Below are positions 1 through 44,275 of a stretch of 44,275 nucleotides of DNA, in pieces. This DNA comes from Saprospiraceae bacterium (GTDB lineage: Bacteria; Bacteroidota; Bacteroidia; Chitinophagales; Saprospiraceae). The position numbers and the translations under genes are program-made. Where the stretch lies: contig JAHDCG010000030.1 of NCBI GenBank assembly GCA_020629965.1, forward strand, positions 9,852-54,126. Direction: 5' to 3'. The notes under the pieces are model-generated. The model saw nothing but the letters and a program-made list of their open reading frames with translations, searched no databases and was not told the DNA's origin. Each line of letters opens with the position of its first letter. Within the stretch, counting starts at the first letter, position 1.

Positions 1-1
1 T

Positions 2-34
2 AAAAACGCCGTCCCGACTCCTCGCCGGGACGGC
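2..34 (-). terminator. Intrinsic terminator (minus strand)
   Basis: A nine-base-pair stem (8-16 with 26-34, GCCGTCCCG/CGGGACGGC) is followed on the minus strand by a run of five T (2-6). It would end a transcript coming from the gene-free region to its right. Confidence 0.6.
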
Positions 35-346
35 AACCACACACTATGAGAACACCCAATTGTTAATCTTCGGTTTGTTGCGGGGTTGTGAAAAGCGGGC
101 GCACGGGGGGTGACTGTGCGCCCTGTATTCACTAAATACTGATACTAAAAGTGACGAACGGTTCGGGAAAACCGCACGTCTTTCACGGTTGTCAAACGGT
201 GAAAAAGTGAGCTGCATTCGTTTATGCAGCTCGGTATTTATCTTGTTTTTTGAGACAGGCGATGTGTAAGTTTATTCATAGTTTGTTTAATGCTCAAACC
301 TCAACAAAACAGATAAAAAAGGTACATGGATATTTGAAAAAATGTG

Positions 347-377
347 CTAAAAGCCTCTCCTGCAACCGCAGGAGAGG
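347..377 (-). terminator. Terminator-like hairpin of second module
   Basis: A perfect ten-base-pair stem (354-363 with 368-377) with a four-base loop is followed on the minus strand by CTTTTAGC, a short T tract. It sits at the same place in its module as the hairpin at 8-34. Confidence 0.45.
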
Positions 378-554
378 ACTACATTACGAGAAACACTTAG
401 TATAAAAAGACAACTTGGAGGGCAGTTGCCCCGGTGTCGGCGGGCGCGGTTCGGTGCGCCCCGTTTCGTTTTGTGATGATGAATTACGGGTAGAGTAGCA
501 TCTGTTTGATGCTGATTATTTTTTGAACCTGATTTTTATGATGAATACCTGTCC

Positions 555-566
555 CGACTTCAGTCG
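555..566. repeat. CGACTTCAGTCG short palindrome
   Basis: This is one member of a dispersed set of short hairpins of the form CGACTNNAGTCG. An 18-base stretch around it recurs in reverse complement around 21630-21641. Other members are at 3129-3140 and, less perfectly, at 3743-3761. Confidence 0.5.
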
Positions 567-732
567 TGGATGATTGTTTATGATTTGGATTTTACTTCGT
601 AAAATCTGCGTCTCTTGCAATCGAATTCAAATCAAAAATTAATTACAACTAAAAGTAGTGTCGGCATCCTTCGGGGGATATGAAGAAAATGCCGACACCC
701 CATAGTATGTAAATCCCAAGAACAGTTTCTTT

Positions 733-999
733 GACGGTGGACGGTTTTACGGCGGACGGTGGACGGGATGCGTCTTAGGTCTGCCGGTTTGGTCGTTCCG
801 CGTTTTTTTCGTTTTTTCTCTGAAATATGTGTTGTGTAAAATCGGTAGATAGGTAATGCGAGCGCATTTTTAAAATTCCAATGTCGCTCTTAAATCGTAG
901 ATGTCTTTTTAAAGTTGGTGTTGAGAATTTCAGAAGATAGAAACAGAAGAAATCAGAGCCGTAAAGCAAGTCTAAGCGGCGTCTAACGTCCAAAATCTC
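733..999. repeat. Heptamer-repeat element
   Basis: The left arm (733-767) is built from GACGGTG-type heptamers and the right arm (968-999) from the reverse complement of GAYDTTA-type heptamers. The inner sequence resembles, on the minus strand, the inner sequence of the element at 3718-4003: both have a GACTTG-type stretch near the arm and share ACACAACACA. A possible minus-strand reading frame of 72 codons inside it has no coding character and is treated as repeat DNA. Confidence 0.5.
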
Positions 1000-1112
1000 A
1001 TCCTAAAGTGTTTGCCCGCCATGTCAACAATAACCCGCCGCAGCTTCCTGCGACTTCGATAATCGACAACCGTTTTCTTTGTGTTGCCTGCCGTTTCCGA
1101 CCGATTATGACA

Positions 1113-1120
1113 CAAAGGTA
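1113..1120 (-). promoter_or_regulatory. Bacteroidota -7 box (TACCTTTG), minus strand
   Basis: The minus-strand octamer TACCTTTG fits the TANNTTTG consensus of the Bacteroidota housekeeping sigma factor. No clear -33 TTG lies at the right distance. If used, it would start transcription leftward into the hairpin-rich region at 1-1100. Confidence 0.35.
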
Positions 1121-1451
1121 GGGGGCGGTGTGCTGTACCGAAAACCACGGAATCGTCTCTTTTCGAGTTTCTAAGCGGGAAACAAACCGTTAAAACGCAG
1201 AATTTATTTCTCCTGCCAAAAACACATAATTGTTTTCGTTAATTTTATAACTAACTGAAAATCAATTTTATGTATAATTTATTTTTGCAATATTATCATA
1301 CCTGAAATCGGGTAGGCGAGTTGTTTTTTTGCCGGATTTCAAAGACCCGAATCTTTTTTTATTTTTTTTGAAAAGCTGTGCAAAACCGTGATTTAACAAA
1401 AAATTAGATACGAAAACTATGCAGAATCAGCGTTATATACATCTGTTTTAC

Positions 1452-1528
1452 AGTTGACGGTTGTCAGTTGTCGGTTGCCCGGCGGGTACGATTCAAACAA
1501 CTCCAACAACTCTAACAACTCTAACAAC
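1452..1528. repeat. Inverted short-unit repeat flush with the next gene
   Basis: The left arm (1452-1479) has GTYNGTT heptamers such as GACGGTT, GTCAGTT and GTCGGTT. The right arm (1495-1528) has AACAACTCT nine-base units on the opposite strand sense. Together they can fold into a long imperfect hairpin ending about 20 bases before the ATG at 1549. A TATTTTTG box at 1280-1287 could serve as -7 element for that gene, but no -33 element is evident. Confidence 0.5.
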
Positions 1529-1548
1529 CCCTCTCTTTTAAAAAAACT

Positions 1549-2997
1549 ATGTTAGCAAAAGACGACCTGTATAAATTAGTGAAAGCGATGTCGCGCAGTG
1601 AGAAGCGATATTTTTCTTTGGACGCGCAGAAGAGCGGGAAAAAAGGCAGCCGGTATTTGGAATTGTTTCGGGTGCTGAATGAGATGGATGTTTACGACGA
1701 CGAGCGATTGAAAAAGAAATTTCCGCGCGGGCTGTCATCCGACAAGGCGTACCTCTACGAAGCGGTGCTGCGCTCGATGCGTGACTACCGCAGTCCGCGC
1801 AGTAAGGCGGCGCAAATCAAGGAGCGCATTCAGGACAGCCGCTACCTCTTTGAGCGCGGACTCTATAAACTGTGCGATGAACGCCTGCGTGAGGCGAATG
1901 ATATTGCTAAAGAATTGGGCGATGAGTTGATGATACTGGAGGTGGCGCGGGAACGGCTTTTGACGATTAAAGGCAACAGAGACAAGCATTTCGTCAAATA
2001 TGTGGAAGATTTATTGACTCACCAAGATACTGCTTTTGATAATGTCAAACAGTTTTTTAAATATTCCGGAGCATATTATAGAATGATTGCGAAAGTCACC
2101 AAAAATTTTCATTTACCTAGCGAACAAAAAGAAAAAATAAGTTTACCTGACTTTTTCAACATCGATAAAGACATCGTACTTTCTCCTCAAACAGAAAGAA
2201 GATATTTGCAAAGTTTGGCTCTTCATTCTCAACTCATCGGAGATAAGGAAAAGGTCTTGGAATATTTTATACAAACCGTAGATTGGTGGAATAAAAATAA
2301 AGCTTTCAAATCCGAAGAATACTTTAGGTATATTAGTGATGTATTCAATATGATTTACGCCTTTATCGCAAATGAGAAGTTTACGGAAGCAGGGATTCAT
2401 CTTAACGCTATCAAGGCAGAAGAACCCGTTTTGACACACGAAAAACGGGTATGGTTTGAAAGTCTTTATTTACATCAACTAATGCTTTTGTTAAATCAAA
2501 AAGATTATCAGAAAGCCAAGAATTTGGTAGGTGAAATTGATGAAGGCTTGGTAAAAAACGGCTTAACCAACAACAACATTTTATCCTGTAATATCAGCAT
2601 TTTATATTTTTTGTTGGGTGACTACGAAAAGTCTCAAATGTGGTCGGCAAAAATTATAAATGCATCACGGAGTACATTGAGAAAGGATATTCAAATTTTA
2701 GTCAGAGTATTAAATCTCATAAGCATTTTTGAAACCGAAGAAATTGAACAGGTCGAAAACGCAATCAGGTCGGTCAGCAGATACTTTAAGGTAAACGGTA
2801 TTATCAATACTTCTTTTGAATACAAACTTTTGCAGAAATTATCAGGACTTTTCAAATGTTTTCCCAACGAAACAGGTGAAAAAAAAAGTGATTTGTACGA
2901 TTTTTTATCAGGTCGGTACAAAACAGAGGGAAGTCGGGACGATATTATAGAACCGCTTTTGGAGTGGCTCGAACCTGTAAAAGTTTTTGCAAAGTGA
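1549..2997 (+). CDS. Uncharacterised Bacteroidota helical-repeat protein
   Basis: This 482-residue protein has no signal peptide and no membrane segment. Its N-terminal region (about 1-95), with LYKLVKAMSRSEKRYF near residues 7-22, resembles a Bacteroidota protein family I know only as hypothetical; members are predicted to be all-helical and TPR-like. The rest is a series of helices rich in Leu, Tyr and Lys. The ATG at 1549 follows the repeat hairpin at 1452-1528. Base composition changes inside the gene: up to about 1990 it resembles its neighbours, while from about 2000 to the end it is clearly AT-rich with A/T-ending codons. This suggests a recombinant or fast-evolving C-terminal part. 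No enzymatic motif was recognised. It converges on the gene at 3182-3694. Confidence 0.8.
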   Translation: MLAKDDLYKLVKAMSRSEKRYFSLDAQKSGKKGSRYLELFRVLNEMDVYDDERLKKKFPRGLSSDKAYLYEAVLRSMRDYRSPRSKAAQIKERIQDSRYLFERGLYKLCDERLREANDIAKELGDELMILEVARERLLTIKGNRDKHFVKYVEDLLTHQDTAFDNVKQFFKYSGAYYRMIAKVTKNFHLPSEQKEKISLPDFFNIDKDIVLSPQTERRYLQSLALHSQLIGDKEKVLEYFIQTVDWWNKNKAFKSEEYFRYISDVFNMIYAFIANEKFTEAGIHLNAIKAEEPVLTHEKRVWFESLYLHQLMLLLNQKDYQKAKNLVGEIDEGLVKNGLTNNNILSCNISILYFLLGDYEKSQMWSAKIINASRSTLRKDIQILVRVLNLISIFETEEIEQVENAIRSVSRYFKVNGIINTSFEYKLLQKLSGLFKCFPNETGEKKSDLYDFLSGRYKTEGSRDDIIEPLLEWLEPVKVFAK

Positions 2998-3073
2998 TAA
3001 AAACAAGTCTGTATTACAGTCTTATCTTCATCACTTTGCAATTATTTTAATGTGTAACCAATTACCGGTAAGT

Positions 3074-3148
3074 CCCCGCTCCGTAGCGTCGGTTTTAACC
3101 GACCTGCTAAAACCAAAAATTAGCTTATCGACTAAAGTCGATGCTACG
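3074..3148. repeat. Two-hairpin palindromic element (REP-like)
   Basis: An outer stem CGTAGC (3082-3087) / GCTACG (3143-3148) encloses two tight hairpins, GTCGGTTTTAACCGAC (3088-3103) and TCGACTAAAGTCGA (3128-3141). It lies between two convergent genes, where either a terminator or a REP-type repeat would be placed. There is no T tract, so a repeat is the better reading. Confidence 0.5.
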
Positions 3149-3181
3149 AATAGGTAAGATTGTTGCCCTTTTTCAATTATT

Positions 3182-3694
3182 CTATCCGACTTTTGTCACT
3201 GATAACTTATTGTTCTTATAAGTAATTCTTACCATATTATTGCTAACAAAACGTCCTGTATTATTAGCTTCTTTTTGAACCTTAATCATTTCGATTTTAA
3301 AAGTTTCACTATTTACAATCGGTCTGCTGCTTCTGCCGCTGAGTGAAATAATAATCTCACCGACACCGATAAAATCCAAAGTCCGCGCAAACTCACTGTA
3401 CAGCACCTGCACCTGCCCTTTCAATTTTTTGCTCTCCGTACCTATCTGAAAAGACAGCAGCGAAGACTCGCGCAGTTGATAGTTTTTGTTGTCGCCGGCA
3501 TCATAATACGACAAACTCGTATCGTCGGCGGCCATGGCGTGAATGGAATTTCCGATGACGGAAAGGAGGACACCCTGCCCCGAGAGGGAGTAAGAATGTA
3601 CCTCGTGGTCGTTGCGCACGAAGTAAAGGCGTTGCATATCTTCGGCGAGAAAAACTTTGTTTTTCAGCATGTCTGTGGTCGTTTTCTCTAACAT
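3182..3694 (-). CDS. Hypothetical protein
   Basis: A 170-residue protein whose ATG is at 3692-3694. It has no signal peptide, no membrane segment and no motif that I recognise. The middle and C-terminal parts alternate short beta-like stretches (for example GVGEIIISLSG and NNMVRITYKNNKLSV), so a soluble beta-rich fold is likely. It has its own transcription unit: convergent with the gene ending at 2997 and preceded by a 500-base repeat-filled gap. It is kept as a real gene because the frame is open with normal codon use and the other frames show no better candidate. Confidence 0.55.
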   Translation of the reverse strand: MLEKTTTDMLKNKVFLAEDMQRLYFVRNDHEVHSYSLSGQGVLLSVIGNSIHAMAADDTSLSYYDAGDNKNYQLRESSLLSFQIGTESKKLKGQVQVLYSEFARTLDFIGVGEIIISLSGRSSRPIVNSETFKIEMIKVQKEANNTGRFVSNNMVRITYKNNKLSVTKVG

Positions 3695-3717
3695 TAGTAT
3701 GTTTTCTGCTTTTTGAG

Positions 3718-4003
3718 ATTTTAGACTTTAGATGTTAGCCTGCCCCGTACTTTAGTCGGGGACGTTAGACCGGTTACAGCCTTTTGCTAAGGTTCTCTTT
3801 AATCTAAAATTCTCCGTTTTTTGATAATTATCTGCTGTCTTTGTAACAGACAAAACCGTCGTCATTTTTCGGGTGTGTAAGTCCGAAAAAAAAGTGTGTT
3901 GTGTAGTGAAAAGTAAGGAAGATTTAACAAAAAGTAAAGACAAAGCCGCAGACAAGTCCAAATGGGAGTCTAACGTCTAAAATCTAACATCTAAAATCTA
4001 ACG
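3718..4003. repeat. Heptamer-repeat inverted element with nested hairpin
   Basis: The left arm (3718-3771) carries GATTTTA, GACTTTA, GATGTTA and GACGTTA units, interrupted by a CCCCG...CGGGG hairpin (3743-3761). The right arm (3966-4003) is five units of the same GAYDTTA heptamer in reverse complement. A possible minus-strand frame of 69 codons between the arms is not convincing as a gene. The gap between the hypothetical gene and the wbqC-like gene (3695-4205) holds only this element and the half-element at 4172-4200. Confidence 0.65.
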
Positions 4004-4171
4004 ATACATAAACGGTTTAAAATCAATTATCAAACAACAACAGAGGTTGTCGTGTCTTTTGACTAAGCGTAACTCGGTAAGCGGGAAAAGAAATGTTGTG
4101 TAATTCTCGGGGATAAAGATACGATTTTTGCCGTAAATTTGCGGAGAAATCACTTGCAAAAATCACGTCCG

Positions 4172-4200
4172 CAGTCTAACATCTAACATCTAAAATCTTA
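4172..4200. repeat. GAYDTTA heptamer half-arm before wbqC-like start
   Basis: Four heptamer units (reverse complement of GATTTTA, GATGTTA, GATGTTA, GACTG) end six bases before the proposed ATC start at 4206. No matching left arm is evident nearer than the element ending at 4003. Confidence 0.5.
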
Positions 4201-4205
4201 AAGCA

Positions 4206-4832
4206 ATCAAAACCTTACTCACCGAATTACCTTACCTCCCGCCGATACAATGGTTCAGCCTAATCAACCGTCACGACACGGTCTTATTAGAGCATTGCGA
4301 ACACTATACCAAAGGCGCGTACCGCAACCGCTGTCACATCGCCGGGGCACAGGGGCTGCTGCGTTTGAGTGTGCCGCTCGCCGGCGGAAAGCACGCGCAG
4401 ACGCCCGTCGCGGAGGTCGGTATTTCCGACGAAACGCCGTGGCAGTATCAACATTGGCAAAGCATACAATCCGCCTACGGCAAGTCCCCGTTTTTTGAAT
4501 TTTATGCGGATGATTTGCGCCCTTTTTACGAAAAAAAATACAATAAACTGTGGGATTGGAATTACGATTTGTTGCTCTGCCTGACGGAGTTGTCAGGCTT
4601 GGAAACGGAGTTCAAATTGACGGAAAATTACGAAAAAACACCACCCGCCGACATCCTCGACTTTCGCGGCGGCGTACATCCTAATCCGCAAAAAGCACTG
4701 CCCGACCCGGATTTTACAGCCCGACCCTACGGGCAGGTTTTTACGGAAAAACACGGTTTTTTGCCTAATTTGAGTATCATCGACTTGCTGTTTTGCAAAG
4801 GACCGGAAACTGTTTTGTTTATGGAAACTTAG
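4206..4832 (+). CDS. WbqC family protein, non-canonical ATC start
   Basis: The 208-residue frame matches my recollection of the WbqC-like family. The N-terminus reads KTLLTELPYLPPIQWFSLI, then comes a YTKGAYRNRCHIAG segment (about 35-48), and further on a conserved QYQHWQSIQSAYGKSPFFEFY region (about 79-99). Family members sit near O-antigen or lepB genes and have no proven activity. No ATG, GTG or TTG lies between the in-frame stop at 4191-4193 and the conserved N-terminus. The codon exactly where the family's initiator Met is expected is ATC (4206-4208). The first usable canonical start is TTG at 4365, which would remove about 53 conserved residues. Either ATC is the start, or a point mutation or sequencing error has changed the ATG. 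The stop overlaps the repeat at 4831. Confidence 0.75.
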   Translation: MKTLLTELPYLPPIQWFSLINRHDTVLLEHCEHYTKGAYRNRCHIAGAQGLLRLSVPLAGGKHAQTPVAEVGISDETPWQYQHWQSIQSAYGKSPFFEFYADDLRPFYEKKYNKLWDWNYDLLLCLTELSGLETEFKLTENYEKTPPADILDFRGGVHPNPQKALPDPDFTARPYGQVFTEKHGFLPNLSIIDLLFCKGPETVLFMET

Positions 4833-4911
4833 GTGTCTGACGCTGCATTTCAGAAAGGACAAAAATATTGAGAATTACCGTGAAATTAAGCAAAAAAAGC
4901 GTCTGACACCG
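4831..4911. repeat. 80-bp GTGTCWGACAC palindromic element, copy 1
   Basis: Bounded by GTGTCTGACGC (4833-4843) and GCGTCTGACAC (4899-4909). The inside shares GTGAAATTAA with the copy at 13714-13796. Its left end overlaps the stop codon of the wbqC-like gene. Confidence 0.65.
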
Positions 4912-4953
4912 ACTTTATCTGACGATAAATTTCATTCGTTGCAAACGAAAATT

Positions 4954-5511
4954 ATGACCCGCACCACCGACCTCACCCTCGCCGCTGTTTTCGCCGCCCT
5001 CACTCTCACCTTCATCCTGCTCACGGCGTACAGCGAACCGTTTTTCGATTTTGCTTGGGCGCGACACCACAATGCGCTCAGTTGGTATATTCGCCCGCTG
5101 CTGCTGCTGCCCTTTTGCTTTTTTGCTTATAAGAAAAGCTACGCAGGAATGCTGTTTTCCGTTTTTGCTTTGATGACTTCCATGATGTGGTTTCCCGCGC
5201 CCGCTGTGGCTTCGGAGCAAGCTAAAGAGTTTTTACAAATGGAGTCGGAATACCTGTTCGGCACTTGGAATTTTGCAAAAACCCTGATGGCGCTGACCGT
5301 GCCGCTGATGTTTATTTTGCTCGGTATGGCTTTTTGGCGCAGAAAATATCTGTACGGTTTTTTGGTCATTGCGTTGAGCAGTATCGGCAAAATGCTGTGG
5401 AGTGTGGTCTATGGCGGCGAGTCGGGTTATGTGCTGTTTCCGGCGGCGATTATCGGCATCTTGCTGTCGGGCGCGGTCATTTTTATCGGACAAAAACGCG
5501 GTTGGCTGTAA
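4954..5511 (+). CDS. Integral membrane protein of unknown function
   Basis: This 185-residue protein has five or so hydrophobic spans, roughly at residues 7-27, 45-60, 64-82, 109-127 and 133-180, the last probably two helices. It ends in a basic IGQKRGWL tail. The ATG at 4954 is chosen; an in-frame TTG at 4939 would add five residues. It follows the palindromic repeat at 4831-4911. No catalytic motif or known family is recognised. The 172 bases before lon hold nothing I can identify. Confidence 0.65.
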   Translation: MTRTTDLTLAAVFAALTLTFILLTAYSEPFFDFAWARHHNALSWYIRPLLLLPFCFFAYKKSYAGMLFSVFALMTSMMWFPAPAVASEQAKEFLQMESEYLFGTWNFAKTLMALTVPLMFILLGMAFWRRKYLYGFLVIALSSIGKMLWSVVYGGESGYVLFPAAIIGILLSGAVIFIGQKRGWL

Positions 5512-5683
5512 AATCAACTACCCGTTTTTTGCCAATCTCAAACAATTCGCTCTTTTCCGCCCGTATTGTTAGTAAAAACTCATCTTTATATGTCGAAAAG
5601 GCAAGCGATTAGGCGTAATTTCGCGGTTTACGGAAAAACTCATTATTCTAACCAAACTTTTTCCGGCAATCTACTACTACGAT

Positions 5684-8107
5684 ATGAAAGAAAACTTTTT
5701 AGAAAATATGCTTTTCGACTCGCAAGGCTTTGAGGAAGACGGAGAATTTATGCCCCTGATTACCATCGACGAAGAAGACGAAAACGCCATTACCGAAGAT
5801 ATTAACGATATTTTGCCGTGTCTGGCTTTGAAAAATACCGTGCTTTTTCCGGGCATCGTCATTCCGATTACCGTCGGGCGCGACAAGTCCATCAAAGCCA
5901 TTCAGCATGCCTACGAGGGCGACCGCCTGATTGCCGTACTTTCGCAGCGCGACTCTAACACGGAAGCTCCCGACGCCGATGATTTATTTCGCATCGGTAC
6001 GGTGGCACGCATTATCAAGCTCATCAAAATGCCCGATGGCAGCACGACCGCTATTTTGCAGGGACGCAAGCGTTTTGAACTGCTCGAAATGTTGCAGGAA
6101 GAGCCGTTTATGGAGGGCATTATCAAAGTTTTGAGCTACGAAGAGCCGACGAATACTTTGGAATTTGAAGCGATGGTCGCTTCGATTAACGACATGGCGA
6201 AGAAGATTATTCAACTCTCGCCCAATATCCCGACCGAGGCGGTGGTTATGCTGCGCAATATTACCAACCACAGTTTTCTGCTGAATTTTATCGCTTCCAA
6301 TCTCGGTTCAAAAGTCCAATCCAAACAGCAAATACTCGAAATAAACGACCTCGCCGAGAAAGCGACGACCATCATTCGCTTCATGGACAGCGAACTGCAA
6401 CTGCTGCAACTGCGCAACAAAATCGAAAGCAAAACGCGTGTCGATATGGAAAAGCAGCAGCGCGATTATTTCCTCAACCAACAACTCAAAACCATACAGG
6501 ACGAACTCGGACAGGGTAATCCGCACGAGGAGGAAATCGAGCAGTTGGTGCGGCGGGCGCAGAAGAAAGATTTTCCGCAGGAAGTCAAGCAGGTTTTTAA
6601 CAAAGAAATCAATAAAATCCGCCGCATCAACCCGCAGGTGCCCGAATATTCGGTGCAACTCAACTACCTCGAATTGATGCTCGACCTGCCGTGGAATGAG
6701 TTTACGGAGGATAATTTCGACCTGCGCAAAGTCAAAAAAGTACTCGACCGCGACCATTACGGCTTAGACAAAGTCAAAGAGCGCATTTTGGAACACCTCG
6801 CCGTTTTGAAATTAAAAGGCGATATGAAAGCCCCGATTTTGTGCCTTGTCGGCCCTCCGGGTGTGGGTAAAACCTCGCTCGGTCGCTCCATTGCGAAGGC
6901 AATCGACCGCAAATTTGTACGCATGTCGCTCGGCGGTCTGCACGACGAAAGCGAAATCAGAGGACACCGTAAAACCTACATCGGGGCCATGCCGGGTCGC
7001 GTCATTCAGTCTTTGAAAAAAGTCGGCGCGTCCAATCCGGTTTTTATTTTGGATGAAATCGACAAAGTCGGCAAATCCTTTCGCGGCGACCCCTCTTCCG
7101 CCCTGCTCGAAGTCCTCGACCCGGAGCAAAACAGCACCTTTCACGACAACTACCTCGACGTAGAGTACGACCTGTCGAAAGTGATGTTTATCGCCACCGC
7201 CAACTCGCTGTCCACCATTCAGCCCGCGCTGTTGGATCGCATGGAAATCATTCACGTCAGCGGCTACTCGACGGAAGAAAAGTTGGAAATTGCGAAGCGA
7301 CACCTGATTCCGAAACAGCGCAAAGAGCACGGTTTGAAGTCTGCGCACGTCAAATTATCGCGTGCCGTCACCGAGAAAATTATTCAGAGCTATACCCGCG
7401 AGTCGGGCGTGCGCTCCCTCGACCGCGTCCTCGCCGCCGTGATGCGCAGCATTGCTAAAAAAGTGGCGATGGAAGAGGAATACAACGAAACGGTCAAAGC
7501 AACCGACCTCAAGGACATGCTCGGCCCCACTAAATACGACCGCGAAGCCTACCGCGTGGAAGACACGCCCGGCGTGGCAGTCGGCTTGGCGTGGACCAGT
7601 GTCGGCGGCGATATTCTCTTCGTCGAAGCGAGTCTGAATAAGGGCAAAGGCAAAATGACGCTGACCGGTAATCTCGGCGATGTGATGAAAGAGTCCGCCT
7701 CGACCGCGCTCAGTTACCTGCGGGCGCACAGCGAGTCGATGGGTATTGCTTCGGAAGTTTTCGAGAAAAACGATTTGCACATTCACGTCCCCGAAGGTGC
7801 AATCCCTAAAGACGGCCCCTCGGCGGGCATCACGATGCTCTCGGCGATGACCTCGGCGTACACCGGTACCCCGCTGAAACCCTACGTGGCGATGACCGGT
7901 GAGATTACGCTGCGCGGAAAGGTACTGCCCGTCGGCGGTATCAAAGAGAAGGTTTTAGCGGCGAAACGCGCGGGTATCAAAGAAATTATTTTGTGTAAAG
8001 AGAACAAGAAAAACGTGGAGGAAATCGACGCGGCTTACATCAAAGGCGTGGAGTTTAGTTACGTGTCGAAGATGCAGGATGTGCTGCGGATTGCTTTGAG
8101 TGCGTAG
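5684..8107 (+). CDS. lon: ATP-dependent protease La (Lon)
   Basis: Cytoplasmic AAA+ serine protease that unfolds and degrades damaged and regulatory proteins. At 807 residues it has normal bacterial LonA length plus a short acidic N-terminal tail. Order: N-terminal substrate-binding domain (about 45-250), coiled-coil linker with [18 protein letters not shown] (about 255-272), AAA+ module with Walker A GPPGVGKT at 390-397 and Walker B FILDEID at 454-460, then the protease domain with catalytic Ser713 in PKDGPSAG and Lys756 in GGIKEK. All key residues are present. The ATG at 5684 is used; Met9 is a possible alternative. It stands alone, followed by a terminator at 8140-8177. No CIRCE-like operator was found upstream. 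Confidence 0.97.
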
Positions 8108-8139
8108 GTTTTTGATGTAGAGTCGATATTAAAATGAGT

Positions 8140-8177
8140 AAACCTCTCTTTCGTTTTCGGGCGGAAGGGAGGTTTTT
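8140..8177 (+). terminator. Terminator after lon
   Basis: AAACCTC..TTTC pairs with GAAGGGAGGTTT and is followed by T residues (8172-8177). It lies about 35 bases after the lon stop codon. Confidence 0.7.
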
Positions 8178-8537
8178 AAATTTTTGTTCGGTCTCTAAAA
8201 ATCGTTTGAAATCCTAATTTTAGTCCTTACCGATTGGTAGGGTTTAAGCCGAAACCAAAAGGTTTTTTCGGAAAGTAATCTGACCGACTTCTTGCCATGA
8301 GACAAGCGTAGAAAAATTGATAAAGGGCTCCAAAATTGCTTCGTTAGTGGTGACAGTCGCAAACGGTCCGGTGTCATCGACAAAAATGTAGTCCGATTAA
8401 CCAATGTAAAAACTTGCGCTGTACTAAGCGATTGAGATTTTAATGCAGGCGAGGAATGCGAGGTGGTTTCACTGTCGCAATTTTGGAAGAGTACAAATTT
8501 AAGCTAATGCAAGACTTTTTGATTATTAAAATACAAC
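8178..8537. other. Gap without a convincing gene
   Basis: On the minus strand a run of about 49 open codons (from about 8389 to 8246, beginning SDYIFVDDTGPF) has protein-like composition but no start and no recognisable family. Another minus-strand frame at 8195-8404 is open but looks non-coding. It may be the remnant of a decayed gene. Confidence 0.3.
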
Positions 8538-8954
8538 CTATCCGATAATCATCTGCAAAAACTCCCTTGTTCCGATTACTTTGACGGGCGGAAAATCTTC
8601 TTCCGATAAAATCCTAAAATGCTTATCATCGGTAACAATAAAATCCGCATTTCCGCTGATAGCACAATCAGCAAATTTGTCATCATCTTCATCAGCCTTC
8701 AATAGTAGCCATTTATAATAAACTACGACTCTTTCGGTATAAGGTGACTGCAAAAGAAATTCAATGATATTTTGAGCTATTTGAGAATTAGTTTTCCGCT
8801 CGATTACTTCTGTATATTCCGTTATTATTTCGTTAGTAATGAGCAGATTGATTTCTTGCTTAATTATTGCATCAAAAATCGGACGATATACCGACTTCTT
8901 CGAAATACTAACCAATAACGAATTAGTGTCAAGAACTACACGCAGCCGACTCAT
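8538..8954 (-). CDS. PIN-domain toxin of a type II toxin-antitoxin pair
   Basis: A predicted 138-residue ribonuclease of the COG1569-like PIN family. Acidic residues in PIN-typical positions are Asp9 (VVLDTNSLL), Glu46 (EIITEYTEV), Asp92/Asp96 (DDDKFADCAI) and Asp110 (FIVTDDKHF); together they should bind the catalytic metal. The ATG at 8954 is chosen because it overlaps the antitoxin stop codon by four bases (ATGA), a sign of translational coupling. A TTG at 8972 would add six residues. The target RNA is unknown. All expected catalytic positions are intact, so the toxin looks active. Confidence 0.88.
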   Translation of the reverse strand: MSRLRVVLDTNSLLVSISKKSVYRPIFDAIIKQEINLLITNEIITEYTEVIERKTNSQIAQNIIEFLLQSPYTERVVVYYKWLLLKADEDDDKFADCAISGNADFIVTDDKHFRILSEEDFPPVKVIGTREFLQMIIG

Positions 8955-9163
8955 TCTTCTCCTTTTAACCAACTTTCCATAGTCTCGTTATTCCAACCTC
9001 TTTCATCCCATAGTTTATCCATGGCAACAGTAGCGCGTTCCGCAAAGTATTCGGAAAGCAATGTTTTTATTTCTAAAAGCTGTTCTTCTTTTAAATCAAA
9101 GCTATACAACTTTAACAATTCAAGTTGTAGATTAGTCAGTGGCTTGTTTAGTACCTTTGTCAT
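8951..9163 (-). CDS. Antitoxin partner of the PIN toxin
   Basis: A 70-residue protein upstream of and overlapping the toxin. It carries the LTNLQLELLKLYSFDLKEEQLLEIKTLL type of N-terminal half and a WNNETMESWLKGEE C-terminus. I associate this type with small helical antitoxins paired with COG1569 PIN toxins in Bacteroidota and cyanobacteria. No ribbon-helix-helix or AbrB motif is obvious. The ATG is at 9161-9163. The region upstream is AT-rich; no clear operator palindrome was found. Confidence 0.8.
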   Translation of the reverse strand: MTKVLNKPLTNLQLELLKLYSFDLKEEQLLEIKTLLSEYFAERATVAMDKLWDERGWNNETMESWLKGEE

Positions 9164-9273
9164 AAGCAGTTGAATTTAATTGTAAAATTTACAAAATAAA
9201 AAGTTTGCATCGTATGCGAATAAATATTCACAAAACGAAAATAGTAAAAAATTATTGACTGACCAAATCCTAC

Positions 9274-9315
9274 ATAAAAAAACCTCCCCCCCACCCGCAG
9301 GCAGAAGAGAGGTTC
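9274..9315 (-). terminator. Terminator of the rpoBC operon
   Basis: On the minus strand AACCTCTC pairs with GGGGAGGTT and is followed by seven T (9274-9280). It lies about 50 bases after the rpoC stop codon. Confidence 0.8.
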
Positions 9316-9363
9316 TATATCCTAAAAACTCACGACCAACTCAAAAGCAGTCGCAAATCAAAA

Positions 9364-12300
9364 CTACTCCGCCGCTTCCTCCTCCAGCATCGCCTGACGC
9401 TGACGGTAAGACTCGTGCGCTTCCTTCGTCGTCACCACCAAGTCGTTAAACTTGCGCATACCCGTACCCGCCGGAATTTTCTTCCCGACGATGACATTCT
9501 CCTTCAGACCGTACAACATATCTTTTTTCGCACCGATAGCAGCGGTACTCAATACTTTTGTCGTCTCTTGGAAAGATGCCGCAGAAATCCACGAGGTTAC
9601 ACCCAGTGATGATTTCGTGATACCTTGCAGCAGCGAACTCGAAGTCGCCGGAATTGCGTCGCGGTAGCTGACAATCTTCAAGTCATTGCGCTTGAGGTAA
9701 GAGTTTTCTTCGCGCAGTTGACGCAGAGAAACAATCTGACCCTGCTTCAACTTGTTGCTGTCACCGTTGTCCGTGATGACTTTCTTGTCGAAAATCCAAT
9801 CGTTTTGCTCCAGGAAGTCGAATTTCTCGACCGCTTCCCCTTCGAGGAAAGACGTATCTCCCGGGTCTTCGATTTGTGCGCGACGCATCATCTGACGCAC
9901 GATGACCTCGATGTGCTTGTCGTTAATCGGAATACCCTGCGAGCGGTAAACTTCCTGTACCCCGTTGACAAGGTACGCAGACACCGCAAACGGGCCTTTG
10001 ATACCCAAAATGTCACGCGGCGCAATCGCACCGTCGGATAACGGCATACCCGCACGGACAAAGTCACCCTCCTGTACCAAGATGTGCTTGGACAAACCGA
10101 CCAAGTATTTACGCTTCATGCCCTCTTTCGAGGTGATGATAACCTCACGGTTACCGCGCTTGATTTTACCGAAGCTGACCGTACCGTCAATTTCGGAAAC
10201 CACAGCGGGGTTAGACGGATTACGCGCCTCGAAAAGCTCCGTAACACGCGGCAGACCACCGGTGATATCCTGAATCTGACCCAACTTACGCGGGATTTTC
10301 ACGATAATCTGACCGACATCTACCGTCGCACCGTCTTCGATGCTGATGTAAGAACCTACGGGCAGGTTATATGTACGCAAATCTTCGCCGTCGGGACTAA
10401 CGATTTTGATACTCGGAATCAAACGCTTGTTTTTGCTCTCCGTGACGACGCGTTCGGTCTTACCCGTCAGCGAATCCGTCTCGGCGCGTACCGTTTGACC
10501 TTCGATGATGTTGTCGAATTGAGCGATACCTTTGTACTCCGTGACAATCACGTTATTGTAAGGATCCCACTCACAAATCATGTCGCCTTTCTCGACTTTC
10601 TGACCGTCTTTGATGCCTACCGTCGCACCGTAAGGGATAAAGTGTGACACGTAAACTTTAGAACCGTCTTCGGCCGTTAAACGAATTTCACCCGTCCGCG
10701 ACAAGTTGATTTGAATTTCGTTGCCGGCTTCATCTTTTCCTTTGATGATGCGCAGACCGTCAAAGACCGCTTTGGCTTCAAATTTAGAAGTCAAGCTGCT
10801 CTCCTGCTTGGTCACGACCGCCGTACCACCCACGTGGAAGGTACGCAGCGTCAACTGTGTACCCGGCTCACCGATAGACTGCGCCGCGATGATACCGACG
10901 GCATCTCCGCGCTCCGCCAAGCGACCGGACGCCATGTTTTTACCGTAGCACTTCGCACATACGCCGCGCTTTGTCTCGCAGGTCAGTACCGAACGGATTG
11001 TTACCTCTTCGATGCCCGCCTCTTCGATTTTCTCTGCGATGTCTTCGGTAATGTATTCGTTGGCTTCCAAAATGATTTCCTCGGAAACCGGATCCACCAA
11101 GTCATACAGAGTATAACGACCGACAATGCGACCGCCGAGCGACTCGATGACGTTGTCGTCTTCTTTCAAAGCCCGCGTGGCAATACCGCGCAGCGTGTGA
11201 CAATCGTCTTCGATAATCACGACATCCTGTGCTACATCCACGAGACGACGGGTCAAATAACCCGCATCCGCCGTTTTCAATGCCGTATCGGCAAGACCTT
11301 TACGTGCACCGTGCGTTGAGATAAAGTATTCGAGTACCGACAGACCATCCACGAAGTTGGCGAGGATTGGGTTTTCGATAATCGCACCGCCCGTATCACC
11401 GGACTTACGCGGCTTGGCCATCAAGCCACGGAGACCGCAAAGCTGCTTAATCTGCTGACGCGAACCGCGGGCACCGGAGTCCAACATCATGTAAACCGAG
11501 TTGAAACCCTGCTTGTGTTCGGCCATTTCCTTCATGAGGTTGTCGGTGATATCGTTATCCGCCGTACCCCATTTATCGACAATCGAGTTGTAACGCTCGT
11601 TGTTGGTAATCAGACCCATGTTGTAGTTATCCCACACCTCATCGACTTCCGCTTGTGCATCAATCAGGAGTTGTGCTTTCTTCGTCGGTGTAATCAAATC
11701 ACCGAGGTTGAAAGACAAACCGCCTTTGTATGCCCACAAGAAGCCCATGTCTTTGATGTTATCCAAAAACTCCGCACAGACACTGAAGTCGGTACGACGG
11801 ATGACATCGGAGATAACTTTTTTGAGGTTACGCTTTGACATAACCTGATTGTAGAACGGCAAATTACCCGGGCGCGCCTCGTTGAAAAGCACACGACCCG
11901 TAGTCGTATCTACCCGCTCGATGACAGGTTCGTTCTTGTCGTTCAAAGTCTTGACGCGCACTTTAATCGTCGCGTGCAAGTCCAATTTTTCTTCGTTAAA
12001 GGCGATGACCACCTCTTCTGCGGAGTAGAAAATGCGTCCTTCCCCTTTCACGATATTGTCGCCCTGCGTGTGGCGCTCTTTCGTGATGTAGTACAGACCC
12101 AAAACCATATCCTGCGACGGAATGGTAATCGGCGAACCGTTTTGCGGGTTCAGCATGTTGTGGCTGGAGAGCATCAATACTTGTGCTTCCAAAATTGCCG
12201 CCTGGCTCAACGGTACGTGTACCGCCATCTGGTCACCGTCAAAATCGGCATTAAATGCCGAACAAACCAACGGGTGCAGTTGAATTGCTTTACCCTCGAT

Positions 12301-13674
12301 GAGTCGCGGCTGGAATGCCTGAATCGACAAACGGTGCAACGTCGGGGCACGGTTCAACATTATCGGGTGACCTTTCAGGATATTCTCGAGAATTTCCCAA
12401 ATCACCGGGTCTTTTCTGTCCACGAGTTTCTTCGCGGATTTTACCGTTTTCACGATGCCGCGCTCGATGAGTTTGCGAATGACAAACGGCTTGAACAACT
12501 CGGATGCCATACCTTTCGGCAGACCGCATTCGTGTAATTTCAAGGTAGGCCCTACGACAATCACCGAACGACCGGAGTAATCCACCCGCTTACCGAGCAG
12601 GTTCTGGCGGAAACGACCTTGCTTACCTTTCAGAATGTCGGACAAGGACTTCAACGCACGACCGCCTTCCGCTTTTACGGCGTTGGATTTACGTGAGTTG
12701 TCAAACAAGGAATCGACCGCTTCCTGCAACATCCGCTTCTCGTTACGCAGGATAACCTCCGGTGCTTTGATTTCCAACAGACGCTTGAGGCGGTTGTTAC
12801 GAATGATAACGCGGCGGTACAAATCGTTCAAGTCCGAAGAAGCAAAACGACCACCGTCCAACGGAACCAACGGACGCAACTCGGGCGGCACCACGGGCAG
12901 GTACTGGATAATCGTCCACTCGGGGCGGTTTTCCATACGCTCGTTGGCATCGCGGAAAGACTCTACTACGCGCAAACGCTTGAGGGCTTCCGATTTACGT
13001 TGCTGCGAAGTCTCGTGCGCCGCCTGGTGACGAAGTGCGAAACTGATTTGGTCTAAGTCCAAACGCTCCAACAACATTTTTACGGCATCCGCACCCATCA
13101 TCGCGATGAATTTATTCGGGTCGTCGTCTTCGAGTTGTTGATTACCTTCGGGCAAAGTATCCAACAGGTCGAGGTATTCCTCTTCCGTGAGCAAGTCCAT
13201 GTTGGTTATCGGCTCTTCTCTCTCATCGGTCACACCCGCGTTGATAACCACATAACGCTCGTAATAGATAATGCTTTCCAACTTTTTGGAACTCAAACCC
13301 AACAGATAACCGATTTTGTTCGGCAAAGATTTAAAGAACCAAATGTGCACCACGGGCACCACCAATTTGATGTGTCCCATGCGCTCCCGACGGACTTTCT
13401 TTTCCGTCACTTCTACTCCGCAGCGATCACAAACGATACCCTTGTAGCGAATACGTTTGTATTTACCGCAGTAGCATTCATAATCTTTGACGGGTCCGAA
13501 AATACGCTCACAGAATAATCCGTCGCGCTCGGGTTTGTACGAACGGTAGTTAATGGTTTCGGGCTTCAACACCTCCCCGTAACTGCGTTCCAATATTTCG
13601 TCGGGGCTGCTCAAAGAAATCACAATGCTGCTGAAATCCTGACGTGCCGACTGTATTTGCTTTTTAAAAGGCAT
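9364..13674 (-). CDS. rpoC: RNA polymerase subunit beta'
   Basis: Catalytic largest subunit of RNA polymerase, 1436 residues. The N-terminal zinc ribbon has Cys67, Cys69, Cys82 and Cys85. The magnesium-binding motif NADFDGDQM occurs in the middle of the first half, and the second zinc site is formed by [13 protein letters not shown]. Trigger-loop and bridge-helix regions (for example [19 protein letters not shown] and [15 protein letters not shown]) are intact. The ATG at 13674 matches the family N-terminus ([17 protein letters not shown]). It is the last gene of the cluster and lies 244 bases after rpoB; two palindromic repeats sit between them. Confidence 0.99.
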
Positions 13675-13713
13675 ATATAGCTGTATTTAAAAAGTGAATT
13701 ATTTTTTATTTAG

Positions 13714-13796
13714 AAGGTGTCTGACACTTTTATCAAGCAAAGGCGGTGAAATTAATATTTACCGCTTGTTTTAATAAAATTTAGTGTCTGACACCT
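13714..13796. repeat. 80-bp GTGTCWGACAC palindromic element, copy 2
   Basis: Bounded by GTGTCTGACAC at 13717-13727 and 13784-13794, in inverted flanking context. An inner hairpin (GCGGTGAAAT / ATTTACCGC, 13744-13766) shares GGTGAAATTAA with copy 1. It lies in the rpoB-rpoC spacer. Confidence 0.75.
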
Positions 13797-13828
13797 GTGC
13801 CTTCCTCTTGTCGATTTTTCCTAAGAAA

Positions 13829-13911
13829 CAGGTGTCAGACACTTCTTTTTACCGATAGCACAGATAAACATAATATCACGGCATTCAGCAAACCAAAGTG
13901 TCAGACACCTG
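13829..13911. repeat. 80-bp GTGTCWGACAC palindromic element, copy 3
   Basis: Bounded by GTGTCAGACAC at 13832-13842 and 13898-13908, with CAGGTGTC at one end and GACACCTG at the other. It lies in the rpoB-rpoC spacer next to copy 2. Confidence 0.75.
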
Positions 13912-13918
13912 TGAGGAT

Positions 13919-17740
<3,822 letters not shown>

Positions 17741-18550
17741 GTGCAATTCCGGTTATATTGTTAGTGGTGACGGTCTTTACGGTTGACGGTTTTCGGTGGA
17801 CGGTGGACGGGCTTTTTTAACTTGCTCGTTTTTGTCTCCTGCTGTTGTCGTTCCTAAAATTGCCGTATATTGTTGTCGCACTTTATACTGTGTGCGTATT
17901 CTTCTGTTTCTTTTTTCCTGCCTTCAAAGGTTGATTATCAGTTATTTAGAGTGTCGTTGACTCGACCGATAAAATATTTTTTCGGAAATAATTGCTCAAA
18001 GGCTTTACAAACTCGATTATTTTTTCAAATATTTGTCTGACAAAACCTCCCTTCCTCTCTTTTCCCGCCGCAAAAATAATTGTCAAAAAAAGCAGGCGCG
18101 GTGATAATAAAGCGCACACCCGGTCGACAGCATTCTACACAAATCTTTCCTTAATAGTTCAACGAATCACGACAAATATCCTAAAACGACGATAGGCTTA
18201 GAATGATGACGTGCATCTATCTAAGCCTTAGAGCCTGATAATCAACTTGTTACGCTAAAGTTGTCTATATTCATTGTTTAATTGAAGGCGAAAGTACAAA
18301 ACCGATAAAATCTCGGTGTGATTGAAAAGCGATAAGAGTTGCTGTTTCAAAAACACAAAAGCGAAAAAAGATTGATTTTGCGTGCGTATATTAACCGCCA
18401 AAATCAGCTTTCGTTCACTTTGAAAGTAAGAATAGGTCGGAAAACTTAATAACGAAAAGTTAAAAAGCCTTCCGACCTTATCTCTTTAGAGCAGAAAAAT
18501 CAGGTGAGAATAAAATTCTCGGTTGATTTTTCGGTCGTCAAGAAAGCAAC
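17741..18550 (-). other. rplL-rpoB spacer: repeat arm and hairpins
   Basis: This 810-base gap has no credible gene. It holds a GACGGTK heptamer array (17769-17811) just before rpoB, a possible -7 box TATTTTTG (minus strand, 18071-18078), and two long hairpins, AGGCTTAGA/TCTAAGCCT (18194-18228) and AGGTCGGAA/TTCCGACCT (18434-18478). Neither hairpin has a strong T tract. Attenuation or RNA processing between rplL and rpoB is known in other bacteria; a similar role here is inference. Confidence 0.45.
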
Positions 18551-18928
18551 TTACTTGATTTCAACTGAAGCACCTACTTCCTCCAACTCCGCTTTGATTT
18601 TCTCAGCTTCGTCCATAGGAATGCCTGTCTTCAATGTCTCGGGAGCGCCGTCAACCAATGCTTTCGCATCTTTCAAGCCTACGCCCATCAAGTCTTTTAC
18701 TGCCTTTACAACCTTCAATTTAGCAGCACCTGCTGATTCGAGAATTACATCGAATTCGGTTTTTGCTTCAGCGCCGCCGCCTTCGCCGCCCCCTGCGGGA
18801 CCTGCTACTGCAACTGCTGCTGCTGCCGGCTCGATGCCGTACTCGTCTTTGAGGATGTTTGCCAACTCACTTACGTCTTTGACGGTAAGGTTTACGAGTT
18901 GCTCTGCTAATGCACTTAAATCTGCCAT
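18551..18928 (-). CDS. rplL: Ribosomal protein L7/L12
   Basis: Stalk protein of the large subunit, 125 residues, which recruits GTPase factors such as EF-Tu and EF-G. N-terminal dimerisation domain (about 1-33), an Ala/Gly-rich flexible hinge (about 35-52), and the C-terminal domain with [24 protein letters not shown]-like sequence and the [16 protein letters not shown] helix. Full length, ATG at 18928. It is separated from rplJ by a 317-base gap filled by a heptamer inverted repeat. Confidence 0.98.
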
Positions 18929-19013
18929 TTGAAAATGATTTTAAAATATTACCAATTTGATTAAAAATTGGTGCGTTGTAACTTGGAAGCCATGTTTGTG
19001 TTAAGATGCTGTG

Positions 19014-19192
19014 AGACGTTAGATATTAGATTTTAGACGTTAGACTCTTTGCGTCTCTGTCTTTGCATATCTTATTGTCTTTACATCTGTTTTAATTCTT
19101 TGCAGTTCTTTCGGATTTAGATTTAGATTTTATTAAAATGTCGAACAAGCAACACGAGAGTCTAAAATCTAACGTCTAACATCTAAAGTCTT
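19014..19192. repeat. Heptamer inverted-repeat element between rplJ and rplL
   Basis: The left arm (19014-19047) is GACGTTA GATATTA GATTTTA GACGTTA GACTC and the right arm (19158-19192) is the reverse complement of GACTTTA GATGTTA GACGTTA GATTTTA GACTC. The arms are about 110 bases apart and can form a long imperfect stem. They fill most of the 317-base gap between rplL and rplJ (18929-19245), which is otherwise empty. Confidence 0.75.
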
Positions 19193-19245
19193 ACAAAAAA
19201 CCGAGCTAAAAATTTACGCACCTGAAAAGCCCGCGCGTCCGAAGA

Positions 19246-19779
19246 CTACGCTGCTTCTCCTCTCTCTTCCAAAGCTTTGAGTAAGCCGGAGATAGTTTGA
19301 CCGCCCGATTGCAAAGAACCCAATACGTTTTTGATTGGAGATTGCAACAATGCGATAACGTCTGCCAACAAATCTTCTTTGGATTTGAGTTTGGTGAGCG
19401 CGTCGATTTGCTCGTCACCGACGAAAACGTCGGTTTCTATATATGCCGCCTTGAGAACAGGGCGGTCACTCGTTTTACGAAATTCTTTAATGACCTGCGC
19501 CGGTGCTTTAGCAACGTCGGAGAAAAGAAGCGCGGTCGGTCCTTTCAAACTTTCGAGAACCTTTGCGTATCCTTTTTCTGCGGGAGCATCTTCGAGGGCT
19601 TTCTTGACGAGGGTGTTTTTCACCACCTTCATCTCGATGCCTTTTGCGAACATCATGCTGCGCAGTTCTGTCGTTTTTTCTGCGGACAAAGTCGAAGAGT
19701 CGGTTACATAGAAAAAGTCCGCGTTTGCGAATTTTTCTTTCAACTCTTCAATCATCGCCGTTTTTTCTGCCTTATTCAT
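19246..19779 (-). CDS. rplJ: Ribosomal protein L10
   Basis: Base of the ribosomal stalk, 177 residues, binding 23S rRNA through its N-terminal domain and L7/L12 dimers through its C-terminal helix. KGIEMKVVKNTLVKKAL and KGPTALLFS are typical of the family. Only 38 bases separate it from rplA, so there is no room for the long L10 leader RNA known from some other bacteria. The C-terminal GLLKALEERGEAA ends the L7/L12-binding helix. ATG at 19779. Confidence 0.97.
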   Translation of the reverse strand: MNKAEKTAMIEELKEKFANADFFYVTDSSTLSAEKTTELRSMMFAKGIEMKVVKNTLVKKALEDAPAEKGYAKVLESLKGPTALLFSDVAKAPAQVIKEFRKTSDRPVLKAAYIETDVFVGDEQIDALTKLKSKEDLLADVIALLQSPIKNVLGSLQSGGQTISGLLKALEERGEAA

Positions 19780-19817
19780 AAGAACTTATTTTGGACTGAA
19801 ATAAATTTCAGCGACGA

Positions 19818-20510
19818 TTATTTAATTGATTTAGGATCTACTTTGATACCCGGAGACATGGTCGAAGCCACGGTTACGGATTTCATATAAATACCTTTTG
19901 CGGAAGAAGGTTTCATCTTCACCAATGTGCCGAGCAACTCTTGTGCGTTGGCACGCAATTGGTCGGGCGTAAAGCCTACGCGACCGATTGAGGAGTGAAC
20001 GATACCGAATTTATCGACCCGGAAGCTGATTTTACCGCCTTTCACATCACGAATTGCATCGCCGACGTTCATGGTTACCGTACCCGTTTTCGGGTTAGGC
20101 ATCAAACCGCGCGGACCCAAAACACGACCGATACGACCGACCTGTGCCATGGTTTGCGGCATTGCGATAGCTACGTCGAAGTCTGTCCAACCGTCTTGGA
20201 TTTTTTTGACCAATTCTGCCAAACCCACGTAGTCGGCACCCGCTTCGCGTGCTTCTTCTTCCTTATCGGCAGTGACGAATGCCACTACTCTTTTTGTTTT
20301 ACCGGTACCGCTCGGCAGCGTTACCGTGCCGCGAATTGCCTGGTCGGCTTTACGCGGATCTACCCCCAAACGAACGTGTACATCTACCGACGCGTCGAAT
20401 TTAGCAGTATTGACTTCTTTAACCAAAGCCATTGCTTCTTCCACGGTGTACAGTTTGTTGTTGTCCACTTTTTCGTTTGCGGCTTTCCGTTTTTTCGGAA
20501 TTCTTGCCAT
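19818..20510 (-). CDS. rplA: Ribosomal protein L1
   Basis: L1-stalk protein, 230 residues, helping move deacylated tRNA out of the E site; in many bacteria it also represses its own operon. Typical segments are VHVRLGVDPRKADQAIRGTVTLP, GRVLGPRGLMPNPKTGTV and the C-terminal SAKGIYMKSVTVASTMSPGIKVD. Full length, ATG at 20510. The 259-base gap to rplK holds repeat arms at 20518-20545 and 20729-20765. Confidence 0.98.
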   Translation of the reverse strand: MARIPKKRKAANEKVDNNKLYTVEEAMALVKEVNTAKFDASVDVHVRLGVDPRKADQAIRGTVTLPSGTGKTKRVVAFVTADKEEEAREAGADYVGLAELVKKIQDGWTDFDVAIAMPQTMAQVGRIGRVLGPRGLMPNPKTGTVTMNVGDAIRDVKGGKISFRVDKFGIVHSSIGRVGFTPDQLRANAQELLGTLVKMKPSSAKGIYMKSVTVASTMSPGIKVDPKSIK

Positions 20511-20517
20511 AATTATG

Positions 20518-20765
20518 GTTGTTAGTTGTTGGTTGGTAGTTGCCGGGCGGCTTTCGTTTTGATACTATGTATCGTTTGAATTTGCCGTCTTTTTCTACTC
20601 AATCAACTGAAAGACTTTTCGAGTCTTTCGGTGAGGTAATATAGCGTTGCGGCAATCTTTATTGCTGCAACTCCCTTCGTTGAATATTATCGAAAATATA
20701 AGACTGAAGGATTAGTAGAAGTTAAAACGGAGTCTAAAATCTAAAATCTAAAGTCTGACATCTCA
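20518..20765. repeat. Heptamer arms in the rplK-rplA gap
   Basis: The left arm (20518-20545) has GTTGTTA/GTTGGTA-type units starting eight bases from the rplA start. The right arm (20729-20765) is the reverse complement of GATGTCA, GACTTTA, GATTTTA, GATTTTA, GACTCC and ends at the rplK stop. The two arms belong to different heptamer families, so they would not form a perfect stem. Confidence 0.55.
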
Positions 20766-20769
20766 ACGT

Positions 20770-21231
20770 TTACGCTTCCGCGTCTTCTTCTTCGCCCCAA
20801 GGCGGTGTCCCCGTAACCACGATACCCATGGAGCGAGCAGTACCTGCGACCATGCGCATACCGGATTCTACGGTAAAGCAGTTGAGGTCGGGCATTTTGT
20901 TTTCTGCGATTGCACGACAGTCCTCCCACGTTACCTTACCGACTTTATCACGGTTGGGTACGGATGAACCTGACTTCAATTTAGCAGCTTGCAATAACTG
21001 AGCGGATGCGGGTGGTGTTTTGATAACAAAGTCAAAAGACTTGTCTTTGTAAACCGTAATCAAAACAGGCAAAACCTGACCTTGCTTCTCGGCAGTCTGC
21101 GCGTTAAAACGCTTACAGAATTCCATGATATTTACACCCTTCGCACCCAATGCAGGTCCGACCGGTGGTGCCGGGTTAGCCGCGCCGCCGCGTACTTGCA
21201 GCTTGACAAACGTTTCTATTTCCTTAGCCAT
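20770..21231 (-). CDS. rplK: Ribosomal protein L11
   Basis: Large-subunit protein of the GTPase-associated centre, 153 residues. The N-terminal domain shows the proline-rich [22 protein letters not shown] segment, the thiostrepton-site region. The C-terminal rRNA-binding domain carries [24 protein letters not shown]. The tail is acidic (WGEEEDAEA) and slightly longer than the E. coli protein. ATG at 21231. A 559-base gap separates it from nusG. Confidence 0.98.
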
Positions 21232-21790
21232 TCAAAAATAATTTTGGGGATAATCGCTTTTCTTCAATTTATCAAATTAAAACAAAATCTAATACTTGGT
21301 ATCTTTTTTGCCTTAAAACGAGTGTCGAAGTCTGCGAACTTATCGCCTTATTAAATGCTCAAATCGGGGTACAAGCCCCGCTTATTCCGACTTTTCACTC
21401 TTGCCGTCAGGAGAAGTTAAGCAAAAGGTTAAGCCAATTTTACCACAAAGAACTCTTATCGGGAAGCAAAAACTTTGTATGAGAGATTTTAGATTTTAGA
21501 CGTTAGATATTAGATTTATCACGTCTTTACTCTATTCTCTTTTTAAGTTTTCGGAGCATAGTGGCTGTAAACGGGGTTTATTCCGTTTTATATTTTTCTT
21601 GGAGTCGTATTAAAGACCCTGACCCTCCACGACTGAAGTCGGGATAGACTTTGCGGGGAACACATTCGTCTTTTGTATTAAAATTCGAGATGAATGTATA
21701 TTCGTTTTTGGAAGTGTCATTAAATTTAGAGTCGAAATTCAAATTCAACCCGTATCTACCGACAACTGACAACGGTCAACCGACAACTAC
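21232..21790. repeat. nusG-rplK gap with heptamer arms and a short palindrome
   Basis: The gap holds a GAYDTTA array (21483-21518), a CGACTGAAGTCG palindrome (21630-21641) matching the one at 555-566, and a GTYNGTT array in reverse complement (21757-21791) whose end overlaps the nusG stop codon. Short frames here show no coding signal. Confidence 0.55.
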
Positions 21791-22588
21791 CTATTGTTGC
21801 TTCTCCACCTGCACGTAAGCCAATTCTACTTCGGTACCGCGACCGAAGATTTTGACCATTACTTTCATTTTCTTTTTGTCGTCGTTGATTTCTAAGACAT
21901 CGCCCACAAATTCGTTGAACGGACCGTCGATGATTTTGACGGTTTCGCCGACCAAGAACGGTTCGACCATTTGCTCGCCCATTTCGCTGTTTTCGTCCAC
22001 TTTACCTAAGAGGCGGTACGCTTCCGCGTCGCGCATCGGGATAGGCTGCGTTTTTCCTAAAAAATGAATGACGTTGGGTGTGTTGGCGATGGCGGCAATC
22101 ATTTCACCGGTAAAACTGTCGGGCACTGCCTCGACCATCATATAACCGGGCAGAATGTTGCGCTCGGAAATCATCTTTTTACCGTTACGGATTTTATAAA
22201 CCTTTTCGGTAGGCACGATGATGGACTTAACGAATTGTCCCCAATTATTGCGCTGAATTTCTAATTCTACGCGCTCTTTAATTTTCCGCTCTTTTCCGCT
22301 GATGACGCGGAGAGAGTACCATTTTGTCTTCGGACCTTCGGGTTCTTTCGGTGCTTCGGGCTCGATGACGGTATTTTCTTCTACGCCGCCGGGAACTTCA
22401 TCCACGGTATCCATACCCGCTTCGGTCGTGACCTGTGCCGACTCTTCGATGTCGTCTTCTTCGGTCAAACCTAACATATCATCCAACTCCGCAGACACAT
22501 CTTGGCTAACCGTTTCTTCGGAAGTTTCTTCCGTCGGTTGTTCCGTATTTTGTGTTTCTTCTTCGATTTTGTTCAAATCTTCTTCCAT
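21791..22588 (-). CDS. nusG: Transcription factor NusG with acidic N-terminal extension
   Basis: Processivity factor that binds RNA polymerase, 265 residues. The NGN domain starts near residue 87 (KTKWYSLRVISGKERKIKERV) and includes ILPGYMMVEA and NVIHFLGK. The C-terminal KOW domain has VGETVKIIDGPFNEFVGDV. The usual bacterial length is about 180 residues. The first 86 or so residues are an added, probably disordered tail very rich in Glu, Asp and Thr with almost no basic residues. It follows secE by 59 bases. The ATG at 22588 is the only start that keeps the whole tail. Its partner is inferred to be a basic surface (ribosome or polymerase), not shown. Confidence 0.96.
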   Translation of the reverse strand: MEEDLNKIEEETQNTEQPTEETSEETVSQDVSAELDDMLGLTEEDDIEESAQVTTEAGMDTVDEVPGGVEENTVIEPEAPKEPEGPKTKWYSLRVISGKERKIKERVELEIQRNNWGQFVKSIIVPTEKVYKIRNGKKMISERNILPGYMMVEAVPDSFTGEMIAAIANTPNVIHFLGKTQPIPMRDAEAYRLLGKVDENSEMGEQMVEPFLVGETVKIIDGPFNEFVGDVLEINDDKKKMKVMVKIFGRGTEVELAYVQVEKQQ

Positions 22589-22647
22589 GCCGAGATATGC
22601 GTTTTAATGAGATGAGCGAGTGAAATAGTGCGTATCAGAGGGAGTGC

Positions 22648-22842
22648 TTAAAACTGTGTGTAGATAAAATCTACCAAGATTGCTTTTGCCGCTGCTCCCA
22701 AAACGTAGATAATTGCCGTAAAAATCAGCGTACCGATGATGACCGCAATGGTATTTTGCTGCAAGCTGCTGTAGCTCGGCCAAGTCACTTTATTGACTAA
22801 TTCGTGGTAGCTTTCTTTCAGGTATAATTTGATAGAATCCAT
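22648..22842 (-). CDS. secE: Preprotein translocase subunit SecE
   Basis: Small essential subunit of the SecYEG channel, 64 residues. It has the amphipathic ELVNKVTWPSYSSLQ segment (about 14-28) followed by a single membrane span (about 32-52), the short one-span form found in most bacteria. ATG at 22842; stop 59 bases before nusG. Confidence 0.96.
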   Translation of the reverse strand: MDSIKLYLKESYHELVNKVTWPSYSSLQQNTIAVIIGTLIFTAIIYVLGAAAKAILVDFIYTQF

Positions 22843-22984
22843 GTCAAAGATTTTTTTTCAAAAAACCGCAAGACGGTTTTCTCGAGTGTGTTGAATTGCG
22901 GATTAGCTTTTCGGCAAAACCCGATTGAGTAACTTCGATAGGAAAAGGAGGTTCTCTCAATTCAAAGCGGTATTTCCTTTTACA

Positions 22985-23021
22985 AAATAACAGTTGATGC
23001 CTGCACCAACTGTTATTTGAA
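22985..23021. other. Hairpin between tRNA-Trp and secE
   Basis: AAATAACAGTTG pairs with CAACTGTTATTT around a ten-base loop. A second small hairpin (AAAACCG/CGGTTTT, 22860-22879) lies just before secE. These could be RNA processing sites or an attenuator; no long T tract follows on the minus strand. Confidence 0.45.
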
Positions 23022-23046
23022 ACGGAAATAAAAATTCCAAAATTTG

Positions 23047-23119
23047 CACGGGCTGAAGGGCTCGAACCTACGACCTACGGTTTTGGAGACCGTCGCTCTA
23101 CCAACTGAGCTAAGCCCGC
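23047..23119 (-). tRNA. tRNA-Trp (anticodon CCA)
   Basis: On the minus strand the sequence folds as a cloverleaf: acceptor GCGGGCT/AGCCCGT with a G-U pair at the end, D arm TAGCTCAGTTGGTAGAGC, anticodon loop CTCCAAA with anticodon CCA, T arm GGTTCGAGCC, discriminator G as usual for tRNA-Trp. CCA is not encoded. The tuf-trp-secE position is shared with many bacteria outside the enterics. Confidence 0.96.
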
Positions 23120-23124
23120 GTGAT

Positions 23125-23205
23125 ACGGGATTTCCCCAAAAAAAAAGAAATCCCGTAACGTGCGAAAATTAAGCACCCCAAATAAGGGATGCTTAATTTC
23201 GCTTT
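23125..23205 (-). terminator. Two hairpins between tuf and tRNA-Trp
   Basis: AATTAAGCA/TGCTTAATT (about 23165-23203) lies just after tuf on the minus strand and is followed by TTTTCG. ACGGGATTT/AAATCCCGT (23125-23158) with a T-rich loop lies just before the tRNA. The first can act as partial terminator after tuf, the second as a processing hairpin. Confidence 0.5.
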
Positions 23206-23235
23206 ATCATCATCTAAAGACCGAAGTCCTTATGA

Positions 23236-24432
23236 TTAGTCGATAATTTCAGTTACCTGACCCGCACCAACGGTACGACCGCCTTCACGGATTGCAAAAC
23301 GGAGACCTTTCTCCATTGCAATAGTGTTGAGCAACTTCACGTGCAAAGTCACGTTATCGCCCGGCATTACCATTTCTACGTTCTCCGGCAAAGTAACATC
23401 ACCCGTTACATCCGTAGTACGGAAGTAGAACTGAGGACGGTAACCGTTGAAGAATGGTGTGTGACGACCGCCTTCATCTTTACCCAAGACGTAAACCTCA
23501 CATTTGAACTCTTTGTGCGGCTTAACGGAACCCGGCTTGCAGATTACCATACCACGCTTGATTGCTTCTTTCTCGATACCGCGCAACAACAAACCTGCGT
23601 TGTCACCTGCCTCACCGCGATCCAAAATCTTACGGAACATCTCCACACCCGTTACGGTAGAAGTCAAAGGCTTAGCATCGGCAGCTTGCATACCGATAAT
23701 CTCGACAGGATCACCTGTGTTGATTACGCCACGCTCTACACGACCGGTAGCAACAGTACCGCGACCCGTGATAGAGAATACGTCCTCGATAGGCATCAGG
23801 AACGGCTTATCTACATCGCGCTCCGGCTCCGGAATTTCAGCGTCACAAGCAGCCATCAAAGCACGGATTTGGTCTGCAGCACCTGCGTCACCTTCCAATG
23901 CTTTCAAAGCAGAACCCGCGATTACGGAAGAACCGTCACCGTCGAATTCGTATTGGTCCAAAAGTTCGCGAACTTCCATCTCCACCAACTCAAGCATCTC
24001 TTCGTCATCGACGAGATCGACTTTGTTCATGAAAACAACGATTTTCGGAACACCTACCTGGCGAGCCAAAAGGATGTGCTCACGCGTTTGAGGCATAGGA
24101 CCGTCGGTAGCTGCACAAACGAGGATTGCTCCGTCCATTTGGGCTGCACCCGTTACCATGTTTTTTACGTAATCCGCGTGACCCGGGCAGTCAACGTGTG
24201 CGTAGTGACGGTTAGCCGTCTCGTACTCAACGTGTGCGGTGTTGATAGTGATACCACGCGCTTTTTCTTCGGGCGCACCATCAATTGCATCGTAGTCCAT
24301 CTTGTTAGCAAGACCATCGCCTGACAAGACATAAGTAATGGCAGCCGTCAGTGTGGTCTTACCGTGATCCACGTGACCAATCGTACCGATATTCACGTGC
24401 GGTTTGTTTCTTTGAAATGTTTCCTTAGCCAT
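23236..24432 (-). CDS. tuf: Elongation factor Tu
   Basis: GTPase that carries aminoacyl-tRNA to the ribosome, 398 residues. G1 GHVDHGKTT (about 18-26), switch I with [15 protein letters not shown]3 DCPGHADY, G4 NKVD and G5 SALK (here [10 protein letters not shown]) are all present, followed by the two beta-barrel domains ending [11 protein letters not shown]. Full length, ATG at 24432. It lies in the classic tRNA-tuf-secE-nusG arrangement. Confidence 0.99.
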
Positions 24433-24507
24433 CGGTCAATAATTTTTAACTGACGTTTATAAAATAGTTTTTTTTAAAAATTGCTCCGAACCGTCGGAAC
24501 AAATCTG

Positions 24508-24579
<72 letters not shown>

Positions 24580-24709
24580 ATTTTTGAAAATCGAAAATTG
24601 CATTTCAACTTCAAAAAACTCTTGCTCAAAATAAAGCGGGCGATTAGCTTAGTATCGCCGAGTCAGTGTACGCATCGCGGCACAAAAATGTTTCCGCAAA
24701 TACAAAAAC

Positions 24710-24753
24710 ACTTTTAAAAAGCAGTGTAAACAAAAACAGTGCTTTTTAAAAGT
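24710..24753. other. Hairpin between tRNA-Gly and tRNA-Thr
   Basis: CTTTTAAAAAGCA pairs with TGCTTTTTAAAAG around a short loop; part of the series of hairpins in every spacer of this tRNA cluster. Confidence 0.5.
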
Positions 24754-24757
24754 GATG

Positions 24758-24830
24758 AGCGGGAGACGAGACTCGAACCCGCGACCCTCAGCTTGGAAGG
24801 CTGATGCTCTACCAACTGAGCTACTCCCGC
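24758..24830 (-). tRNA. tRNA-Gly (anticodon TCC)
   Basis: Cloverleaf on the minus strand: acceptor GCGGGAG/CTCCCGC, D arm TAGCTCAGTTGGTAGAGC, anticodon stem TCAGC/GCTGA with loop CTTCCAA, T arm GGGTTCGAGTCTC, discriminator T. CCA is not encoded. Confidence 0.95.
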
Positions 24831-24881
24831 TTAATGACCGTATTCGTAAAAATTACGGTTACGGCTTATTTCAAAAAAGCA

Positions 24882-24915
24882 GAGGGATGATTGCAGTTAA
24901 TCATCCCTCCTGCTT
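24882..24915 (-). terminator. Terminator-like hairpin between tRNA-Tyr and tRNA-Gly
   Basis: On the minus strand GCAGGAGGGATGATT pairs with AATCATCCCTCTGC and is followed by six T. It has full intrinsic-terminator form even though two more tRNAs and tuf lie downstream, so it must be leaky, act as a processing site, or be followed by another promoter. Confidence 0.55.
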
Positions 24916-24918
24916 TGG

Positions 24919-25000
24919 TGGGGGTGATAGGATTCGAACCTATTCAGTCGAAACACCGGATTTACAGTCCGGCCCGGCTCTCCAACTCCGGCGCACCCCC
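24919..25000 (-). tRNA. tRNA-Tyr (anticodon GTA)
   Basis: An 82-base class II tRNA on the minus strand: acceptor GGGGGTG/CACCCCC, anticodon stem CCGGA/TCCGG with loop CTGTAAA, a long variable arm, T arm AGGTTCGAATCCT and discriminator A. The next three bases are CCA, so this is the only tRNA here with an encoded CCA end, possibly by chance. Confidence 0.95.
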
Positions 25001-25111
25001 GTGGGCGGTTATAACCCTGCTTTTAAAGCCTTAGCCTCAAAAGAGATTATCGCCGTATAAATAAATGAATAAAAGCGGTCAAAATACAGAGTATTTATCA
25101 GCTTTTCTTCT

Positions 25112-25140
25112 CTGATTCTCTTCGCCGAGAGAAAAATCAG
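25112..25140. other. Hairpin between tRNA-Thr(TGT) and tRNA-Tyr
   Basis: CTCTGATT (about 25112-25119) pairs with AATCAGAG (about 25134-25143), whose end touches the 3' end of tRNA-Thr(TGT). Probably an RNA processing hairpin. Confidence 0.4.
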
Positions 25141-25213
25141 AGCCAACAGACGGACTCGAACCGCCGACCGGCTGATTACAAATCAGCTGCTCTACCAGCT
25201 GAGCTATGTTGGC
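25141..25213 (-). tRNA. tRNA-Thr (anticodon TGT)
   Basis: Cloverleaf on the minus strand: acceptor GCCAACA/TGTTGGC, D arm TAGCTCAGCTGGTAGAGC, anticodon stem GCTGA/TCAGC with loop TTTGTAA, T arm CGGTTCGAGTCCG, discriminator T. First gene of the tRNA-tuf transcript. Confidence 0.95.
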
Positions 25214-25300
25214 TGGTAACACATAAGGATAATATTCAATATCGTGCCGGATTTTCGTTTAAATCCTTTCGGTAATTATCCTCGTTTTCGTTAGCGGGTG

Positions 25301-25308
25301 CAAAGATA
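25301..25308 (-). promoter_or_regulatory. Promoter -7 box for the tRNA-tuf-rpo cluster
   Basis: The minus-strand octamer TATCTTTG fits TANNTTTG, with a TTTAC about 17 bases upstream in the -33 position. It lies about 88 bases before tRNA-Thr(TGT) and is the best placed promoter for the tRNA-tuf operon. Confidence 0.6.
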
Positions 25309-25497
25309 GAAACCTTTTTGATAATGTAAAGTATTTTTAAACTTTTTTTTCAAAAATTTTTCAACTCTAAAAATCACTGTTGCCCGCCGTTTAACCGTCG
25401 CAAAAAGAAAGGTTTGATTTTCAACGGGTTAGAAAAAACGAGCAAAATATCGGCGGGAAATAAAAATTTCAGCGACCGCATTTTTTCCTGCATAAAT

Positions 25498-25531
25498 TAA
25501 AAGGTGCGCAGAACCTGTCGTCCTGCGCACC
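25498..25531 (-). terminator. Terminator after second hpf gene
   Basis: GGTGCGCAG (25503-25511) pairs with CTGCGCACC (25523-25531) and is followed on the minus strand by TTTTAATTT. It separates the xerC-hpf unit from the tRNA-tuf unit. Confidence 0.75.
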
Positions 25532-25570
25532 CTTTATCAACCCTGCGGCCGGTCTGAAAGTTCCCGGCTT

Positions 25571-25867
25571 TTAGTAAGTCGATAATTTTTCTTTGTATTT
25601 TTTGATTTGACGCTTCAGCGCATCGACGGCATCACCGAGGGCTTTGCCGGCAGACTCGCCCGTACTCGATGCGAAAAGCGTTTCGCCGGGCACGTTTAAT
25701 CTGACCTCCGCCATGTGGGTATCTTCACTGTCTTGGGTTTTCTTCAAGGTGACATCCGCCGCTACAATACTGTCGAGATACTTGTCGAGCTTCGATACTT
25801 TTTCGTTAACGTATTCTGTCAGGGCATCGGTATGTTGGATGTCTATGGTTTCTAAATTGACTTTCAT
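25571..25867 (-). CDS. Short ribosome hibernation-promoting factor (copy 2)
   Basis: A 98-residue protein of the HPF/YfiA fold, which binds the decoding site of idle ribosomes and blocks tRNA and mRNA. Typical parts are the start with VNLETIDIQHTDALTEYVNEKVSKL, the MAEVRLNVPGETLFASSTGES strand region and the basic last helix LKRQIKKYKEKLSTY. It is the short form without the long C-terminal dimerisation domain. A second hpf gene lies 206 bases upstream with an intervening terminator. Its specific symbol (hpf or raiA) cannot be decided from sequence alone. Confidence 0.92.
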   Translation of the reverse strand: MKVNLETIDIQHTDALTEYVNEKVSKLDKYLDSIVAADVTLKKTQDSEDTHMAEVRLNVPGETLFASSTGESAGKALGDAVDALKRQIKKYKEKLSTY

Positions 25868-25990
25868 AAATAGTTAAGGTTTTAGATTTGCGATGAGATT
25901 TCACAATTCTTGGTTAGAAAATACTCGGTTTTTAAATCCGATTGGTACTTTTTATAACAGCCGGACTGCTTTGAATGTTTCCGAAAACGG

Positions 25991-26031
25991 AAAAAGCCTG
26001 TTTGCGAAACTCTATCGCAAACAGGCTTTTT
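25991..26031. terminator. Terminator between the two hpf genes
   Basis: AAAAAGCCTGTTTGCGA pairs with TCGCAAACAGGCTTTTT around a seven-base loop; it has a T tract in both directions. It ends the upstream hpf transcript and implies a separate promoter for the downstream copy. Confidence 0.8.
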
Positions 26032-26073
26032 ATTAAATAAGGTTATTAAATTGGTTATGCTGAAGATGAAGAA

Positions 26074-26379
26074 TTACTTGCGTTTTGCCTGAAGTTTGGT
26101 TTTGTAGCGACGAATTTGTCTTTTCAAACTGTCGATTATCGCGTCGATTGAGGCTTCAAAGGTTTTTTTGGCATCTTTCGCAATGAGAATTTGACCGGGG
26201 AGGTTGATGCGGACTTCCGCTACTTTGTCTTTGACCTGACCGGTGTTCTCTAATTTGAGGACGACGCGGGCATCGATGATGCGGTCGAAGAGTTGTTCTA
26301 ATTTGGCAAGTTTCGCATTAATAAAGTCGATTAACTTGCTGTCTGCTTTGAATGCTACTGCATTGGTGTACACTGTCAT
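26074..26379 (-). CDS. Short ribosome hibernation-promoting factor (copy 1)
   Basis: A 101-residue HPF/YfiA-fold protein. It shows the same layout as the neighbouring copy: FKADSKLIDFINAKLAKLEQLF near the start, VAEVRINLPGQILIAKDA in the middle, and a more basic C-terminal helix (LKRQIRRYKTKLQAKRK). The two copies have diverged widely, so the duplication is old. ATG at 26379. The gap to xerC contains two heptamer-type repeats (26405-26449, 26581-26679). It lies after xerC, the usual Bacteroidota place of a single hpf/raiA. Confidence 0.92.
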   Translation of the reverse strand: MTVYTNAVAFKADSKLIDFINAKLAKLEQLFDRIIDARVVLKLENTGQVKDKVAEVRINLPGQILIAKDAKKTFEASIDAIIDSLKRQIRRYKTKLQAKRK

Positions 26380-26404
26380 AAGAACAATTTTTGCAAAATT
26401 GTTC

Positions 26405-26679
26405 GGTTGGAAAATTGGTTGATAGTTGATGGTTGGTGGTTGATAGTTACCACTCTCGCCTATCCCCTGACCTTTTACCTTCCGAACAATTTTTAAGGTT
26501 TAAGAAATTGTGTTGCATACGGCGCATCTTTTTGTCGCCGTGTATTAGTGTAATTTTACTCTTATATTTTTTCTTGTTATATTGTTGAGTCGTTGAATTG
26601 TTGAAAATCCGGCAGCACATTTTATTTGTTGTTGTATGAGGTGCTCAACGATTCAACACCTCAACACTTCAACATTTTT
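26405..26679. repeat. Short-unit repeat arms between xerC and hpf
   Basis: GTTGRTR heptamers fill 26405-26449. A pair of inverted arms with seven- to nine-base units (GTTGAATT-like at 26581-26609; TCAACACC, TCAACACT, TCAACATT at 26641-26679) follows. The second arm ends at the xerC stop codon. AAAATTGTTCGG near 26395 is also repeated inverted near 26487. Confidence 0.5.
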
Positions 26680-27574
26680 ACTCCTCCCCTCCTTTCGGAT
26701 GTGCCTGTTTGTAAACCTCTTTCAGCCTCTCGATGCTGTTGTGCGTATAAATCTGCGTGGCGGCGAGATTGCTGTGTCCGAGTAATTCCTTGACGGCATT
26801 GAGGTCTGCGCCGCGATTACTTAGATGCGTGGCAAAACTGTGCCGGAGAACGTGCGGACTCCTTTGATCGGCGGTACTGACTTTGGAAAGGTAACGTTTG
26901 ACGGTATTGTAGACAAAACCGCCGGATATGGGTTTGCCTTTTTTACTGAGAAAGAGTGCCTGCTCGGCGGTACCGGGGTACTCGTCGGTGCGCAGGAGGA
27001 GGTATTCCTGCAAGCGTTTGCGCAGGTCGAACGAAACGGGGATGATGCGTTCTTTGCTGCCTTTACCGAGTACCTTGATTTGATTTTCGTGGAAGTTGAT
27101 GTCTTTGGTTTCCAAAGACGTCAGCTCGGAGCGGCGCATACCCGTGCTGTACAGCAGGTCGAGTATCATGCGATTGCGGGCACCGGGGTAGCCTTCTTCA
27201 AATTCGACATCGGAGAACAGACGCTTGATGCTGTCCTCTTTGAGATAAACGGGAAGACGTTTGCCTACCTTGGGGGCGGTGACTTTGAGCATCGGATTTT
27301 TGTCGATGTACTCGCGGCGCAGCAGGAAGTTGTAGTAGGACTTGAGGGTAGAGAATTTTCGATTAACCGTGCGGGTACTCGCTTTCTTTTCAGTGAGCAG
27401 ATACACACCCCACGAGCGTATATGCGAATGCCCCGCTTCCGTTACAGAAGCGAGGCCGCATTGATTTTCTATATAGTCGAAAAACTGCTTTAAGTCGTTC
27501 TTATAAGCAGTCAACGTATGAACGGAAGACCTTTTTTCGTGCTGAAGGTAGTTAATAAACGATTCTTGCTGCAT
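26678..27574 (-). CDS. xerC: Tyrosine recombinase, XerC/D-like
   Basis: Site-specific recombinase of 298 residues, the usual XerC/XerD length. N-terminal SAM-like DNA-binding domain (about 1-90), then the catalytic domain with Arg147 (TGMRRSEL), Lys171 (LGKGSKER), His241 and Arg244 (HVLRHSF), His267 (LLGHSN) and nucleophile Tyr276 (IYTHNS). All catalytic residues are present. Its location between rpsU and hpf is the conserved one for the Bacteroidota housekeeping chromosome-dimer recombinase, so it is not a sign of a mobile element. Whether XerC or XerD is the closer homologue cannot be settled here. Confidence 0.93.
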   Translation of the reverse strand: MQQESFINYLQHEKRSSVHTLTAYKNDLKQFFDYIENQCGLASVTEAGHSHIRSWGVYLLTEKKASTRTVNRKFSTLKSYYNFLLRREYIDKNPMLKVTAPKVGKRLPVYLKEDSIKRLFSDVEFEEGYPGARNRMILDLLYSTGMRRSELTSLETKDINFHENQIKVLGKGSKERIIPVSFDLRKRLQEYLLLRTDEYPGTAEQALFLSKKGKPISGGFVYNTVKRYLSKVSTADQRSPHVLRHSFATHLSNRGADLNAVKELLGHSNLAATQIYTHNSIERLKEVYKQAHPKGGEE

Positions 27575-27826
27575 CCTCTTTTCCTGTACTTTTCGCAGTC
27601 TGAATTTAATAATAAATCTTTTCGGATTTATTTTCGTACAAATTACCGAACATTATTTTGCAAGGCAATTTTAATAAAACTCAGAGCTTGGTTGTGAATA
27701 ATTACACAACTAAAGTACAGGTTATTCGGGAAAAATGCAAGTTATACGTTACCGGGAAAATGATTTCTAAATCAGAAAAATCATATAAACCTAATGATTA
27801 TTTAACCTAACAGCGTTTGCACGAAT

Positions 27827-28015
27827 TTAGTGCGTTCCGTATTTTTCTGCTTTGTAAGCTGCTTTAAGCAACTCGCCGCGACGGGTCACGGATGGTTTGG
27901 TGAAGTGCTTGCGACGACGCAATTCTTTCATAAAACCTGCGCGTTCGAATTTACGCTTGTATTTTTTCAGTACGCGGTCGATGTTTTCACCGTCTTTGAT
28001 ATCAATAATTAACAT
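27827..28015 (-). CDS. rpsU: Ribosomal protein S21
   Basis: Small-subunit protein of 62 residues near the anti-Shine-Dalgarno end of 16S rRNA. It starts MLIIDIKDGENIDRVLKKYKRKFERAG and ends with a basic RRGELLKAAYKAEKYGTH tail. The ATG at 28015 matches the family N-terminus; an upstream start at 28063 would add an unconvincing 16-residue leader. It heads the minus-strand rpsU-xerC-hpf series, about 250 bases upstream of xerC. The promoter box at 28163-28170 lies in the right place. Confidence 0.95.
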   Translation of the reverse strand: MLIIDIKDGENIDRVLKKYKRKFERAGFMKELRRRKHFTKPSVTRRGELLKAAYKAEKYGTH

Positions 28016-28162
28016 ACAAAAAACTCCTTTTAAAATTTGGCGAATGAGAGGAAAATGAAACAAAATTCTTATTCAAAACTAATAAAAGTCAGTAAGCAGA
28101 ATTTTAGTTTGAATTTCTTCATTCAGAAAATTATGAGATTGTCCGCTTTTTTCAGCGGTGCG

Positions 28163-28170
28163 CAAAGATA
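28163..28170 (-). promoter_or_regulatory. Promoter -7 box for rpsU
   Basis: The minus-strand octamer TATCTTTG fits TANNTTTG and lies about 150 bases before rpsU. A -33 TTG at the right distance is not evident. The 339-base divergent gap (28016-28354) otherwise shows only a small hairpin near 28142-28158. Confidence 0.55.
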
Positions 28171-28354
28171 CGGACTTTTTGTGTAGCTTGCCTGAAATTT
28201 AACACTAAAATTTATCGGCATCGCTCACTGCTTGGTACTCACCGAATATTATTCGCCGAACACCGCAGTCACTTTTTTCCGTTTGCGCATCTATATAACA
28301 AGACAAAAGCAGAAATAGTTTACCTAATCAACTAAAAATCAACCTTTTATAAAA

Positions 28355-28789
28355 ATGAAAAGAGAAAACAGAAAGGAGAAATTTGTCAAAAACCCGATTT
28401 TTCCCGGCGGCAAAAAAGGGATGCAGGAAACGGTGAAAAAGAACCTACGCTACCCCAAAACCGCCTTTGCCAACAAAACGGAAGGCACCGTACACCTGCG
28501 CTACTCTATCGACCGCAGCGGCAAAACGTTTGATATTAAAGTCGTATCGGGCATCGGTGACGGCTGCGACGAGGAGGCAAAGCGCATCGTCAGTCTGTTT
28601 AAATTCAGAATGCCGCGCAATCGGGCGGGCAAACTGACTTTTCATAAGACTTTGCAGGTGCATTTTCGATTGCCGAAGGGAAAAGAAAAACCTGTCGTGC
28701 CGCAAACAACCGCTGTTACTTACAGTTACACAACCAATAAGCAAGAGGATAAAAATTCGGGAAGTTACAGTTATGAGATTTCTCTATAG
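28355..28789 (+). CDS. Free-standing TonB C-terminal domain protein
   Basis: A 144-residue protein with the Bacteroidota TonB C-terminal signature: NPIFPGGKKGMQETVKKNLRYP (about 13-34), EGTVHLRYSIDRSGKTFDIKVVSGIG (about 43-68) and GCDEEAKRIVSLFKFRMP (about 70-87). Normal TonB proteins have an N-terminal membrane anchor and a Pro-rich spacer. Here the N-terminus is basic and there is no membrane span or signal peptide, and the C-terminal 35 residues are a low-complexity Ser/Thr/Tyr tail. It could be cytoplasmic or exported by an unrecognised route. It lies just before the susC transcription unit, but the long leader between them argues for separate regulation. Confidence 0.75.
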   Translation: MKRENRKEKFVKNPIFPGGKKGMQETVKKNLRYPKTAFANKTEGTVHLRYSIDRSGKTFDIKVVSGIGDGCDEEAKRIVSLFKFRMPRNRAGKLTFHKTLQVHFRLPKGKEKPVVPQTTAVTYSYTTNKQEDKNSGSYSYEISL

Positions 28790-28912
28790 CTGTCTTTATT
28801 TGTCGGTATTATCACTGCATTTTATCTGTTTGTAATTCTTATTCGCTTTAACCAAAATTAACAAAGACTTCGAAAATTTATATTTTTATTAAAATAATTC
28901 ACAAGGATTAAA

Positions 28913-28920
28913 TACCTTTG
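28913..28920 (+). promoter_or_regulatory. Promoter -7 box and long leader for susC
   Basis: TACCTTTG fits TANNTTTG. Transcription from here gives a leader of about 450 bases before susC. Right after the box CCGACA (about 28922) can pair with TGTCGG (about 28953), and CGAAAGG/CCTTCG forms a second hairpin (about 28960-28982). The rest of the 585-base gap (28790-29374) is AT-rich with no gene. Confidence 0.5.
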
Positions 28921-29374
28921 TCCGACAGAAAAAAAACAAAAAAAATGATTGTGTCGGCAGCGAAAGGACTTTAGCCTTCGTTTCTGTCACATATACCTAA
29001 CTAAAACGAACACATTTCTTATATATATCAACGCTTTGTACTGATTGTTTGAATAAATCTAAAAAACTATAAACCTTATTTTTATCTTAAAATTTCATTT
29101 TTACTTTTCACCCGCTTTCGCATTTACACTCGTTAAAACTCTCTTGCTTACCATTTTACAAAATTAATTTTCAACGAAGTTCGGATTGAACATACGCACC
29201 AAATTATAACGTATGCTTTGATTTGATTTTCGGAAAATCTATAAATTGTCGTTTGTTCTTTAATCGTCCTTTTGCCTCGATTGTATTGCTAACACAACCG
29301 GGATATCACAAAAGCACAAAAACGACGACAAACTTCTTTTCACATTTTTACAATTGTTTTAAAACTGAATTAGT

Positions 29375-32300
29375 ATGAAAAAACTTTTGCTATCATTAAG
29401 TATGGTTCTTTTTGTGGTCGGCTTTGCGTTGGCACAAAAAACCGTGACGGGCACGATTACCGATACCGACGGCGAGCCGTTGATTGGTGCATCCGTGCTG
29501 GTCAAAGGTACCTCTTCGGGTACGGTTACGGACATTGACGGTGGGTTTAGCCTGCGTGTGCCTGAAACGGCAGAGATGCTGTCTGTCAGCTACACGGGTT
29601 TTGCTAACCAAGATGTTCTTATCGACGGTCGCTCTGCTATCGACGTCGTCATGGAGGAAGGTGTGGCACTCGACGAGGTAGTCGTTACCGCATTGGGTAT
29701 TTCACGTGAAGAAAAATCTTTGGGTTACGCAATGAGTGAAGTAGGCGGTGAGGAAATCGCCGACTCGCGTGAAACAAACGTCGTCAACGCGCTGCAAGGT
29801 AAAGTTGCGGGTATCCAGATTCAGGGTTCGCCTTCGACGCTCGGCGGTTCTTCGCGTATCACTATTCGCGGTAGTTCTTCCTTCCTCGGTCAAAACCAAC
29901 CGCTTTTCGTAGTGGACGGTGTGCCGATTGACAACTCTAACTTTGCTACCAACGGTCAACAGCGCGGTTTCGGTGGTTCCAACGCTTATGACTACGGTAA
30001 TACGGCGCAGGATATCGACCCGAACAACATTAAGTCTATGTCTGTACTGAAAGGAGCGGCAGCGACAGCACTCTACGGCGCGCGCGGTGCGAACGGTGTT
30101 ATTTTGATTACTACCAAAGACGGCAGCGGTCAGAAAGGTTTCGGTGTAGAAGTTAACTCTTCCGTAGGTTGGGATCAGGTTACTAATCTTATTCCCCATC
30201 AGCAGATATACGGCGGGGGTGATATACAACCAACCGAAAGCGGCTTCAACGAGGTAGTCATCGACGGTCAGACTCAACTATATCCTACTTATGCGAAGGA
30301 TGGTTCTTGGGGACCTAAATTTGAAGGTCAGTTGGTACGTCACTGGGACTCTTGGGATCCGCAACGTCCGAACTTTGGTGAATTGCGCCCATGGGTTGCT
30401 CCGGAAAACGGCTACGAAGAATTCTTTGAAACGGGTATGACTTTCCAAAACAGTGTTGCGGTCAGCGGTGCGGATGAGAAAGGTTCTTTCCGTTTGGGTT
30501 ACACAAACCTGAACCAAAGCGGTACTTTTCCGAATGCGGAATTAGACCGTAATACGGTGACATTCAACAGCGGTTACCAACTGCACCCGCGCCTGAAAGT
30601 AGGCATCAGCGGTAACTACGTACGCAACGAAGCGGCAAACCGTAACGTAACGGGCTACAACAACGGTAACCCGATGCAGGCATTTACCCAATGGTGGCAG
30701 ACAAACCTGGACTTGGATCGTTTGCGCGATGCATCTACTTACGTGGACGGTACGCAGTACACATGGAATCCGGTCGGTGTTGTCAAAGACCAAGCGACTA
30801 ACGAGTTTGTCGGTTTTAACCCAAATCCTAACTTCTTCGATAACCCTTATTGGGTGCGCAATAACTATTTACAAGAAGATGTACGCGATCGTATTTTCGG
30901 TAACTTCAATGCTTCTTTTGAATTGGCGGAAGGTTTGACTTTGACGGGTCGTTTAGGGAATGACTTTTATGCCTTCTCAGCGGTGACAGGTATTCCGAGT
31001 GCTTCCGTTTCTCAAGGTCAATATACAGAAACAGAGCGTCGCTTCAACGAATCAAACCTCGAAGGTCGCTTGAACTACAATAAAGATTTCGGTGACATCA
31101 GCTTATCTGCAAGTCTTGGTGGTAACCGTATGCGTCAATTCACACGTCGTACTTACTTATCTACCGTAGGTGGTGTAGAATTGCCGGGCTTTGATAACTT
31201 GAGTAACTCTGCCGGTCCCATCGACTTCGAAACAGAAGAGTTTAACAAGCAAATTAACTCTGCTTTCGGTTTTGCTTCTATCGGTTTCCGCAACTTCTTA
31301 TATTTAGACATCAGCGGTCGTAATGACTGGTCTTCCACTTTGAACGCGGATGATAATTCTTATTTCTACCCTGCCGCCTCTTTGAGTGCGGTCATTTCCG
31401 ACATCCCGGGTTTGGGTAACTTAGGTCCTCTTTCCTTTGCGAAAGTACGTTTGAGCTATGCACAAGCAGGTAATGACGCAGACCCTTATTTGACAACTAA
31501 CGTATTCGACCCGCAGGTGCCGGGTATTCGCGGTAATACACGTTATAATGTACCGAATACTTTGCCGAACCAATTGTTGGCAAATGAGTTGACAAAAGAA
31601 ATCGAAGCAGGTCTTAACGTTCGTTTCCTGAACAACCGTATCGGTTTGGATGTAGCTTATTACAAGCGTAATACTACCGAGCAAATTTTCAACGTACCGG
31701 TTTCTGCTGCAACAGGGTTTACCGCACGTGCATTAAATGCAGGTGAAATGGAAAACAGCGGTGTCGAGTTATCTTTAAACGTAACTCCGGTTTCTACGCG
31801 TGACTTCACTTGGGATTTGTACTTCAATGCAACCAGCATCAACAACAAAGTTGTTTCTTTGGATGAAGGTGTAGAAAGTATTGCACGCGGCGGTACTTGG
31901 GCAGCGGATTTGCGTGTAGCGGAAGATGTAGGTTACATGGCATTGTTCGGTCAGGATTTTGTGCGTGAAAACTACGAGGAAGATGCGGACGGTAACATCA
32001 TTCGTAACGAAGGTCAACCTACCGTTAATGAAAACGGTGAGTGGGTACAGACTGCAGATCGTGTATTCTTGGGTAGCGCAGTCGCTGATTATATCGGTGG
32101 TTTCGGTACTAACTTTACTTACAAAGGCATTAACTTGGGTGTTTTGTTTGATTTCCAGGAAGGCGGTATCGTACACTCTACTTCTTTGCAGTGGGCTAAA
32201 TACTCCGGTATGCACCCCGAAACAATTTCTTTCAACGGTGTAGAAGATATACGTGAAACAGGTTTGATTTTGCCGGGCGTGAAAGCAGACGGTACGCCGA

Positions 32301-32614
32301 ACGACATCGCAATCGACCCGCAGACATACTACCAAAACACTTTCCGTTTTGCTGCACCGAACGTATTCGATGCATCCTTCCTGAAATTGCGCGAAGTACG
32401 TTTGGGTTACACTTTGCCGAACACTATCTTCGGCGGTAGTACTTTCCGCGATATGCGTATCAGCTTATTCGGTCGTAATTTGGCTGTCTTGTCTTCTGAC
32501 TTGCCTTACCTCGATCCGCAACAAGTCAATGGTGCAGGTAACGAGCAAGGTCTCGAAAACGCACAGGTTCCTTCAACCCGTTCGTTCGGTATTAACTTGA
32601 CCTTCAGACTGTAA
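29375..32614 (+). CDS. SusC/RagA-family TonB-dependent outer-membrane transporter
   Basis: Outer-membrane importer of 1079 residues. Signal peptide (residues 1-20, ending FALA-Q), carboxypeptidase-regulatory-like beta domain (about 22-95, VTGTITDTDGEPLIGASVLVKG), TonB box region (DEVVVTALG, about 99-107), plug domain (about 115-260 with VNALQGKVAGIQI and PLFVVDGVPIDN), then a 22-strand beta barrel ending in aromatic-rich RSFGINLTFRL. It works with the SusD-like lipoprotein 102 bases downstream. The substrate cannot be read from the sequence: no glycoside hydrolase lies next to it, and the nearest candidate enzyme is the esterase at 37573-38982. Confidence 0.96.
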   Translation: MKKLLLSLSMVLFVVGFALAQKTVTGTITDTDGEPLIGASVLVKGTSSGTVTDIDGGFSLRVPETAEMLSVSYTGFANQDVLIDGRSAIDVVMEEGVALDEVVVTALGISREEKSLGYAMSEVGGEEIADSRETNVVNALQGKVAGIQIQGSPSTLGGSSRITIRGSSSFLGQNQPLFVVDGVPIDNSNFATNGQQRGFGGSNAYDYGNTAQDIDPNNIKSMSVLKGAAATALYGARGANGVILITTKDGSGQKGFGVEVNSSVGWDQVTNLIPHQQIYGGGDIQPTESGFNEVVIDGQTQLYPTYAKDGSWGPKFEGQLVRHWDSWDPQRPNFGELRPWVAPENGYEEFFETGMTFQNSVAVSGADEKGSFRLGYTNLNQSGTFPNAELDRNTVTFNSGYQLHPRLKVGISGNYVRNEAANRNVTGYNNGNPMQAFTQWWQTNLDLDRLRDASTYVDGTQYTWNPVGVVKDQATNEFVGFNPNPNFFDNPYWVRNNYLQEDVRDRIFGNFNASFELAEGLTLTGRLGNDFYAFSAVTGIPSASVSQGQYTETERRFNESNLEGRLNYNKDFGDISLSASLGGNRMRQFTRRTYLSTVGGVELPGFDNLSNSAGPIDFETEEFNKQINSAFGFASIGFRNFLYLDISGRNDWSSTLNADDNSYFYPAASLSAVISDIPGLGNLGPLSFAKVRLSYAQAGNDADPYLTTNVFDPQVPGIRGNTRYNVPNTLPNQLLANELTKEIEAGLNVRFLNNRIGLDVAYYKRNTTEQIFNVPVSAATGFTARALNAGEMENSGVELSLNVTPVSTRDFTWDLYFNATSINNKVVSLDEGVESIARGGTWAADLRVAEDVGYMALFGQDFVRENYEEDADGNIIRNEGQPTVNENGEWVQTADRVFLGSAVADYIGGFGTNFTYKGINLGVLFDFQEGGIVHSTSLQWAKYSGMHPETISFNGVEDIRETGLILPGVKADGTPNDIAIDPQTYYQNTFRFAAPNVFDASFLKLREVRLGYTLPNTIFGGSTFRDMRISLFGRNLAVLSSDLPYLDPQQVNGAGNEQGLENAQVPSTRSFGINLTFRL

Positions 32615-32716
32615 TCTCAACCTTTGCAAATACAGCGACTAATCTTTTTTCCGTCGGTGCGGGTTACTATTCGTACCGTCGGTTAAAAAATTTTTCACTT
32701 TAAAATATTTTTTAGT

Positions 32717-34162
32717 ATGAAAATTAACATGAAATTAAAACTTTTTTTACCGGTCGTCTTGGCACTTTTTGTGTTCCAAAGTTGTGAAGACATCACGGAA
32801 CTGAACGTAAACCCGAATGCTCCGACCGCAGTACCACCGGCGTTCTTGGTTTCCGAAGCACAGTACCAAATTAACGACCGTCTTGCGGGTCGTAATTTGA
32901 ATGCCGAATGGGGCATGCTCATGGTACAACACTGGGCGCAAAACGAATACGCGGAAGAGTCGCGTTACGTCGTGGATGTTACCAGCTTTGATGCAGCGTG
33001 GATTGATTTGTACGCAAACGCATTGAGTGAATTAGACGAAGCAAAAAAACAAGTTACCGCTAACGAAGGTCTGTTACCTGCAATTAGAAATAACCAAATT
33101 GCACTTATCGACATTTTGATGGCGTACACTTACCACAACTTGACGGATGCTTACGGTGCTATTCCTTTATCACAGGCATTAAGTCCGCTTGAAAACCCGC
33201 TGCCGGATTACGATACACAGCCTGAAGTTTATGCTTCTATCGTATCGATGTTGCAGGGTGCAATCAGCTCTATGGATGCGGGCGCAGCGATTTTTGATAC
33301 GGGTGACAATGTATATAACAACAATGCAGCGATGTGGAAAAGCTTTGCCAACAGTTTGCTCTTCCGTGTTGCGATGCGTATGGCGGACGTAGATGAGTCC
33401 GGTGCACGTACCATCATTTCAGGCTTGAACGTGTCGGATATGATTGTCGAAAATTCACAAAATGCTGTGTACGAGTTCGAGGCTAATGATTTGGTTGCCA
33501 ACCCTTTATACATTGATGTAGTGGTTGACACACGTGATGATTTCTCGGTAACGGAGGAGTTAATTACAGAATTGCAAGACCGCAACGACCCGCGTATCTC
33601 TGCTTACGTAGCATTGAACCCGGACGGTGTGTATCAAGGTCAGCCTTTTGGTTTGATTGATGCCGAAGCATTCGCATTGAAGCCGTTTACTTCTCGCCCG
33701 GCTCCTGATTTACGCGCAGCTACGGCTCCGACCGTAATGATGGACGCTGCCGAAGTTCACTTCTTGGTTGCCGAGGCAATCGAGCGCGGCTTTATGGACG
33801 GCGACGCAGCAGAATTCTACGCTTCCGGTATCGCACGCAGTATGGAATACTGGGGCTTTGACCAAGCAGCCGCTGTTACTTATGTAGAAGATAACCCATA
33901 CGATGGCTACGAAGGCGGTTGGAGACAAGCGTTGGGTATTCAGAAATGGCTGGCATTCTACATGAACGGTTTACAGGCATGGGCCGAGTGGAGACGTTTG
34001 GACTACCCGCAACTGGAAGTACCGGAAGCAGGTGTAACCGGTTCTATTCCCGTACGTTTGCCTTACCCGCTGACAGAGACGACAACCAACGGTTCTTCTT
34101 TGGACGCGGTAACAAGCAACCCGAATGACATTACTACCAAATTGTGGTGGGATGTAAACTAA
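32717..34162 (+). CDS. SusD-like outer-membrane lipoprotein
   Basis: Surface substrate-binding partner of the SusC barrel, 481 residues. The lipoprotein signal ends FQSC with Cys23 as the lipidated residue. The body carries the SusD helical-repeat pattern: LNVNPNAPTAVPPAFLVSEAQY near the N-terminus and LPAIRNNQIALIDILMAYTYHNLTDAYGAIP in the middle. Near the C-terminus come GWRQALGIQKWLAFYMNGLQAWAEWRRLDYP and PVRLPYPLTE. This fits the SusD-like_2 branch. It starts at ATG 32717, with a second in-frame ATG at 32729. A strong terminator follows, so susCD form one unit. Confidence 0.93.
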   Translation: MKINMKLKLFLPVVLALFVFQSCEDITELNVNPNAPTAVPPAFLVSEAQYQINDRLAGRNLNAEWGMLMVQHWAQNEYAEESRYVVDVTSFDAAWIDLYANALSELDEAKKQVTANEGLLPAIRNNQIALIDILMAYTYHNLTDAYGAIPLSQALSPLENPLPDYDTQPEVYASIVSMLQGAISSMDAGAAIFDTGDNVYNNNAAMWKSFANSLLFRVAMRMADVDESGARTIISGLNVSDMIVENSQNAVYEFEANDLVANPLYIDVVVDTRDDFSVTEELITELQDRNDPRISAYVALNPDGVYQGQPFGLIDAEAFALKPFTSRPAPDLRAATAPTVMMDAAEVHFLVAEAIERGFMDGDAAEFYASGIARSMEYWGFDQAAAVTYVEDNPYDGYEGGWRQALGIQKWLAFYMNGLQAWAEWRRLDYPQLEVPEAGVTGSIPVRLPYPLTETTTNGSSLDAVTSNPNDITTKLWWDVN

Positions 34163-34180
34163 GCTTGGCTTGGTAAATAC

Positions 34181-34226
34181 AGAAAAGGGCGACTTTGCAG
34201 GAGGCAAAGTTGCCCTTTTCTTTTTA
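34181..34226 (+). terminator. Terminator after susD-like gene
   Basis: AGAAAAGGGCGACTTTGC pairs almost perfectly with GGCAAAGTTGCCCTTTTCT across a short loop, followed by five T. Confidence 0.85.
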
Positions 34227-34354
34227 CGGTATTCGCTTGTTCATTTTGTCCGAAAAGCGACAACCTAAAAGGTTAGAGAAAACTAACTTTAGCTCTGAGG
34301 TATTTGGTTTATTATACTCTTTGTGTTTCTTCGCTCACTTTAAAAGTCAAATCA

Positions 34355-35494
34355 ATGAAAATCCGCACCTTACTTTTTTCCTTGCTGTTATTTGCTGCCG
34401 TCGGTTGTCAAAAAGAAGACAACAGTCCTCCCCCGCCGCCGGTCGATAACTCGGGTACGGGTACTACCGAACTGAAGCAGGAAAATTTTCAGGACACGCC
34501 GCTCGTTATTGTCGGTAATCAAAGTCGTAATTACTTACGGGTTTTTGACCGCCGCCTCGCGGACGGTACGGTTGCTGACTTTACGCCTGTGCAACGTGAT
34601 TTGCCCGTCATCATGCTTGATACGGAAGGAAACGAGTGGGACATTTGGGGAAAAGCGACGGCAGGACCGCGCTTCGGAGAGCAACTGAACAGCCCGGATA
34701 ATTACATCGGTTTTTGGTTTGCCTGGGCGACTATGTATCCCGGTACGGAAATCGCTGAGGGAGAAGCCTTTACGGGTAGTTATGAGCCTTCGCCACCGAC
34801 CGAAGATTGGAGTATTCCAACCGAAAATGTCTATTCTATTCTCGCTGCCGATGCTATTCCGTCGGTAGATGAACCGCAGTTTACCGAGTATGACCAACGC
34901 TCGGAAATCGAAGCGGGCACTTATTTTCTCGAAGACGATGCACTTATCGTAGCAGTACGATACAACGACGTCACCCGTGTCTATCCACACTCCATTCTCA
35001 ACTGGCACGAAATCGTTAATGACAATATCGATGACTTTTATTTTTCCGTTTCCTTTTGCCCGATAACAGGTACGGGAGTCGCCTGGGAGCGCACCGTTAA
35101 CGGAGAACCGACGACCTTCGGCGTGTCCGGCCTGCTGCACAACGGTAACGTCATACCCTACGATCGACAGACGGAAACGTACTGGTCGCAAATGAAACGC
35201 AGCGGGCTGCGCGGCTCTCTCATCGAAAATGAGATGCAAAAAGTCGAGGTATTGGAAACTACTTGGGGAACACTTAAATTTGTTGATAAAACCCCCGAAG
35301 TAATGACCACCGAAACAGGATTTTCCAAAGACTATACACTCAATCCTTACGAAAATTATATTTACGATAACAGCTACCTCTCCTACCCCGTTTCATTTGA
35401 AGACGAGCGTCTGCCCCTCAAAGAGAGAGTGCTCGGCATACAAATCAATGACAGGGCGCGGGTATATCGATTTACCGATTTTACGGGAAATTAG
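34355..35494 (+). CDS. DUF3179-domain lipoprotein with swapped halves
   Basis: A 379-residue predicted lipoprotein from the ATG at 34355 (lipobox AAVGC, Cys18). Residues about 40-145 contain the part that in DUF3179 proteins normally ends the domain: IVGNQSRNYLRVFDRRLADG, LPVIMLDTEGNEWDIWGKA and GFWFAWATMYPGTEI. Residues about 175-375 contain the part that normally begins it: ILAADAIPSVDEPQF, RVYPHSILNWHEIVND, SFCPITGTGVAW and FGVSGLLHNGNVIPYDRQTETYWSQ. The protein ends (VYRFTDFTGN) about where the other half usually starts. The function of DUF3179 is unknown. It lies between the susCD terminator and an outer-membrane protein, 91 bases from the latter. Confidence 0.85.
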   Translation: MKIRTLLFSLLLFAAVGCQKEDNSPPPPPVDNSGTGTTELKQENFQDTPLVIVGNQSRNYLRVFDRRLADGTVADFTPVQRDLPVIMLDTEGNEWDIWGKATAGPRFGEQLNSPDNYIGFWFAWATMYPGTEIAEGEAFTGSYEPSPPTEDWSIPTENVYSILAADAIPSVDEPQFTEYDQRSEIEAGTYFLEDDALIVAVRYNDVTRVYPHSILNWHEIVNDNIDDFYFSVSFCPITGTGVAWERTVNGEPTTFGVSGLLHNGNVIPYDRQTETYWSQMKRSGLRGSLIENEMQKVEVLETTWGTLKFVDKTPEVMTTETGFSKDYTLNPYENYIYDNSYLSYPVSFEDERLPLKERVLGIQINDRARVYRFTDFTGN

Positions 35495-35585
35495 TTCGTT
35501 TGTGATTTACCGTTGACCCGCGGTGTTTGCTCGGGCACTCATTTTTATTTGATTTTACTGTTTTTTTTTGTTTCAAAGTGTTTAG

Positions 35586-36569
35586 ATGTATCGAAATTCA
35601 GCCTGCTTCTCTTTCGTAGTTCTTTTCATTTTTTCCTGCTGCCAAATTCAGGCGCAGGGTTGCTGTGCGGGCGGGGCACCGTTGGCGGGTAATACGGATT
35701 TGTCGATTCTACCGGGTCGCACTTTTACTTTTCGATTGAGTTATGACCGGAATAAAATCAATGATTTGGTAGCGGGGAGCGAGGAATTAACAGACAACAG
35801 TCGGAGCCGAGTCAGCAGTTCGGTATTGCTGCGAGCGGGTTATGCTTTTAACGATAAAATTGCGGTGACGACCCTATTAAGTTACAACGCGCAAACGGAA
35901 AGGGCGGTCGGTTTTACGGAAGCAAATGAGTTGAGTGCCCGCGGTCTCGGTGATGCCGTGGTTTTGTTGCAATATAACCTTTTCAATAACGGCAGAAAGG
36001 GTCTGTCGGTAGCAGCAGGAGTAAAAATGCCGACAGGAGCGGTCGATCGGCGTGACGAGCAGAACGATTTGTTACTGCGGGCTGATTTGCAGCCGGGTAC
36101 ACGGGCTTTTGATTATTTGCTGAATACACGTTGGGTGACGACTGATATTGCGAATTCAAAATTCAATTTTGAAGCGGGTGCCGTAACGCGCATAGCGACT
36201 GCGACAGAGCGTTTTGAGAGTCAACAGAAGTATAAATTCGGGAACGAAGCACAGGTATTTGCGAGTTTAAGTCGTAATTTCTATTTAAAAAAATTCTTAC
36301 TGATACCACAGGCAGGTCTGCGTTGTCGCTACTCTGCACGCGACCAAATTAACGGCAACAAATCGAGCGACACCGGCGGTTACCGCACATTTTTATCAAG
36401 CGGCGCATTGGTTACTTCGACAGGCGGACTCTCGATAGCCGTACAATATAATTTGCCGTTATACCGCTATTTAAACGGGCTGCAGTTAGCAACCACATAC
36501 AGCTATGCAATGGGTGTTGAATATACCGTTACTCGGCAGACACAAATCGATTTCGTTCCTGTTTTTTAA
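35586..36569 (+). CDS. Predicted outer-membrane beta-barrel protein
   Basis: A 327-residue exported protein. Signal peptide of about 23 residues ending QIQAQ, then a GCCAGGAPLAGNTDL motif that I have seen at the N-terminus of uncharacterised Bacteroidota outer-membrane proteins. The rest consists of alternating amphipathic strands (for example VSSSVLLRAGYAFNDKIAVTTLLSYNAQ) ending in aromatic VEYTVTRQTQIDFVPVF, as expected for a transporter-like barrel. The Cys-Cys pair could bind metal, which is inference. It is probably co-transcribed with the DUF3179 gene. Confidence 0.75.
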   Translation: MYRNSACFSFVVLFIFSCCQIQAQGCCAGGAPLAGNTDLSILPGRTFTFRLSYDRNKINDLVAGSEELTDNSRSRVSSSVLLRAGYAFNDKIAVTTLLSYNAQTERAVGFTEANELSARGLGDAVVLLQYNLFNNGRKGLSVAAGVKMPTGAVDRRDEQNDLLLRADLQPGTRAFDYLLNTRWVTTDIANSKFNFEAGAVTRIATATERFESQQKYKFGNEAQVFASLSRNFYLKKFLLIPQAGLRCRYSARDQINGNKSSDTGGYRTFLSSGALVTSTGGLSIAVQYNLPLYRYLNGLQLATTYSYAMGVEYTVTRQTQIDFVPVF

Positions 36570-36627
36570 ACAGATACACCAACATTCGTGCGGCAAATTT
36601 GTTTTTCAGAAAAAGTTGACAAAATAC

Positions 36628-37212
36628 ATGCACGACATAGAACCACACTTCCGCTGGCGCGACAAATACGAATCTGCCAAAGACCACAAGTCTCCGTTTG
36701 CGGGTCGCCGATACAGCGAATTTCAGTATTCACAAAAAATATATAATTACTACATTCATCCGCAGTGGGACGGCTTCGGGTCGCCGACGCTGTACATGAA
36801 AATTATTTACGTCGATTACGAACGCGGTTTTGCCGTGTTCGAGTTTATCGGTGAATGGAATGACGCAGTCACCAACGATATTATGTTTCTGAAACGCGAC
36901 GTGGTGGACGAAATGACGCGGCACGGCATTTACAAATATATTTTGCTCTGCGATAATGTCCTGAATTTTCACGGTGAAGACGATGACTATTACGGCGAGT
37001 GGTGGGATGACGTGAAGGACGACGGCGGCTGGATTGTGATGCTCAACCTTTTAGACCACGTAGAAGATGAAATAAAAGACACGCGTCTGCAACAATACAT
37101 CAACTTCGGCGGCATTTTTAACGGCGTAAATTGGCAGGCGCTGAAACCGAAGCTGCTTTTTGAATTGACGGAGAAGTTGCTGGATGAGGGAGTGAGGTAT
37201 TTGGGAGACTAA
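36628..37212 (+). CDS. Conserved hypothetical protein
   Basis: A 194-residue soluble protein rich in Asp, Tyr and Trp (WRDKYESAKDHKSPFAGRRYSEF near the start, YYGEWWDDVKDDGGW near residue 115). The ATG at 36628 is chosen because upstream sequence in frame overlaps the preceding gene and has no coding character. It has no signal peptide. The long acidic stretch HGEDDDYYGEWWDD may bind metal or a basic partner. It lies 58 bases after the barrel protein but lacks an export signal, so a shared function is not implied. The stop codon is followed immediately by a heptamer array. Confidence 0.7.
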   Translation: MHDIEPHFRWRDKYESAKDHKSPFAGRRYSEFQYSQKIYNYYIHPQWDGFGSPTLYMKIIYVDYERGFAVFEFIGEWNDAVTNDIMFLKRDVVDEMTRHGIYKYILLCDNVLNFHGEDDDYYGEWWDDVKDDGGWIVMLNLLDHVEDEIKDTRLQQYINFGGIFNGVNWQALKPKLLFELTEKLLDEGVRYLGD

Positions 37213-37574
37213 CGATTTACGATGTACGATTTACGATTTACGATTGCTTGAGGGGAGAGAATTTCTTGGGGTTCGATTTTTGTTTCTTTGGGTTTCTTGT
37301 CCCTTTTTTCTTTGTCATGTATAACAGGATTAGATATCTTGCTTGCCGCAAGAATAACCGATTAATATTAACCGCTTTTCTCCGTGTTGCCAACAACATA
37401 TAACAATTCAACCCGATTTTTTCGCTCATGCCACAAAACTTCCAAAGCAGGGCAAACGAAACATAGAAAGAACAGCGTAACGGTGTACAAAGAAAAAACG
37501 AATATCAATTCAACCAATAACCCCAAACTAATCACGAAAGCCCCTCGTAAATCGTAATTCGTACATCGTACATC
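37210..37574. repeat. Heptamer inverted-repeat element between convergent genes
   Basis: The left arm (37210-37246) is GATTTAC GATGTAC GATTTAC GATTTAC starting at the stop codon of the hypothetical gene. The right arm (37546-37574) is the inverted match ending within the stop codon of the esterase gene. The 300 bases between hold no credible gene. The element therefore occupies exactly the space between two stop codons. Confidence 0.7.
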
Positions 37575-38982
37575 ATTTCCCTCCGATAACAATTCTATCC
37601 GCAAAAACCGTTTTCCCCTTTACCGCAATTTTCACAAAGTAAACGCCCGTTTGCAGTGGGTTGACGTTGATTTGATTTTGTAGCTTTGTTTGAAAAACGC
37701 GCTTGCCGTCGAGTGCGAAAATACTGATTTCTCCTTCCGCAAATTTATCCGCATTTTCTATAAAAATTTCGCCCGCCGTCGGGTTGGGGTACAAGCGTAA
37801 ACGCGGCAGTGCCGTTTCTTCGGCTGCCGTCAGGTCTAAATCGGCGAACAACCATTGGTACGCGCCGCCGAACTCTCTGCGCCAGTACCACTCGCTGTGC
37901 TGCCCGTCCGCGTCGATGTCGAGGAGCAGTTCGTCTTCCGAAAAACCGTTGGCGAGCATGAGGTTGTACATGCCGTTGGTGTTGTCAATCATGGTGCTGC
38001 CCTCCCCCGCCCCGGCGAGGTAATAGACGCGCATTTCGGATTGGTCGCCGACATCGCCGACCTGCAAAAAACTTTCGTTTGCAAACCAAAAAGAGCAGGA
38101 AAATGCGCCGATTTTGCCGAATACATCCTGATAACCTACACCCGCATAGTGCGAAATCAAACCGCCCATGCTGCTGCCCATGATGCCCGTGTAGTCGCGT
38201 TCGGAGAGGGTGCGGTAGTTAGCATCGACGTAGGGTTTGAGGTCGTTGACGATAAATTCGACGTATTCATCTCCTTCGCCGCCGGCTTGGTATTGCTCGT
38301 TGTACCACGGCGAGTACTCATCCAAACGACTCGCGCCGCCGTTTTCGATACCGATGACAATGCAGCCGTAATCGCCCGCCGCGTGCAGGTCGTTCAGTGT
38401 TTCATCGACTTCCCATTCGCCCGAAAAACTCGTGGCGGCATCGAAGAGGTTTTGCGCGTCCTGCATATAAAGGACGGGGTAATTTTTGTCGGTCGTTTCG
38501 TAGTCCGGCGGCAAATAAATCCAAATGCGGCGGCTGCGCATCAGTTGCGGCATATAAAAATCGTTGTCCAAAACATGGACGTTATCCGCAGCGGTGCTGT
38601 TTGTGCCGCCCGTGCCGCCGTCCAGGTCTTCCCAACCGGCAACGGTAAAATCCGCGCTGACCGTACCGCCCGCATACTCGAAGCTGCGGTCGGGAATGAA
38701 GCCGCCGCCCTCGGTGCCTTCTACGGTCGGCCAACCGCCTCGGGTAAATTTGAAGTTGAGCGTGCCCGGTTCGGGGCTGAAGGTAATGCTGCGGGTGCCG
38801 TCGCCGTGGTCGGTAAGAATATAAGCGGGGTCGGCGGGGTCCCAACCGTTGAAATTGCCGACGAGGTAAATATCATCGGACTGCGGCGTAGAAGCGGGCA
38901 GGGCGGATACGGTAAAAGTGACTTGCGCGCACAAAGTAAGGCACGACAAAATTGCCGAGAAGAAAGTGAAGATTTTTTTCAT
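37573..38982 (-). CDS. Secreted esterase with starch-binding-like domain and T9SS tail
   Basis: A 469-residue exported enzyme. Signal peptide (1-19, LTLCAQ), then a CBM20/CBM48-like beta domain (about 35-115, YLVGNFNGWDPADPAYILTD). The alpha/beta-hydrolase of the esterase D / enterochelin-esterase type (PF00756-like, about 140-380) carries the nucleophile elbow GSSMGG with Ser271 and a likely catalytic His362 in GQHSEWYW. The C-terminus (about 393-469, LRLYPNPTAGEIFIENAD...QTGVYFVKIA) is a type A T9SS sorting domain, so the protein is exported through the gliding/type IX machinery and anchored at the surface. Substrates may be ester-linked sugars or siderophores; this is not resolved. It is convergent with the preceding gene. 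Confidence 0.88.
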   Translation of the reverse strand: MKKIFTFFSAILSCLTLCAQVTFTVSALPASTPQSDDIYLVGNFNGWDPADPAYILTDHGDGTRSITFSPEPGTLNFKFTRGGWPTVEGTEGGGFIPDRSFEYAGGTVSADFTVAGWEDLDGGTGGTNSTAADNVHVLDNDFYMPQLMRSRRIWIYLPPDYETTDKNYPVLYMQDAQNLFDAATSFSGEWEVDETLNDLHAAGDYGCIVIGIENGGASRLDEYSPWYNEQYQAGGEGDEYVEFIVNDLKPYVDANYRTLSERDYTGIMGSSMGGLISHYAGVGYQDVFGKIGAFSCSFWFANESFLQVGDVGDQSEMRVYYLAGAGEGSTMIDNTNGMYNLMLANGFSEDELLLDIDADGQHSEWYWRREFGGAYQWLFADLDLTAAEETALPRLRLYPNPTAGEIFIENADKFAEGEISIFALDGKRVFQTKLQNQINVNPLQTGVYFVKIAVKGKTVFADRIVIGGK

Positions 38983-39194
38983 ACAGTAAGGAAGTTGAAT
39001 TGCGGGTAAAGATGCCCGGTTTTTGCCGTTTTCGGAAATATCAAACCCATTTTAACGAAATATTCGATTATTTCGGAATAATGCAACCTTTGAGTCAACC
39101 TCCCGCAAACTATCGGGTTTAAGCATTTAGACTAATTCTGTTTCTGTATCTCTACCCCTGTTTTTACATTCGACTGCCTAACCTGAGACCTCTT

Positions 39195-40670
39195 ATGAAA
39201 GATGAATACCGGAAAAATCACTCTGTAATGCGTGCCGCGAATACTTTTGATTTCGTATGCGAGAATTTTCTCGACGGAATGTGGTATAAGAGTGCCGATA
39301 ATCCTGCGGAAGAAGAGTTCAGCGATAATTTTTGGCGGCTTTTGGGTTATAATCCGGAAGCGCAAAATACGCTGTCTTGGCGGCAGGTTGTTCATCCGGA
39401 AGATTCGGAAAAGGTTGTCGAAAACGATAAACGGCATCTGCATTCGACAAAACCGCTCGTTGTTTTTGAAATGAATGTGCGCTATATCGACAGTCACGGC
39501 ACCGTCTTGTGGATGAAGCGACGCGGAAAAGCCATCGAAAAAAACGGGGAAATTATCGGCATGTCCGGTACCTTTACCAACATCACAAAGGAAAAAGACC
39601 GGGAAGAAATATTGATGAAAACCACGCGCTTTGCGCGCGTCGGGGCCTGGCAATATTACCCGGAGTCGGAAGACTTGCACTGGGATGCCGTCACGCACGA
39701 AATACACGAGGTCGCCCATGATTTTGTACCCAGTGTCAGTACGGGTGTCAATTTTTACAAAGAGGGCGAAAGCCGCGACACCATTTTAGCGGCACTCGAA
39801 AAAGCATTGACAATCGGCGAACCCTTTGACGTCGAGCTGCAACTCATCACCGCAAAAGGTAACGAACTGTGGGTGCGTGCCATCGGTAAATTAGAGAAAA
39901 AACCCGGCAAACCCACCGTCCTTTTCGGCATTTTTTACGACATCGACCGTATGGTCAAAGCCGAAGAAGACAATCACAAACTCTCCGTACTCAAAGGAAA
40001 AAGCAAAGCCCTCGAACAGTTTGCCTACATTGCTTCCCACGACCTGCGCGAGCCGTTGCGCACGATTATGAGTTTTTCGGACTTGCTGCTGAACGAATAC
40101 CTGACGGACAAAGACTCGGAAATACGCGAAATCGGTTCTTACATTAACAAGGCTGCCGAGCACATGGACAGTTTGGTAAAGGGTCTGTTGGATTTTTCTC
40201 TGCTAAACAAACGCAGCAAACCCGACATCGTCGATATGAACGAGATTTTGGAAAAAGTAGAACTCAATCTCGCCAAAAGTATCACCGAGACCCACACGCA
40301 AATCATCTACGACTATTTACCTTCGGTCAAAGGGCATCCCATAGAAATCGTGCGTCTTTTCCAAAATTTAATCGTCAATGCGATTAAATTTAAGAAAGCT
40401 GATACCAATCCCGTCATCGAAGTCGAGGCAAAAAAAATACCGCGCGGCTGGGCTTTCTGCGTCCGCGACAACGGCATCGGTATTGAAGAAAAATACCAAG
40501 AAGCCATTTTCAATCTTTTCAAACGTCTGCACCACAAAGACGCCTACGAAGGCACGGGCATCGGTCTCGCCGTCTGCAAGCGCATCGTAGAAATGCACAA
40601 CGGCAGCATTTCGGTAAACTCGGTGCCGGGTGAGTTTACGGAGTTTCACTTTACATTCCTGACGGAATAG
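39195..40670 (+). CDS. PAS-PAS sensor histidine kinase
   Basis: A 491-residue cytoplasmic kinase without membrane spans. PAS 1 (about 18-135, with SWRQVVHPEDSEKV and GEIIGMSGTFTNIT), PAS 2 (about 145-255, ending LFGIFYDIDRM), coiled linker, HisKA with phospho-acceptor His282 in YIASHDLREPLRTI, and HATPase with N box around Asn395, G1 DNGIGI (425-430), F box IFNLFKRLH and G2 GTGIGL (453-458). All catalytic motifs are intact. The layout resembles phytochrome-like soluble kinases of Bacteroidota. No response regulator gene is adjacent, so its partner is elsewhere. The ATG at 39195 lies about 210 bases from the divergent esterase gene. Confidence 0.94.
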   Translation: MKDEYRKNHSVMRAANTFDFVCENFLDGMWYKSADNPAEEEFSDNFWRLLGYNPEAQNTLSWRQVVHPEDSEKVVENDKRHLHSTKPLVVFEMNVRYIDSHGTVLWMKRRGKAIEKNGEIIGMSGTFTNITKEKDREEILMKTTRFARVGAWQYYPESEDLHWDAVTHEIHEVAHDFVPSVSTGVNFYKEGESRDTILAALEKALTIGEPFDVELQLITAKGNELWVRAIGKLEKKPGKPTVLFGIFYDIDRMVKAEEDNHKLSVLKGKSKALEQFAYIASHDLREPLRTIMSFSDLLLNEYLTDKDSEIREIGSYINKAAEHMDSLVKGLLDFSLLNKRSKPDIVDMNEILEKVELNLAKSITETHTQIIYDYLPSVKGHPIEIVRLFQNLIVNAIKFKKADTNPVIEVEAKKIPRGWAFCVRDNGIGIEEKYQEAIFNLFKRLHHKDAYEGTGIGLAVCKRIVEMHNGSISVNSVPGEFTEFHFTFLTE

Positions 40671-40995
40671 TTGGTGGTTGGTGGTTGGTAGTTGATGGGA
40701 GGCTTGTGGTTCTTTTAGTAGTTGATGGTTGATAGTTGGTGGGTGTTGGCAGGTCTGTGGTTTTCTTTAACCATTAACGGTTGTCTCTAGTCTCCTTCCT
40801 TGCTTTGGGGAACTGTTTCAGTTATCAACATTACCCAAATTTCTTCGTCGATTTTTCATAAATTTGCCGAAATGCTGCCCCTCTTTCCATTTTTTTATTA
40901 AAAACACAAACAATTTGACGGTAAATTAATTCTGCGGTAATACCTGCAAAACGGCACTTCCGTCCACCGTCAACCGTAAAACCGTCCAACGTAAC
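40671..40995. repeat. Heptamer inverted-repeat element between kinase and dipeptidase genes
   Basis: GTTGGTG/GTTGGTA/GTTGATG units begin right after the kinase stop codon (40671-40698, again 40717-40745). The right arm (40960-40995) is the reverse complement of GACGGTT/GACGGTG-type units and ends right at the ATG at 40996. A TAAATTTG -7 box (40859-40866) lies between them and may drive the dipeptidase gene. Confidence 0.65.
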
Positions 40996-42390
40996 ATGAA
41001 AAAAACACAACAATACATTTCAGAAAATAAGCAACGTTACCTCGACGAATTGTTCGATTTGTTGCGCATTCCGAGTATCAGCGCGGACTCCGATTATAAC
41101 GCGCACACCGCAAAAACCGCCGACTTTGTAGCGGAAAGCCTGCGCAAAGCGGGCGCGGATAAAGTCAAAATCAACCCGACCAAAGGACATCCGATAGTGA
41201 CGGCGGAAAAAATTATCGACCCCGAGCTGCCGACCGTACTCGTGTACGGTCACTACGACGTGCAGCCGCCCGACCCGTTGGATTTATGGGACAGCCCCGC
41301 TTTTGAACCCGTCATTAAAAAGACCGATATTCACCCGGAGGGGGCGATTTTTGCACGCGGCAGTTGCGACGATAAAGGGCAAATGTACATGCACGTTAAG
41401 GCTTTCGAGGCGATGATGACGGCGGGCGAATTGCCTTGCAACGTCAAGTTTATGATAGAGGGCGAAGAGGAAGTCGGCTCCGTTAATTTGGGGGATTTTA
41501 TCCGCGCCCATACCGAAATGTTGACCTGCGATGTCATTCTGATTTCGGACACGGGCATCATCGACAACGAAACGCCGAGCATCACGACGGGACTGCGCGG
41601 CATGAGCTACGTGGAGGTGGAAGTGACCGGCCCGAACCGCGATTTGCACTCGGGCATCTACGGCGGCGCGGTCGGTAATCCGATTAACGTGTTGTGTGAA
41701 ATGATTGCTTCTTTGAAAGACGAAAACAAGCACATTACCGTCGAGGGTTTTTACGACAACGTGCAGGAAGTCAGCGCAGCCGAGCGCAAAATGATGAACG
41801 AAGCACCCTACGACGAAGAGAAATACAAAGCGGCACTCGACATTCCGGCGACGGAAGGCGAGCAAGGTTATACGACTTTGGAGCGCACTTCCATTCGCCC
41901 TACTTTGGACGTAAACGGTATTTGGGGCGGCTACATCGGCGAGGGCGCGAAGACGGTTTTGCCCTCCAAGGCTTACGCCAAAATCAGTATGCGCCTCGTG
42001 CCCAACCAGAGCAGCGAGCGCATCACGCAACTGTTTCAGGAGCATTTCGAGCGCATCGCGCCGGACAGCGTGACGGTCAAAGTAACCCCGCACCACGGCG
42101 GCGAGGCGGTCGTCACTCCTACCGATACACCCGAATACAAAGCGGCGGCGGCGGCAATGGAGCGCACCTTCGGCAAGCAACCGATACCGCAGCGCGGCGG
42201 CGGCAGTATTCCGATTGTGGCGATGTTTGAAGAAGTATTGGGGGTAAAAACGGTGCTGATGGGCTTCGGCTTGGACAGCGACGCGATACACTCGCCGAAC
42301 GAACATTTCGGACTGTTTAACTTCTATCGCGGCATCGAAACGATACCTTATTTCTATGAGGAGTATGCGAAGAAAAAAGGCGGACGGTAG
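40996..42390 (+). CDS. M20-family metallodipeptidase
   Basis: A 464-residue zinc peptidase of the M20 (dipeptidase/CNDP-like) family, cytoplasmic with no signal peptide. Metal and catalytic residues are visible: His86 and Asp88 in YGHYDVQPPDP, Asp125 in GSCDDKG, Glu158/Glu159 in EGEEEVGS, Asp185 in ILISDTG, and the C-terminal His in DAIHSPNEHFGLF. The lid/dimerisation domain includes VTGPNRDLHSGIYGGAVGNP. It probably hydrolyses dipeptides or related amides. The ATG at 40996 follows the repeat arm directly. The stop codon lies inside a GACGGTK heptamer array. Confidence 0.93.
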   Translation: MKKTQQYISENKQRYLDELFDLLRIPSISADSDYNAHTAKTADFVAESLRKAGADKVKINPTKGHPIVTAEKIIDPELPTVLVYGHYDVQPPDPLDLWDSPAFEPVIKKTDIHPEGAIFARGSCDDKGQMYMHVKAFEAMMTAGELPCNVKFMIEGEEEVGSVNLGDFIRAHTEMLTCDVILISDTGIIDNETPSITTGLRGMSYVEVEVTGPNRDLHSGIYGGAVGNPINVLCEMIASLKDENKHITVEGFYDNVQEVSAAERKMMNEAPYDEEKYKAALDIPATEGEQGYTTLERTSIRPTLDVNGIWGGYIGEGAKTVLPSKAYAKISMRLVPNQSSERITQLFQEHFERIAPDSVTVKVTPHHGGEAVVTPTDTPEYKAAAAAMERTFGKQPIPQRGGGSIPIVAMFEEVLGVKTVLMGFGLDSDAIHSPNEHFGLFNFYRGIETIPYFYEEYAKKKGGR

Positions 42391-42410
42391 GACGGCGGAC
42401 GGTGGACGGG
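42381..42410. repeat. GACGGTK heptamer array overlapping a stop codon
   Basis: GACGGTA, GACGGCG, GACGGTG and GACGGG units span the end of the dipeptidase gene; its stop TAG (42388-42390) lies inside the array. Same family as 733-767 and 17769-17811. Confidence 0.55.
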
Positions 42411-42435
42411 TTGCTCGTTTTACCTTTTCTGCATG

Positions 42436-42500
42436 GGAATAAAAAAGGCTCTTAGCACGGCGGGGATGTTAAAATTCCCGTTTGCGTTAAGAGCCTTTTG
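42436..42500. terminator. Bidirectional terminator after dipeptidase gene
   Basis: AAAAGGCTCTTA pairs with TAAGAGCCTTTT at the base, with an inner GGGAAT/ATTCCC-like stem. T tracts are present on both strands. Confidence 0.7.
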
Positions 42501-42515
42501 TTATTTTGGTGTGGG

Positions 42516-42620
42516 ACAAAAAACAAGGTCAGAGCAAAGCCCTGACCTTAATAAACACCTAAAACCCTATTAACTAACCTGTATCTTTCGTGCCGAAGCA
42601 CTTTTAGTCGGATTGTGTCG
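42516..42620 (-). ncRNA. Candidate small RNA (or Hsp20 3'UTR)
   Basis: On the minus strand a TACTTTTG box (42626-42633) is followed by about 105 bases. They contain a GTGC-TTCG-GCAC hairpin with a UUCG tetraloop and a final AAGGTCAG/CTGACCTT hairpin (42525-42549) with six T. That is the layout of an independent small RNA. Alternatively it is the 3' end and terminator of the hsp20 gene ending at 42740. The pre-terminator TTAGGTGTTTATT resembles the GTGTTTCTC motif before the hairpins at 8-34 and 354-377. Confidence 0.4.
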
Positions 42621-42739
42621 GGTTTCAAAAGTAAAAGGAAGAAGGGGGTAGGTTTGTTCGGTAAAACGCGGAAATATTTGAAAATATTCCTTTTTTACTA
42701 AATTGTCCTCCCCACTTGTCCTCTTCACTACATTTTAAC

Positions 42740-43183
42740 TTATCCGATTTCGATGCGGCGCGGCGGTTGCGGCTTCGCTTCTTCTTTTTTCGGCAAAGTC
42801 AGGCGCAGTACACCGTCTTCGTATTTCGCCTCGATGGCATCGTCTTGAATGGTATCGGGCAAGTTAAAGCTGCGTTTGAAAGACGAGTAGCTAAACTCAC
42901 GACGGGTGTAGTTGTCGTTGCTGTCCTCGTTTTCGCTTTTTTGTTCCGCGCTGATAGTCAGCACGTTATCTTCTACGTCGATGTTAAACTGCTCTTTCGT
43001 CAGACCCGGCGCGGCAACTTCGATATCGAAATTGTCTTCCGTCTCCTTGATATTGACCGAAGGCTGTGTAAATTGACGTTGGTCGCTGCCAATCATGTCG
43101 GTCATATTGTTATTGAAAAAATTGTCGAAAAAGCTGTCGAATGAACGCAGGTTTCGGTCTGAATTATATCTTACTAAACTCAT
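42740..43183 (-). CDS. Hsp20 small heat-shock protein (copy 1)
   Basis: A 147-residue ATP-independent chaperone that holds unfolding proteins. The alpha-crystallin domain spans about 40-140 (NIKETEDNFDIEVAAPGLTKEQFNIDVEDNVLTIS ... EDGVLRLTLPKKEE), with the LTLPKK segment typical of the last strand. The ATG at 43183 (MSLVRYNS) is chosen: the longer upstream frame has no Hsp20 features. It is about 270 bases from the second hsp20 gene, and a terminator lies between, so each is transcribed separately or copy 1 has its own promoter. Confidence 0.93.
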   Translation of the reverse strand: MSLVRYNSDRNLRSFDSFFDNFFNNNMTDMIGSDQRQFTQPSVNIKETEDNFDIEVAAPGLTKEQFNIDVEDNVLTISAEQKSENEDSNDNYTRREFSYSSFKRSFNLPDTIQDDAIEAKYEDGVLRLTLPKKEEAKPQPPRRIEIG

Positions 43184-43332
43184 GATTTTAAAATTTTTTT
43201 GGTTAAAAAATGAAATGCTTGGAGTGTCTCCGTGTATTTTTTGAACGAACGAGTAAAAAACAGGTTCGATATATTGTACGGATTTAACACACGAAAACAT
43301 CTTTTTAAAACTGTTTTAAGTCGGTTTAAAAA

Positions 43333-43359
43333 GAGAGCCGACCGATTAGACCGGCTCTC
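43333..43359 (-). terminator. Terminator between the two hsp20 genes
   Basis: GAGAGCCG pairs with CGGCTCTC; on the minus strand TTTTTAAA follows. It lies about 100 bases after hsp20 copy 2. Confidence 0.75.
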
Positions 43360-43457
43360 GAAAAAGTAAAATTCTCATGTAGTTACAAATCGGTCGAGCG
43401 AATCGACCGCTACCGGCTAAAAATTCAATTACTGAATATCATCGGGTTTACTGCTTA

Positions 43458-43892
43458 TTAAGCAATCTCTACTTTACGGGGAGCTTGCGGTTTTGCTTCC
43501 TCTTTCTTCGGCAAGGTCAGGGTCAAAATACCCGCCTCGTAAGTTGCCGAAATCGCTTGAGTATCTACCGTTTCGGGCAGATTAAAAGTGCGCTTGAAGT
43601 CTTTCGCACCGAACTCGCGGCGCAGAAAAGTTACTTCATTTTCCTTGTTTTCTTCCGTTGCGTGCGTCGCGCTCAGCGTCAAAACATCTTGGTCAAGTTC
43701 GATGTTAAAATCGGCTTTCTTCCAACCGGGCGCGGCTAACTCTACGCGAAAAGCGTCTTCATTTTCCGCTACATTCACGGGCGCATTCGCACCGGACAGC
43801 GGCTTATTTGCTGCGTTAAAAAATGTATTCATCAGATTGTGCATGTTGTGTCTGCGGGTACGGCGACCTGCGGGATATGTGATAACTCTCAT
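43458..43892 (-). CDS. Hsp20 small heat-shock protein (copy 2)
   Basis: A 144-residue small heat-shock protein with an alpha-crystallin domain (about 38-135: APVNVAENEDAFRVELAAPGWKKADFNIELDQDVLTLS ... EAGILTLTLPKKEEAKPQAPRKVEIA). The C-terminal tail is nearly the same as that of copy 1, while the N-terminal parts differ (basic RRTRRHNMHNLMNTFF here). This suggests a tandem duplication with different oligomerisation arms. The ATG at 43892 (MRVITYPAG) is chosen; a longer frame to 44033 is not supported. Two identical-type palindromes lie upstream at 44020-44063. Confidence 0.93.
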   Translation of the reverse strand: MRVITYPAGRRTRRHNMHNLMNTFFNAANKPLSGANAPVNVAENEDAFRVELAAPGWKKADFNIELDQDVLTLSATHATEENKENEVTFLRREFGAKDFKRTFNLPETVDTQAISATYEAGILTLTLPKKEEAKPQAPRKVEIA

Positions 43893-44019
43893 CGTTTTAT
43901 AATTTTTGGTGAATGAACGGGTCATTCGGTTATTTGCTGTTGACTTACGGTGAGATATGTTCAAATGCCGTTCCGGGCGGATTTTTTGGTTATTTTGGCG
44001 GGGAATTGGGGGATTCAGG

Positions 44020-44063
44020 TGACATTTTGTCAAAAAAGGGCGAGAATTGGTGACGTTTTGTCA
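44020..44063. promoter_or_regulatory. Twin palindromes TGACRTTTTGTCA upstream of hsp20
   Basis: TGACATTTTGTCA (44020-44032) and TGACGTTTTGTCA (44051-44063) are near-identical 13-base palindromes whose centres are 31 bases apart, close to three helical turns. They lie about 130-170 bases before hsp20 copy 2. They do not match the CIRCE element. A dimeric regulator binding both sites on one face of the helix is inferred. Confidence 0.5.
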
Positions 44064-44111
44064 ATATAAAGAGAATAGACTGATGATGTGCGTCCGAGGA
44101 GAACAATTAAT

Positions 44112-44207
44112 TTAGAGTCGTTTTTTTTTATTTTTTTTTAATTCATTCAACCTCACCACCAACTCCTGCACCGGCATAGTCGGTTTTCCATCGGCAGGAT
44201 TACCCGC
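44112..44207 (-). pseudogene. Possible 3' remnant of a gene cut by a repeat
   Basis: A minus-strand frame of 31 codons (AGNPADGKPTMPVQELVVRLNE then a Lys-rich tail) has protein-like character. Upstream it runs into a stop at 44208-44210, inside repeat-like DNA. It may be the broken end of a gene lying beyond the window. It could also be a chance frame. Confidence 0.25.
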
Positions 44208-44275
44208 TCACTTTAACCGCTCGCGGGTATTTGCAATCCTCCGCGCTGTCCCTCGCAAATTTGTAATTTGCATAA
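44202..44275. repeat. Hairpin-rich repeat-like sequence at the window edge
   Basis: ACCCGC (44202-44207) pairs with GCGGGT (44223-44228), and GCAAAT (44255-44260) pairs with ATTTGC (44266-44271), with another ATTTGC at 44229-44234. The layout of two adjacent hairpins is like the element at 3074-3148, but the sequence differs. The 43893-44275 gap contains only this, the possible gene remnant and the twin palindromes. Confidence 0.35.

Follow-up and report, generated by a model that had tools for sequence, protein, structure and literature searches.

We identified a DUF3179 lipoprotein that is very likely a circular permutation of the usual DUF3179 order with the fold kept, encoded in a 44,275-nucleotide stretch of a Saprospiraceae genome (the whole of which we call the window). 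The gene, at 34355..35494 (+), is an intact frame of 379 amino acids (P0001) with matches to PF11376 and to half-profiles of the family. Such a permutation had been proposed in the initial annotation, and it held: the PF11376 pieces are reversed, and the same order and break recur in 21 other distinct genes. The permuted form is real, conserved and rare, and predicted structures indicate that its fold has very probably been retained. Both its function and the route to the permuted order are inferred.

The PF11376 profile comprises 292 positions, and P0001 was the only frame that it matched in the window's genome. The match fell into two pieces, with profile positions 2-205 on the 3' part of the frame (E 2.9e-64) and positions 210-292 on the 5' part (E 3.9e-5; 24.9 bits, with a cut-off of 27 bits). 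Scored over both stretches, the whole protein reached 241.9 bits, above the gathering cut-off of 27 bits. Both parts of the profile are present, and all of its positions were recovered except a few at the break. The usual DUF3179 architecture was defined by ascending profile order along the chain, which is our definition and not Pfam's own criterion; in P0001, positions 210-292 precede 2-205. Because this order is reversed, P0001 was filed as a permuted variant rather than as an ordinary member. NCBIfam held no family for P0001. Half-profiles built from an alignment of 32 ordinary-order loci, split at the same point as the break, matched P0001 with B upstream (E 6e-27) and A downstream (E 6e-77), so that homologous segments stand in exchanged order. 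The exchange had been described as one of N- and C-terminal halves; the order is indeed exchanged, but the part that moved is roughly the last third (profile about 207-292).

P0001 begins with a lipoprotein-type signal peptide, recognized by reading (34355..34408, +; AAVGC), whose lipobox Cys18 is aligned in 8/8 permuted proteins of one alignment. Segment B, the usual C-terminal part, here comes first (34469..34756, +; PF11376 about 207-292) and holds most of repeat 2. A linker of 17 amino acids (34757..34807, +) joins the old C-terminus to the old N-terminus. Segment A, the usual N-terminal part, comes last (34808..35482, +; PF11376 2-205) and contains repeat 1 in full together with the opening strands of repeat 2. 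Within it lie the HEIVND motif (residues 218-223; 35006..35023, +), with His and Glu kept in 22/22 permuted rows, and Cys235 of CPITGT (codon TGC; 35057..35059, +). The opening strands of repeat 2 (residues 358-376; 35426..35482, +) are now C-terminal, and the chain stops at the break.

The two repeats reflect an internal duplication within the usual DUF3179 protein; compared with each other by hhalign, they gave a probability of 97.9 % and E 3.5e-13 over 118 columns. If the usual layout is written x1y1-x2y2, the permuted chain reads signal-lipobox, y2, linker, x1y1, x2. The break is a short loop of few residues between 'YRFssF' and 'vi.D.f.g' of repeat 2. Ordinary chains run from ...KAYRFssF through this loop into viqD.f.g..., while permuted chains finish after the first of these stretches and, past signal and linker, start with the second. 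In repeat 2 the break occupies the position equivalent to WHEIVND in repeat 1. The initial annotation had also observed that the frame stops where the missing partner segment would begin, and the chain end does coincide with the break. Its statement that the ends of the fold must be close together was too strong, since the old ends are joined by the linker. In one permuted protein (L137) the A-profile match stops at 204, the final residues being too diverged.

Orthologues in both orders, which the initial annotation had suggested seeking, were found. Among 149 frames with a good A match, A preceded B in 118 and B preceded A in 26; five were cut or without a B match. The 26 permuted frames represent 22 distinct genes, and a few of the 118 ordinary frames are one locus fetched twice. 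All 22 permuted genes share a common breakpoint and are distributed over f1 (the family of the window), f12 (another family in the window's order) and the Marinifilaceae. They include Saprospiraceae loci (L052-L054) and loci from Labilibaculum, Marinifilum or Ancylomarina (L055-L061), genera placed in Marinifilaceae by the tree tool's taxonomy. A 23rd permuted gene (L199) occurs in a genome of the Bacteroidales sample, the order sample around Marinifilum. Internal stops had been reported for several permuted hits. In L133 (genome G002) the coordinates identify the codon as the stop that ends the gene, past which the HMM match had run, and the remaining permuted frames fetched are open to their ends. 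Because the window lies in a draft genome of 291 contigs, one might suspect faulty assembly or binning, or a rearrangement that happened by chance in this genome alone; we regard this as negligible given the identical order and breakpoint in the 21 other genes, including that of Marinifilum flexuosum strain DSM 21950. As the permuted order is common to several bacterial groups, it reflects genuine evolution rather than misassembly.

The permuted order is nevertheless rare. In a phylum sample of 395 genomes, it was present in 2 of the 57 DUF3179-bearing genomes, the window's own included, with one short partial match left unclassified (G516) and one divergent, A-only match (G537). The possibility that most Bacteroidota share this order, raised in the initial annotation, therefore fails. 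Within the window's order (396 genomes), at least 11 of 130 DUF3179-bearing genomes carried it, own included, among the matches listed, where only those stopping near position 205 were checked. In Marinifilum's order (295 genomes), the count was 2 of 21, centre included, with six genomes of partial matches only left unclassified. Elsewhere, 55 of 56 named loci (L076-L131) showed the usual order and one (L130) was cut by a contig end; judged by their titles, these came mostly from Proteobacteria, with Nitrospinota, archaea, Calditrichota, Ignavibacteria, one Omnitrophota and one Saprospiraceae. Both orders were found within single genomes in three cases (G786, G788 and G1022).

Structure prediction suggested that the permuted chain folds as a unit. 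The AlphaFold2 model of P0001 reached pLDDT 91.4 and pTM 0.89, using as input P0001, 21 other permuted proteins and, from proteins of ordinary order, 35 fragments with A only and 32 with B only. The model of an ordinary protein (L032; 50 sequences) reached pLDDT 93.0 and pTM 0.90. After rotation, the order of strands and helices agrees between the two models, which are predictions compared without coordinate superposition. It is very improbable that P0001 consists of two unrelated domains that merely resemble pieces of DUF3179, a reading foreseen in the initial annotation: the upstream piece alone falls slightly below the Pfam cut-off, but its B half-profile match is strong, the model is one compact body, and the N- and C-terminal pieces of the chain align jointly to a single Rieske-type domain.

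This likeness to Rieske domains emerged from searches of the PDB. In Foldseek, neither model had a hit that reached E 0.001. The ordinary model had the Rieske domain 8hn2_A in first place (probability 0.96). With the permuted model, the top three rows were unrelated and of low probability; Rieske oxygenases appeared from rank 4, their probabilities also low and their rmsd poor, and rank 21 was PetC3 (5cxm; probability 0.72). Foldseek's candidates, and these only, were re-aligned with VIA-align; from their titles, we take the best 50 rows per model to be Rieske ferredoxins, Rieske oxygenases, respiratory and photosynthetic Rieske subunits, and small subunits of arsenite oxidase and nitrite reductase, with chain identity in supercomplexes presumed. 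In the ordinary model, repeat 2 aligned with 3gce (Z 8.2, rmsd 2.9, 92 aligned) and repeat 1 with 4nb9_E (Z 6.6, rmsd 2.8, 92 aligned); repeat 1 of the permuted model aligned with 2de7_E (Z 7.6, rmsd 2.5, 92 aligned). Spanning both chain ends, permuted residues 37..366 aligned with 8hn2_A (Z 7.3, rmsd 3.1, 87 aligned) and 36..367 with 6wn3_A (SxtT; Z 7.2, rmsd 3.5, 91 aligned), ranges in which only the first and last residues are given. By comparison, residues 37..117 alone gave 76 aligned with 6wnb_A (also SxtT), and rows using 36/37 to 114-119 alone gave 73-78. These values are consistent with a Rieske fold, but according to the tool's own warning, Z below 8 (here about 7-8) may reflect a common arrangement. 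The joint alignments give a direct indication, within the models, that the swapped chain ends of P0001 complete one Rieske-like domain.

Homology to Rieske proteins by sequence was considered and rejected, as profile comparison was not significant. Against 30 Rieske sequences, hhalign gave 0.2 % for repeat 1 and 3.6 or 1.8 % for repeat 2 under two settings; 20 column-shuffled versions of repeat 2 gave up to 1.8 %. A sequence search for solved relatives returned one chance-level match only (E 0.46). Rieske proteins bind their [2Fe-2S] cluster through a C-x-H ... C-x-x-H motif. These ligands have no match in P0001, whose only Cys residues are Cys18 of the lipobox and Cys235.

Duplication and later loss of both outer parts would best account for the permuted order. 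An ordinary DUF3179 gene would have been duplicated in tandem in Bacteroidota, probably once; the first y2 would then have received the signal peptide, and a stop codon would have arisen anew behind the second x2. The initial annotation had suggested this route, and head-to-tail pairs of ordinary genes make it plausible (L072, L144 and L205-L208), two of them being same-frame DUF3179 genes parted by a single TAG (L205, 692-3082; L207, 775-3009). The tandem-domain ancestor that it also suggested seeking was not found, and no fused or half-trimmed intermediate was seen among the loci read. Two sets of candidates for a fused ancestor were discarded: an 823-aa frame in G094 is two genes with stops between them, and L072 and L205-L208 are separate head-to-tail genes. 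Two permuted proteins (L143 and L199) retain in mid-chain a GG..DGIP-type stretch of the ordinary N-terminus, which fits a direction from ordinary to permuted. Fission of the gene into separate A and B genes, later fused in reverse, is a recognized general model of circular permutation (PMC3320104). For DUF3179 we consider it distinctly improbable: no separately encoded A and B pair was present among the loci classified, and of six partial matches checked, five were cut by contig ends and one (L214) was a divergent A-only protein.

Whether duplication and loss occurred more than once was addressed with trees built from the two segments, A and B, after concatenation. With all 71 rows, a quick tree needed three changes of label, and starred branches forced at least two of them. 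In that tree two permuted proteins (L142 and L143) lie beside ordinary ones (L012 and L032). Both results speak for repeated origins at one loop. In a careful tree of 58 rows, however, all 16 permuted rows lay on one side of a branch (71/90) that recurred in 72 % of 200 bootstrap trees, and a single clade for all 22 permuted rows (64 rows) was not rejected (AU p 0.464); neither result establishes a clade. The careful tree omitted 13 long-branched or outlying rows (7 ordinary and 6 permuted), and the AU test omitted those 7 ordinary rows only. Dropped before all trees were the duplicate loci L002, L028, L029, L062, L065, L069 and L132, a near-copy of L087 (L078), the long-frame loci L022, L023, L025 and L145, and the divergent L144; the tree set also excluded 63 frames having A but no full B. 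Repeated origin appears improbable, and we favour a single origin of the permutation in Bacteroidota.

Upstream of the DUF3179 gene, the window encodes a SusC/RagA TonB-linked outer-membrane protein (29375..32614, +) and a SusD-like lipoprotein (PF12771; 32717..34162, +). Downstream lies a probable partner gene for an outer-membrane beta-barrel (35586..36569, +); its match was sub-threshold, and barrels of this family lie near ordinary and permuted DUF3179 genes, with PF13557-like matches over the cut-off at L032 and L057. RNA folding revealed an intrinsic-terminator-like hairpin with a T-rich end (34181..34225, +) between the SusD and DUF3179 genes, which the terminator pattern scan did not list. 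The surrounding stretch (34163-34240) folded at -34.2 kcal/mol (z -5.88), and 0/200 shuffles were as low. Terminator-looking repeats were seen by eye at the equivalent place in L052 and L053. Because of this hairpin and its look-alikes, co-transcription with SusCD is doubtful, and the DUF3179 and barrel genes more probably form a separate unit next to SusCD, outside its operon.

Gene neighbourhoods differed between the two orders. In a chosen subset of loci, of unequal lengths and related to one another, a barrel gene was near DUF3179 in 22/27 ordinary and 10/20 permuted loci, SusC-like genes in 1/27 against 10/20, and SusD in 0/27 against 9/20, with L133 a tenth by separate reading. The difference for SusD gave Fisher p 1.2e-4 (9/20) or 3.6e-5 (10/20), values that ignore the relatedness of loci. 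Saprospiraceae-type loci have the permuted gene beside SusC/SusD, and Marinifilaceae copies have the barrel without SusCD in the stretches read. In four of the latter group's loci (L055, L056, L057 and L061; Marinifilum, Labilibaculum), a divergently oriented gene for a nickel superoxide dismutase-like protein adjoins the barrel and permuted DUF3179 genes (L057:1207-1713, -; PF09055, E 8.9e-28).

The Cys of CPxTGT is present in 49/49 ordinary rows of the tree set and in 16/22 permuted rows, the others having Ala (three), His (two) or Ser (one). Part of the permuted group thus appears, by its sequences, to have lost the presumed active Cys. Individual cases are L134, with His, and L137, with Ala. 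Another departure is a locus with two adjacent divergent DUF3179 genes (L144:1533-4001, -), in which CxxC replaces CPLT and hydrophobic N-termini suggest membrane anchoring.

An ordinary-order DUF3179 gene in G1010 (L198:627-1778, +) has an in-frame TGA at the conserved Cys (YUPLC), and the same genome has a SelA match (E 1.1e-134), making its product a probable selenoprotein on sequence grounds. A contig-end fragment in G749 (L201:2-589, -) likewise has TGA at this position (YUTLCGT); no SelA match was found in G749, and the contig is perhaps foreign. The window's genome also gave no SelA match. PMC9312934 and PMC13188914 list DUF3179 as a UxxC/T selenoprotein family. Together with the conserved Cys and the TGA and SelA of L198, this listing makes a Cys/Sec redox role likely for the family, and less so for the permuted branch. 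As 6 of 22 permuted proteins lack the Cys, a redox role cannot hold for all of them, and for the permuted protein we entertain it tentatively, at somewhat less than an even chance.

Permuted proteins may alternatively be accessories of SusC/SusD uptake, for example surface ligand-binding lipoproteins with no redox role. The SusD neighbours of permuted but not ordinary loci and the loss of Cys in part of the group are consistent with this reading; the hairpin between the SusD and DUF3179 genes, the Marinifilaceae copies with a barrel but no SusCD, and the kinship among loci that the Fisher test disregards argue against it. We consider such an accessory role possible but on the unlikely side. 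Under the redox reading, the protein may be a cluster-less, Rieske-like envelope lipoprotein with Cys/Sec-type chemistry, acting jointly with the outer-membrane barrel encoded next to it.

In the permuted chain, the N-terminal y2 and C-terminal x2 would complete one Rieske-like domain, with repeat 1 whole, giving the usual two-domain body. The lipid anchor, which ordinary proteins carry where repeat 1 starts, would sit in the middle of repeat 2 instead, and as a result the body would face its partners differently. A more speculative proposal, which we think doubtful as a whole, is that DUF3179 is an unrecognized tandem pair of cluster-less Rieske-type domains that traded their metal site for a redox site of Cys/Sec type. 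The permuted form of Bacteroidota would re-tether this enzyme via its second domain, allowing its adoption beside SusC/SusD, with some lineages losing the redox Cys to become binding proteins.

To our knowledge, natural circular permutations with both orders coexisting are not common. Permuted and ordinary DUF3179 share a phylum and, in some cases, even a genome. Because the break lies inside one unit of a duplicated fold, at the place of HEIVND in the other unit, the family serves as a natural test of the sites at which such a fold tolerates a cut. If true, the Rieske-like reading would provide a structural hypothesis for a family of unknown function with known selenoprotein members. No report of a permuted DUF3179 or of its Rieske likeness was found in the literature searched, whose scope excluded subscription papers and preprints, and the fold resemblance is possibly unreported before.

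Several known systems invite comparison. The DUF3179 selenoproteins described in PMC9312934 and PMC13188914 share the position of the Cys with P0001, which has it as CPIT; they carry Sec, whereas P0001 encodes Cys (TGC rather than TGA). Rieske domains (for example 8hn2, 3gce and 1rie) appear to resemble the predicted fold of each DUF3179 repeat, but DUF3179 lacks the CxH/CxxH ligands and has two tandem domains, one of them split in the permuted form. Saposin and swaposin have a fold unrelated to DUF3179, and the DUF3179 case differs from theirs in that the protein is itself internally duplicated and the break interrupts one of its repeats. They represent the textbook circular permutation by duplication (PMC3320104). 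Compared with ordinary DUF3179 (PF11376), P0001 keeps the WHEIVND, CPxTGT, FGVSG and YDRxTxxxWSQ motifs and differs in having profile positions 207-292 before 2-205, a new linker, and a lipid anchor placed elsewhere in the fold.
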